DNA of 64,000 nt from Hyaloraphidium curvatum. Its lineage: Eukaryota; Monoblepharomycota; Hyaloraphidiomycetes; Hyaloraphidiales; Hyaloraphidiaceae. A program made the position numbers and the translations under genes. The notes under the pieces were generated by a model. The model was given only the letters and a program-made list of their open reading frames with translations. It was not told the DNA's origin and ran no database searches. The DNA lies in the NCBI GenBank assembly GCA_025558095.1, contig JAIVFI010000001.1, positions 1,254,501 to 1,318,500 of the forward strand. The letters run 5' to 3'. This document shows, piece after piece, positions 1 to 64,000 of this stretch. Within the stretch, counting starts at the first letter, position 1. Each line of letters starts with the position of its first letter.

Positions 1-1
1 A

Positions 2-621
2 TATGTGCCGCGTCGCCGTCTGGGCATTCCCGAAACGAATCCTCACGTTCACACGTGGCACTGGCAAGCGTCCCGATACCGCGAAGTCGTCTCTTTGATC
101 CAGAGACGTGACTTCCAGCCGGTTCAGCTCATTCAAGATTGGGATTCGGACAAAGATGTTATTGAGGATATCACAGACCTGGACCTTTGGGACGAAGAGG
201 GCAACTCTGTGTGGGACGAAAAACTGAATGGAGGAACCCACGCTTGGAGGAGGTCGAACTAAGCTACCTTTCTACGCTGAATCTGACGCGAAGCCTTCCT
301 TGCCGCCTGAAGAAGCTGACGGTGTCGCGCATGAAGATCTCGGGGCTTCGTGCGGGACAGCTTGCCCAAGTGGAATCCAATCTCAAGCAATTCGATGAGC
401 TGGACCTACGCTTCAACCGTTTCATCAATGCCGACGGCGAGGATTTCACTCCCGAAGAGCTGGACTTTTGGAAACGCATTGCCGCGACCCGGGATGGCCT
501 TGACTTCGAGTGTGACATGGAAATGCCAAATGCTGGGGAGGTAGATGTCGATGCTAACCAAGACGAGGATGGAGACGAGGATGGAGAGGAGGATGGGGAC
601 GAGGACGCTGTAGATGTCTAG
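2..621 (+). CDS. LRR/F-box-family protein, 3' end (partial)
   Basis: The gene enters from the left edge. Two open frames seem to join: one from base 2 to about 208, and a second up to the TAG at 619-621. A GT-AG interval at 209-249 would restore frame, but at 41 bases it is shorter than most introns here, so the junction is uncertain. The second segment has leucine-rich-repeat character (SYLSTLNLTRSLP, then LKQFDELDLRFNRF) and ends in an acidic Asp/Glu run. It resembles the C-terminal parts of the other F-box/LRR proteins in this window. Function is not recognisable; substrate recognition for ubiquitin ligase is only a family-level guess. Confidence 0.45.
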
Positions 622-811
622 GCTTTTCCATAACTAAGTGGTCAAATGTTTGCACAGCAACACTTCGCATTCAATGAAACGGTGCCCAAGTCTACCTGGT
701 GCAGCCGTCCATACCTGTCCAGAGTCAAAGGAGCTTCCCCGACCGACCACTCAGTCCCGGGGTCCACAATGAGTGGTTCAACCTGGTTCCTGCTCGGTCG
801 CGCCATTTGTA

Positions 812-1207
812 TCATCTGACGGGCCGCAGGCTGGGAAAGAGTGCTGCAAGCGCCTGAGCTGCAAGACCGAGGATTCCCGGTAGGTGGAACCAAGCCGAGA
901 CAATGTCGACAACGGTACCTCCGCCGAGAGATACCCCCAGCAGCAGCTCGAACGAAAGCAGAAGGGGGAGATAGACAGCCCCCATGAGTAACCGGCCATC
1001 GTGTGACAGCGGAGTCCGGCGGAGAAGCGCGCCTGCCAAAGACCAGGCGGCGAACAGCATGAGCGGGAGTTCGACGAGAACGGCCCACGTCTCTCCCATG
1101 AGGGGCACGAGGACGGGGATCCGGATCAGTGCGATCCCGAATCCGATCACAAAGAGGCCGACAGCGTAGAGTAATCCGGAGAGGACCGCATCGCGGATGG
1201 ATGCCAT
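812..1207 (-). CDS. Small four-helix membrane protein, function unknown
   Basis: A single-exon 131-residue protein made almost entirely of hydrophobic segments. Four likely membrane helices lie at about residues 8-28, 37-60, 72-95 and 100-125, with a short Arg-rich loop (LLRRTPLSHDGR) after the second. The start ATG at 1205-1207 puts a short polar leader before the first helix. There is no signal-peptide cleavage pattern or catalytic motif that I recognise. Its 3' end faces the LRR gene ending at 621, and its 5' end is 174 bp from the C-CAP-like gene start at 1382, a head-to-head pair. An anchor, channel-like or orphan lineage-specific protein are all possible. Confidence 0.55.
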   Translation of the reverse strand: MASIRDAVLSGLLYAVGLFVIGFGIALIRIPVLVPLMGETWAVLVELPLMLFAAWSLAGALLRRTPLSHDGRLLMGAVYLPLLLSFELLLGVSLGGGTVVDIVSAWFHLPGILGLAAQALAALFPSLRPVR

Positions 1208-1381
1208 TGCAACGGAGTTGAAGCGTACGAGGACGTGATCGGAGCGGCGATCGCACCTTCAAACATTGGCTCTGGTTCGCCGTAGGACGCCGTCGTCCGC
1301 TCCGTCGCTTTTCATTCGCGGTCTCCGTCACGTACGGAAGCTGGTTTCGGCCGCGGAATCGCCAAAGTCGCGGCTGGAGAG

Positions 1382-1996
1382 ATGTCGTGGCAGGCAACTC
1401 CCGCGCACATATTCGCCGCACTCCAGACGCGCAAACCCCGGCGCGTCTTTGAAAACCTCAAGGAATCCGCCGAGGTGGTGACGCTCGATGGACCGGGTCC
1501 GGTGCCGGTCCACATCGTTGCCTGCAGCGGCGTGCGATTCTCGTTCTCGGGCACGAAGCTTTCCTCAATAACGGTCGAACGCTGCGAGGACGTCACGGTC
1601 GAACTCGGTTCCGTCATCGGCGCGGTGGAAGTGATTCGCTGCTCGCGTACGTTGCTCTCGGTCCCGGGGGAAACCGCGGGCACCGTGACGCTGGACAATT
1701 GCAAAGCATGCCGCGTGGATCTGCGTGTTGCGCCCGGGACTGGGGACCTACAGGATGCTCTGAGGCGGTGCAGCGGTATGAGCGTGTTTTCGAGCGCGTG
1801 CGAGGGAGCCACGGTCGGAATCGCGGTGGAGGGGAGCACGGCGGAGCTGCCGCGGTACGCAATCCCGGACGATGCCAAGGATGGCAACAGGCTCTGGCGG
1901 CATAGGACGCGGGTGCTGGAGGGCAAGACGGGAACGTGCGCCGTCGGGACACAGTTGGTGAATCTTTACGGCGATGTCGTGTCTGATTCGGGGTAG
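1382..1996 (+). CDS. C-CAP/TBCC-like beta-helix protein
   Basis: An intronless 204-residue protein. Residues 45-120 show repeated short strands of the kind seen in the C-CAP/TBCC right-handed beta-helix (SGVRFSFSGTKLSSITVERC, EVIRCSRTLLSV, TVTLDNCKACRVDL), with Cys or Asn at the turns. In cyclase-associated protein this domain binds ADP-actin; in cofactor C and RP2 it is a GTPase-activating module. The protein is too short for full CAP (about 500 residues) and lacks its helical and proline-rich parts. I do not see the arginine finger of TBCC, so an actin-binding or orphan scaffold role is as likely as GAP activity. The family call rests on repeat pattern only. Confidence 0.5.
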   Translation: MSWQATPAHIFAALQTRKPRRVFENLKESAEVVTLDGPGPVPVHIVACSGVRFSFSGTKLSSITVERCEDVTVELGSVIGAVEVIRCSRTLLSVPGETAGTVTLDNCKACRVDLRVAPGTGDLQDALRRCSGMSVFSSACEGATVGIAVEGSTAELPRYAIPDDAKDGNRLWRHRTRVLEGKTGTCAVGTQLVNLYGDVVSDSG

Positions 1997-2052
1997 AGAT
2001 CTATCTATGTGCTTTTTCCCTGCTTTTTCCCTTTATAAGCGCCGTTCGAGCT

Positions 2053-3338
2053 CTAAACACGGTAGAATTTCTTGCCGTTTTCGACCCATAGCTTGCGCTT
2101 CTGCTCGGCCGTGAACCCGAGCTTGTCGAATACGATAGAGTAACACTTGACGAGCGCCGCGTACGATGCCTCATGGCCATCCTGCGCAAAAAGAGGTTCA
2201 CGATTGCCCACAGAGTACTGATCCGGGCACACTCACGACCGGGAAATTGGAGCCGAACATGCAGCGATCCGTGCCGAACAGCTTCAGCGCCTCCTCGACC
2301 ATCGCCCCGAAACGGGAGGCGGCGAGCACCTCGCCAGTGATCTTCTCGCCCATCTTTGCCTTGGGTCCGCTGCCACCAACGAGTCAGCCGAATCGCTCGT
2401 CTTCGGAGCACAAGACACCCACAACCCGAATCCGAGCTGGCTCATTAGCCCGCTAATCTTGACGTAGATGTTACTGAGCTTTGCCAGCGCCGCCATGTCC
2501 TCCTGCCATTTCGCATAGACTGCGTCATCGTTGGCGACCCCTAGCGGGGTGCCGAAATGGTCCAGGACAAAGTTGACGTCCGGGCACGCCTTGGCAAGCA
2601 CGGCGAGACCGGGAAGCTGATGTCCGTAACACCAGGCGTCGAATGTGAGACCATACTTGGCAAAGAGGGCGGTGTTCTTGATCATCTGCGGGTCCGCGAA
2701 AGGCTGATCGCCGCCAAGGCCAGCGGCAAGGAAGCTGTGCATGCCCTTGTTGTGGTCGTCGCGGGAGATGCAGAAACGGATCCCGCGGAAATTCTTGAAC
2801 TTCATGTGCTCCTTGAGGTGGGCTTCGACAGTCTGCCGTCCGGGAGGAGGGTAAGGTGAGCTTCGCCGGAACGGGGTCGATGAGTGTCGACCAACCGCTT
2901 CGTCCGTCAGCATGTTTGTCTCCCCCACGACTGCGGTGTTGACCTGGTTCTTGGTCCGATCCGCAATCATCTGCGTCCATTCGGTTTCGCCGACGGGGTC
3001 CGTCTCCCAGAAGCATTGCAGGTAGGTGGAGCCGACAAGCTTTGCTCCCGCCGACTCGACGTCCTTGACCAGGTCCGCATCCGTGTACACCGGGCTGTAA
3101 GCCGCCCCACCGCCGGGGCGCTTATCGCCGTCAAACAACCATAGGTGGTGGTGTGAGTCTGTGCCATCGTTCCATCGGCGGAGTACCGGAAGCAGGATGT
3201 GGCGAAGAGTGGGTGACAGCCGGGGTGCCGGGCGACAGACGTGCGTTGCAAGCGGCCAATCGCGGCGGAAATCGATCAGCAAAGAGAATGGAGAGCAGGA
3301 AGGCGCGTACCGTAGATCTCGAACGTGGAATCCGCCAT
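2053..3338 (-). CDS. Amidohydrolase-2 family metal-dependent hydrolase
   Basis: Five exons: 3338-3311, 3158-2896, 2832-2426, 2369-2237 and 2181-2053, giving 319 residues. Exon 1 encodes MADSTFEIY and splices so that the next codons read D-S-H-H-H-L-W, the HxH metal motif that opens the TIM barrel of this family. Later landmarks are the LDHFGTP segment (metal/catalytic His and Asp region) and FGSNFPVD near the C-terminus, both typical of amidohydrolase-related enzymes such as 2-pyrone-4,6-dicarboxylate lactonases and decarboxylases. The substrate cannot be told from sequence. Length is normal for the family. Intron 1 (152 bases) is long for this genome. The start lies 78 bp from the start of the divergent gene at 3417. 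Confidence 0.85.
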
Positions 3339-3416
3339 GTTTGGTTCAGGGAGGTGTTTACCCGGTGCTGGGTGACGGGACGCGATCCGCTGCCAGTCGA
3401 CCGCACATCGCCGACA
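3339..3416. promoter_or_regulatory. Compact divergent promoter
   Basis: Only 78 bp separate the start codons of the amidohydrolase (minus strand) and the mitochondrial-type hypothetical (plus strand), so both must be driven from this interval or from within each other's 5' region. I see no clear TATA box. Confidence 0.4.
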
Positions 3417-4029
3417 ATGACCTCCACGGCAGCAGCGATGCGGCTCCAGATGGGAGCGCGGCGACGTCTCTGCCCGTCTCCGCGCGCGATTCGCGTGCCC
3501 GCGCCGGCCTTCTCTTCCCGGACGCTCCGGACAGCGGCTCCCCGTGCGACGCGTCCGCACCCCCGCTCTCCCACTTCCGCGCCTTTCACACCCCCCTCTC
3601 CCCATTTCCCGTCCCAGTCGCGGAACTTCCGCCCCGCTCCCCTGCTCCGCGCGCCCGCGGACGCGCCCCCGGACCTGGAGGCCGAGATCGGCGCGATCAC
3701 GGAGCTGTACGGCGAGGCGAAGGACGAGCTGGAGTACGCGCTCGAGGCTCGAGGCACCACGTACTACAATTCCGACAAGGCGGCCGCTGGCGAGGTGCGT
3801 CGGCCCATCGGTCGTCCGGGGACGGTTCCGGTCCGCTGGAACGCGCAGTTGACGCGCCCGTCCTTCGCAGGCGGTGGAAGCGGTGCTGTCTCGGTACAAC
3901 CAGGTCCTGGAGGCGCTGCCAGAGGCGCAGAAGGCGGACCTACAGCGGCGGATCGGGCTAAAGGTCTTGGAACTGCGGGCGCAGTATGACGACATGACGA
4001 AGGACGATATCGAGGGCGATGATCACTAG
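3417..4029 (+). CDS. Conserved hypothetical, probable mitochondrial matrix protein
   Basis: Two exons, 3417-3794 and 3871-4029, giving 178 residues. The first 75 residues are rich in Arg, Ser, Ala and Pro with no acidic residue, as in a mitochondrial presequence. The mature part is acidic and helical: a stretch around EIGAITELYGEAKDELEYAL followed by a TTYYNSDKAA motif, then a second helix with EAVLSRYNQVLEALPEAQ. It looks like a small conserved fungal protein of unknown role, but I cannot name the family. ATG 3417 is the first in frame; 3438 would shorten the leader by seven residues. Confidence 0.6.
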
Positions 4030-4191
4030 ATCGGGATGAAGAATGCCTGTTGCGCAGCTACTGCTCACTTTGACGGTGATGTATTGGTGGCGAATTGGCT
4101 TCGAGCTAGAGGTCAGCCCTTTGCGCGATCAAACGTGACGGGCGGGTTCCAACGCGCCGTATCTCCCGAGGCTCCGCACGGTCCCCCCGCG

Positions 4192-5422
4192 ATGCCGGCC
4201 CGCCGGGCGCTCGTCGCACTGCTGCTCGTGCTCGCGATCCTCTCCGTCGCCGGGATCGCGGATGCGCGGCGCCGATTGCCGCGCCGGGGCCGCGATGCGC
4301 GTCTCGCCGCGCAGCGCCCCTTCGCGGTGTCCGACGGCTACGATGGGGACAAGAAGAAGCCGAAAAAGCCCACGAAGGATTGCCGCTTCGTTGACTTGAC
4401 CAAGAACATGCCTCGGTGGGATTGATCCTGCTGCCAACTGTGTCGCTGACCGACCGCTCACCTGCCGTTGTCCCCCGGTCCACGCTCCCGCGCCGGAAAA
4501 CAGCAAATTCGAGCCCTCCGACGCGGTCTTTGTCCACGACCGCCTGTGGGTGGTCAGCGACGACTCGCGGCTCCTCGCCATGTCCCCCGACGGCGAGCTG
4601 CTCGAGAGCGTCGCGATCGGGGACCGCAAAGAATTCGATCTCGAGGCCATCGCCCACGACCCGTCCCGCCCGGACTTTCTGTACCTGGGCGTGGAGCACC
4701 CGCAGCAGATCCTCGAGTACTCGATCGAGCACAAGCGCGTCGGGCGGAAATGGGACCTCTCGGAGCACTTTGGCGACGTGCCCAAGAACCGCGGGCTCGA
4801 GGGCCTCGCATACGTGCCGACGGAGCGGTCCGCGACGGGTGGATACTTTGTCGCGGGGGTGCAGCACGATTCGAGGCTGCTGCTGTTCGACGTGGACCTG
4901 GCGGGGACGAGGGCAGAGGCGGAGGCGGTTGTGCTCGTGGCCGAGATCCAGGACCAGCCGGGGCCGGATTACGACATTTCGGCGGTTTCTCTGAGGGGGC
5001 ACCACCTGTACCTGCTGTTCGACTCGGAGCGGGAGGTGCGTTTGATCCCGGCGGAGGCGTCCACGTTGACTCACGACCATCTTCCCCGACGTTGGACAGA
5101 TGACCCGCGTGGACCTGGATGAGCACCACCAAGTGCTCCTGCCCGTCAGCAAGGGCGCCGATCCCTCGCAGTTGCCCTTCCGCATCGACGCGCTCAAGAT
5201 CACGCACGCCCACTACAAGTTCCAGATCTTGGGGCTTGAGGGCGTGGCGTTCTCCGAGCAGCACGCGTTCTTCTGCATCGGTGGGTGCTTTGGGCGTGTG
5301 TGTTTTGTGGGTTTGGAGTGTGAAACGCGGCACCAGATCCCTCCGACGATTCGCCGAAGGGCATCGTTCGCTACGACATCGAGCAGCTCGACAGGTGTTT
5401 CCTAGACCACGGGATGGAATGA
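4192..5422 (+). CDS. Secreted beta-propeller-like protein (SdiA-regulated / esterase-like phytase type)
   Basis: Four exons, 4192-4415, 4504-5035, 5100-5280 and 5337-5422, giving 340 residues in perfect frame. ATG 4192 is chosen over an upstream in-frame ATG at 4036 because it begins a clean signal peptide (two Arg, then about 17 hydrophobic residues ending near ADA). A basic KKKPKKPTK linker follows. The rest has blade-like strands: AVFVHDRLWVVSDDSRLLAM, FDLEAIAHDP, FLYLGVEHPQQILEYSI, GLEGLAYVP and LGLEGVAFSE. The repeated GLEG(L/V)A(Y/F) and DLEAIA elements are typical of SdiA-regulated/esterase-like beta-propellers. Substrate is unknown. Confidence 0.7.
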
Positions 5423-5745
5423 GACGGGGCGGAAGATGGTGCTCGAGGGTTGCCTGCCGCGCTTTTCTCTTCGGGTGGATGCCGGATATGTGGCCGATCG
5501 CTAGAATTGATCTATCGAGCAGGCGAAGCCGGTGCCTCCGTTGGAGGCCGCAACCACCGGACTGGAATGATGGTATCTATCGTTGTCTGATCCCGGGTAC
5601 AAATCGGAGAACTCGAAGTGCGACATTTGATTGCGCCAAAGGGGCAAATTGGCCGGATGTCCTTCCTCGCGCGATGATCGGCGGGCCAGGGTTTCCGCGT
5701 TTGGGGGACCACCACCATTTCCGCTTCCGACCTTGCGCCGGGGGG

Positions 5746-7929
5746 ATGAGCGGGCCGGCGACGCCCGCGGACGGGAGCGGCGGCATCGCCATCCCCGGGC
5801 GGCGGCGCACGGGGCCGGAGCTGCGGCTGTCGCCGCCGCCGTCGCCGCCGGCCACGCCGGGGCCCGAGACGCCGCTGCCCGAGTCGGCGACGCCGCCCGA
5901 CGCGCCGGACAACCAAGCAAACAACGCGCCGTCGCGCTTCGGCAGCTTCGGCGGCGGGCTCGCGGTCGCGTCGATCGCGCTGCTCGCGACGTCGCCCGGC
6001 GGCACCTCGTCGGAGATCCCGTCGCCCACGCGCGGCCCCGCGTTCCTGCAGCCGGTCGCGACCCGCTCGCTGTCGACGCCGCTGAACGCGCCGGTCATTT
6101 CGCTCGGGCTGCCGGCCACGCCGGCGGTCCCCGACGGGCCGTCACATGCCGCCTCGTCGCCCGCGCTGCTGGCGCCCTCGGACGCCTACGCCGTGCAGCG
6201 ATCGGGCTCGTTTCCCGGAACAAGCGAGATCGCAACGACCACCACGATCGCGGTGACCCCGTCCGGCAAGCCGGCGGACCAGCTCCGCCGCGCCCGCTCG
6301 CTCTCCTCCCCAGCGCACCCCGCGGCGGCCATGCGGTCGCGGGAGGAGCCGATCGCGACGTGGAAGCTGCAGCCGGAGCGGCCCGTCACGGCCATGTGCG
6401 GCGGGCCGAAGCCCGGCCAGGTGTTTGCCGGCTCGAGGGAGACCGTGGTGCTGCTCGACGGCGACGACGGATCGGTGCTGCGCGAGCTGCGGATACCCCC
6501 CAGGCAGCTCGGCCGCGCCGACTCCGCGGATTCGCCCACGAGCCCGGGGCTGCCGTCCAGCCCGCGGTTGGACGCCGCCGGCTCGGGACACAGGCACTCG
6601 CTCGAGCTGACCGACAAGGACTTCATCGCCACCATATACTGGGTCGAGGATCCCGAGGGCCTGTACACCGGCCCCGCGGACCGGGCGGCGCGCCGCAACT
6701 CGTTCGCATCGGACCGCAGCGGCAACTCCCCTTTCGCCGGCGGGCGCGGGCGGCGTCCATCAGCGGCGGAGGTCGAGCCCATGATCCTCGACTCGGGCCC
6801 CGCCGTTCCCGCCCGCACCTCGATGGACCGCGCGTCGTTCGACATGGATTCGAACCCGACCTCGCCCGAAGCCAAACCCAAGGTCCGCTCGGGGATCGCG
6901 GCCCTGGTCGCCCGCCGCCGGAGCAGCCCGCACAGCGTGCGCTCCGTCGACACCTCCAACTCCTCCTCGGACCGCCCCCCATCGGAACGCCCCCCCGCGG
7001 AGCCCAGCTCGCCGAACCTCGTCCCGCGCTCCCAATCCCCCACGGGCGACCTCCCCCGCGGCTGGCTGGTGGCCCACTACACGCTCTACCGCGTGGTGCA
7101 GTGGGACCTCTCGTACCCCACCCGCCCGCGGAGGATTTACCCCTCGTGCGCCTGCATCCACCTCGCCCCGCGGAGCCACCTCCTCTGGGGCGCCTGCGAC
7201 GACCGCATCTTCCGGCAGTGGGACGTGCGCACGGGCCAGTGCGTGCGCGAGGTGGACGCGCACGGCGGGCAGCAGGTGCCAAAGTGCATCGCCGTGGGGA
7301 CCAAGCACCTCTTCGCGACGCTGGGGGACCACATCGAGCGGTGGAGCCTGGAGACGGGGCAGCGCGAGGTGTCCATCACCATCCGGCCGCCCGAGCCGCT
7401 CGAGGAGGACCCGCTGCGGCGCCGCCGGCCGAGGCAGAAGGTGCCGCCCGTGTTCACGGAGCATATCTGCCTCCCTCCGCCCGGCGACCCGCCGGGGGCG
7501 TGGGAAACGGACCTTTACGGCAAGTCGGCGCGGCACGGCGTGTTCGCGTGGGACTTTCGGAGCGACCCGCGCGGGGCCTACATGCGCTGGCCGGTCATGT
7601 TCCCCGACCCCGCCTCGGGCAACGACCGCGTGCACTGGCTGCACGTCCCGACCGTGCCCAAGGGCGCGCGGAGGCGGCTGTGGATCGCGGGGGAGCGGGC
7701 CGAGTCGGGGAGGGGGAGGGAGGTCTACGTCGAGGAGTACGATGCGCTGCGCCGGGAGAAGCTGAGGAGCTGGAGGCTGGCAGGGGTGCCGATGAGCATG
7801 TGCGTCGTGCTCGGCGAGGGCGGGAGGATGTTTGTCGGGAACGGCGACGGGGTGGTGAGCGTGTTTGACGTGGTCGAGGAGCCCGTCAAGGGCACGGGGG
7901 GGCGCGTTGTGCGGGATATCTACGGGTGA
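5746..7929 (+). CDS. WD-repeat protein with long disordered N-terminus
   Basis: An uninterrupted 727-residue frame. The frame is open upstream to 5119, but ATG 5746 starts the Pro/Ser/Thr-rich sequence typical of such proteins, and the upstream part overlaps the previous gene. Residues 1-200 and about 310-435 are low-complexity. Propeller-like segments appear in between and after: IATWKLQPERPVTAMCGG and VFAGSRETVVLLDGDDGSVLREL, then LLWGACDDRIFRQWDVRTGQCVREVDAH, a textbook WD blade, and ATLGDHIERWSLETGQREVSI. The C-terminal blade ends at FVGNGDGVVSVFDVVEE. The long linker between blades is unusual. It is probably an adaptor; the partner is unknown. Confidence 0.75.
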   Translation: MSGPATPADGSGGIAIPGRRRTGPELRLSPPPSPPATPGPETPLPESATPPDAPDNQANNAPSRFGSFGGGLAVASIALLATSPGGTSSEIPSPTRGPAFLQPVATRSLSTPLNAPVISLGLPATPAVPDGPSHAASSPALLAPSDAYAVQRSGSFPGTSEIATTTTIAVTPSGKPADQLRRARSLSSPAHPAAAMRSREEPIATWKLQPERPVTAMCGGPKPGQVFAGSRETVVLLDGDDGSVLRELRIPPRQLGRADSADSPTSPGLPSSPRLDAAGSGHRHSLELTDKDFIATIYWVEDPEGLYTGPADRAARRNSFASDRSGNSPFAGGRGRRPSAAEVEPMILDSGPAVPARTSMDRASFDMDSNPTSPEAKPKVRSGIAALVARRRSSPHSVRSVDTSNSSSDRPPSERPPAEPSSPNLVPRSQSPTGDLPRGWLVAHYTLYRVVQWDLSYPTRPRRIYPSCACIHLAPRSHLLWGACDDRIFRQWDVRTGQCVREVDAHGGQQVPKCIAVGTKHLFATLGDHIERWSLETGQREVSITIRPPEPLEEDPLRRRRPRQKVPPVFTEHICLPPPGDPPGAWETDLYGKSARHGVFAWDFRSDPRGAYMRWPVMFPDPASGNDRVHWLHVPTVPKGARRRLWIAGERAESGRGREVYVEEYDALRREKLRSWRLAGVPMSMCVVLGEGGRMFVGNGDGVVSVFDVVEEPVKGTGGRVVRDIYG

Positions 7930-8086
7930 CTTGGTCATGGTGCGCACGAGAGACTGCTGCTGCGTCGTTGAAAAAGGCCGAGGGCCCTGTACAGAGAAAA
8001 AGGCGCGAGTCGCCAACGATACATTGAATGTGAATATCGTGACAGAATCAGAATGTGCTCGAGCTATCTACAGTGGTGCCTTCCGT

Positions 8087-9365
8087 TTAAAATTCCTCGG
8101 CAACCATCGGGTCTTCCTCGCGCTCGTTGTCCCGTGTCCGATCGTCGTTGGCGACTGCCACGCCGGTCGCTTCGCTCCAAGGCGGCGGAGCTGCGCTGAT
8201 GGGGCTCGAGAGCCCGCCGACGCCCTCCTCGACCAGCAGATCCAGCTCCCTGGACTCGCCGTAGCCCCAAAATCGGCCCCTATGCCGCTCATAGACGCCC
8301 CGCAGCTCCTTCGTGAACACACCGTGCCAGTGCGACACCTCCTCCTCGGTCGGATTTTCGATCCGCGGCAGGGGGATGGGCTTGCTCATCACCAGCACGA
8401 CGGGATGCGAGGTGTCCGGGAGCAGGTACGGGATCCCCCACCAGCCAACCCCGACAGTCGGCCTGACGCCCGTCCAGGCCTTGATCCGGTCCGCGAGCGG
8501 GCCCCACCATGCCGCCGAGGGCTGCGAATAGAGCTCCAGCTCGCCAAAAGAGAAGCACGCGACAAGCGCGGCGCCTGCCTGCAGGGCGAGGCGGACGAAA
8601 CCTCGGCGCCGGGATAGGAGGAGCTGCACGGGGCGCTGGTCGGGCGAGGATGGGCGCGAAGCAGGGACGCGCCGGGAAGTGGGAACGAAAGCCGATTCGG
8701 CAGCACCTCCTGGAACAACGACCAAGCATGTCTTGGGGGCGGTTGGGTCGGCAGAGGGTTGCAAAGCCGCGAGGATGGCCTCTCGGGTGACGGGCACTAC
8801 GCCGTTCGCCAGAAGGATCTCCCGAAACCCCGGGAAGAAAAAGTTGCTCTGCAGGGTCGCCAGCCGGGTGATGACCTTCCTAGCAGGCTCTTTTCCTGCG
8901 CGGTCCGAGTTCCCGACGCGTGCCAACTCCCCCGAGAGGTGCGCAACGGCGTGGGAAACGCTGAGCACGCCGTGTGGAAACATCGCGCAGAGAATCTGCC
9001 GGTTTCCGAGCTCCTCGTCGTCCCCCCACGCCACGTCCGATTCGGATTCCACGGAAAGCTGAAGGTACCGCAAGCAGGCCTTCCAATGAGGCGAGTGCGT
9101 GAGCCATGTCCACCAGGATCCGACCGGGTATCCGAACAGGGTAGGATTCCGGAAGAAGGGAAGGAAGCGAATCGCCAGCTGGTGGCTGACGAGAAAATAG
9201 ATCTAGGAGGAACAGGCTTCGTCAGTAGGACCGACGAGCAGGGGATTCCGAGTGAAGCACCTTCTGGTAGAAAGAGAGGAAGGAGCTCCGGAAAAACAGC
9301 CACGGAAACACGGTAAACGGAGCAAAGACATGCATCAAGGCCAGAACTGCGGCATATATCAGCAT
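8087..9365 (-). CDS. Diacylglycerol O-acyltransferase type 2 (DGAT2/MGAT family)
   Basis: Makes triacylglycerol from diacylglycerol and acyl-CoA at the ER and lipid droplets. Exons: 9365-9261, 9202-8687 and 8635-8087, giving 389 residues. The intron at 8636-8686 is in frame with no stop, but removing it restores the family spacing between PGGAAES and RRRGFVRLAL. Residues 2-26 form the N-terminal membrane hairpin. The catalytic His lies in FPHG (110-113), followed by FFFPGFREILLANGVVPVTRE, the PGGA motif and FSFGE. These are the signature blocks of DGAT2-like acyltransferases. The start is tentative, because an upstream minus-strand open segment to about 9568 could be another exon. The C-terminal tail is acidic and polar. 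Confidence 0.9.
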
Positions 9366-9737
9366 CCGATCGCCCTACGCAGGAGTTCGACCCAACAGAT
9401 CGAGAAGTTGTTCGCCGCCCGGTCAAACAACTTCCGGATGAGTGACGGGGCCGCCGGAGGCCGAGCATGCTTCTGCTTCTTATCCTCGGCTGCATCGGTG
9501 CTTTTTGGATCCGGTGGCTGCCCCATCGGCCTGGGGGACAGACGTGTTTGCGTGTTGACGCCCTCCACGCGTCCGCGATCGCATTCAACCGCACGCGAGC
9601 GGGCCGCAGAAACCTCCTTTCGCCCTTCTGTTCCACTTGTTGGGACGTTTTTCGGGCGTTACTCCGCGGACCGCGCTGTCATCGAGCTCTGCGTCCCTCG
9701 AATCCAGTCCTTCCTGTCGGGTGGCCGTTCCTCCGCC

Positions 9738-10490
9738 ATGACCACGAGTCTCCCAGCGTACCTGCTGAATCGGCTGGATCCCAACTATGTTTTCATGGCG
9801 AATGCGGTGGCAGAGGGAATCTTCCCGTTTTTGAACCTGTTCCTGGGCTCAAAGGACGGTTCCCCCGTTCTCTTTCCCTACCTCGTGCCGAACCCGGATC
9901 CCGTGCGTACTTCGCCGAGTTGTAGTGGAAGCCAACTGATTTCTCTACCAGGGCTATCCGTCGACGTCCCAGGCGCTCCTCCTGTCGGACCTCTGGAGCA
10001 TGGGGATGGTGTGCTTTGCGGGCTACGTGAGCTACAACGCTTTCGACGCGCCCGACACCGAGAAGACCAAGTGGGCTGTCGCTTTTGGGGCCGCCATGTA
10101 CCACCTCTTCCTCGTGAGTCTCTCCGGGCTCTCAGCTCCGAACGTCCGCCGATTTTGGGGTCCTCCCTCTAGCTCGTCAAGGCCGTCGTCGGTCCGACCT
10201 GGGTCGGACCCTATCTCCCTTCCACCGGAATCGCCTATTCCGACTACTCCGAGGAGTACCTCCGCTGGGGTACCATCGTCATTCACGGCCTGCTGCTGGC
10301 CGGCTTTGCGTTCTGGCTCATCAGGACGAACGAGAGGCACTACCCGAGGAAGCGTGTCGTGGGCCTGACGCAGGAGGCGATCGAAGAGGAGGAGCGACGG
10401 AGGCAGGCGGAACAGGAGGCCGAGGCGACCATCACCACGCCCGGCGCGCAGGCCTTGGCCGCGAGCGAAACGCCTCGGAAGCGGAGGTAA
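9738..10490 (+). CDS. Multi-spanning membrane protein, unknown family
   Basis: Three exons, 9738-9902, 9952-10113 and 10173-10490 (introns of 49 and 59 bases), all joining in frame to give 214 residues. Four hydrophobic segments are visible: about residues 17-36, 64-86, 94-114 and 142-160. A charged C-terminal tail follows, with an EEEERRRQAEQEAEA coiled stretch and a terminal PRKRR, compatible with ER retention. The overall shape is like small fungal ER or vacuolar membrane proteins, but I do not recognise the family. Its start lies 372 bp from the DGAT2 start, head to head. Confidence 0.6.
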
Positions 10491-10540
10491 CGAACTCGGA
10501 CTGCGGAAAAAGGAAGGCAGTGTAAGGCGTGATCTAATCT

Positions 10541-11931
10541 CTAAATCTTGGGCTTCGGAGCCGCGATAAACCTCTCGGCCTGCAAATCCCAACGCTCAAA
10601 CTCCCCGCTCGCCTCCTTTTCGGCGACCTCCTTTGCCACCTTGGCAAATGCCCTCCGCATGTCTTCGATAAGGTCCTTTGGGTCCTCGAGCCCGATGGAA
10701 ACGCGCACCAGCAGCGGCGACGTCTTGTCGTCGACCGCGTGCCTCCATTCGGCGAGCGACTCGCAACCGCCCAGCGACGTCGCGTTAGCAAACAGCTTAA
10801 ACCTCTGCACCGCCAGACGCGCGTGGTGCGGCGACTTGAAGTCCAGGGAAAAGCAGCCTGATCCCGTGGGGACCTCGAGGATCCGCGCCGCGGCATCGAA
10901 ACCCGGGTTCCCAGGCACGCTGGTGTGCCACACCCTGTGCACAATCCGCAGGCAGTCCTCCCCACGAGCATGGAGCCACTGCACGACCTCGTGCGCCGAC
11001 CTGCTCTGCTTCGTCACTCGGACCTCGAGCGTGCGGAGGCTGCGGAGGAGCAGCCAGGATTCCAGGGAGCCCATCACCCAGCCGTTGAGGGAGCGGTCGT
11101 CGAGCAGGCCAAACTTAAGGCGGGAGTGGGAGGTGCAGACCACCCCGCCAAGGAGGTCGGAGTGGCCGCCGAGGAACTTGGTGGACGAATGGAAGACGAC
11201 GTCGGCGCCGTGTTTGAGCGGGTACTGTGGGGCGATGTCAGCAAACAGAGCCGAAGAGAGTAGACGCGGCCTACCTGGAGCGGCGGAGGGGCAAACGTGG
11301 CGTCCACTGCAAGCAGCGTTGCAGGGTACGGCTTCGAGGCCCGCTTGGCGTTCCAAGCCGCGTAATCGTAGAACTCGTTGCGCGGATTCTGCGGGCTCTC
11401 GAGCAGGATCATGTCCCCATCGCGTGTGACGTAGGTGTTCCAGTCGAAATCTGGCCGTTCTTGCCGTGAGAACGGAGCGCAAGGAAAGCAGGTAAGCCTC
11501 CAACCTTCGAGGTAAAGGAACTCGACGCTGCGGTTCCGCGCGTACGTGTGCGCCGCCTTCTCGCACCCAAAGTAACCCTCCTTCGTTTTGATGATCCGCT
11601 TGGGCTGGAACTGCACGTACAGCGCGCTGATCGCGGTCAACCCCGAGGTGTACGTGACCGCGTGGGCCCCTTCCAGAGCGCCGAGCACGGCCTCGACGCG
11701 GTCCCGCACGGGGCTGGAGTAGCGCGAGTAGATGTGGGCACCGAGGCTGCCGCCCGCGTCGGAGAGCGCCGAGCGAAGGGGCCAGTCGTTGTGGCCTTCG
11801 CGGTGGCGGAACGTCGTGGTCAGCGAGAGGGGCGCCATGACCTCCGATTCCGAGGCCAGGCCCCGGGGGGGGTCATCGGCATGGATCGCGCGCGTCGCAA
11901 AGCCGAGCTTCGTCGCGTCGGATACGAGCAT
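10541..11931 (-). CDS. Cys/Met metabolism PLP-dependent enzyme (cystathionine gamma-synthase/beta-lyase type)
   Basis: Exons 11931-11505, 11459-11275 and 11224-10541 (introns 45 and 50 bases), 431 residues. The ATG at 11931 begins MLVSDATKLGFATRAIHAD, the usual opening of this family. The N-terminal half has YSRYSSPVRDRVEAVLGALEGAHAV and TYTSGLTAIS (PLP-phosphate binding). DATFAPPPLQ corresponds to the strand carrying the Asp that contacts the PLP pyridine nitrogen. The PLP lysine is in SSTKFLGGHSD. The SIGLEDPKDLIEDM block near the C-terminus is the substrate-binding SxGxED element. It acts in transsulfuration or methionine synthesis; sequence alone does not separate synthase, gamma-lyase and beta-lyase activities. 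Removing the first, in-frame intron is optional. Confidence 0.9.
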
Positions 11932-12039
11932 CTTTGAATGGCCTTCCAAGCAGAGCAGCTCACGAGCCGGCTCTGTGGCTCGCCGAGCAACTCAGCGCGT
12001 AAGCACTACGGGACGAGGCGAATGTCGACGACGCGATTT

Positions 12040-12577
12040 GATCGACGCGATCGCCGCCATGCAGCGTCAATGGAAAGCCATCAGAAGGCCTATCCTTCGC
12101 CCTCAACCCCGGGATAGGGCAGTTCAACCTGGACACGGGCGAAGAGTACTCGTCTCAGGTCCATGCAGCGGCGCACTCGTGGGAGCACCCTGAGATATCA
12201 GTCGTCTGCATCAACCATGCGGAGGAAAGTCCGGACAAACGGCCACGCGGCCTCCAACGTTGCGAAGGAACAAGGTGTGGGTAACGGCTTGTGCTCTTGC
12301 TATTGTGCCAGCATGCGAGCTCATCATTGCTTGCAGACTCCTGTGGCGCGCACGTGGCTCGGGACAAGAACTCGGCGAAGGATGTCATGGGCATCGGGCT
12401 CAGCAACGTGGTATTCGGCAAGCGGCCTACGGTCTTTACCTATGAATTCTGGCGAAAGCATTAAAGGCAATCAAGGCGATCGACTTCGCGAGGATGAAGG
12501 CCCATCTGAGCCTACCATGCGAGGAAGCCGGCGGATGTTCTTTCCCCGGATTCGAGATAGACAGAAATGAAGAGTAG
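12040..12577 (+). pseudogene. Decayed gene remnant A (exon-intron-exon), family unknown
   Basis: Coding-like peptide is visible but changes frame. Frame 1 (from about 12078) reads GLSFALNPGIGQFNLDTGEE and continues to INHAEESPDK near 12238. A +1/-1 shift near 12240 leads to GHAASNVAKEQ, which ends at a good donor (12275). The intron 12275-12336 ends in TTGCAG, and exon 2 continues SCGAHVARDKNSAKDVMGIG through to TYEFW. A second shift near 12445 leads to AKALKAIKAIDFARMKAHL and a stop at 12575-12577. Two frame breaks and an upstream in-frame TGA argue for a pseudogene. I do not recognise the protein. A related but shorter copy lies at 13269-13400. Confidence 0.45.
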
Positions 12578-13268
12578 TAGTGATTTCCGTCATTCTAGCT
12601 AAGCAGAACAGACTGTCCGGATTGTGTCCAGAGGCTTTGTGGCCCCGCTTACGTGGCGCCGCCTACGTGGCGCTCGGCGCGACTACATAAGGGCAGCGGG
12701 TCCCGCTCATCACCAAACGTCTCCTGCCCCGTGCGCTCACCAGCATAGAGCCATGAGGGCCCGCAAGAAGCGCAAGAAATCTTCTCCCGTCGCGCTCTCC
12801 CCGTTGAGGGCGCTGTCCTGGTGAGCGGAGCCGCGGGGCCGGGCCCGGACGCCCACCTGACCTGCCCGTTGCCTTCCTCCCTTACACGACCCTTCGCCCA
12901 ATTGCTCTGTCCCGGCAGCGCTGCACCGTCAAGCGCAGGAGCCGCATCCACGACGGCCATGCTCTCGGCTCACCGAGAGAGGTATGGATCTCGGAGGCGG
13001 CGCAACCCCTACAGCATGCTGATCTTCTCTTCTCGGCCTCCCGTGCGCTCAGCATTCATCTTCGCTTCTTTCTTTCTTTCGTTTTCCCGGGGGATACATC
13101 AAGACCGAGCCGAGACGCGCGTGGGGGCCGCGCGCCGGGGGTTGAAGACCGCCGAACGCTTTCGAGCTGGACTTCTCGTGCATCCTTTGCACCCCTCGGC
13201 GCAGCGCGCATCTGCCGCTTTGCAGCTCGATCAAGGTCACCGAGACAACATGCTCAGCATCCCGACCC
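12578..13268 (+). other. Gene-poor interval with a possible two-exon basic ORF
   Basis: There is no clear gene. An ATG at 12753 begins MRARKKRKK and runs to a good donor at 12821; the interval 12821-12918 ends in CCCGGCAG and would restore a frame that stays open to 13378. A TACATAAGG element at 12684 could be a TATA-like site. The downstream translation is Ser/Arg-rich, looks non-coding, and runs through remnant B, so I do not call a gene. Confidence 0.2.
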
Positions 13269-13400
13269 CGTGGGCCTCCAACGTTGCCATGAAACAACGT
13301 GTGGGTGATGGCCAATGGCTCGCGCGAGCTCGCGAACTCATCGTCCCCTTGCAGACTGCTGTGGAGGTTCGTGGCTAGGGAAAGGAACTCGGTGACACGA
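13269..13400 (+). pseudogene. Decayed gene remnant B, diverged copy of 12249-12382
   Basis: It matches remnant A across both splice sites. GCCTCCAACGTTGC is shared, then a donor in GTGTGGGT (intron 13299-13354), then TTGCAGACT(C/G)CTGTGG and a matching GAACTCGG(C/T)GA. Translation in the frame of A meets a stop soon after the acceptor. It is therefore a truncated, non-functional duplicate or a shared non-coding element. Confidence 0.4.
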
Positions 13401-13556
13401 TGGGGAACCGTTGAAAACAGTAGCCAGAAAACTGGTAGCGGCGTGGAGGTCGACGTACTGATCTCGGATTGAGGTCCCTGGGAGTACGGATCTCAAATGT
13501 AGCCGCGCCATCAGAAGCTCAAAGCATCCAGTTCATTTCTCTAGCATCAGTTTTAG

Positions 13557-14558
13557 CTACGCCGGCCGCACCACGGCCCAGCCGCCCTGCAGTGCAACGT
13601 GCTCCTTGACAGTCCCGTCCTTCCCCACCACCGCCTCCTCCTCGCACGCCATCGTGAAGCGGTACAGATCGTTCCCGCCCTCGCTTCCGGCCTTCCAGAT
13701 GCTCGTCACGCACGTGTTTTCCGGGTACACGGGCTTGCTGAAGCGGCAGGCGAACGAAACGAGGCGGGAGGGGTCGTTGCCGCAGCAGTGCCGCACCACG
13801 GCCTTGACGGCGAGCGAAAAGTTGAGCGTGCCTGCAACCAAACGGGATCGGCAGGGGATCGCGACACCGGGAAGGAGCAGCCACGAACCGTGCAGGATCA
13901 GACGCTTGTAACCAAACTTGACCGCCTCCGAATCGATAATGTGGATGACATTCTGGTCCGGGGGAGCGACCTGCCCGTAGAGGGTGTGGAGGTACTTGAA
14001 GGTCTTGAACCGATCGACGAAGGTCGGAGGTCCCGGAGGCGGCGGCCGGTCATAGATCGGGTGCTTCGGCCGCGGCTTCAGCGCGTGCGAGAAGGCCTGC
14101 AGGCGGACCGAGGATCCCTCCATTGTGGCATAGACGATCCCGGTCTCGGCGTCGATAATCCGCTGTTGAAACTCCATTACGGCGCCCTTGGAGCCCTGGA
14201 ACGCGCCGACGGTCTTTGCCTGGACGCGCAGGGTGCCCGACACGGGAAAGGGCCGGTGGAACGTGATGCTTTGTTCGTAATGGACGTCCTGGCCGCGAGA
14301 AATCCGTTCCGGGAGCCCGGGAACGCGCGCCTGGATGTCGTCCTTGAATTGGTCCATCACCGAGCTCTGTCCTGGCGCGGCCCAGAAGATGAAGGGCACG
14401 AACAAGGTCGGAACGATGCAAAAGTCCGGATGAAGCTCGTAAACGAACTTGAGCTCGTCCTCCTGCGCGCCGAGGCCGATCCCGGTGGCATAGATGAGGG
14501 CGTCGCGCCTGTTGTACGGCACGCGCGTTTCGCACGGCCATTCCGCGTCCGGTGCCAT
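13557..14558 (-). CDS. MaoC-type 2-enoyl-CoA hydratase 2 (stand-alone)
   Basis: Hydrates trans-2-enoyl-CoA to (3R)-hydroxyacyl-CoA in peroxisomal or mitochondrial beta-oxidation. Exons 14558-13889 and 13831-13557; the 57-base intron (13832-13888) interrupts ILHG, and splicing gives LILHGTLNFSLAVKAVV. The product has 314 residues. The first half has the hydratase-2 opening YNRRDALIYATGIGLG...ELKFVYE and the FHRPFPVSGTLRV strand. The second hot-dog domain carries the catalytic Asp-x-Asn-x-x-His (DQNVIHI) and a DPSRLVSFACRFSKPVYP block. In multifunctional enzyme 2 this domain is fused to dehydrogenases; here it stands alone. The C-terminus (VVRPA) is not a clear PTS1 signal. Confidence 0.9.
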   Translation of the reverse strand: MAPDAEWPCETRVPYNRRDALIYATGIGLGAQEDELKFVYELHPDFCIVPTLFVPFIFWAAPGQSSVMDQFKDDIQARVPGLPERISRGQDVHYEQSITFHRPFPVSGTLRVQAKTVGAFQGSKGAVMEFQQRIIDAETGIVYATMEGSSVRLQAFSHALKPRPKHPIYDRPPPPGPPTFVDRFKTFKYLHTLYGQVAPPDQNVIHIIDSEAVKFGYKRLILHGSWLLLPGVAIPCRSRLVAGTLNFSLAVKAVVRHCCGNDPSRLVSFACRFSKPVYPENTCVTSIWKAGSEGGNDLYRFTMACEEEAVVGKDGTVKEHVALQGGWAVVRPA

Positions 14559-14711
14559 AACGATTGGGACTGAAGGTCCGCTTCTGGTCGCACTGTCCGC
14601 GTCCCAGCTGCCTGATGTGTGAAAACGGAGGGAGGTTGCGAGTGGGAGGCACTTGGCGTCCCTTTGTTTGCGTTTGCCTCAGTCATCGGCTCTCCCCAAC
14701 CGACATCCGAG

Positions 14712-16253
14712 ATGGCTGCGCCGGGGATCACCGTGCAGGGCAACGGCCCGATCATCGGCGGCAACGCGTCGATGGCGCAGATCGCCGCGCAGCTGCGCGC
14801 GGCCGGGCTGGGCGGCCGCGGGCCGGCGGCGCCGTCGGGCTTCCCGGGCCGCTGGGCCGACTTCAACACGCAGGGCTTCGCGGCCGCCTACGACGCCTCG
14901 GTGTTCCAGTACATGGCTGAGGTCGCGCAGCGCCAGGAGGCAAAGGGCCCCAACGGCGAGGACGCCGACGACGGCGACGCCGAGCCGGTCGACCCCAAGC
15001 CGCTGGCCGAGGCGCTGGGCCTGCTCGAGGCGCTGCTGACCCCGGAGGAGGCCGAGTCCCGCGAGCTCCTGAAGCCGTTCTTCCCCGAGGGCGCCAAGCT
15101 GCCCGAGAAGCCGCTCAAGAAGGAGCACCTCGTGCAGATCCTGGGCCCACTCTTCGACATGAACGTGCGCGCCTTCCGCATCCTCATCACGGACGTCGTC
15201 GGCGGCCCGTACGGCAGCTGGAACCGCGCCACGATCAAGGACATCCCGCCCGACGGCCCGCCGTTCCACCCCATCCTGTACCACCACATCAACCGCATGG
15301 ACCCGCGCAAGTTCGCCCCCGCCATGATCGCCACGATGCACCTCGCCATCTTTGCCCGCGTCCTCAAGTCAGCGCGCATCAAGATGTCGCTCGATTTCGA
15401 GATCCTCGACATCCTCTGCGTCATGGCCTCCAACTCGCCCGCCATCCTGCAGTGCGTGGCCTCGCTGCCCCCGGACAGCGACGCCATGAACCTCATGGCC
15501 AGCGCGCCGGAGGAGATGGTCGAATACGTGGCGCGGGACCTGTTCCACATCCTCAACCTCATGCAGCTCTTCCTGCTGCAGAACTTCACCCCCTACAAGA
15601 CGCACTTCACGCGGCAGCGCGACCAGGACCCTTTCCCTAAGAAGGATGGGGAGGGCGAGGGGGCCGACGCCGAAAAGAAAGAGGCCAAGGATGGGGAGGG
15701 AGACGAGAAGAAGGAAGCCGACGAAAGCAAGGCGGCGGAAGGCGACGCGGAGGAGAGGGAGGGCGACAAGAAGAAGCGGTCCATCGGCCACTTCGACTAC
15801 CTCCTCCACGAAGCCGAGCGGCTCGCCGCCGACATTAAGGCTCGCTCCGAGACCCTGGCGGCCGGGAGCCGCAGCCGGGTCGAAGGGGCGGTGCTGCAGT
15901 TCCGCCTGGCGATGCTCGACGACGAGTCCTGGGCCAAGCTCAAGAAGGACGCCGACGCGGAGGAGCGCAAGGGGTTCGCTTCCCTCGAGCTCGCGATGAA
16001 GAGGGGGCGCGGCGAGCGGGACCCGGCGCTGTGCGACGATTGCGGGCAGAACGCGCCCGAGGGGAAGCAGTGGAAGCACTGCGCGAGGTGCAAGTCGGTG
16101 TGGTACTGCTCGGTCGAGTGCCAGCGCATCGCCTGGGCGACCGAGCACAAGAAGGAGTGCGCGGAGCTGGCGAAAAAGAGCGGCGGACAGGAGGAGAGCG
16201 GGGAAAAAGGCGACGCTGCCGAAGAAGCCGAGGCACCCGTCGAGAGCGCTTGA
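14712..16253 (+). CDS. MYND zinc-finger protein
   Basis: An intronless 513-residue protein. The MYND finger is at residues 441-483 near the C-terminus, with the expected C-x2-C...C-x2-C...C-x3-C...H-x3-C ligands (CDDCGQ, HCARCKSVWYCSVEC, HKKEC). Upstream, residues 85-330 are helical, and residues 310-360 are a highly charged Lys/Glu/Asp run. MYND domains bind PxLxP peptides in transcriptional regulators and chaperone adaptors. There is no SET domain, so it is not an SMYD methyltransferase. Start 14712 is preferred to the in-frame ATG 14619. The role is unknown beyond protein-protein contact. Confidence 0.8.
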   Translation: MAAPGITVQGNGPIIGGNASMAQIAAQLRAAGLGGRGPAAPSGFPGRWADFNTQGFAAAYDASVFQYMAEVAQRQEAKGPNGEDADDGDAEPVDPKPLAEALGLLEALLTPEEAESRELLKPFFPEGAKLPEKPLKKEHLVQILGPLFDMNVRAFRILITDVVGGPYGSWNRATIKDIPPDGPPFHPILYHHINRMDPRKFAPAMIATMHLAIFARVLKSARIKMSLDFEILDILCVMASNSPAILQCVASLPPDSDAMNLMASAPEEMVEYVARDLFHILNLMQLFLLQNFTPYKTHFTRQRDQDPFPKKDGEGEGADAEKKEAKDGEGDEKKEADESKAAEGDAEEREGDKKKRSIGHFDYLLHEAERLAADIKARSETLAAGSRSRVEGAVLQFRLAMLDDESWAKLKKDADAEERKGFASLELAMKRGRGERDPALCDDCGQNAPEGKQWKHCARCKSVWYCSVECQRIAWATEHKKECAELAKKSGGQEESGEKGDAAEEAEAPVESA

Positions 16254-16284
16254 GATTCCGAATGTAAATCGACAGGGACTACCA

Positions 16285-17273
16285 CTACATTCTTGCGCTT
16301 GCCGGCGTCAGGTCCTTGAGCTGCAGCGGCGGCTTCTTGCCCAGGTACTGGACCTCGATCCCGCGCTCGGGCGTGATCCGGATGGCCTGGCCGGCGATCG
16401 TCTCATCCTGGATGGCGTGGATGAAGGCGTCGATGACCTGCTCGGGGTGGATCTGCGGTGCCACGCGGCCGTCCCTGCCCACGGTGACCTGGACTCTTGA
16501 CGTCAAGCGCGAATGGGGCTCGTTTGGGGCTCGACCCACCTTCTCGGTGACCTCGCTGACGGGCCCGACCCTCGAAATCTTCTGGATGTTCGTAGGGGAG
16601 TAGCTGGGGCACACAGCGTTCACGCGGATTCCGTAAGAGGGCTCGAGGAAGGCGAGGCAGCGCGTGAAGTGCACGACGAAAGCCTTGGCGGCGGCGTACA
16701 CCGGCCCACTGGACGATCGAGAGTTGTCATCCGCGTGCGCCCCACAAGGTGTTTGACTTACCGGCCCTGAGGGTAGAGGCCGGCGAGGGACGCGGTCGAC
16801 ACCACCACGCCCTTCTTCTTGGCCTTGACGAAGTGATCGATTGCCAGGCGGGCACCGAGCACGACGGGCTTGATATTGACGTTCAACTGCGACTGCCAGT
16901 CGTCCGTGTCGTCCGCGTAGTAGTCGGTCCTTGAACGCACGTCAACAGGAGCTCATCGAGCCACCTGGCAACGACCAACGCACCTCTCGGGAATCCCGGC
17001 GTTCGAGACAAGAACATCGAAATCACCGAAGCGCTCAATGGCGAGAGCAAACAGCGCCTTGATGTCCTCGTTGCTGCTCACGTCTGTGCGCTTGAAGACC
17101 GCGATCGGGCCGTGTTTGGCCTTGATCTCGTCCGCGACGCGGGTGCCCTCCTTCTCGTTCATGTCCGCGAGCACGAGCTTCGCGCCCATCGGAGCCAGGC
17201 GCTTGGCGAGGCGTTCCCCGAAACCGGAGCCGGACCCGGTGATGACCACGACCTTGTTCTTCACGTCGTACAT
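16285..17273 (-). CDS. Short-chain dehydrogenase/reductase
   Basis: Exons 17273-16984, 16929-16762, 16708-16540 and 16488-16285, giving 276 residues. The cofactor motif TGxxxGxG is at residues 12-19 (TGSGSGFG). LADMN after the second strand ends in Asp, which favours NAD over NADP. NAG and NVN elements follow, the catalytic Ser lies in VVVSTASLAG, and Tyr/Lys in VYAAAK. The last exon boundary is set by an in-frame 51-base intron ending in CCAG at 16489. The fold and mechanism are secure; the substrate is not. It resembles 15-hydroxyprostaglandin-dehydrogenase-like SDRs in size and layout. Confidence 0.88.
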
Positions 17274-17434
17274 CGTTGCGTGTCCCGTGGAATCAGATGT
17301 CTCCAAAAATCAAGTCGCTGCGGCAATGCGCTAGGCAGCGACGCGAAGGGAATGTGGGAGTCCTGCCTCCCACGGATTGTCGGCGGCGGGCGGCGGGAGA
17401 CGCGCCGCCACCCAAACACTCCCCCCCCGTGAAG

Positions 17435-18953
17435 ATGCCGCGTCTACGGCAGATTGCCCTCGTTGCGAGGGACCTGGAGCGCAGTCTTCACGATTTGGTC
17501 CACGGTCTCGGCTTGGAGCTCGCGTATCGGGACCCTTCCGTTGGTGAGTATCGGGGTCTCTCTCGGCCGGAGCCGCACGTCCGCCTTCGGAGGGCGGGGC
17601 AACTCAAAGATTCCGCGAGGGTCCGTCGACCTCGCAAGAGAACCGAGGTCGGCGAACACCGGCGGCGACCGGGCTACGAGCAGACCACAAAGAGGAACGT
17701 ACCTGGGGGTTCACGGCGTCGGGCCAGCCGTTGAATTTGCCGGGAGCCGCTATGGTTGCGGGTCGTGCGTGCCGGGCGGAATCGGTGCGGGAGAGGCCGA
17801 GGACGTCAACAAAGTTCAGAGAAGGGCCAGATCTGCCCGGCCGCGGCCAGGGATGGTGCTCGTTGAACCCTGCTGCATGGAACCATGGGGCGCCCGCGAC
17901 ATCTGCTGGACTCGCACAGCTTTCATTCCTGATCCTTTCTCTTCACAACAGCCGAGTTTGGCCTCGAGAATGGCGTGATGGCTGCCGGGCATGAGGTATC
18001 ACCATCTTCTCTTGTCCTCTCCGCTGCGGATTCTCATAAGGTGTGCCACAGTTCATCGAAGTCGTTGCCCCGCAGCTGGGCAGGCTCGACACCACGGGCG
18101 CACGCTTCCTGGCAAAGAAAGGCAACATTGCGGCGGGATATATGCTCATCGTCCAGTCAAAAGATGCGCGGGCGGACGCGGAGCACATGAAAAAGAGCGG
18201 AGCGCGGATCGCTTTCGGGACCGAGAAGGATCCGAACGCACCTTACCAGATGGTGGGCAGATTTGGCGGTCTTGTGCATCATCTCCTCATTTCAATGGTT
18301 CTCTGCAGTTCCACATGCACCCCGCGGACTGGTCGGGGACCGGCGTGCTCCCATCCATCGATTCCGCCAACGTGCCTGGCGCAAGTGATCCTGATTCGGA
18401 TCCGAAAGCGTTCTGGGTCGCTGCGCACGCCCCGCCGTTCCCGCCGAAGGACGGAAAGAGCGGATGGGAACCGTATGCTCGCAGGACCGGCAAGTACCTC
18501 AAGCTCGTCGGCTGCACCCTGCAGACCGAGTCCAAGACTCCGCTGGAAGCCGCCAAGAGGTGGTCGCAGCTGTACCGTGTGCCCCTGGTCGAGTCGCACC
18601 CCGACGGCGGTGTGCCGGCCATCATCTTCTCCAACGCGGTCGTTCGTTTCGTCAAGGCGCGCGATGGTCGCGGGGATGGACTCCAGAGGTGCGACCTAGA
18701 GCTGTGCTTCTCGATTTGGTCGTCCTCTGACTTTTCGGGCCGACTTCTTCGCAACAGCATCGATCTCCTGGTCCCGAACCCTGCGGCCGCCCGCGCGCGT
18801 GCTTGCACGGTATCTGGGGCCAAGATGGGACCGGATGGCGAGGTGGAGCTCGTGGGCGTCTGGTGGCGGTTCAAGGGCGAGGACGAGGTCGATCCCAGGA
18901 TCAACAAGGCCACGGGGTGGATCGAGAGCGCGGGGAAGACGCCGAAGCTTTGA
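17435..18953 (+). CDS. VOC/glyoxalase-like domain protein
   Basis: Five exons: 17435-17543, 17952-17995, 18052-18252, 18309-18688 and 18758-18953, giving 309 residues. The N-terminus MPRLRQIALVARDLERSLHD is the first beta-alpha unit of a vicinal-oxygen-chelate domain. It joins through a 408-base intron to a 44-base exon (AEFGLENGVMAAGHE) and then FIEVVAPQ, the usual second metal-ligand strand with Glu. The second half has an MHPADW motif and a later IIFSNAVVRFV strand. Many VOC proteins of this type are annotated as glyoxalase-like without a known substrate. The long intron and micro-exon make the 5' half less certain than the 3' half. Confidence 0.72.
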
Positions 18954-19467
18954 ATGCCAATGTGTTGACTACCGCTGTGTGCCCTAATGACAAAAGGATG
19001 TGTGATCGCGAGTACCTTGGGCGGAGTTTTGGCGAGCTTTTGTTTGGCTCGCCAGCGTCTCGGAAGCAAGACCCCAAGCGAGCTCCAAATCCAGGTGCTT
19101 CAGGTGCGAAACTCGGCCTTCCAGGGGTCCCAAATGCCGGCATTTGGCCGAAGAAGCGATGCCATTGTCGCATCGGAGTCTCGTGGCCGCCGATGGCCCT
19201 TGCTGGAGACGCTGGCCCGAGCGACTCGTCGGAGTCCAACTCACAGCTTCCCTCGCCAGGGCGGTCTCTTGCGACGAGATAATACCGTGCAACGCAAGCA
19301 AAAGCTGCGCCATTGCTAGCCAGCTCCCTCAACTGCGGTTGGCAAACCGTCTACGGGTCTGAGGTGGGTCCGGTTCCGAACCGACCTTCCCTCCTGTCCT
19401 CAGCTCGCACCACTCCACCCCTCTTGCAGCTGACTGTTACTTCCAGCACCCGAGAGCAACACGAAAC
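18954..19467. other. Intergenic region, no gene recognised
   Basis: This interval lies between the VOC gene stop and the ATP-grasp start. Short frames on both strands show no family resemblance. The last 60 bases contain CCTCTTGCAG and CTTCCAG, so a 5'-UTR intron of the ATP-grasp gene is possible. Confidence 0.4.
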
Positions 19468-20979
19468 ATGCCTACCAGCAGAAAGCTTCCGATCGTCAGC
19501 TCCACGGCCGCGGAAGCGGCCTCGACGAATGCCAACCCCGACGCTCTCGCGGCCCCGTTCTGCGAACGCCCGGTCAAGAACGTCGTCTTCATTTCCCCTC
19601 ATTTCCCCCCCCACTTCGTCAATTTTTGTCGTGCCCTTCGCGAGAAGGGCGTGAACGTCCTCGGGATCGGGGACACGCCCTTCGAGGGCCTTGAGGAGGA
19701 ACTGCGCGACAACCTGACGGATTACTCGTTTGTCCCTTCCATGTTCGACTACGAGAGCATGATGAAGGCCTGCGGCTACTTTGTCTGGAAGTACGGCCGG
19801 ATAGACCGCATCGATTCCCTGAACGAGACGTGGTTGGAGGTGGAGGCGCGGCTCCGCTCAGATTTCCGTGTTCCCGGACTGCAGCCCGACGACATTGACC
19901 GCGGAAGGTCCAAGTTCGGCATGCACAAGATCTTCAAGGACGCCGGCATCCCGCACCCGGACTGCATTCTCGTTTCGTCGGCGTCGGCTGGCCAGGTCAA
20001 GCAGTTCGCTGCCAAAGTCGGCTACCCTTTGGTGCTGAAACCAAACATCGGTGTTGGTTCTCGGGGCACGTTCAAGGTGCACAACGACCAGGAGGTGGAC
20101 AGGGCCTTTGCCGAGCAGCCGCTCGAGGACTACGTTGCACAGCCGTTCATTTCCGGCACTGTCGTCACTTGGGACGGCCTTGTGGACCGCCACGGCAAAA
20201 TTCTGTTTCACGTTTCGCACGAATATTCACACGGGTGCATGGAGGTTCTGTTGGAGAGGCAAGACATGACGATGTTCACGCTTCTGGAGACCTCACCAGT
20301 GCTGGATGACTACGGCGCCAGAGCGGTGAAGGCCCTGAACCTGCGCGAGCGATTCTTCCATCTTGAGTTTTTCAGTCTCAAGAGCGGCGACTACGTGATC
20401 CTGGAGGCCAACTTGCGCTGCCCTGGAGTCTTGATGCTGCACCAGATCAACTGGACCAACGACATCGACGTCTTCCGGGGTTGGGCGAAGTGCCTCATGG
20501 GAGAGGAGGTACCCGAGCTGGAAAAGTCGCGCCCCCGCCGCATCGTGGCCCACATTGCGCGCAGGCTGCGGGGTGCAGACGCCCGCGAGTACGCGATCGA
20601 CAACGCCCAGCTGATCTCCATGCTCGGCGAGAAGCTCATCCACTACCAGACGCTTCCTCTGATTTGGGAAGGGGGCATGGGCTCGGACGCTTTCATCACC
20701 GGGCACCAGACGTACGAGGATCTCCGGAGCACAATCGAGCTCGTCCAGGAGACCAAGGAGGACGCGAGGCGGAAGGCGTCCAGGCAGCTGAAGCGCGAGC
20801 AGACCGCCCGGGACATGGAGGTGGACAGTACGAGCCCCGTCTCTGCCACCTCAGTGTCGACGTTGACGGTCGGAAGCTGCGAGAGGCGAACGACCCGGTC
20901 GTCGTCCAAGCGGAGCATTCTCCAGGCGTTCGAGAACGAAAGCTCGTCCGAGAGCATCTCGTACCCCATCCGATCTTGA
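19468..20979 (+). CDS. ATP-grasp ligase, intronless, bacterial-like
   Basis: A 503-residue single-exon protein. The N-terminal pre-ATP-grasp domain starts VVFISPHFPPHFVNFCRAL, followed by LGIGDTPFEGL and the segment YGRIDRIDSLNETWLEVEA. The ATP-grasp core has KFGMHKIFKDAGIPHP, the lysine strand YPLVLKPNIGVGSRGT, the acidic/hinge region, FHLEFFSL and the metal-binding ILEANLRCPG. This layout matches bacterial carboxylate-amine ligases related to carbamoyl-phosphate synthase and PurK. The last 90 residues are Ser/Arg-rich and probably a eukaryotic addition. Lack of introns in an intron-dense region hints at relatively recent acquisition. Substrate unknown. Confidence 0.82.
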   Translation: MPTSRKLPIVSSTAAEAASTNANPDALAAPFCERPVKNVVFISPHFPPHFVNFCRALREKGVNVLGIGDTPFEGLEEELRDNLTDYSFVPSMFDYESMMKACGYFVWKYGRIDRIDSLNETWLEVEARLRSDFRVPGLQPDDIDRGRSKFGMHKIFKDAGIPHPDCILVSSASAGQVKQFAAKVGYPLVLKPNIGVGSRGTFKVHNDQEVDRAFAEQPLEDYVAQPFISGTVVTWDGLVDRHGKILFHVSHEYSHGCMEVLLERQDMTMFTLLETSPVLDDYGARAVKALNLRERFFHLEFFSLKSGDYVILEANLRCPGVLMLHQINWTNDIDVFRGWAKCLMGEEVPELEKSRPRRIVAHIARRLRGADAREYAIDNAQLISMLGEKLIHYQTLPLIWEGGMGSDAFITGHQTYEDLRSTIELVQETKEDARRKASRQLKREQTARDMEVDSTSPVSATSVSTLTVGSCERRTTRSSSKRSILQAFENESSSESISYPIRS

Positions 20980-21251
20980 TTCTGTTTGCCGCGTGCAAGT
21001 CAAAACGTTGGACGTTCAAGCCAGTGGTCAGATAGAATTCACACGATGTACAAAGTCACCGGTTGTTGGAAAATGGAGATGCAGAGTTTTGTCGTCATTG
21101 CGTGGGCGAAAAGCTTGGCTGACCGATGCCTTCCGCGTCGGTCCGATTAGGTTGTTATAGTAGGGCGAGTAGATCATGTTGCCTCTGAAAAGCTTCGGAT
21201 GCCTCGCCGACACAGCCCGACTGCCACCTCATCACGGAAACACTTTCCGAA

Positions 21252-21955
21252 ATGTCGTCCCCCAACGAAGTGAGCTGCGAGGCAGGCTTACCAACGGCTG
21301 CGTCAACATTTTTGATGTCCAGGACGTGCCTGCCGGCGTTCCTGACCCGGGGAAGGGCGGGCAAAATAGCGGCGAGAACGTCGAAGACGCAATCCGCATG
21401 CCTCACGTGGACCAAGGGACAAGCTTCGTTTCCGGCATCAAGAGTGCTCTCGGCTTTGGGGGAGCTTCCAGCTCGGCGCAGAGCGCGGCTTCGGAGGGTG
21501 CGACCAAGAACGAGGAAGAGAGCAAGTTGGCTCCGATGCTCGACAAGGTGTCGGATGCCGGAGCTTCGGTCGCCGAAACGGTGAGCTGAATGATAGTGCA
21601 AGCCTCCTTGTCGCCCATTTGTACTCATCTCCTTGCTCCTCAGACCGGGCTTTCGCGGGTCGGGCAGTCGATCGCCTCCGTTGCCCAAAGCCACCCCGAC
21701 GCCGAACTGCAGCCGAAGGCAAGCGAAAAGAGGGCCATGGACAGCGTCGCAAACGTTGCCGAGCGGGCTTCGGACAGTGTCACCCCGACCAGTGTTCAGA
21801 ACCTCAAGGAGAAGCTTGGCGAAAGGCTGCACTCAATGTCGGACGCCATGATGGGAGGAGCGAGGACCGGAGCGGACGTGCCCATGCCATCGACCTCGGG
21901 CAAGGACGATCTCAATCGCCAGCAAGCCTCGTCCTACGGCGGTGGCACGAACTGA
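21252..21955 (+). CDS. Hydrophilic, LEA/stress-protein-like protein
   Basis: Three exons, 21252-21269 (18 bases, MSSPNE), 21323-21580 and 21644-21955, giving 195 residues. The tiny first exon is supported by a donor AAG|TGAGC-type site, an acceptor GTCCAG and perfect frame. The product has no hydrophobic core and is rich in Ala, Ser, Lys, Glu and Asp. It repeats a loose 11-residue helical pattern (KASEKRAMDSVANVAERASD, LKEKLGERLHSMSDAM), like LEA proteins and fungal Hsp12-type stress proteins. Function in desiccation or membrane protection is inference from composition only. Confidence 0.55.
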
Positions 21956-22086
21956 AGGATTGTGCACGATCTTGCGAAGTAATCAGCTTAGTAGATCCAT
22001 CTTAATGGTGCTCGTGCATCGTCGTCCTCAACCGTGCTCTATGATCTCTTCCGCCCATGGTCCAGCGCTGATCACATTACCGTGTG

Positions 22087-23203
22087 CTAGAACACCACGT
22101 TCCGCCGCAGCAGTTCGTAGGTAAGGAATATGCCACCGCTCGCGGGCATGCTGCGGAAAAGGGTAATCCCCAACCCTTTGTAGAAGCCCCGGATCCCCTC
22201 TCCCCGCCAAATCTGCCGGCCCGTGCTCCAGAAACCGTGCTTGGAACCGTTCCCGAGCAGGTCGTCCGTCTGCATTTTGCTCTTTATCGTGTCCGCGGGG
22301 AAAACGGAGCCATTGAACGCCATCCCGGCCAGTGCTCCGGCGACCATGATCTGAACAGGAGACAGATCGTCCTTGGACGATACCCGGTCCCGGGCCATCA
22401 TCCAGGCCACCACGAGCTCGTAAACGCCGAACCAGGCCACGCCCCCTCCCGCCTCCCGGATCAAAGTCCCCGTCTGTCCGCGGTACATCCCGCGGAGGCC
22501 CTCGCTCCGCAGCGTCCTCAGGAGCACGTCTACGGGCCCCTTGTACCGGGGGGCCAAAGCCCCCGGCCCCTCCGCGCCCAGCATGTCCTGAACCTGCAGT
22601 TTGCACTTGACGAGCTCCACCGGAGTGAGCACGAGAGACACCGCGGCTCCCGCCCCTGCCGCCGCAAAGGCAATCTTGGTGTTGGAAAGCGGAGAAGGCT
22701 TAGCCGCGGGATCAGGATCGTAGGTCCCGTCCAGGCGGCGGAAACCGTTCTGGATCCCGTTGTAGGCCGAAAAAAGGATCGCGTTCTCCATCATGCTGCC
22801 CAGCAGTGGGCTCAGGAGGCCCTTGTACAGGGCAAGCGGCCCCTCGGCGCCGACCGTCTTTAGGAAACAGTCCACGGTCCCCGAGTACGCTGGTCTGCCA
22901 TCGAAGGTCGGAGCGGTCTGCAGTCGGACCTTTACGGTGTCTGAATATCGCAAACATAAATGTCGGCAAGGGAAAAGAGGTCCAGGAGCGGGGGCAGGCG
23001 CGGGCGATGAGACATCTGACCTTTCCCGGCTCGAACGCAGCCAACCCACCAAAGGGAAACTCGATAACCTTGCCCGTAATGCCTGCGATGGATCCGAAAA
23101 CGAAGTCCAGGAGGGCAGAGTCCTTCGGGGCCGGGGTTTTGACTTTCGCGGCTTCCGCCGGCGGGGCGAGGGCAACGAGGGCATCGGCCTCCACGGCGGA
23201 CAT
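22087..23203 (-). CDS. Mitochondrial ornithine carrier (ORT1/ARG11-like)
   Basis: Exchanges ornithine across the inner mitochondrial membrane, linking mitochondrial ornithine synthesis with cytosolic arginine formation. Exons 23203-23050 and 22940-22087 (109-base intron), 335 residues. It has three carrier repeats, each with its Px[D/E]xx[K/R] signature: PFDTVK, PVELVK and PADTIK. The opening LLDFVFGSIAGITGKVIEFPFD and the repeat-3 segment FPADTIKSKMQTD are characteristic of the ORT1 subfamily. I place it by those motifs; other basic-amino-acid carriers are the alternative. A 25-residue polar leader precedes the first helix. Confidence 0.85.
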
Positions 23204-23439
23204 GCGGTCCGTCAAAACGGCTTCCGATGCTAAAGAAACCGCTCTCCCAAAGGGAAGATGCGGTCCCCGCGGTGTGAGAAAGACTCTGTTTGGATGCGTC
23301 TCAAAGGCTTGCGGAACGGTTCGTGCGAAAGCGGGCCTCGGCCCAGCATGCTCGTCTCTCCCGCGCCGCCTCAACTGGCACCGGAAAGAGAGTCAAATAG
23401 TTCATGATAGCTGTTACATTCCAAAGGGAGGGAGCCAGT

Positions 23440-23575
23440 TCACTTGGCGCCTCGCAGCGCCTTTGCGCACTCGACGATCGCCTTCGCGCACGCTCCGCCC
23501 CTACCGATCAGGTCACTTGCCGCCCCGCAGCGCCTCCGCGCACTCGACGACCGCCTTCGCGCACGCTCCGCCCCT
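23440..23575. repeat. Tandem duplication of the last coding segment of the lactamase-like gene
   Basis: Two 63-base copies, 23440-23502 and 23513-23575, differ at five positions by eye. The copy at 23513-23575 is the true 3' end of the gene. The outer copy keeps an open minus-strand frame (GACAKAIVECAKALRGAK, then stop) and is preceded by GGTAG, an acceptor-like sequence. Confidence 0.85.
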
Positions 23576-24922
23576 GGAGTCGCCGCCGAATAGGGGGTTC
23601 ATGCCGTTCTGCAGCCGCGTCAGCCCGATGGCCGCGATCGGCCCCCAGAACAAACTTACCATAACATAGGCCACCCCGATCTTCAGAGCGGGGTTCCACT
23701 GCAAGACAGCTCCCCCAGCTCCGTGCCACCCGTACCAGCAATACCGTTCGTCGATCGGATTCGGAAAGTCCGAGAACACGACCGGCGCCTTCTTCTGGAG
23801 CTTCCCGAACCCTCCGACGGCCATCTGCCTCCCCAGCACCACCGTCGGCGACGGCTCGAGGTCCGCGAGCGCGGCAGAGAGCGTCTCCGCGCCGACGAGG
23901 GGCGACCCGCCGAGCGACATCAGCGAGGCCAGGGAGGCCAGCGACCGCGCGTTGGACACCATGTTGTACGAGCTCGCCTCGCCGAGGAACATGTCCTTCT
24001 GCTCCTTGAACCGCGGGATGGAGGTGAGCGCCTTCAGGGTGCCCCTGTCGAAGAGTATCTGGTAGTATTCTGACGGCAGCGGGCATCCGGAGATGAAACC
24101 GGGGGTGAGCATTCGGGCGAGGAGCCGCAGGGGGTTGTACACTTTGACGGTGGCCAGCCGCGAGTGGTCAAAGTCCTCGGGGAGCCCGCAGTAAATCTCC
24201 GCGGGGCGATCGCCGCCGTCCAGGAGGGGCAGGATGTCCTCCTTCAAAATGGCGCTGCAGGAACGTCCCTTGGGATCCACCCGGCGCACGACCTCGTTGA
24301 GGAAGAAGCCGCCGACGGCCGCGCTGTATGTGGCCTTCCTCTCCCCGCCCCAGTTGTGCGGCGCCGCGGCGATCTTCTTCGCCAGCGCATCCAGATCGCG
24401 GAGCTCCTCGGGGGAGGGCCGGAACTCGGGATCGAGCCAGGACACGCCGCCGACGTGGGCTAGAACGTCCGACACAGTAACGCGGTCCTTGCTGCCGGCC
24501 GCAAACTCGGGCCAGATGTCCGCCACGCGGTCCTCGTATCTGAGCCGGCCCTCGGAAACCAACTTGGCGACGATGATGGCCATCACGGCCTTTCCGCAGG
24601 AGAAAACGGGGGCGACGGTGGTCGTGTCGAACTCTGCCGTCCTCCCCGGGTCCTTCCATCCCCCGACGAGGTCCGCCACGCACTCGCCATCGACGAACGC
24701 AGCAAAACTGGCGCCGATCTCGACCCCCTTGGCGAAATTGGCCTCGAACGCCTCGCGGACGGGCTCGTATCCGGGCTTGACCTCGCCGCGGATCGGCGCG
24801 CTGCGGGGTGCGAGGCCGAACAGTTCCGACCACGTGAGGCGTTCCCCACTCCGGAGGATCAGCACGCCCAGCGCCGCGAGGCCGGCGACAGCGGCCGCCG
24901 CGGCAACCTGGACGCGCGACAT
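23513..24922 (-). CDS. Class C beta-lactamase-fold serine hydrolase (LACTB/esterase type)
   Basis: An intronless 469-residue protein. Residues 5-23 form an N-terminal membrane anchor. The SxxK catalytic motif is S108-C-G-K111, the Y-x-A/N equivalent is YSAAVGG, and the third motif is HGAGG in WHGAGGAVLQWNP. This set defines the beta-lactamase-related family that includes mammalian LACTB, EstB-type esterases and nematode lactamase-domain proteins. In eukaryotes such proteins act as peptidases or esterases rather than in drug resistance. The start is 81 bp from the divergent F-box-like gene. Its last segment is duplicated downstream (see the repeat at 23440). Confidence 0.85.
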   Translation of the reverse strand: MSRVQVAAAAAVAGLAALGVLILRSGERLTWSELFGLAPRSAPIRGEVKPGYEPVREAFEANFAKGVEIGASFAAFVDGECVADLVGGWKDPGRTAEFDTTTVAPVFSCGKAVMAIIVAKLVSEGRLRYEDRVADIWPEFAAGSKDRVTVSDVLAHVGGVSWLDPEFRPSPEELRDLDALAKKIAAAPHNWGGERKATYSAAVGGFFLNEVVRRVDPKGRSCSAILKEDILPLLDGGDRPAEIYCGLPEDFDHSRLATVKVYNPLRLLARMLTPGFISGCPLPSEYYQILFDRGTLKALTSIPRFKEQKDMFLGEASSYNMVSNARSLASLASLMSLGGSPLVGAETLSAALADLEPSPTVVLGRQMAVGGFGKLQKKAPVVFSDFPNPIDERYCWYGWHGAGGAVLQWNPALKIGVAYVMVSLFWGPIAAIGLTRLQNGMNPLFGGDSRGGACAKAVVECAEALRGGK

Positions 24923-25003
24923 CCGCTGTTGACGCGCGCGCCGCGATCGGGGGCATCTCAGACCCGGAGATAGGGGCCCGTCAAGTGACCAGGGCCGCCC
25001 GTG
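24923..25003. promoter_or_regulatory. Compact divergent promoter
   Basis: An 81-bp gap between the minus-strand serine hydrolase start (24922) and the plus-strand F-box-like start (25004). No TATA element is evident. Confidence 0.35.
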
Positions 25004-25813
25004 ATGGCGCCGCGAATTGACCTGTCGGAATTGCCTGTCGAGGTGGGCATCTTGCCGTCGCCGCCGGGAACCGCCCCGGAACCGTGGGCCTGCCGCCTTT
25101 ATCACCGTCCGAACCGCGTCCCTGATCGCCTCCCGTCACCCCAGCTGATCCCGTCAATCGTCGGCCAAGTGAACAGCCGCCGCGATCTGGCCTCGCTGCA
25201 GCGCGTCTGCCGCGCCTTCTTCGCCCCCGCGACGCGCCGGCTGTACTCCCCCGCTCTCGGCCCCGTCGGCCTCGACTCGGACCGGCTGCGGCGGTTCGTG
25301 GGGGGGGACCGCGCGCCGCTGTACCGGCAGGTGCTCCGGGACTGCCGCGTGCATGTCACCCGCGTGGTCGGGGGCAAGCTGGGGATCGAGCTGCGGTTCC
25401 TGGCCGACTTCTGTGGGTCCGCTTCGAACATCGAGCGGCTCTCGGTCGAGTCGCGGACGGACTACATCAACTGCAGTCCGTTCTCGCCGCTGCCGATCGA
25501 GGAGATCGCGGGGCTGCCGCGGCTGCGGTCGCTAGAGCTGGTCTCGTGCGGGGTACCCCTGGCCGGACTGGGGCGGGCGCGGGCGGCGACGCTGGAGCAC
25601 CTGGTGCTGATCCGTTGCCTGATATCGGTCGAGGACCTGGCGGCGTGCATTGCGGTGGTGCAGAAGCTGCGGACGTTCGTGCTGCGGGACTGCAAGTTGT
25701 GGAAGCGGTCCGAGGCGGCGGTTGGGGCGCTGGCAGCGGCGCTGGACGCGCACGCGGGGACGCTCGAGGTGGTCGAGTACGAGCCGCTGCAGGTGGCCCA
25801 GGATTCGGCGTAA
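25004..25813 (+). CDS. F-box-like / LRR protein (short)
   Basis: Exons 25004-25042 and 25145-25813, giving 235 residues. Splicing out the 102-base in-frame intron brings together DLSELPVE and LIPSIVGQVNSRRDLASLQRVCRAFF, an F-box-type helix set (LP-E-L-I...L..VCR.F). Irregular leucine-rich repeats follow (LRSLELVSCGVPL, LEHLVLIRCLISV, LRTFVLRDCKLW). F-box proteins recruit substrates to SCF ubiquitin ligases. The protein is shorter than typical family members and ends soon after the repeats. At least three relatives occur in this window. Confidence 0.6.
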   Translation: MAPRIDLSELPVEVGILPSPPGTAPEPWACRLYHRPNRVPDRLPSPQLIPSIVGQVNSRRDLASLQRVCRAFFAPATRRLYSPALGPVGLDSDRLRRFVGGDRAPLYRQVLRDCRVHVTRVVGGKLGIELRFLADFCGSASNIERLSVESRTDYINCSPFSPLPIEEIAGLPRLRSLELVSCGVPLAGLGRARAATLEHLVLIRCLISVEDLAACIAVVQKLRTFVLRDCKLWKRSEAAVGALAAALDAHAGTLEVVEYEPLQVAQDSA

Positions 25814-25949
25814 TGTGTATAAATTCCCTGGAGAGCTAGGGGCTTTGAGGTCAATGATTCAAGGACTGTTTCCACGGCCCCCGCGGCCTCCCCACTCTTA
25901 GGCCGCGAATTCAGAAAACGCTTGGCCCCATGGCGGACCGCCGGCTCCC

Positions 25950-28900
25950 ATGACGGCGGAGACGCGCGAGAAGAAGGTCGCGCACTTTGTCGACCGGCTG
26001 CTCGAGCTGCGGGATGTGCCGCGCGACGCCGTCGACCACGTAGCGCTGTACGAGCGGCTGCTCGCGCCCGCGTCGCCCACAAAGGTGGGCGCTCCGGCCG
26101 CCGCTCCGCACCCGACTGAATTTCGGCCGCTTAAATCCGATTATTGTGGGCGCCGTCTCGGCCGTTAGCGGCACGACCGGCAGGCCGCGGTCGACGACGT
26201 CGTCGCGTCGATCCGCGCGTCGTTCGGCGACCGCTCGGCCGCGCAGGGCGACGCCGCCGCGCGCGGCTTCCTCGCGGCGCTGCAGTCGCTCGACAACGCG
26301 GTCGCGCCCGAGGCCGCGCCGTTCCTCGACGTGCTCGCCGAGATCCACGCGAACCCGCACGCCGCGAAGCTGCTCGGCGCGCGATACGACTTCTCGGCGC
26401 CCTTAAATCCCGCGCGGAGGATCTCGCCGGCCCGCTCGCCCGTGCGGCGGCAGTTCGACTCGGACGCCCACGCCGGCGCCTCGCCCGAATCCCGGCAGCC
26501 CGCAAACATGGGCCGCGAGGGTGCCCCCGTGCTCGGAAACAGCGCCGCCGCCAACCAGCGGGCGACGCCCGTTGGCGTGCCGCTCAAGCGCGCACTGAAC
26601 TTTGCCACGGGGCAGAAGGCGCCTGCGCCGGCCCCGCCGGGGGGTTCGGCCCGGCCGTCCAGGACCTCGGCGGAGCTACCGCCCGTGGGCACGACCGTGC
26701 CCTCCCTGCGGACCTCTGTGTCATCGACTGCACCGCGGGGACTCGCGCTCAGCCGCGCGTCGGAGAGCGTGGACGTGCTCAGGCGCTCGCAGTCCGAGGC
26801 CAGGCCTGCCGGCCTGTCCGTCCCGGCGACCGGCCCCTCTAGGGACAGCGATGGTGGTTCCATATCGCGCAGCCACCTCTTTGGCAACATTTCCTCCATC
26901 CAGGGCGCTTCCGCGGATGCCACGGTGGGCTCAACTCGTTCGTCATGCCGTCATGCTGGCTCATCCGCACCTCCTTCAGCCCGACGAGTCCCGCCGCGCG
27001 AGCACCAACACGGAATCCCGGCCCTCCTATTCCATAACGAGGCACGAGGACCACCGCTCGGCCGTGGACTCGGGCTACCGGACAATGTCGCAGATCCACT
27101 CGCGGATCTCGGAAAACGTCCCGCCGCCTTCCCTCGGCGCAACCCACACCCCTTCCTACGTCATCTCTGCCGACCCCGAGGCGGCCAGGCCCCCCGTTTC
27201 CCAGTCTCCGCGGCGGCTGCCCCCGACTGCCACCTCGACCGCCTCCTCCCTCGCCGCCCCCGCCTTCCGCGACACCCCTCCCTCGCCCAACGCTGCACGC
27301 GCGCAGCGCATGTCCTACTCGCAGGACGCCCCCTCCGAGCGCGCCTCGGGGGACCGCCTTCCGCGACACCCCGCCTTTTCCCCCGCGGCCCCCGAGGAAC
27401 CGCGGGCGCAACCCCGCTTCGAGGACGAGTTCTCGCCGGCCAGCTCGGTCGGCGCGGTGCCGGAACCGGAGCCGACTCCGGCGGCCAGGCACGATCCCGC
27501 CAGGGGTGTCAACATTCGGCGGCTGGGCTCAATGCCGCTGGCGGAGCAGGAGAGGCTGGTCGTGGACGACCTGCTGTACGTGCTGCTGGTGGGTTCCGGC
27601 GAGCCTCGGCAGGTGGATCAGTTGTTGACGTGTGCGCGCCGCTTGCAGGGCTTCAACGGGATCTACATTCGCGCTGCCCCCAAGCAGCGGCCCCGGACAG
27701 ACGACCTGGAGCGGCCAGAGAGGATGGAGGTTTTCCAGTTGGAAAAGCGCGACGGCGCGTGGGAGATGGATGCCACGATGGGTAGGTCTCGCGCGTCAGC
27801 GGGCTCGCCTGCACATGTTCACGTCGTTTGCCAGATGCCTCGTTGGCCTCCATGGTCAAGCTCATGCTCCCGGTCGCGAAATACTACCAGAAGCTCCAGA
27901 ACTTTGTCAAAAACGCCACCAGCATGGAAGCCGGCCGCATCTCCAACGCCGTGGCGGCCGCGGTCCGTGGGCTGCTCAAGGAGTACCTCCTCCTCGTGGT
28001 GCAGCTCGAGACGCTGCAACGGCAGGGCCAGCTCTCCCTGCAGAAGCTCTTTTACCACGTCAACCCCACGCTGCGCACCATGCGGACGTTGCAGGAGATC
28101 GCCTCAGCGATAATCAACCCCCCGCCGCAGCGCAAGGGCTGCCAGCTCGTGAGCCTGCTCGAGCGCCGGCTGGCGGAAAATGCCGGCGACCCCGTCGGCC
28201 GGGCGCTGCACACGACGCTGCTCCGGGCCTCGCTGCCCTCGCTCGTGCACCAGATCCGGGAGTGGATCTACAAGGGCCAGATCAGGGACGACGGGGGCGA
28301 GTTCTTCGTCGCACAGGCGCACAACATGAGCAACGCGGCCGCCATGACCGAGGAATCGTGGGGCGACGAGGTGTGGACCAAGTTCACGGTGGTGGACGAG
28401 AACGTGCCGCCGCTGTTCGACGGGGTCAAGGAGAAGATCCTCGACGCCGGGCGCAACTGGGACATGGTCCGGGTGTGCGGGAAGAAGGTCGGCGTGCCGA
28501 GGGCCGAGATCGAGGCGGCGCTGGCGGCCGAGACGCCTCCGGTGGTGGGGAGCCACCAGCTTATTCAGACGCTGGGCATCGCGGGGTGGGTTGCCGGGGC
28601 TTGCTTCGCCCTGTGCGGCACTGACGTTTGCCGTGCCTGCAGGATCTTCAGCGAGATCGAGTTCGCCTTTACCTCGGCCAACGCGGCGATGCTGGACCTG
28701 CTGGTGAAGGAAAACAACCTCATGGCCCGCCTGCGGTCCATGAAGCGGTACTTCCTTCTCGACTCGGCCGACTTTTTGGTGCAGTTTCTCGACCTTGCGT
28801 CGGAGGAGCTCTCCCGGCGCTCGAGCGAAGTGTCGGTGCCCAAGCTGCAGAACCTGTGGGACCTCTGCACGGCAGGCGAGACGGACAGCTTCGAAATCGA

Positions 28901-29980
28901 GATCAGCAAGAAATCGTTCCTCAACGTCGTGCTGAGGATCATCGCGGGGACGTGGAAGCAGCCGGGTGAGCCGGCGGGGGGCAAGGGAGGGGCGGGGAAG
29001 ATTTCGGACCCGGGCGTCGTCGTCGGTGGGTACCGCGCTTGCTTCTGCTCTGCACAGGCTGATTGTTGGGTTTGCAGGCTTCGACGGTTTCGTGCTCGCC
29101 TACAGGACCAAGTTCCCCTTGTCTCTCATGTTCAACTTCAACACTGTCTTCATGTACAGGACGCTCTTCCGCCACCTCTTCAACTGCAAGCACGTCGAGA
29201 ACCTGCTCGCGACCGGTTGGCAGGAACAAGCGCAGCGCAAGTTCCCCAAGCGCGCCCGCCCGGCCTCGAGGGCGGTCCCCTCCCCCGGCCGCGCCCCGCC
29301 CCCGGACGGCTTCGCCGAATTTGCCCGCTTCGAGCTCCGCATGGGGGTGCTCCGGCACCAGATGCTGGGGGCTTTGCGCCAGGTCATGGCCTACATGTCG
29401 TTGGAAGTGATCGAGCGCAGGTTCAAGCTGATGGAGCTGCGTATCCTGGGCGCGCGCACGGTCCGAGACGTGCTCCAGATCCACGAAGATTTCTTGTTGG
29501 AGTGCTGCAAGGAGTGCATGATCTCGGAGGAGCCCGTGATTGATGTGGGTTCCGCTGCCTGCAACCGGCTCGCAGCCGTTGATCCGCCTCCTACAGGCCT
29601 TTTCCCGCGTCATGTACATCGTTTCTACCTTCTGCTCCTTCTCCAACTGGTTCACGCAGCAGATGCGGATGGTCGAGGCCGGCCCGACGTCGCTGGTCCT
29701 CTCCTTCAACGGCACCTATTCCCTCCCCGGCCCCCTGCTCGAAGGGGACTCCTCGCGGCCGCCGAGCACGCCGCTCGAGACGCTCGAAGCCCTCGGGCGG
29801 CTGTACCGCGGCAGCATGCGGGACCTCATCGAGGCCATCAAAGGGGCAACGGAGGGATGCCCGCAGCTGGGCAAGCTGGCGCAGAGGCTGGACTTTGACG
29901 GTTTCTACATGGAGGCCGCAGCGGACGATGATGCTGCGGCGATGCTCGATACCCCCGAGGAAGAGTCAGAGACGCATTGA
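25950..29980 (+). CDS. Gamma-tubulin complex component 2 (GCP2/Spc97)
   Basis: Nucleates microtubules as the partner of GCP3 in the gamma-tubulin small complex. Seven exons (25950-26084, 26184-26924, 26980-27781, 27835-28585, 28643-28965, 29078-29544, 29597-29980) give 1,200 residues in exact frame. Residues 1-520 are largely disordered Ser/Pro/Arg sequence. The GCP N-domain starts near LVVDDLLYVLLVGSGEP and continues with LQRQGQLSLQKLFYHVNPTL. The C-domain includes LRSMKRYFLLDSADFLVQFL, FPLSLMFNFNTVFMYRTLFR and HLFNCKHVE, all GCP2-type blocks. The protein is longer than the roughly 900 residues of animal GCP2; the extra length is in the N-terminal linker. Confidence 0.93.
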
Positions 29981-30050
29981 AAGAAGAATCTATTGTAATT
30001 GGCGTCGCTTTGGCGTCCGTGAATCAGATCCAAAAGGAGTACCCCATGAC

Positions 30051-30841
30051 CTAGTGCATGAGCTCCACCCTCGCCCCTCCGCCGGTCCACCCGTCGCATG
30101 CTGCGCGGATGTTGTTCCAGAACCGGAGCTCGATCGCGCCGCGCCGGAAATCTTCCCAGTCCGAGCGCGCGAACGCGTCCTCCATCCGCGTCGTCGTCTC
30201 CCCGATCCTGGCCTGGTTCTCGTCCCGTATCCGGTCGACGACCGCCTGGTCCGTGGCGTCCTGAAGCTCCTCCATCGTTTCGAGGACCGACATGAGGAGG
30301 TCCGGCGGGGCTCCCGAGCCAGCTTCCGAGTCCTGCTCCTCAATCGGAAGACCGTGCCGTTCCAGCTGACGAGCCAGAAGCAGCTTCAGTCGAGACGCTA
30401 GAGGGACATCCCAGTCGCGCGGACACCCACAATGTACAAGGCGCGCAGCTCCGGATCCCGCAGCGTCTGGTAAGCCTTGTTGGCCAATGCCGACATGTCC
30501 TCGGCGTAGCGGCGCTCCCGATCCTCCGCCTGCCCGAACTGGTCCGGGTGCACGGCCTGCTGCAGCTTCAGAAATCGCTGCTTCAGCTCCGAGAGGGCCG
30601 TTCCGGGCGCGTCCGAAAACTCCTCCGTGCCTCCGTTCAGCAGGTCAAAGTACGACCCCGCAGGAGCGGGTTGAACGCGCGAACACGACGGGCAGAGAGC
30701 TGCAGCGGGCTGCACGGGTGCGGAGCACGACCAGCATTGCCGAGGAGCGGAGGAGTAGGTGCGGTAGGTGGTGACGGAGCGTGGTCTTCGGACCTCCAAC
30801 GGCGGGCGCGTCGGCGTCAAAAGGCGAGGCCGCGCGGGCAT
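30051..30841 (-). CDS. Iron-sulfur cluster co-chaperone HSCB/Jac1
   Basis: A J-protein that helps mitochondrial Hsp70 transfer Fe-S clusters from the ISCU scaffold. Residues 1-33 are an Arg/Ser/Thr-rich presequence. A zinc-ribbon C-x2-C (36/39) and C-x2-C (50/53) follows, as in animal HSCB. The J-domain starts SYFDLL and has HPD at 98-100, then NKAYQTLRDPELRALY. The C-terminal helical domain (residues about 140-253) follows after a frame change. Continuity needs a GT-AG interval of only 29 bases (30398-30426), far shorter than other introns here, or else a frameshift. With it removed the protein has 253 residues, normal for the family. Head-to-head with the F-box gene at 31009. Confidence 0.85.
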
Positions 30842-31008
30842 CGTAAAAGATCGCGCATTCTGCGCAGACGAAATGGAGCAGAACGCCCGCAAGGCGGTCC
30901 GGACGCGAGATCTCGGCAGCATCGATCGGGATGTTTGCATTTTGGCGTCAAACCCCTCCGCCGGTCCTCATCTCGATCGTTGCGTCCCGGAGCCGCACTC
31001 GCCCCGCG
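30842..31008. promoter_or_regulatory. Divergent promoter, HSCB / F-box gene
   Basis: 167 bp between the HSCB start (minus) and the F-box/LRR start (plus). Positions are defined only by the flanking start codons; no specific element was recognised. Confidence 0.3.
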
Positions 31009-32670
31009 ATGGAGAGCCCAAATGCCGGCTCGGCGAGTCAGTCGCCTTGCAGTCTGCTCGATTTGCCGCCGGAGGTCCTGGACCTCGTGTGCATGTTCCT
31101 GCCGCGCCGATCGAATCTCGAGCTCGCGCTGACAGCACGCAACCTGGCGGAAGTCGCCCTCCGCGCAGTTTGGCGGCACCTGAGCGACGATGCGGAAGCG
31201 ATTCTCGCGCTCTCGGCGTCGGGCTCCTCGTTGAGCTGCGACTACGCGTCCTATGTCTCCCGGGTCTCTTTCGGGCATTCAGTCTCGGGATTGGACTTTG
31301 CCAACCAGAAGCTTCCCGTCGTAGTGTCTCTTCTTCTGAGGTTTACCACTCTGAGGAGTCTACATCTGCGCTACGTGAAGCTGGCCGATGGCACGGTGGA
31401 CCGGCTCTTCCGGGGCCTGGCGAGCACGTCGCTGGGTTGCCTCCATTTTGAAGGCGTGGAACTCTCGCCGGCCGCTTCGACGTCAATGACTTCGACGCTG
31501 ATTCCGCTGCACGTGCCTGACCTTGAGGAGCTTAGGCTTACCGGCCTCCCATACCTTGCGGACTCTGTCGTGTCGTGTGTAGCCGGATTGGTGCGGCTTT
31601 CGAAGCTGCACCTCGGCTCCGCAAACGCGTGGTCGGTTTTTACGCCCGAAACGTGCCGCAAGCTCGCCTTTGACGCTTTGAACCACGCGTCGCGCGGACC
31701 CCGACTGAAGTCACTTGGTCTCTACCAGTTTTCGAACAAGAAAGGCATTCTGCTGCCTTTTCTGGAGGCGCAGGGACCGACCTTGGAGGAGCTGGTCATT
31801 GAGTTTCGATCGTCGCTGCTTGGCAACACCATTCCACCCGCGAACGAAGACGATTACGTGCTGCAACGCCCTCTTTTGGCTTTCCTAAAGCCGGGAACCA
31901 AGCCGAAAGCCCCTGCAAAAGGCCCACCTGTCACGACCTCGCTCGACACGCACATCGCCAATCTCCTGTTTTCTGTGCCGAGCGTGTTTCCTCCAAACCT
32001 GACTAAGCTTTCTCTGGCAGGCCTGCTCACTGTTGACGCAAAGGAGCTCATGATCCTCCAGGGTGGCAAGCAATCCGCCGCGAGTATCGAGCCTGTTTCC
32101 TTCCCCTCTGTCACTCAAATCTCTCTCACTCCCATGTTCCGCATCCGATCGTTCGCGACGGAGCCGCCCCATCTTTTCGGACTCGTGTCCGAGGACGGAG
32201 TTGGATTTGGCCCGCTCTTTCCGAACCTTGTTTCGGCCAGCCTGAGCGCGATGGGCCGCACCAGGCGCTCCCGGCTCCGAGACGACGATATCGCCCGGGT
32301 GCTGCGTGGTCTACCGGCCGGCATCAGCAGCGTCTCGGTGGGGGAACGGGGGTTTAGCTTCGGACCGGAGAGCTGGGCGGCTCTTGGCACGCTCGAGTCT
32401 CTGCGCGACCTCTCGGTCCCGAATTGCTTCCACGAGCCTTCCCCTGATCGCCTTCCGGAGAACGTCCGCGAAAAGCTGCGCGGTCTACGGCCGTTGCGCC
32501 GGTTCAAGATTGTTGGAGTAGCGAACGACTTTGCCCGGGCACTCGAAGAATCGCAGGAGGCAGAAGATGGACTCGGACGCGTTTCCGTGGAGCGGACCCT
32601 GGTTTGGCCGCCCAACTTTGTCTCCAACGCCATCTCTTTCAGTTTTTCTGACTGCAGGAATCACAAATGA
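31009..32670 (+). CDS. F-box/LRR protein
   Basis: An intronless 553-residue protein. Residues 16-50 fit an F-box (LLDLPPEVLDLVCMFLPRRSNLELALTARNLAEVALRAVW). Leucine-rich repeats run through the rest: LRSLHLRYVKL, LEELRLTGLPYL, LSKLHLGSAN, LKSLGLYQF, LTKLSLAGLL, LRDLSVPNCF. The frame overlaps by 32 bp the convergent F-box gene that ends at 32639. It probably acts as a substrate receptor in an SCF ubiquitin ligase; targets are unknown. Confidence 0.72.
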   Translation: MESPNAGSASQSPCSLLDLPPEVLDLVCMFLPRRSNLELALTARNLAEVALRAVWRHLSDDAEAILALSASGSSLSCDYASYVSRVSFGHSVSGLDFANQKLPVVVSLLLRFTTLRSLHLRYVKLADGTVDRLFRGLASTSLGCLHFEGVELSPAASTSMTSTLIPLHVPDLEELRLTGLPYLADSVVSCVAGLVRLSKLHLGSANAWSVFTPETCRKLAFDALNHASRGPRLKSLGLYQFSNKKGILLPFLEAQGPTLEELVIEFRSSLLGNTIPPANEDDYVLQRPLLAFLKPGTKPKAPAKGPPVTTSLDTHIANLLFSVPSVFPPNLTKLSLAGLLTVDAKELMILQGGKQSAASIEPVSFPSVTQISLTPMFRIRSFATEPPHLFGLVSEDGVGFGPLFPNLVSASLSAMGRTRRSRLRDDDIARVLRGLPAGISSVSVGERGFSFGPESWAALGTLESLRDLSVPNCFHEPSPDRLPENVREKLRGLRPLRRFKIVGVANDFARALEESQEAEDGLGRVSVERTLVWPPNFVSNAISFSFSDCRNHK

Positions 32671-33955
32671 TGCGCGTGTCGCGGAGCGTAGGCCCTTTGC
32701 TCAACACGAAAGCACGCCGGTTGTGGCATCCCAAGTAGCCACGGAAGGCACAGAAGCTCCGGCCGCAGCCCTTGTCGCAATCCAGTATGACGGCCCCGGT
32801 GGAGCAAGAGTCGCAAAAGTAGCCCGAGCATGCTTCGCACGTCCCCCCGAGCTCGCTCCGGTGGACTTCGTAGCATGGTCGGCACGTCGAAGCCTTCGAG
32901 GAGCACAAACGGCATTCCAATGTGGTAATCGTCCGCGTCGAGCTGGAATCAGGGTACAAGAACGTCCGGTTGCCGAAACCCAGGGCCGCGGTTCGCGCCA
33001 GAAGGCTGTCCAGCTCGCGAGCAGCTACCCGGAGGCCCGCTGTAGGCGCCTTTGCTACTGCAAAGACGCCGCAGAATTGACAAAACTGCTTTTGGTGGCA
33101 TTCATAGCATTTTCCCGTCAGCAAACGTTCCACAGGGGAAGGACCCGAGTTGCCCGCGAAAAAGATGGCAGCACTTGGACAGCCCTTGGTTGAACAGCGG
33201 GTCGGCTCGACCACGAGCAGGTCCGGCCCGCCCTTGCCCTTGTCTCGATCCGTCAACTTCCACAGGGCCGAACGAATACGGCCAACGGCAGCGAGAATGA
33301 CGGAATCCTGCTCCTTTCTTTCACCATACTTGGCCAGGGCAGCAGGGCGCACCCGCAGAAGTTTCAAGGATGCGAGCTGAGGCGGATGCTTGTCTTCGCG
33401 CTGCTTCGTCCGCGACCGACTTTCGAGCATCGATTCCAGAAGGATCGCAAGGTCCACGGCCGACATCGAACATCCGTTGAGCGAGAGAGCTTGGAGACTG
33501 TATCCACGAGGGAAGAGAGTGTCCCGAAGCCACGCCGGTTCAATATCCATGCCGTCCAGCACCAGAGTAGTGACAAAGCACAGCAAGGACGACACGCTCA
33601 AAGGCTGATTGTTCGGCTTCCCTGCCTCCGGAATGGGCCGTCTGAAGAAGTGCCTGGCGCTCTTGAGCCGTCTCTCGATCTCGAGCTTGCCGGCCACGCC
33701 TCGCTTCGTACCGCTGGCATCAACGACGATGTCTCCGCTTCCAAGCAAGAGGAGTCCGGACGTCTTCTGTCGCATAGCCCGGCACGTCGACGATAAGTGA
33801 ATGAGGTCCTTGGTCGCCAGGATGTCGACTCCCCATGGCCCTCTCCTCGCTGTGGATATCTTGAGCAGAAGCTCCACGGGAAGAGCAGCCAGGTTTGCCG
33901 CTTCGCTCTGCCCGCCGGTATCTTCAGACATCGGTAGGCACGTTGTGGCGGCCAT
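32639..33955 (-). CDS. F-box protein with Cys-rich zinc-binding C-terminus
   Basis: A 438-residue single-exon protein. Residues 20-65 have F-box character (LAALPVELLLKI ... LIHLSSTCRAMR). A Leu-rich central part follows (LQALSLNGCSM, LASLKLLRV). From about residue 255 there are many cysteines and histidines in C-x2-C and C-x4-C spacing (CSTKGC, CYECHQKQFCQFC, CRLCSSKASTCRPC, CEACSGYFCDSC), suggesting tandem treble-clef or RING/B-box-like zinc sites. Its last 32 bases overlap the 3' end of the convergent F-box gene. If the Cys-rich end is RING-like, it could be both substrate receptor and E3; that is inference. Confidence 0.68.
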   Translation of the reverse strand: MAATTCLPMSEDTGGQSEAANLAALPVELLLKISTARRGPWGVDILATKDLIHLSSTCRAMRQKTSGLLLLGSGDIVVDASGTKRGVAGKLEIERRLKSARHFFRRPIPEAGKPNNQPLSVSSLLCFVTTLVLDGMDIEPAWLRDTLFPRGYSLQALSLNGCSMSAVDLAILLESMLESRSRTKQREDKHPPQLASLKLLRVRPAALAKYGERKEQDSVILAAVGRIRSALWKLTDRDKGKGGPDLLVVEPTRCSTKGCPSAAIFFAGNSGPSPVERLLTGKCYECHQKQFCQFCGVFAVAKAPTAGLRVAARELDSLLARTAALGFGNRTFLYPDSSSTRTITTLECRLCSSKASTCRPCYEVHRSELGGTCEACSGYFCDSCSTGAVILDCDKGCGRSFCAFRGYLGCHNRRAFVLSKGPTLRDTRIICDSCSQKN

Positions 33956-34132
33956 CGCAATCCTTTTGCGATCGCCCGCTCGGGCCGTTTTCTTCGGGCG
34001 GATTTCCAGCTACGGGAGCGCATTTCCAGGGGCTTTGGGACAACGTCCGCGTGCGGAGCAGGCATTTTATTGATCCCTGGACGCGTTTTCCGCCACGCCG
34101 TTGGATTTGGTGGACGCCCCCCGCTGCCGAAG
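33956..34132. promoter_or_regulatory. Divergent promoter, F-box / CCCH-RING genes
   Basis: 177 bp between opposing start codons at 33955 and 34133; no conserved element recognised. Confidence 0.3.
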
Positions 34133-34879
34133 ATGAGCCGAAGCGCGCCGTTCCCGACGAAGCGGCCGGACAAGTCGCACCCGTTGTACAAGACCGCGCT
34201 CTGCGTTCATTTTGCGGCCGGTGACTGCTTCCACGGGGCCAACTGCTCCTTCGCGCACTCGGAAAAAGAACTCCGCCAAAAGCCATGCAAGTTCGGCCCG
34301 AGCTGCAGGTCTGAGCGATGCACGTACTACCACGGGGAGGACGACGAAGAGGAGCAGAATCAGCTGCCGACCCCGCCCCGCGCCGCGTCGGACTTGGAGC
34401 CCATTGCCGCCTCGAAGCCAAAGACCGTGATTGCTTCGCCGTCGCCTGCATCCGTCGGCCCGTGGAAGCTCGTCGTTGCTGAGCCGCCGAAGCCCCCTGC
34501 GCCGAAAGCGACGACATTGGCGGACCTGCCTGACCTCGTTGCGCGTGTCTCGAAGCTCGGGTTCTCCGAAGAGCGGGTGGCGTGGGCGTCGTACAGGGTC
34601 GCTTTGGGCAAGAATCTCGCTCCGGGAGCAGGGATCCTGGACTCTGAAGTCGTTGATCTGCTGGCGGCCAACCCCAAGAAGGAGAGGAAAGCTACGACGG
34701 CGGGCGAATCGGCGGGGGCAAAGGAGTGCATGATCTGCCTCGACGAGGAGCGGGAGGTGGTCCTTGTTCCGTGCGGCCACGCGACGCTCTGCTTCAATTG
34801 CGGCGAAGACATCAAGCGCAGAGGCAATTGCCCCACTTGCCGGCAGGAAGTCAGGAGCATCATGCGCGTCTTCCTCTAA
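34133..34879 (+). CDS. CCCH zinc-finger and C-terminal RING protein
   Basis: An intronless 248-residue protein. The first CCCH finger uses C24, C32, C38 and H42 (C-x7-C-x5-C-x3-H), inside YKTALCVHFAAGDCFHG. The second uses C52, C58, C63 and H67. CCCH fingers bind RNA. A Pro/Ala linker follows, then a UBA-like helical stretch (LADLPDLVARVSKLGFSEERVAW). At the very end (199-248) is a C3HC4 RING of the MGRN1/IAP type: CMICL ... CGHATLCFNC ... CPTC. The combination points to an RNA-associated E3 ubiquitin ligase. ATG 34133 is preferred over 34070. Confidence 0.85.
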   Translation: MSRSAPFPTKRPDKSHPLYKTALCVHFAAGDCFHGANCSFAHSEKELRQKPCKFGPSCRSERCTYYHGEDDEEEQNQLPTPPRAASDLEPIAASKPKTVIASPSPASVGPWKLVVAEPPKPPAPKATTLADLPDLVARVSKLGFSEERVAWASYRVALGKNLAPGAGILDSEVVDLLAANPKKERKATTAGESAGAKECMICLDEEREVVLVPCGHATLCFNCGEDIKRRGNCPTCRQEVRSIMRVFL

Positions 34880-35172
34880 GGCGGGCCCGAACTCGGGACG
34901 GAGCTGAGCAATCTTTGGCACCTGGATCTGACTGCTGCGTGTTGACTTTGATGACTTTTTCGTGTGGATTCTGAACGGTTGGTGCATACCTTTGGTGACC
35001 AGTGTTTGAATGGGAGGGAGGCAACAGATCGGACTTGGTTGATACCTTCGATCTTTGTGCAAATGTACAGAAAAAAAGCAAAAGAGTAGAGCGTTAGGAT
35101 TGGCTGAACCTTCGTTTTCCGTGCGCATGTGTGCGGCGTCTGGTGTGGACCGACTCGAATGCCACGTCAACC

Positions 35173-35738
35173 ATGGAGGAAGGACTCGCCATCAAACGCA
35201 ACCGGCCGCGCTTCAACGCGTGCCAATTCACAAAGACATTGATTGCCGCAGTAATCGCGACGTTCTTGGTCCTCGTGCTCTGGCTTGTTCTGCGAGAAGG
35301 CTAGGATGGCGGAGGGCGCTGCTCCCAAGTCTCCGAGACCTTCTTCGAAAGCGTCGACGTGCAGCGGCGGGGCGACCCCACCTCACCATACAAGGTTCCT
35401 TCCGGTACGCAATTGGACGCGATGGCGGCCACCGCGCGTGTCTGACGCGTCCGGCTTGGGCAGACGCTCCCGAACCGATTCGGCGCCGGTTGTCGCTTGA
35501 GAACATCGTGAGACCTCCCCTGCCGGACAAGGAGGACGCGAAGCACCTCGAGAACTTGGGACTGGCTGTGGAGGATGGGCTGTTAGTGCGGTGCTCGAGT
35601 GGGTGGAATCTGGCCCTTCTCGCCCGCGGGGGCGCTCACCCCTGGTCGAAAGGTCACGACGCGGCAGGATCGCAGAAGGAATCGAGCGCGGGGACGGAAG
35701 AGGACCAACCGGAGCGCAAAGAGGCCAACAAGAAGTGA
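35173..35738 (+). CDS. Small hypothetical protein
   Basis: Proposed exons 35173-35250, 35305-35404 and 35464-35738 give 150 residues in exact frame. The second intron is firm (donor CCG|GTACGC, acceptor TTGGGCAG). The first (35251-35304) is less so: read through, it would encode a hydrophobic TM-like stretch and then stop at TAG, giving a 43-residue membrane peptide instead. The spliced product has a basic N-terminus, a central DAPEPIRRRLSLENIVRPPLPD segment and a Glu/Lys-rich tail. No family recognised. Its 3' end is 14 bp from the convergent ACSF3 gene. Confidence 0.45.
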
Positions 35739-35752
35739 TTCCGCAGCCTACA

Positions 35753-37739
35753 TCAACGTTGCGCCTTGCTCCAGTCGAGCTCCTTTACCAGCAGCTTCTT
35801 GTTGACCTTGCCCATCGGATTCCGGGGCATGTCCCCCTCGATCGTCAGCATCCGGGTCGGGAGCTTGTAGGTCGCCAGCCTGTCCTTGAGGAAGTGCCGC
35901 AGCTTGCTCAGCGAGATCGACTTTCCCTCCTTGGGCACCATGACCACGGCCACGCGCTCGCCCCACTCCTCGTCGGGGATGCCGCACACGGCGCAGTCCT
36001 TGACGGCGGGGTGGTCGAAGATTTCGCGCTCGATCTCGAGGGCGGAGATCTTGTAGCCGCCGGACTGTTTCGGGCTTTTAGTGAGAATGCAGGATTTGGC
36101 ATGGCTGTCGAGCAGCCCACCTTGATGATGTCCATGCTCGCCCGCCCGAGGATGCGGAAGTACCCGTTGGGCATCCTCACCGCGATGTCGCCCGTCTTGA
36201 ACCACCCTTCCTCGTCAAAGACCTCCTTGGTCGCGTCCGGCCGCTTCCAGTACTCGACAAAGACGTTGTCGCCCTTGACCAGGATCTCGCCGGGGGTATC
36301 CACCTTGTCCGTCACGTTGGCGCCGTCCTCGACCGACGCGAGCTTCACCCGCACCCCGGGGAACGGGACGCCGACCGTGCCAGGTACCCTCTCACCCTCG
36401 AGCGGGTTCCCCAGCGCCATCCCGATCTCGCTCATCCCGTACCTCTCCAGCAGCCTCTGGCCCCCGCTCACTTCCACCCACTCCTCGAACATGGTCGTCG
36501 GCAGCGGCGCGCTGCCCGAGACCATCACCCGGAACCGCGAGGACACGGCCGTGCTTATGCGCTGCTCGGTGAGGTCCATCTTGCGGTAGGCCTGGGCCAG
36601 GCGGGAGTAGATGGTGGGGACGGCCATGAAGAGGGTGAGGGGTTCGGGGGAGGCGAAGCGCTTCCAGATGGCGGGGGCGTCAGAGGGGTGGAACTCGCAG
36701 GTGGCGCCAGAGTAGAGGGCGCAGAGAAGGATGTTGACAATCCCCTGCGTGGAGGAAACGGTAAGTCCATGGAGCAAAGGAAGTCGGCCGCGGGAGACCA
36801 ACGTGGACGTGGTTGAGGGGGAGGGTGTGGAGGATGGCGTCGTTCGAGGACCATTTCCAGGCCTCGACCAGCGACCTGATGTTGGAGTGCACGCTCTTGT
36901 GCGAGTGGACGACGCCCTTGGGCTTGCCAGTCGTCCCTGCGGCCAATGTTGGTCAAACCAGGTCGGCGACGGTGCGCGGAGGAAGGAACCAGAAGTGTAG
37001 ATGAAGAGGGCTCGCCGGTTGATGTCAAAGGGGGAAAGCGAGAACTGGGCCTGCCGCAGAACAAGAATGTAAGCTTGAGCAGGCGGCCAACAGAAGCCAC
37101 GCGGCCAACAGAAGCCACCCACCTCTGCTGCCGGGACCTCGCGCGGCTCATGGTCGTCCACGTGGAGGACCTTGAACGGCCCTTCCTTGGCGACAACGGG
37201 GGCAATCTTGGCCTCGAACGAAGAGTGCACGACCACCAGCGACGACTCGGAGTTTTCGATCGTGTACTCCATCTCCGCTGCGGGTTGGTGCGTGGCTGCC
37301 GTCGGACTCCTCGTCAGACTCCCGCAGGATCGGCCACGACGGGCTCCCCACATATCGGCACCGCCACGCCACCCGCCGCCCACACGCCCCACTGCACCAC
37401 GGCGTACTCGTACGCGTTCGGACACAGGAACGCGACGCGCTGCTCCGCCAGGTCCTTGGTCCCGGCCGTCTCGAGCAGCCTGTCGCGGAACGCGGCCGCA
37501 TCGCGGAGCAGCTGCGCGTACGAGTAGTTCTTCCCGTGCGAGATGATCGCCGGGTGCGGAATGGAGCCCGCGAAGCCGGCGGCGCGCGAGAAGAGCGGGA
37601 GGTCGGGCAGCGCGGCGGGCGCGTGCAGGCGCCGGCGGGCGGCTCCCGCGGGGCGGCAGGCGGGCAGCGCGGCGCGGCGGAGGAGCGTCCACTGCACCGC
37701 GCGGGAATGCCGCGGGATCGCGGCGATCGCGGGCCGCAT
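35753..37739 (-). CDS. Malonyl-CoA/methylmalonyl-CoA synthetase (ACSF3-like), mitochondrial
   Basis: Activates malonate or methylmalonate with ATP and CoA, feeding mitochondrial fatty-acid synthesis. Six exons (37739-37352, 37295-37123, 37050-36990, 36936-36803, 36744-36121, 36064-35753) give 563 residues, close to animal ACSF3. Residues 1-45 are an Arg/Ala-rich presequence. The phosphate-binding motif reads YTSGTTGKPKGVVHSH, formed across an exon junction. Later motifs are RYGMSEIGMALGNPL, the acyl-adenylate segment WFKTGDIA, and the hinge and C-domain GYKISALEIE with the catalytic Lys in NPMGKVNKK. RYGMSEIGM and the ASMDIIKSGGYK hinge fit the ACSF3/MatB branch. Head-to-head with MPP6. Confidence 0.9.
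37083..37118. repeat. Perfect 18-bp tandem repeat inside an ACSF3 intron
   Basis: GCGGCCAACAGAAGCCAC occurs at 37083-37100 and again at 37101-37118 with no mismatch. Both copies are inside the 72-base intron 37051-37122, near its donor, which explains why this intron is longer than its neighbours. Confidence 0.9.
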
Positions 37740-37899
37740 CGCGGGGTCGCGTGCGTGGGAGACGGCGTTGTTGAATGTTGACGTTGGCGTCGCGCGTCCC
37801 GCTGAGGAAAAGTAGAACGCCAGCGCCGCCCTGCCACGAGACGGAGGAGGGCAGCTCATTCCATCGTCATTTCCTGGAGTATCTTTCGTGCCGACCGCC
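37740..37899. promoter_or_regulatory. Divergent promoter, ACSF3 / MPP6
   Basis: 160 bp between the ACSF3 start (minus) and the MPP6 start (plus). No TATA box stands out. Confidence 0.3.
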
Positions 37900-38499
37900 A
37901 TGGCGCAGTCCCACGTCAAGGGTCTGTCGTCGAAGCTGTCGCAGATGAAGTTCATGCAGAGGGGCTCGCGGCCCGCGGACTCGGGGTCCTCCTCGGAGCC
38001 GTCGCGGGCCTCGAAGGAGGACCAGCCGATACCGCAGGCCCCTCGGAGGGGTCCCGAATCGCTGGCTCCGGCCAAGGACGCTCCTTCTGCGGGGAAGGAA
38101 GCCGTCGAGGCAGAGGGACAGCCGAAGCTCGTCGTGGAGGTCGAGAGCTCGTACTTGGGTTTCCTCCCCTTCTCTCCCGTGGGCCGGATATCATACGGGG
38201 CAAAGAAGAAGGACGATACCGGGGCAGGAGGGGCGGCAAAGGACGGACAGGACGCCGCGGTGTCGGACGCCGACATGGCGCGGACCTTGGCCTCGCCAGG
38301 GGCAAAGAACGGGCTGCCCTCGGCTTTCGGCAAGCGCCGGAGAGAGGGCGAGGGCGACGAGGGGGACAGGGGCAGCAAGACTTCGGTGGGGCTGCAGGCC
38401 AAGGACGGGGGCGTGGAGAAGAGGCAGAAGAAGGCGCCGTGGTCCAGCAAGCCGTCGTCGGGGGGCCGCAGGTTCTTTGACCGTGTATCCGATCCCTGA
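37900..38499 (+). CDS. M-phase phosphoprotein 6 homologue (MPP6), nuclear exosome cofactor
   Basis: An intronless 199-residue basic protein. The N-terminus ([17 protein letters not shown]) matches the conserved LS..L..MKFMQRG element by which MPP6/MPHOSPH6 binds the exosome. The middle motif [21 protein letters not shown] corresponds to the conserved aromatic/Gly GR.S(F/Y)G block that contacts Rrp40 and Mtr4. The rest is disordered with a [12 protein letters not shown] stretch and a basic C-terminus. It helps the nuclear exosome process 5.8S rRNA and degrade aberrant RNA. Length is close to the animal protein (about 160). Confidence 0.8.
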
Positions 38500-38740
38500 T
38501 CTCGAAATGACTAGCCGAATGAGCGGATTGCAAGAGCGATTCATCGTCCGCGCCAGCGCCGCCGCCTCCTGCGCAGCCCACGACGTTCCCTTTTCGCAGG
38601 CACTTTCCCATCTCCTTTCGCTCCCACTCCCGCGCGCCGGATCGCGGCGGGGTCAGATCCGCCACCTCCCGCGGGAGCAGTCGGGCCGGAGGAGCCGGCG
38701 GGGCACGGCGGCGGACGAGGACCGCGCGGGCCGACGCGCG

Positions 38741-46501
<7,761 letters not shown>

Positions 46502-46625
46502 GTGGCCCGACGGTGAAAAGCATGTAGCAGTTGAGATGTTTTGGCATGGTCTGTCGCGTTGTACATAGATCTGGAAGACACGATCCTCGTACTCATCGAG
46601 ATCACAAGACGTCCGACCAATGATC

Positions 46626-47075
46626 TCACGCCGGGAATGCCGGCGCGGGGAAGACGGAGGAACTCGTTTCGGCCTTTTCTGCCTGTCCACCCTTGGCCGC
46701 AGCCAGCGCTGCGTTCATGGCAGCCTCCTTCGGGTCCTTCTTTGGCGCCCGAACGAACGGCGGACGTCCCAGCCGGGTCTTGAACACCGGAGACGCCCAT
46801 CCCGTCGTCGCGGGCAGAGAAACGCCCTCCGTGTTCTTGTCCTCAAGCATCTCAAGGCTCCGCCTGCCCTTCCGCAGAAGGAACTCGATCGCGGTAATGT
46901 CTTTGACCTGCACGTTGGCAGCGTTGGCCCGGAACTGCGATCCGACCCATTGGTGCAACGGCGCCCGAGCCGCGTCCGGCTTGTCCCGTATGCAGACGAG
47001 GAAGGCCCTATAAAGGCGGAGCACTTCGCGCTGAAGGCCCGTCTGCCTCGCTGCGGTGCGAACTCGCGAGGTCAT
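46626..47075 (-). CDS. Succinate dehydrogenase assembly factor 1 (SDHAF1/SDH6), LYR protein
   Basis: An intronless 149-residue protein. The LYR tripeptide (21-23) lies in GLQREVLRLYRAFL. It is followed by FRANAANVQVKDITAIEFLLRKGRRSLEML, the SDHAF1 pattern in which the distal Arg-rich helix (LLRKGRR) contacts the Fe-S subunit. LYR proteins recruit the HSC20-scaffold complex; SDHAF1 delivers Fe-S clusters to SDHB. The HSCB gene in the same window acts in this pathway. The C-terminal 50 residues are a Pro/Ala/Lys-rich tail not found in the animal protein. ATG 47075 is chosen because upstream in-frame codons lack conservation. Confidence 0.85.
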   Translation of the reverse strand: MTSRVRTAARQTGLQREVLRLYRAFLVCIRDKPDAARAPLHQWVGSQFRANAANVQVKDITAIEFLLRKGRRSLEMLEDKNTEGVSLPATTGWASPVFKTRLGRPPFVRAPKKDPKEAAMNAALAAAKGGQAEKAETSSSVFPAPAFPA

Positions 47076-47238
47076 TGCGCGATGTCGGATCGGCAAGGGA
47101 TTCCGGCGGGCGGCCAACTCCTTGTGCGGCAGCATCGAGGACCTGAAGTCTCGTCTTCGGAGCACCGGAGGAAGGGCATCGGCGTTTGGAGACTGTACTC
47201 GGACAATTTCCGGGCACCGTTGCGCGGCAGCTTCCAGG
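47076..47238. promoter_or_regulatory. Divergent promoter, SDHAF1 / D-lactate dehydrogenase
   Basis: 163 bp between opposing start codons of two mitochondrial respiratory genes, which could be co-regulated. No element recognised. Confidence 0.35.
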
Positions 47239-49092
47239 ATGAGCGGCGCCACCAACGAACGCCTGCTCAAGTCTCTGGCCGACCTCTTCCCCGGTGGCGA
47301 CCAAGTCGTGACGAGCGAGAGCGATCTTGAGGCCCGCACGCACGATGTCACGCTCGTGCTTTACGGGCCGAAGCCCCTCGCTTCGGTTTACGTCAAGACG
47401 GAGGGGGACATTGTCAAGGTCATGAAGTGGGCGTCCACCGAGGGCGTCAAGGTTATTCCTTTCGCCGGTTCGTGGTCGCCCGACTGGAGAGTTAGTGGCT
47501 CGAATAGCTGACTCGATTGTGAAGCCGGGTCTTCGCTCGAGGGCCACGTTGTTCCGCTTCCTCCGGTCAACGCCACACCCGAACCGACCATCGTCCTGGA
47601 CTGTTCCAACATGGATAAGGTTATTGAAGTCAGACCTCACGATTTGGATTGCGAGGTTGAGCCCGGGATTGGTTGGATGGACCTGGAGCGTCAACTGAAG
47701 CCCACCGGCCTCTTCTTCCCGCCCGACCCGGGTGCCGCTGCGGCTCTTGGCGGAATGTGCGGTACCAGCTGCTCAGGGACCCTGGCATGGAAGTGGGGCA
47801 CGATGAGAGGTTGACGTTTGGGCTTGTTTTCATTGCCAAACTCTGATTCTCTGAACAGAGAACGTTCTTTCGTTACGTGTCGTGCTCGCGGACGGCACGG
47901 TCGTCAAGACGCGGTCGAGGGCAACCAAGTCCTCCGCGGGCTGTGGGTGTCTACCATCCCGAACCAGATCCTTTTGCTAACGAAACGGATTACAGACGAC
48001 CTGACCCGGCTCTTCATTGGCTCCGAGGGAACCCTGGGCGTCGTCTCGTCGTGCACTCTCCGCCTCAAGCGAATCCCCACCCACAAAGTCGCCGCGACCT
48101 TGCAGTTTTCCACCCTCGAGGGCGCGTGCCGCCTCGCACACGCTATCGTCGAGCGGTGCATTCCGCTGCAGCGGCTGGAGATCATGGATGCCGAGGCCGT
48201 TCGGGTGAGTCGCTTCGGGAACCGCTTCACCACAAGCTCTGACGAGTTTCCAGGCTGTCAACATCCACTACGATGCCGAGCTCCCCATCGCTCCGCTCAT
48301 GCTCCTTGATGTGGCTGGCCAAACCAAGAACGAGGTCGAGAGCCTGCTGCGTCAGACGGAAGAGCTTGTTGGGACCACCCGCGCGGCGATCGAAGCTGGC
48401 CAGGCCGGTGCTGGCGGCGCGTTCGGTGTTATTGGCTGGAAAATGACGTGGGACGAGAAGGAGGCCGAGGAGCTGTGGAGCACGCGCAAACGGGCCTTTT
48501 TCGCGAGCCGGAGCTTGAGGAAGGACCTTCTCGACAAGAAGGTCAAGCTCGAGGTGCTCGTCACGGATGTCGCGGGTCCGTTGTCCATCGCCCGCTCCTG
48601 CTCTTTCCGTTTGCTGACACCATTGTTGCCATCTAAAGTCCCGATCTCGAAGCTCGCGGAGGCGCTTCCTCGAATGCAGGACTTGGCGGCAAAGTACAAC
48701 CTCGTGAACTGCGTCGTTGCCCATGCCGGTGTGGTTTCCTTTCTCGCGCTTTGTCGGTCTTTGCTTATCTCTAGGCTACAGGCGACGGGAACTGGCACAA
48801 CCTGCTCGTCGTCAAGGAAGGCGATCACGAGGAGATTGAGCGCGCGGAGCTGTTCAAGGACGCCATGGCCGAGCTCGCCATCTCCTTGGGCGGCACCTGC
48901 ACCGGCGAGCACGGTGTGGGCACCGGCAAGAAGCATCTCCTGGAGAAGGAGCTCGGGCCCGAGGCCGTGGCGCTGATGCGGACGATCAAGAAGGCGCTGG
49001 ACCCGCGCAACATCCTCAACCCTGGCAAAGTGATCGATTTGGACCCGAAGGCGCCGCCGCGGACGCACTGGCTTGGCAAGCCGAAGCTGTAG
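47239..49092 (+). CDS. FAD-linked D-lactate dehydrogenase (DLD/LDHD family)
   Basis: Oxidises D-lactate to pyruvate and passes electrons to cytochrome c in the mitochondrial intermembrane space. Seven exons (47239-47467, 47525-47809, 47859-47942, 47996-48204, 48254-48575, 48639-48728, 48782-49092) give 509 residues. The FAD-binding PCMH domain has PFAAGSSLEGHVVP (formed across a junction), DPGAAAALGGMCGTSCSGT and LFIGSEGTLG. The C-domain has HAGDGNWHNLL (metal/substrate His), GGTCTGEHGVG and the final RNILNPGKV. A long presequence is not evident; an upstream exon could be missing. Glycolate or 2-hydroxyglutarate dehydrogenase relatives are the alternatives. Confidence 0.92.
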
Positions 49093-49167
49093 GCGGGCTC
49101 AAAGTAGATCGTGCTGTTCCGATCAAGTGTCAATTTGCGAATAATTACCATACAGCAGGATCTCCAT

Positions 49168-49648
49168 TCAGGATTCGGTCAACGCCTTCAGCTTTGCGTC
49201 GTCGGCACAGTCAGGAACGTCCACAAGCCGCGCAATCTCCCCTTGCTGTTCCGTTCGTGAGGACAAGGAGCGAATGCTCATGACGAAGCAACCCACTGCT
49301 CCCCACTTGATCAGAGTCGGTACCGCGGTTCCTTTTACTTCCGCCAAATGCCTGTAGTAGTTGCCGGGGTCCTTCCAGGTCGGCTTGTCGCCTCCGTCAA
49401 GCAGCAGCAAGGTCGCGTCGGGAGACAGCGCTGCCCGGATCGTAGGCTCCGACCGTCGGCAGTCCGGGCACCACTGTCGATCGTGAGACGCACATGCAAT
49501 GTGCAGTGGTCCGAAGACCGCGTACCGATGCCCCGTTCGCGTCCCGGTGGCCGTGAAGGTAGACAAATACGGGGCCGGATTCGGCGAGCGAGGCGACGAG
49601 CGGCAGGAACCGCTCCCGCTCGGCGTAGGGGAGAAGGACGTCCGGCAT
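49168..49648 (-). CDS. Thioredoxin domain-containing protein 17 (TRP14) homologue
   Basis: Exons 49648-49526, 49473-49297 and 49245-49168 give 125 residues, as in animal TXNDC17. Splicing creates the family motif W-C-P-D-C at residues 42-46, with FVYLHGHRDANGAS before it in place of the animal FTGSKD segment. WKDPGNYYRH and the cis-Pro strand AVPTLIKWG follow. The last intron is in frame (51 bases); removing it brings LIKWGA next to QGEIARLVDV, matching family spacing. TRP14 is a cytosolic cystine and persulfide reductase that depends on thioredoxin reductase. Confidence 0.85.
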
Positions 49649-49819
49649 CGCTCGGAAAGGAGGGATGAAATGCGTTTTCCCACTCAAGTGGACGGTCAAT
49701 TTGGCTCCCGGAGTTCGGAATGTCACCCACAGACACGATCACTCCTCCACCTCTGACGAGATCGGACGCCAATTCGATGACATCAGGGATCGTAAGCTAA
49801 GATTCGTGCTATGGTAAAA

Positions 49820-51067
49820 TTAACCAGATGCTGCTGCTGCGGTACCGTTCTTCAGAACGGAATCGCTTAACCACTTTTTCACCTGGGCGACAAAGATCTT
49901 TCGCGCCGCCAACGGATTCTTGTTTCCACACTGCCACTTGATGCTAGCCAGATGGATGTTCCCTACCTGCAGCCGAGGAACGTCGTCCAAGTGTCCAAAC
50001 TGGCATTTGACCACGTGCTGAACGCCAGCTGCCGTCGCGAATGCGATGGCCTGGTTCAAGTCTGCTCGCTGATCAAATGGTCGATCAAGAGCAATCTTGT
50101 ACTTGACGTCTCCGACCGCGACGCATTTCGTTTGATGCTTGAAGACGAGGTCTGGATTGAACCCGTACTCTTTGCCGCGGCTGTCCTTAACCATCGTGCG
50201 TGACTTCGATACGCTTATGCCCAGATGCGACCACAATGTCTTCCTCAGAATGGCGCGAAGTCCGTCCTCAGCAATCGCTGCGGAAGGCAGAAGGAAGCAC
50301 CAGCTGATCGTGTCTCCGAACTCAGCGGATCGTGAGATGGAGTCAAGAATGTGACAAGCAAATGTCCAAGCGGTTTCATAATGGGCCATCCGGCGGCTCG
50401 GTGGAACGTCCCTGTCTCCAGGCTGAAGATCTCCGACGCCGTCGAACTTTTTCAGTAACCCTTGCGCGTCAGAAGCATAGACTCGTGTCCGCGGTCCGCG
50501 AAGTTCCGCGACGACTTCCAGCGCCGCTCGCAAAACCCTGTTCACAGCAGTGTTTGGGGACTGCACATCCGCTGTGACTTTTGGCTCCAAAACGCCTTCA
50601 TAAAATCTTCTAGCAACGTGCATGGGATCTAGAGCGCCGTTCCACGTTTCCCCGACGACTTCGGCATCTCGGTAGTCACGGAAAAGAGGAGAGTATAGAA
50701 GAAGCTCCAGTTCGTCCAGAAACCATCTCAAGATGAGTTCCACGAGGCCGCAGGCTGGCGCGGCCTTGAGTTCGGTAGGCTCGAAGCTGGGTACGAACTT
50801 GGCCACGCCGGCGAGGTACAGAAGATGGTTCAGAGGAATCTTCGAGCTAATGACTATGGTCCGTTCGCCTGCACCGATGAGACCGACCACGTTCATCGCG
50901 CTGAGCTGCCATTTGCCATTGTCCAGGCGTTCGATGTTGACACGGCGGTCCTCCTTGAAAGTCGTTGCCCTCTGGAGGCCATCGACCATCGCCTTGAGCG
51001 CCAGACCCTCAAATTCGTCAATATCAATCTCGAAAGGCCGCCCATCGTCCTGGAAAGGGCGTTTCAT
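49820..51067 (-). CDS. mcrC: McrC-like nuclease subunit of a type IV restriction system
   Basis: An intronless 415-residue protein. Residues 55-90 match the McrC N-terminal domain (MNVVGLIGAGERTIVISSKIP). The C-terminal PD-(D/E)xK nuclease core is intact: P305-D306 in NPDLVF, then D320-V321-K322 in VAVGDVKYK. The following helix (RADLNQAIAFA) has the Gln expected downstream of the core. In bacteria McrC cleaves DNA carrying modified cytosine when driven by translocation by the McrB GTPase hexamer. The partner McrB lies 1.25 kb away on the other strand, start to start across a 229-bp gap with the LRR coding region between. A sampled line (50041-50100) is 48% GC by hand count, lower than the neighbours. 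No organelle signal seen. Confidence 0.88.
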   Translation of the reverse strand: MKRPFQDDGRPFEIDIDEFEGLALKAMVDGLQRATTFKEDRRVNIERLDNGKWQLSAMNVVGLIGAGERTIVISSKIPLNHLLYLAGVAKFVPSFEPTELKAAPACGLVELILRWFLDELELLLYSPLFRDYRDAEVVGETWNGALDPMHVARRFYEGVLEPKVTADVQSPNTAVNRVLRAALEVVAELRGPRTRVYASDAQGLLKKFDGVGDLQPGDRDVPPSRRMAHYETAWTFACHILDSISRSAEFGDTISWCFLLPSAAIAEDGLRAILRKTLWSHLGISVSKSRTMVKDSRGKEYGFNPDLVFKHQTKCVAVGDVKYKIALDRPFDQRADLNQAIAFATAAGVQHVVKCQFGHLDDVPRLQVGNIHLASIKWQCGNKNPLAARKIFVAQVKKWLSDSVLKNGTAAAASG

Positions 51068-51296
51068 TTGTCCAGGGGTACGCTACTGCGGGCTGCCACG
51101 GTCCCGCGCGCGCAGCGTGGCGCCGGCGTGCACATACATGTACATCACCACGCGCCTGCCATACTCCGTCTTGGGTTGATGCGTTGACGTCGAACAACGC
51201 GGCAGCTTGTTCGTTTCAGCACCCGTGTTTTATTCGCCCGCGAACGGTCGCCGGAACGCGCATCGAACGACAACCAGTTTTGCGTCTCCCTTGGGA
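51068..51296. promoter_or_regulatory. Divergent control region of the McrC and LRR-McrB genes
   Basis: 229 bp between the McrC start (51067, minus) and the LRR-McrB start (51297, plus). Shared control of both arms would be expected for subunits needed together. I see no clear TATA box or palindrome; CATACATGTACATC at about 51133 is a short palindromic AT-richer element. Confidence 0.4.
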
Positions 51297-52266
51297 ATGG
51301 AGCCATTGCCGGGTAGTGACGGCGCATCAGAGTCCTCTCTTAAACGATCAGTGGATCGCAGTGGCACTACTGATGAGCCGCGGAAGATCCAGCGGACGAA
51401 CGGACCAGGCGGCGCTGCGGTCAAGGAGGACCAAGGACAGCCCCCTGTCCCCGCTGTTCCCGGCAGAAACTGGAGGGGTTTCCCTATAACTTTTGATGGG
51501 CTACTGTCAATCGTGGCCTCGGATCTGTCGGACGAAGTTGTGGACGATATCATCAATGGCGAACCGTTCAAGAGGAAGGACATTGATCAAGTCCGGCTTT
51601 TGAGGGTGTCGAAAAGTGCTGTTAAGGATGCTTATCATCGCGTGTTTCACGACATGTCTTACTTCACCCTTGAGCGCGAAATCGAAAGCAATTGCTTTGC
51701 GTTCCTGGCCCAAGAAGCTCAATTATTCCATCTCCACATGTGGGGCCGTGGAGGGCTGAGAAGCCAAGGATGGGCACGCTTACTGCATCTCTTCAAAGGT
51801 GAAGGCCTGGATGTAGTATGGCACAGGAAGCTCCCAGGCCCAGACAAGCTCATCATCGAGTACATTCAAGTTGCTGTTTCCCAATCACATTGCCTTCGCA
51901 TGACTAGCAGACCATGTTCTAGACAATCACATTGCCTTCGCATGACTAGCAGACCATGTTCTAGACAAAGCAAAGCTCTCTGGTCTTTTTCTTGTAGATT
52001 TGAATTTGGGGATGCTCGATGAGGAGGTTCTTGCTTCCAGTCTGTCTAAGTTACCTCAGTTGCAGCAACTGTCCTTGAAAGGCAATCACTTCAAGAATGG
52101 GATGCTGCCATTCTATGCTCCAATTGGTGGAATGAAACACTTGACCTACCTGGGACTCCCTAGCTCATGGGAGGAGGACAGTGATAAGCTTATTGGATTA
52201 CTGAATGAATTGAAACAACTGGAATTCATTGTCACTCCTATCTTGAATGCTTTGTCGGCCAGGTAA
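51297..52266 (+). CDS. F-box-like/LRR region upstream of, and in phase with, McrB
   Basis: Exon 1 starts at ATG 51297: a polar leader, an F-box-like helical part (LSDEVVDDIINGEPFKRKD ... VRLLRVSKSAVKDAYHRVF) and further helices. The frame then changes across an intron-like stretch containing the 42-bp duplication. One fit is donor 51799 and acceptor at 51964 or 51997 (phase 1). After it come clear leucine-rich repeats (SGLFLVDLNLGMLDEE, LPQLQQLSLKGNHF, MKHLTYLGLPSSW, LKQLEFI) ending in TAA at 52264-52266. The McrB frame continues in the same phase just downstream, so this may be the N-terminal half of a fused LRR-McrB protein if an in-frame intron removes the TAA. I count 45% GC at 52021-52260. 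Confidence 0.6.
51882..51965. repeat. Perfect 42-bp tandem duplication
   Basis: The 42-bp unit starting CAATCACATTGCCTTCGCAT occupies 51882-51923 and again 51924-51965 with no mismatch. It lies in the probable intron of the LRR-McrB gene and contains repeated CTAG/CAG acceptor-like sites. Perfect identity suggests a recent event. Confidence 0.95.
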
Positions 52267-52317
52267 TTTTTTCAATGTGTACTCGATGCATCGCCTGCGT
52301 TAGCCAACCTTTCTACC

Positions 52318-53565
52318 ATGTACCTTGCAACACCTTCCTTGGAAATGCCAGCAGAGTCATTTTATGGGTCAAAGCTCGAGGACATGAAGCAACGATGGCC
52401 CGAGCTGTACTTTTCAGGTTACAACAGTGCCATCAAGCATCTGAACGAACCAGTTAAGGTGCTGAATGAGACTTCAGTACTGGACACGCAAGATCCAGCA
52501 GTAACCAGTTCAAATGAGCTAGACATGGGCTTGTATGAACGCCAGGATCAGCATCAGCTGCTTGCAAACCTGGCAAATGTTCGGGTGGACAAGTTCAAGG
52601 CATGCATTGACATCCTGTGCAGCTCGCGACCAAACTTACTCCTCAGTGGACCACCTGGGACAAGCAAAACGTTTCTGGCAGAGAAGCTGACCGAACACTT
52701 CTTTCGAAGTTCGGAAGAGCGGAAGCAGCGGGTGACATTCGTGCAATTCCATCCCTCGTACACCTATGAGCAGTTTGTCGAAGGCTTATACCCGCAACTC
52801 GTGGATGATAAAGTGAAATTCGATGTTCGTCCCGGGAAGCTAAGGCTTGCTGCGGAGTGCGCGAGAGTGAACGCAGCTGAGCGGCCAGGTGCCATCCTCG
52901 TTATTGACGAGCTCAACCGTGGAAACGTTGCTAAGATCTTTGGTGAACTCTTGTACCTCATCGAATACCGTGACAAGGAGATCATGCTCCAGCATTCCGA
53001 CCACTCTAAGGATTCGGAGCGCTCCAAGGACCCTCCGAACTCCTTTTTCTCGATCCCCAGCAATCTGGCGATCATTGCGACCATGAACACGGCCGATCGC
53101 AGCATCCAGTCGCTCGATGCAGCAATGCGGCGGCGGTTCAACGTCGTGGAGCTTCCTCCGGACGCGGACGTGCTCGAGAGTTTCTATGGAGACCGAGCGA
53201 ATCTCTTGCGTGGTGCGGAACTGGTGGCGCTGATTCGTGGATTCAATCAGCTTAACGAACAACTGAGGACCGATCTATCGGAAGATCAGCAGTTCGGCCA
53301 CGCGAATTTTCTCCCGCACCCAAAGTCGGACGTAAAGGGGAAAGGGCGAGAGGGAACGTCCGACTATGAGCAGTTCGGTCCCCAGCAACTTCAGCGTCGT
53401 TGGAAAGAGATCATCTACCCGCAACTCCGCGAGTACTTCCACGGCAATCGAAACAAGAGCAAGCTTGATTCCTACACTTTTTCTAGCTTTTGGGGAAGGA
53501 GCAAATGGGTCGAGGGATGGACAGAGCCAAAGACAAAGCAGGGCTCTGGTCGTCGACAAACTTGA
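52318..53565 (+). CDS. mcrB: McrB-like AAA+ GTPase of a type IV restriction system
   Basis: A 415-residue frame from ATG 52318. The AAA+ core is complete: Walker A GPPGTSKT (111-118), the McrB-specific strand FVQFHPSYTYEQFVEGLYPQ, Walker B ILVIDE (193-198) followed by LNRGNVAKIFGEL, the McrB GTP-specificity motif MNTADRS (256-262), and the arginine-finger segment LDAAMRRRF. The C-terminal helices (QQFGHANFLP, WKEIIYPQLREYF) match the McrB lid. In bacteria the GTPase hexamer binds McrC and translocates DNA. No SRA, EVE or other known modified-base reader is seen at the N-terminus; instead the upstream coding region is LRR. The first 70 residues could be spliced to that region. No introns are needed in the core. 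Confidence 0.92.
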   Translation: MYLATPSLEMPAESFYGSKLEDMKQRWPELYFSGYNSAIKHLNEPVKVLNETSVLDTQDPAVTSSNELDMGLYERQDQHQLLANLANVRVDKFKACIDILCSSRPNLLLSGPPGTSKTFLAEKLTEHFFRSSEERKQRVTFVQFHPSYTYEQFVEGLYPQLVDDKVKFDVRPGKLRLAAECARVNAAERPGAILVIDELNRGNVAKIFGELLYLIEYRDKEIMLQHSDHSKDSERSKDPPNSFFSIPSNLAIIATMNTADRSIQSLDAAMRRRFNVVELPPDADVLESFYGDRANLLRGAELVALIRGFNQLNEQLRTDLSEDQQFGHANFLPHPKSDVKGKGREGTSDYEQFGPQQLQRRWKEIIYPQLREYFHGNRNKSKLDSYTFSSFWGRSKWVEGWTEPKTKQGSGRRQT

Positions 53566-53638
53566 ATGATGTTTCCCGTGCAAACATTTGCATTGCAGCC
53601 AATACATTCCCTGAAACCGCGTCTAAAACCGCGATCGT

Positions 53639-55007
53639 CTAATCGGCGAGCTCGTCCCAAGCCCCGTCGCCGGCGCCCGAATGTCCGTGGAGATCGTGGT
53701 CGTCGCCCAGCACGACAAACTCGTCCAGCTCCATCCCCGCGGTCGGCAGTTCCAAGTGGGATCCGGGAGCCTGCATCAAGTGTCCGTCGTGCACCGCAGG
53801 CCCGCCGTGCGGACTGAACTGGCCGCTCGGGAAAAGCAGGTCGTCGTAGGTCTGCATCCGGGGCGGCGTCGTCGACATGGAAACCGAGCCCGACGCGACA
53901 CCGCCCGCCGGAGTCGTTTCTTTGGGCGGCTGCGCTGCCTTTGGCGACGAGACTCGCGAGATCGGGTCCGAGCCGCCGGCATCCGGAAGGTCCTCCGCCG
54001 ACGCCGAAGCCGTCGTTCTCCGCCGCCGCCTGCCTCCGCCCTCCTCGTACGAAACGACGGGGTCCAGCTTCTCCATCTCCTGCATCTTCTTGAAGCGATC
54101 GGCGTACTCGGGCGGCAGGTCGACGTCCTCGATCCCGCCGTCCAGGTCCTCCTCCTCGACGTCACGGAGCAGATCGTCGTCGTCGTCGTCCTCCTCGGCG
54201 GCCGCATCCCCGGGCTCAAAACCGCGGTCGCCACCGCCCTGCACATCCGGTTCCGACGGTTCGCTCGCCGCCTCCCCAGCGTCCGCCAGCCCCACCTGGG
54301 CCAGGCCTTCCTGATACTCGCCGTCGTCGCTCTCGTCTTCTTCCTCTTCGGCGAGACCCGCGGGTGCGGCTTCCTCCTTCATGCTCCGCATAGCGTCGTC
54401 CGCGGCCGCTCTCCGCCTCCGTCCGGGCACCACGCCGGCGTCCTCGCCGGCGTCCTGAAGCAGATCCGCGAGCTCGTCTTCAGAAACAGCGAGCGGCTCC
54501 TCCTCTCGCACGGGCGGCGGCTGGGGCGCGTGCGGGAACGACGCCTCGGACCGCGCGCTCCCCTTCTCGCTCGCCGCTTCCTCCGCCGCGCTCGCCGTAC
54601 CGGGAGGCATGAAGGAGCCCGCGGGCCGCGCTACGCGGCCCGGTGCCCACCGGGAAAAGCTTTTTTTCACCTGCACCTTGGCCATGTTCTCGAACTCGAG
54701 CTCCCAGCCGGGCCGCACGCCGAGGCCGGCGGCCTGGTGGAAGACAAAGTTGAGCAGGTCCACGCGGAAGAGGGAAAAAACGTATTCCGAGGTCACGTCC
54801 TCCTCGCCCGCCGAGATGACGGCGCCGTTGGCGGGCGAGGCGCGGACCTTGCTTCCGGCAGGGTTGGAGTGCGCGAGGACGACCCGCGAATGCTATGCGA
54901 TTGCTCGGCGTCAGCCAAATGGAGCAGCGAGACGAGATTGGGCTACCAACGTCGTAGTACCACTGCTCCTTGCCGTAGATCGCGGCGGGCGGGTTCGAGT
55001 CGCCCAT
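53639..55007 (-). CDS. Acidic nuclear-type protein, family not recognised
   Basis: Exons 55007-54951 (MGDSNPPAAIYGKEQWYYD) and 54892-53639, giving 436 residues. Residues 20-95 look folded: HSRVVLAHSNPAGSK, a hydrophobic SEYVFSLFRVDLLNFVFHQA helix and WELEFENMAKVQVKKSF. The rest is disordered, with many Asp/Glu runs (EEEEDESDDGE, EEDDDDDDLLRDVEEEDLD), a basic RRRRRTT patch and a Gly/His/Asp tail. Composition suggests a chromatin or transcription-associated protein. The 3' end is 73 bp from the convergent McrB stop. Confidence 0.6.
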
Positions 55008-55244
55008 GGCAAGCGCGACACCAGCAACACGTCCTTCAATGGCTGGAAAATGAACGCCGAGAGGTTGAAAAGCCTGAATGGAGTGATCGAAGAGTGCTAC
55101 TCACGTCGCTGGTTGATCAGGTTGACAACGCTCGTGCACGTGTTCCCAACTCCAATGAGCACGGCCGGATGGAGCAAATCCCCGTTCGGCCTGATCCACT
55201 CGACGTCAGAACAGCTCGCCGCGCGGCAGGAGATGTCAATCAAC

Positions 55245-57711
55245 TCACTCGATCAGCTCGTCCCAAATCCCGCCCAGCAGTTCGTCCAGCAGCTGCATCC
55301 TGTCCAGCCTCTCCAGCCCGGACCGCTTCATCTCGTCCATGTCCGCCTCGACGACAAACACCAGCACGTCCTCCGGGTCCACGTGCGTCGTCAGCGCCTT
55401 GAGGAAGCTCACGGTCGGGTCCAGCAGGTGCGAAGACCCCCGCTCCAGCACGTTCTCGTACGGGTCCAGGACGGCGCGCACCGAGGGCGACTCGTGCACG
55501 AAGATGATGGGGTGCCGGCGCGCACGCGGCTGTTCCCAGCGCTGCCCGCCCGCGCGGGGGAGCGAGGCGACGTCGCCAAAGACGTGGATGTCGCCGTGGA
55601 AGCGGTTCCGGATGTGCGGCGAGAGCGAGGACTCGTCCCAGCGGAAGTGGACGAAGCCGAGGGCCGTCGTGAGGAGCATGTGCCGGTAGACCGAAAGAAC
55701 TTCTGCAGAGATCGCAAGAAACGAATCAGAATCAACGATTGGGTGGCAGACGGCCGAGAAAACCAACCCTGCATGCTCCACGCGGCCGCCTTGTAGACGG
55801 TGCGGTCCCTCTTGTTCCTGTCCACGCGCATGTGGTGCCTGGGCAGCATGCTCTCCCAGTAACGGCTCTGGATCCTCACGACCTGCTCCACCACCTCGTA
55901 CGCCTTGCGGCACGGCACGCCGACGCGCCCGTAGTCGAACGACGGCACGGGGTCGCCCAGGAGCACGCTCGTTACCGCCGCCATGGACAGCGACACGCTC
56001 CGCGCGTTGTACCCGCCCTCGAGCGCCACCACGACCCGCCCGCCAGCAAGGGAAGACAGCATGTAGGTCATGTGCGCGTAGCCGAACGGCGTCACCCGGC
56101 ACCCGCCCAGCGGGTCGTCCATGGCCGCGTCGAAGCCGGCCGAGATGATGACGAGCTCGGGGTTGTACTCGGTGGCGATGGGCATGACCACGCGCTGGAA
56201 GGCGTGGATGTAGTCCGCGTCGCCGAGGCCGCCGCCGCCCTCCCAGGGCACGTTGACGTTGAACCCCGTGCCGGGGCCCTCGCCGATGGCGTTGGCGGCC
56301 GCGTCGTTCGAGTTGGGGTAGAACTGCATGTTGTCGTATCGGTGGATGGAGATGTAGAGCACCGCGGGGTCGTTGAAGAAGGCGTTCTGGGTGCCGTTGC
56401 CGTGGTGCACGTCCCAGTCCAGGATCAGGATCCGGCGCAGGCCGTGCTTGGCCTTGAGCACGTTGGCGGCCACCGCGACGTTGTTGAAGACGCAGAAGCC
56501 CATGGGCTCGTGGGCCTCGGCGTGGTGGCCGGGCGGGCGGACCACGCAGACGCCGTTGTGCAACTCGCCGCGGGCCACGCGCGAGCACATCTCGATCACG
56601 CTGCCGCACGACAGCATCGCCGAGGCGTACGACTCGTGGTTGACGTAGAGCGAGTTGAACGCGTTGCCAAAGTTGCGGAGCTCGTACGAGCTCATTTCTG
56701 GACCGCCGAAAAGTCAGCTGATCTGCAGTCCATGAGGCCAAGAAAACGCCTACCGGTGGTCCGCACGATGTGCGCAATCATTTCTTCGGTGTGGAACAGC
56801 CTCAGCTCGTCCAGCGTCGCGTTCCTGCACTTGACGCGCGAGCACCGGTCCGCCAGCCCCTCGCGCCGCAGGGTCTCCCACACCTTGCGCAACCGCTCCG
56901 GGTTCTCGGGGTGCGTGTCGTGCTCCTCGTCCAGGATCCGGTGCGCAAGCATCCGCGCGTCGTAGGCCAGGCCGGTGATCCGCGGCGGACGCCCCGGCGG
57001 GGCGATGACGTACGGCGTGGCGTACGTGCGCGCCGGGCGCGGCGGCGAGGCCGGCAGCGGCATCGGCGGCGAGGCCTCGCGCCGACGGGGCACCACGGGC
57101 GGATAAAACGGGTACATCCGCGGATCGTACTCGTCCTGGTCGGAGCGCGAGTCGACCGAGACAGCCCGGGGCGAGCGGCGCACCTCGGGCGAGCGCCGCG
57201 ACACCGGGATCGCGGGCAGCGGCGGCGTGGGGCCGGCCGACGGCGGCTGCACCGAGAGCGACGGCCCGCCGATCGTGTAGGACGACGGCCGGCGCGCCGA
57301 AAAGGCGCCGGGGTCGAGCTCCATCTCCTCCTCGAAGGCGGCCGCGTCCAGGCCGCCGTACGCGCCCGAGCCGACGTAGGCCGTCGACCCCCCGAAATTC
57401 GCAGAGGCATTGAATCCGCCCAGTGATCCGTGCGAGTTGTGCGAGTTATGTGCCGGGAGGGCGCCCGGGAACGCGAACGCGTCGCCGAAGAAGCCGTCGG
57501 AGGCGTCGCCGCCGTCCTCGCCGTGCAGCAGCAGGCTGTCCATGCGCGGGTTCTGGTGCAGCGGCAGCGACGCGCCGGGCGGCAGGTCCGACGGCGGCGT
57601 GTGCGCGCGCGCCGGGTGCGCGTGGCGCGGCCCGCGCCGCGTCGGCGACGGCAGCGGCTCCGTCAGCGGGTCGGCGTCCGAGTCGGACTCGACCTCGAAG
57701 ACGCGCGACAT
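55245..57711 (-). CDS. Class II histone deacetylase of the HDA1/Clr3 type
   Basis: Removes acetyl groups from histone tails to silence chromatin. Exons 57711-56754, 56697-55768 and 55702-55245 give 781 residues. Residues 1-245 are a disordered Pro/Ser/Arg leader, unusually long. The deacetylase domain runs from about 250 to 600: HDTHPENPERL, RPPGHHAEAHEPMGFCVFNN (tandem catalytic His), ILDWDVHHGNGTQ (zinc-ligand Asp and His), ISAGFDAA and the substrate loop LEGGYN. The C-terminal 160 residues (FHGDIHVFGDVASL ... HPIIFVHESP ... VLVFVVEADMDEM) match the Arb2-like domain typical of fungal Hda1/Clr3 proteins. Confidence 0.93.
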
Positions 57712-58011
57712 GGCGGCGCCCGGGCGGCCCCGGTGCGCAAGGGCGGTTGGCACCGAAATGGGAGGACGAGGGACTTCGCCCAGACCGCCAACCCAACCCA
57801 GATGCAGCTGGAATCCACGCCCATCCGTCCACTCTATGGCCTAAAGAAAGCCACTAAAACTCAGTCAGAGCACTCGGTTCGATGAACCCGGGGTCCATCA
57901 CCCCGTAGCGGCACCACGACCAGGTACCGATCCGAAGCCCGTCTCACGACGCTCACAGTCAGCAGACCCATCTAGTTCCCCAATACATGTCAAAAGGCAG
58001 GTCCCCACCCC
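57712..58011. other. Intergenic region between HDA1 and succinyl-CoA ligase
   Basis: 300 bp containing the HDA1 promoter/5' UTR and the 3' UTR of the succinyl-CoA ligase gene, both on the minus strand. No additional gene recognised. Confidence 0.4.
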
Positions 58012-59717
58012 TCAGAGCGGCAGCTGGAAGTTGACAGACACGCCCGATTGCCGCGCCAGGCGCACGATCGAGGCCAGCGACACGGCCTGCTTGGCGGCCT
58101 CGTCGAGGTCGTCGATGGCAAACATACGCAGGCCCGACTGGGAGATGAGCGCCTTGCCGGTCTCGACCTCGGTGCCTGAACATCAAAGGCTGGTCAGAAC
58201 ACAGCAATGGATGGGTCCGCAAGCGGTCAACGCACCCTGAAGACGGACGACGAGCGGGATCCGCAGGCCGAGCTGGTTCACGGCCGCGATGATGCCCTGC
58301 GCAATGACGTCGCACCGCATGATACCTCCGAAGATGTTGACCAGGATGGCCGAGACGTTGGGGTCCGACGAGATGATCTTGAACGCCTCGGTGACCTGCT
58401 CCGACGAGGCGCCGCCGCCGACGTCGAGAAAGTTGGCCGGGTCCCCGCCGTGCAGCTTGATGATGTCCATCGTCGCCATGGCCAGGCCGGCGCCGTTGAC
58501 GAGGCAGCCGATGTTGCCGTCCAGGCCGATGTAGTTGAGGTTCCACTTGTGCGCGGCCACCTCGCGGGGGTCCTCCTGCGAAAAGTCGCGCATGGCAAAG
58601 ATGTCCTTCTGGCGGAAGTCGGCGTTGTCGTCAAAGTTGAACTTGGCGTCCATGCACACGACTGCGCGCGCAGCGCGAGGGCGAGGGCAGCGGAAGGGGC
58701 AAGCACGGCAGTCAGAACCCCGACCGAAACCGACTCCGGAAGCACGCACCATCTCCGGTCGACACCTCCGACAGCGGGTTGATCTCCACCATGGTCGCGT
58801 CCTTCTCGTTGAAGATCTTGAACAGCTTCATGAAGGTGTCGGCGGCCTGGTCCTTGGCCTTGGGGTTGAAACCCATCTTCTCGGCCACCTCAAGCGCGGC
58901 CTCCTTGGTCAGGCCGGTCTTGAGGGGGATGGAGCGGGTGATGATGGCGTCGGGGTTCTCGGCCGCGACGCCCTCGATGTCCACGCCGCCCTGGGACGAG
59001 GCGATGATCACGGGGCCCTGGGTCACGCGGTCCAGGAGGATGGCGAAGTAGTACTCGCGGCGCGCAAAGAGGCGCTCCACGATGTAGACCTGGAATCGCA
59101 AAACGCGGGGAATCGTCAGTGGAAGGCTCAGAGGGCAGACAGCCGGTCGGAAACCCACGGCGTTGCAGATGCGGCCCCCGGCGCCGGTCTGCTTGGTGAT
59201 GAGCTTGTGGCCCAGCATCTTCTCCGAGAACATCTTGACCTCCATCGGCCTGCAGGGGCGCCCGAATTGAGACAACCCGGTCCAGCACGTTGCCGAAACC
59301 CGGAACGCACGAGTAGACGATCCGCACGCCGCCCTTCAGCCCCGAGTCAAAGACACCCTTCCCACGGCCGCCGGCGAGCACCTGCAACCGCGATGCCGTA
59401 AGATTTCCGCGCGGAACGCCTCCGAGCACCGAGCAGCCCACCTGGGCCTTGATGACCATGTCCTCCGTCGCCAGCTTCTGCGCAGCGTCGTAGGCCTCCT
59501 GCGGCGTCTTTGCCACGAAGCCGCGCGGCGTCTTGACGCCGTACTTCTGCAGCAGCCCCATCGAGTTGTACTCGTGGATGGAGAGGTGGCGCTTCTGCAT
59601 CTGCGCGGCGGGGCGGGCGAGGCCGGCGGCCTGGGGAGGGACACGTCAGCGATGTCTTCAATTTACTGGTGCGGCAGTTCGCACCCGGGGGACCGCGGCG
59701 CGGGCGGCGGCGAACAT
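58012..59717 (-). CDS. Succinate-CoA ligase beta subunit, mitochondrial
   Basis: TCA-cycle enzyme converting succinyl-CoA and nucleoside diphosphate to succinate, CoA and NTP. Seven exons (59717-59685, 59630-59442, 59381-59311, 59249-59159, 59089-58750, 58661-58236, 58175-58012) give 437 residues. Exon 1 codes only [11 protein letters not shown]; the presequence ends near [14 protein letters not shown]. The ATP-grasp part has [26 protein letters not shown] and EINPLSE (metal). The ligase domain has [27 protein letters not shown] and [10 protein letters not shown]. Sequence looks closer to the ADP-forming (SUCLA2/LSC2) branch, but nucleotide choice is not proven here. Confidence 0.95.
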
Positions 59718-60037
59718 GGCGCTGGGAGGTGCGCGGTGGCGGCGGGGTTCCGGGGGGCAGACGGGACGCCGGGAGGGCGTAGCCGGTCGCGGAACGTCAG
59801 GAGATGCCGCGGAACGCGGGATGGCGCGCTCCGCACCAGGGAATCGGGAAGGGAGAGGGGACTGACGCGAGGCTTCGGAAGGGCCGGGTGAGATCGCGAC
59901 CCGGTCGTCCCTAGCGATTCTGGTAGGAACGGGACGGTGATAGGCGAAAACAACAACGACCCCAAGGACACGGGGATCTCTCGAAACAGCCATTCCTGCC
60001 CTCTGAGCCCGGTTTCCGCGGTCCCTGCCCCTCCAGA
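59718..60037. promoter_or_regulatory. Divergent promoter region, succinyl-CoA ligase / GDP-fucose synthase
   Basis: 320 bp between opposing start codons. Open frames cross it on both strands but none resembles a protein. No TATA element recognised. Confidence 0.35.
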
Positions 60038-61966
<1,929 letters not shown>

Positions 61967-64000
61967 ATGGATCCCGACGCGGCTGCGTCGCCTCGGAATC
62001 CCCGCGGCTCGGCGTCGGGCGTGGCGGTCACGGCGGGGTCGGCGACGACCGCCACGCGGCGGCACTCGCGGCTGCCCGTCGCGGCCCCCGCGCCGCCCGC
62101 GCCGTCCCCCGCGAAGCCGCCGCCGCCGAAGCGCACCGCCGCGTCGCCGCCCGAAACGCCGTCGCGCGCGTCGTCGGCCGCGTCGGTCGGCCGCCCGCCG
62201 GTCGCGCTCTCTCCCAGAATCACACAGCCCACTGCCGCATCGCTGGGGAAGGTGGTGCCCAAACCGGCAAATGCGCACGTCTCTAGGCCGAGGGGGTCGA
62301 GCAATATCCGTGCCGCGTCGAGGGAGTCGCGGGAGGCCCGCAGCGAGCGCGGCAGCGGGGACGGGTCGCCGGAGGACTCGCACTTTTCGCCGGACTCGCA
62401 GTCCGCGGAGCTAGACGCCCTCAGGGCCAGGATTGATTTTCTGGAGGACGAGGTGGGCATTTCTTGCCGTGCTTCGGTATATCTGGACTGCTCTGACGCG
62501 TTCTCGTGCCGATTCAAGAACCGGCGCCTTTCCAACTCCCTCGCGGCAAGGCCGGAACCGCAGCCCGCCCAGCAACCGGCCCCGCAGAACGAGCTTCTGG
62601 CCTCCAAGGACGCCGAACTGTCGTCCCTGCGCTCGCAGCTCGCCGTGAGTCCCCCCCACGCCCTCAATGTCGCCTCCAAGCTGACCATATCCCCCAATCT
62701 CTTAGTCCGCCCTGGCCCGCGCCAACCTCCTCGAAGCCACCGGCACCGAGTCCGAATCCGTCTACAACGAGGCCATCGAGCGCCTATCCGCGCAGCTGGC
62801 GGCATCGAAGCGCGAGGCGGCCGAGGCGCATGGCCGTGCGCGGGACGAGGCGGAGCGGGCCGTTGCGGAGGCGAGGAAGGAGGCGGAAGAGGCGCGGAAA
62901 GTGGCGGAGGAAGCGCTGGACGAGGCGGAGAGGCTGAGGAAGGGGGGTGAGGAGGCCGGGAAGGATGCGGCGGGGCTGGGGGAGGAGGTGGCGAGGCTCA
63001 CGAGGGAGTTGGAGAGGCTCAAGGCCGAGGCGGGCGAGGCGGAGGGCTTAAGGAAGGAGCTGGAGGAGGTGGGCAATCTGAAGAAGGAGCTCGAGGTGGG
63101 TTCGAGGCTGGCACTGTCAGACATCTGTTGTCTGACATAATGGTCACATGCGCTGAACCCACAGTTCAAGACCTCGCACATCGCCGAGCTCGAATCTGCC
63201 CTCGACGCCGCTGCCTCGGAGCGCGACTCTCTCTCCTCCTCGCACGCCTCGCGCCTCGCCGCCGCCGAATCCGACCTCCGCACCGCGCGCGAGCACGCGG
63301 CCGAGGTCGAGGCACGGCTGATCGAGGCGCAGCGCGCCGCGGCGGCGCACAAACGCGCGGCGGAGGAGCGTGGGGAGGCGGCAAAGGCCGCAGAAGCGCG
63401 CGAGGGGGAGGCGGAGGAGCTCCGGAGGAAGTTGGAGGCGGCCGAGCGGAGGAGAGAGGAGGCCGAGGAGAGGGCCGAGCGCGCGGCGGGCGACGGCGAG
63501 GCGCTGCAGCAGGTGCTCGCCCTGCGGGAGGAGGTGGACACGTACAGGCGGTACCTCGCCGCGGCCGAGGAGCGGTGTGCGGAGCTCGAGGCGCGGCTCC
63601 CCGACGACGACGCGGACGACCTTTCGGCGGAGCTGCGCCGCCGCGCCGAAGCCGCCGAGGCGGACGCCCGCGCGGGCTCGCTGCGCGCCGCCGAGCTCGA
63701 AGGGCAGCTCGCCGCCGCGCGGGGCGACGCCCGCAAGGTCAATGAAGACCTGGCGCGCTACGTTGCCGAGCTGCAGGGTGCCAACGCCAACCTCGCTCTT
63801 TTGGAGGGCGAGGTGGGCCGCCTGCGGGCTGCGGCGGAGGGGTGGAGGGGCGAGATGGAGGCGCTCCGGACCGGGGGCGAAGCGGCGGAAGAGAGGGCGC
63901 GGGCGGCGGGCGAGGCCAAGGCGCGTGCCGAGGCCGAGGTGGAGGGGGCGAGGAGGGAGAAGGAGTTGCTGGAGCGGCGGATGGCCGAGGCCGAGGCAGC
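61967..64000 (+). CDS. Long coiled-coil protein, 5' part (runs off the window)
   Basis: Exons 61967-62452, 62519-62644, 62706-63095 and 63165 to the right edge, over 610 residues so far. Residues 1-150 are disordered, rich in Pro, Ala, Ser and Arg. From about residue 150 (AELDALRARIDFLEDE) the protein is almost continuous heptad sequence rich in Glu, Ala, Arg and Lys, with only a few breaks. No motor, CAP-Gly or calponin domain appears before the edge. It could be a centrosomal/spindle-pole, Golgi or cytoskeletal coiled-coil protein; the C-terminal part is needed to tell. Confidence 0.7.

Follow-up and report, generated by a model that had tools for sequence, protein, structure and literature searches.

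The genome of the fungus Hyaloraphidium curvatum contains three McrB-McrC pairs, one of which lies in the 64,000-nucleotide stretch of DNA analysed here (the window). The initial annotation, which had reported a McrB-McrC pair at this locus, was correct and understated the case. The best reading, and in our judgement a rather probable one, is that this is a domesticated, receptor-like host pair in which recognition of a protein aims or triggers the nuclease. The fungal pairs are old acquisitions refitted with eukaryotic-style repeats, not contamination, and comparison with bacterial proteins indicates that they probably stem from two separate bacterial sources.

Table 1. Features of the McrB-McrC locus (window positions; a slash marks a predicted splice site)
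Feature	Position	Strand	Basis and remarks
McrC homologue	49820..51067	-	415 aa, single open frame; ORF list and PF10117
Intergenic stretch between the divergent start codons	51068..51296		Start positions; putative bidirectional promoter
Predicted first exon of the McrB gene (exon A)	51297..51798	+	Splicing predicted from sequence
Predicted intron, phase 1	51799..51997	+	Donor AAAG/GTGAAG, acceptor TTTTTCTTGTAG/AT; predicted from sequence
Predicted second exon, three leucine-rich-repeat (LRR) motifs of the LxxLxLxxN type	51998..52262	+	Motif count
LRR-motor joint	52263..52427	+	In-frame TAA (52264-52266) parts LRR from motor
McrB GTPase motor	52318..53565	+	415-codon open frame; AAA_5, PDB matches, motif alignment

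The window pair and its paralogues

At least three McrC and at least three McrB matches are present in the 31.9-Mb genome, with one of each on the window contig (C1) and on contigs C10 and C5. The two genes are adjacent and divergent on C1 and C10, and they form a tandem operon on none of the three contigs. The C10 pair has the same head-to-head layout as the window pair, with 6 to 138 bases between its start codons according to which ATG is taken for McrC, and the C5 genes are about 18 kb apart. In both C10 and C5, a repeat domain is joined to the NTPase in one open frame. The C10 McrB is a frame of 793 aa, made up of a leucine-rich-repeat part of about 480 residues and the motor (Pfam LRR_6 and LRR_1 marginally above the cut-off, AAA_5, and also a ribonuclease-inhibitor match at E 6e-5), and its gene has a probable 56-nt intron predicted at the 5' end. 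The C5 McrB is an ankyrin fusion, in which ankyrin repeats and AAA_5 share a 915-codon open frame.

Profile searches place both window proteins in the families to which the initial annotation had assigned them. In the case of McrC, PF10117 (McrBC) matches positions 56-347 of the protein (E 2.2e-21; 76.6 bits versus a cut-off of 23.9), with the DUF2357-type N-terminal region and the PD-(D/E)xK nuclease both present, and the protein was also above the cut-off in the whole-genome profile search. An N-terminal activator-type region is followed by a nuclease core consisting of E267, D306, D320 and K322, and this core is intact, as had been claimed: in an alignment of the window protein with 23 bacterial McrC, D306 is conserved in all 24 rows, E267 and K322 in 23 each, P305 in 22 and D320 in 20. 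At the local base composition, an open frame of 415 codons, the length of both window ORFs, would arise by chance from a given start with a probability of about 2e-8. As a single query against PDB, the window McrC found no solved McrC at E<=1, whereas profile searches with McrC do reach solved McrC chains. The window protein matched no McrC model of NCBIfam, the C10 and C5 proteins matched the NCBIfam McrC model below its cut-off, and none of the three fungal McrC matched any PADLOC model.

In the case of McrB, Pfam AAA_5 matches the window ORF with an E of 2.7e-20, and the PDB search gave five sequences at E <= 1e-3, every one of them McrB. The motor contains a Walker A motif (GPPGTSKT, 111-118), a Walker B motif (IDELNR), the MNTADRS signature and RRRF. 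The initial annotation had described Walker A, Walker B and the GTPase signature as kept. For the latter two this is borne out by D197, E198, N200, R201, N257, D260 and S262, at which all 19 aligned McrB rows agree; Walker A is present too, but Ser116 replaces the Gly found at this position in at least 90% of the 19 rows. The Ser is common to the window and C10 proteins, and C5 has Gly. Ser or Ala at this position is known in active AAA+ proteins such as MCM. All three fungal motors match the NCBIfam McrB model PRK11331, far below its cut-off (E 5e-30, 8e-28 and 3e-33), and the fungal McrB proteins match restriction-enzyme models of PADLOC. Pfam listed no NACHT (PF05729) or NB-ARC match for the window motor; its cross-matches to NPHP3_N (E 0.0009) and nSTAND3 (E 0.005) lie below the cut-off, and some bacterial McrB give the same. 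Thus, the pair is genuine, but to call it complete was an overstatement, because the McrB ORF encodes the motor only and LRR-type sequence lies just upstream of it.

Bacterial relatives and eukaryotic surroundings

The nearest bacterial McrC for the C1 and C10 pairs is encoded by the Priestia aryabhattai plasmid pB2.1 (NZ_CP064098.1, locus L077), which matches the window McrC at 27.2% over 89% (E 4e-33) and the C10 McrC at 28.8% over 77% (E 2e-37). The McrB of this plasmid is the top plasmid match to fungal McrB (34.8%, E 4e-47). Trees were built from the three pairs of this one fungal genome and bacterial loci; the latter (at least 43) were retrieved by means of patterns derived from the fungal proteins, which constitutes a selection bias. 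The McrB trees omit L048, L063 and L064, and the one subjected to AU tests also omits L026 and L065. McrC was found in 39 of 43 loci, and L048 and L065 (<150 bits) were omitted from the McrC trees.

C1 and C10 are sisters in both the McrB tree (98/82) and the McrC tree (100/99). Priestia is the sister of C1/C10 in the McrC tree (100/99), one version of which carried a warning of long branches meeting at the C1 and C10 rows. In the McrB tree, C1/C10 instead join a long alphaproteobacterial branch (81/88) and Priestia is not their sister, although the AU test did not reject a grouping with Priestia (p-AU 0.403). C5 is placed apart from C1/C10 in both trees, and a single fungal clade was rejected for McrB (p-AU 0.020) and for McrC (p-AU 0.017), in AU tests whose groups were picked after the trees had been seen. 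It should be noted that the C5 McrC is a long branch that falls in no starred set, that the split setting it apart is weak (74/95, in a tree additionally omitting L026 and L029), and that placing the McrC of C5, Priestia, C1 and C10 together was not rejected (p-AU 0.136). Bootstraps were not settled for this McrC tree and for one McrB tree.

The surroundings of the window pair are eukaryotic, as had been stated: its neighbours encode PRP8, a gamma-tubulin complex protein, a histone deacetylase, a mitochondrial carrier, a FAD-linked oxidase and a TXNDC17-like protein, and Fungal_trans has 74 matches in the host genome versus 0 in 14 control genomes. Two further families that might place the host more precisely among fungi gave no match in it: the radial-spoke family, which matched no control either, and the aromatic lyase family, which matched five controls. 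Contamination by bacterial DNA, or an assembly chimera, would be in keeping with the fall in G+C at the locus (0.486 in 52-53 kb) and with both ORFs being listed as intronless, but we rejected this explanation as extremely improbable. Identity to the window protein is 36% for the bacterial McrB locus with the best score and no higher than 39% (best segment) among the 42 listed, the top plasmid McrB matches are 34.8-37.9% identical, and no near-identical bacterial sequence is among the matches listed. Furthermore, two other contigs carry paralogous pairs next to eukaryotic genes (forkhead, ALIX-type and synoviolin-type), and among the fungal McrB genes there are fusions to LRR and to ankyrin repeats as well as a probable intron. 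A viral vehicle was also considered and rejected: scans of viral contigs gave at least one distant McrB locus and otherwise none, and phage records gave 21 matches, all of which covered less than 80% of the query. Rfam gave no match within the window.

The upstream part of McrB and the modified-base reader

Judging from the sequence upstream of the motor, an LRR part may be joined to the motor in the window McrB gene, as it is in C10. The predicted second exon contains three strict LRR motifs, versus a mean of 0.29 in shuffled sequences (4 of 5000 shuffles reach three), and in Pfam it matches LRR_8 at E 0.012, which is under the cut-off. The predicted intron preceding it contains an exact 42-bp tandem duplication (51882-51965). 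No Pfam family was found at E<=1 in the ORF containing exon A, and exon A had no match under E 0.2 among solved structures in PDB. By eye, exon A contains basic clusters resembling a nuclear localisation signal. Two in-phase introns are predicted as candidates spanning the TAA of the joint, CAG/GTAATT...AACAG (52263-52427) and 52181-52303, the latter with a weaker donor. Because of this TAA, and because the LRR part is short and weak in Pfam, the window copy may be motor-only or in the process of losing its sensor.

The motors of C1 and C10 are 63% identical and their N-terminal regions are not alignable. A tblastn search of positions 51000-53620 with the C10 protein returned the motor and otherwise pieces at E 3.9 or worse, and a comparison with six candidate genomic sources of the C10 LRR part gave a match only to the C10 gene itself. 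Non-alignable N-terminal regions could also come from independent fusion or decay.

Decay of the whole transfer, with the window copy as a relic and the C10 and C5 pairs either working or also functionless, is an unlikely explanation. Although the TAA, the short LRR tract, the Walker A Ser, the low G+C and a GC3 of 0.61-0.62, below that of the motor and McrC of the other pairs, would all suit a relic, neither 415-codon frame is interrupted, the nuclease and GTPase residues are intact, both partners are retained on each of the three contigs, and C1-C10 divergence is biased to third codon positions (0.28/0.19/0.63 by codon position for the McrB motor and 0.46/0.34/0.67 for McrC). Between C1 and C10, conservation is lowest in the nuclease half of McrC (36% identity; 0.51/0.39/0.65), and synonymous change has reached saturation (no dS was obtained from NG86 for the motor, and no estimate from YN00 for the motor or whole McrC).

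The N-terminal domain of E. coli McrB reads methylcytosine, as stated within PMC11090510, and the Priestia McrB has MrcB_N (DUF3578). Neither MrcB_N nor EVE nor any other modified-base specificity domain of type IV restriction systems was detected by Pfam in the window McrB (E<=1) or in the C10 and C5 proteins (E<=0.1), and leucine-rich or ankyrin repeats stand there instead; a list of 25 families from 41 bacterial McrB proteins contains neither LRR nor ankyrin. This speaks against the proposal of the initial annotation, a domesticated nuclease acting directly on modified host, transposon or virus DNA, to which we assign a low probability. The site of base recognition would then have to be the motor, McrC or an N-terminal fold that escaped detection. 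In its favour are the exon A region, in which Pfam detects no family, the fact that the relatives are 5mC restriction enzymes, and the C5-DNA-methylase-family genes of the host (ten exon-level matches). On the other hand, in a host with such genes a 5mC-guided nuclease could endanger its own genome, and loss of the reader would fit.

Known systems, possible working and significance

The fungal pairs resemble the McrBC of Priestia pB2.1 in motor and nuclease; however, the Priestia genes are in tandem and their McrB has a base reader, whereas the C1 and C10 genes are head-to-head with LRR (predicted, in the case of the window). The McrBC of E. coli K-12 and Thermococcus gammatolerans (PDB 6hz4, 6ut5 and relatives) have the same AAA+ GTPase with Walker A, Walker B and NxxD signature, and their McrC has an N-terminal activator region and a PD-(D/E)xK core as in the window McrC, but they are far from the fungal proteins in sequence. 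Animal McrB-type GTPases likewise place a McrB-like domain in a eukaryote. They are described, in the passage of PMC11090510 citing Iyer et al. 2004, as having highly divergent functions and with no McrC reported; the fungal loci differ in having McrC. The architecture gives a hint of a receptor-like system armed with a nuclease. In NLR immune receptors and bacterial Avs proteins, a repeat or sensor domain is joined to a P-loop NTPase, together with an effector. This likeness is an analogy of working only, as the fungal motor is a McrB-type AAA+ and the nuclease a separate protein.

The preferred reading of a protein-guided host pair could be pictured as follows. The ancestor of the C1 and C10 pairs would have come from the bacterial McrBC lineage now seen on the Priestia plasmid, and the C5 pair from another bacterial branch. 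In the line leading to C1 and C10, the operon would have changed from a tandem arrangement to a head-to-head pair able to share one promoter, and the methylcytosine-reading N-terminal domain would have been lost. Its place would be taken by repeats of a kind that generally binds proteins, leucine-rich ones in C10 and probably also in the window gene. In C5 the repeats are ankyrin. By analogy with what such repeats usually do, they may bind a protein cue: one that is foreign or encoded by a transposon, a host protein that counts as non-self, or a chromatin reader. As in bacteria, McrB would form an AAA+ GTPase ring with McrC docked inside; cue binding would position or license the ring, and McrC would then cut nearby DNA. 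The sequence itself shows the homology, the intact catalytic residues, the pairing of McrB and McrC in a 1:1 ratio, the architectures of C10 and C5, and the fact that the nearest bacterial relatives differ; ring assembly, GTPase activity, DNA cleavage, the protein cue and a role in defence are what we infer here.

There is only a slight chance that the proteins serve another cellular task, for example in DNA repair, in recombination or in programmed changes to the genome, in which the repeats would act as scaffolding and not in defence. LRR and ankyrin domains scaffold many processes, and the data fix no particular task, but N-terminal regions that cannot be aligned beside motors that are 63% identical fit a pattern of recognition parts that change fast. 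As a tentative extension of the preferred reading, the pairs could be an intracellular receptor-like immune or non-self system in fungi, which this fungus would have built from two separate bacterial acquisitions. In such a system LRR or ankyrin repeats would sense a protein, the McrB ring would switch, and McrC would destroy DNA, be it foreign or the cell's own.

The McrBC census of 2024 left eukaryotes out, as stated within PMC11090510, and a search of the literature covering titles and abstract openings, with subscription journals mostly outside its coverage, found no report of a fungal McrB-McrC pair. Three fungal McrB-McrC pairs in which repeats replace the modified-base reader would be a new route of entry for a prokaryotic nuclease into eukaryotic biology. 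They make testable the ideas of a McrB ring switched by a protein-binding domain, and of fungi using a receptor armed with a nuclease for defence, for the control of transposons or for recognising non-self.

Identity and genomic setting of the McrB-McrC pair

The initial annotation proposed a complete McrB-McrC pair in this window, and both open reading frames (ORFs) are present where it had placed them. In the case of McrB, the family assignment is supported by a single-sequence search with the window ORF, which at E <= 1e-3 retrieved only McrB from the PDB (five sequences, best match E 4.3e-31). As a single sequence, the window McrC ORF found no McrC in the PDB, its sole match being unrelated (E 0.39). 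A profile of the McrC proteins of the window, of contig C10 and of Priestia aryabhattai plasmid pB2.1 matched E. coli McrC at E 4.4e-7, in the N-terminal half, and T. gammatolerans McrC at E 0.009; for a profile of 24 rows, with the window protein first and bacterial proteins in all the others, the respective values were 6.9e-28 and 3.1e-63. Together with the PF10117 match, these profile matches confirm the McrC assignment. The McrC of contig C5 matched the T. gammatolerans protein as a single query (E 4.8e-5). The catalytic residues had also been described as intact; this holds for the nuclease and GTPase positions, but not entirely for Walker A, where window McrB has Ser116 instead of the usual Gly, found in at least 90% of 19 aligned rows. 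The serine is common to window and C10 McrB and absent from C5.

Features of the McrB-McrC locus and its surroundings
Feature	Position	Strand	Remarks
McrC ORF	49820-51067	-	PF10117 (McrBC), E 2.2e-21
Predicted exon	ATG at 51297	+	5' of the predicted intron
Predicted intron	51799-51997	+	precedes the LRR stretch
LRR stretch	51998-52262	+	three motifs in one frame, upstream of the motor
McrB motor ORF	52318-53565	+	AAA_5, E 2.7e-20
TXNDC17-like gene			PF06110; one flank of the pair
FAD-linked oxidase gene			beyond the TXNDC17-like gene
Histone deacetylase gene			right flank of the pair
PRP8 gene			elsewhere within the window
Gamma-tubulin complex gene			elsewhere within the window

The window occupies bases 1254501-1318500 of a 1.6-Mb contig (C1) in a genome of 31.9 Mb and 55 contigs, and the pair does lie amid eukaryotic genes, as first described. 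The FAD-linked oxidase gene is, by inference, a D-lactate dehydrogenase gene. Because of these neighbours, and because the fungal transcription-factor domain PF04082 gave 74 exon-level matches in this genome and none in 14 control genomes, the locus is fungal and nuclear. Three small contigs (C51, C52 and C53) gave match scores identical to places on C10, C1 and C33, as might be expected of duplicated assembly pieces or alternative haplotypes.

Searches of an open-access library returned no report of a fungal McrB-McrC pair; fungal genome databases may well contain annotations of such genes. In its main text, a 2024 McrBC census that excluded eukaryotes mentions animal McrB relatives without a reported McrC, does not use the word "ankyrin", and uses "leucine-rich" twice, in the abbreviation list and for another ATPase (PMC11090510).

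Paralogues and the N-terminal parts of McrB

Searching the host genome with each protein revealed at least three places for McrB and at least three for McrC; C1, C10 and C5 each have one of both, and a PF10117 search returned the same three McrC places, all above the cut-off. The C10 pair is divergent like the window pair (McrB on minus, McrC on plus), with 6 to 138 bases between the start codons, according to which ATG is taken for McrC, and shows 63% identity to the window pair in the motor and 44-45% in McrC; its neighbours include forkhead and ALIX-type genes. On C5, McrC is located about 18 kb from McrB, with a synoviolin-type gene between them.

On C10, McrB is encoded in one uninterrupted frame of 793 codons. 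Its first ~480 residues carry leucine-rich repeat (LRR) matches (LRR_6, 24.7 bits, cut-off 23.4; LRR_1, 21.7, cut-off 20.6) and match ribonuclease-inhibitor structures in the PDB (E 6e-5). A loose LRR pattern occurred 13 times, compared with 6.4 on average in shuffles, and 10 of 2000 shuffles attained this number; a strict pattern occurred three times, a count attained by 126 of 2000 shuffles. Since this excess is only moderate, the assignment is carried by the Pfam and PDB matches. A short upstream ATG exon is probably joined in frame via a 56-nt intron (CAG|GTTAGC...CTCTAG). C5 McrB, an 801-aa ORF inside a 915-codon open frame, contains seven Ank_2 stretches (six in the longer-frame scan) followed by AAA_5. 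As a query against the whole genome, this protein gave 83 matches, nearly all of which, besides the three McrB places, fall in the ankyrin part and are spread over many contigs; the host thus has a large ankyrin-repeat gene set.

In the window, the three LRR motifs upstream of the motor were matched by 4 of 5000 shuffles, a looser pattern applied to both exons counted five motifs where shuffles average 2.2, with 105 of 2000 shuffles attaining five, and LRR_8 matched at E 0.012, below the cut-off. The LRR stretch and the motor share a frame, interrupted by a single TAA (52264-52266). Of two possible donors here, the canonical one, at 52263, fits in phase to an acceptor that ends at 52427; the other, at 52181, is weaker and has its acceptor at 52303. 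Judged from these signals, the gene may encode an LRR-McrB fusion or the motor alone, or may be losing its sensor. No alignment was obtainable between the C10 and window N-termini. The predicted intron of the window gene contains an exact head-to-tail 42-bp duplication (51882-51965).

Bacterial relatives, origin and constraint

A McrB alignment scan of the genome_contigs collection gave at least 42 confirmed loci; among the matches listed, the best-scoring bacterial McrB is 36% identical and the highest identity is 39%. A plasmid search yielded a much nearer McrC on Priestia pB2.1 (E 4e-33 with the window query, 2e-37 with the C10 query), and the adjoining McrB was the top plasmid McrB match (323 records matched). 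This McrB carries MrcB_N (DUF3578), the N-terminal domain with which E. coli McrB is described as recognising methylcytosine (PMC11090510). On the plasmid, the Priestia pair is close to a gene annotated Avs1c, of an AVAST anti-phage system (L077, 1814-7116). A search with McrC profile A6 (E <= 1e-15) identified relatives in 6 out of 397 genomes from the order to which Bacillus sp. MM2020_1 belongs and in 23 out of 396 from the phylum that includes Streptomyces glomeratus.

The McrC tree (68 rows) places Priestia as sister to C1 and C10 (100/99); C5 falls outside this group, on a long branch that belongs to no starred set and is set apart by a weak split (74/95). In the McrB tree (42 rows), C1 and C10 are again sisters (98/82), but what they join is an alphaproteobacterial pair on a long branch (81/88); Priestia lies nearby without being their sister. 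C5 clusters with a protein from Kurthia (96/93) inside another starred set, of 26 rows (98/90). Trees without Priestia gave the same split of C1 and C10 from C5. A single fungal clade was rejected for McrB (p-AU 0.0198) and for McrC (p-AU 0.0165); constraints grouping Priestia with C1 and C10 in McrB (p-AU 0.403), or with all three fungal McrC (p-AU 0.136), were not rejected. Two separate acquisitions appear the better reading, though not a certainty.

Between C1 and C10, differences at first, second and third codon positions amount to 28%, 19% and 63% in the motor, 46%, 34% and 67% in McrC, and 51%, 39% and 65% in its nuclease half; NG86 estimates are dN 0.59 and dS 2.7 for McrC, and for the motor dN 0.30, with dS not computable. 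These values fit purifying selection on both genes during a large part of their history, with the least constraint on the nuclease half; they bear on this past and not on the window copy as it is today. The C1 pair has a GC3 of 0.61-0.62; on C10 the value is 0.69 for McrC and the motor and 0.52 for the LRR part, and on C5 it is 0.80-0.84; host ORFs, taken as stop-to-stop stretches that may include non-coding bases, range from 0.63 to 0.95.

Proposed working of the fungal pairs

Rings of bacterial McrB GTPase subunits are reported to be activated by McrC (PMC11090510), and at the sequence level the fungal pairs possess every part for such a McrC-activated ring. The front end would have changed, with LRR or ankyrin repeats replacing the DNA reader. 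Since these repeats usually bind proteins, a protein cue may take the place of the modified base. The host genome contains ten exon-level matches to the C5-DNA-methylase family; two similar genes of this family lie about 24 kb apart on C12 (L067 and L070), and further PF00145 matches are on C4, C1, C31 and C11. In a host with such genes, loss of the 5mC reader may have been favoured, because a nuclease-borne 5mC reader could be dangerous. Finally, their descent, their retention as pairs, and unalignable N-termini beside conserved motors suggest that the fungal pairs may have a role in defence or against non-self.
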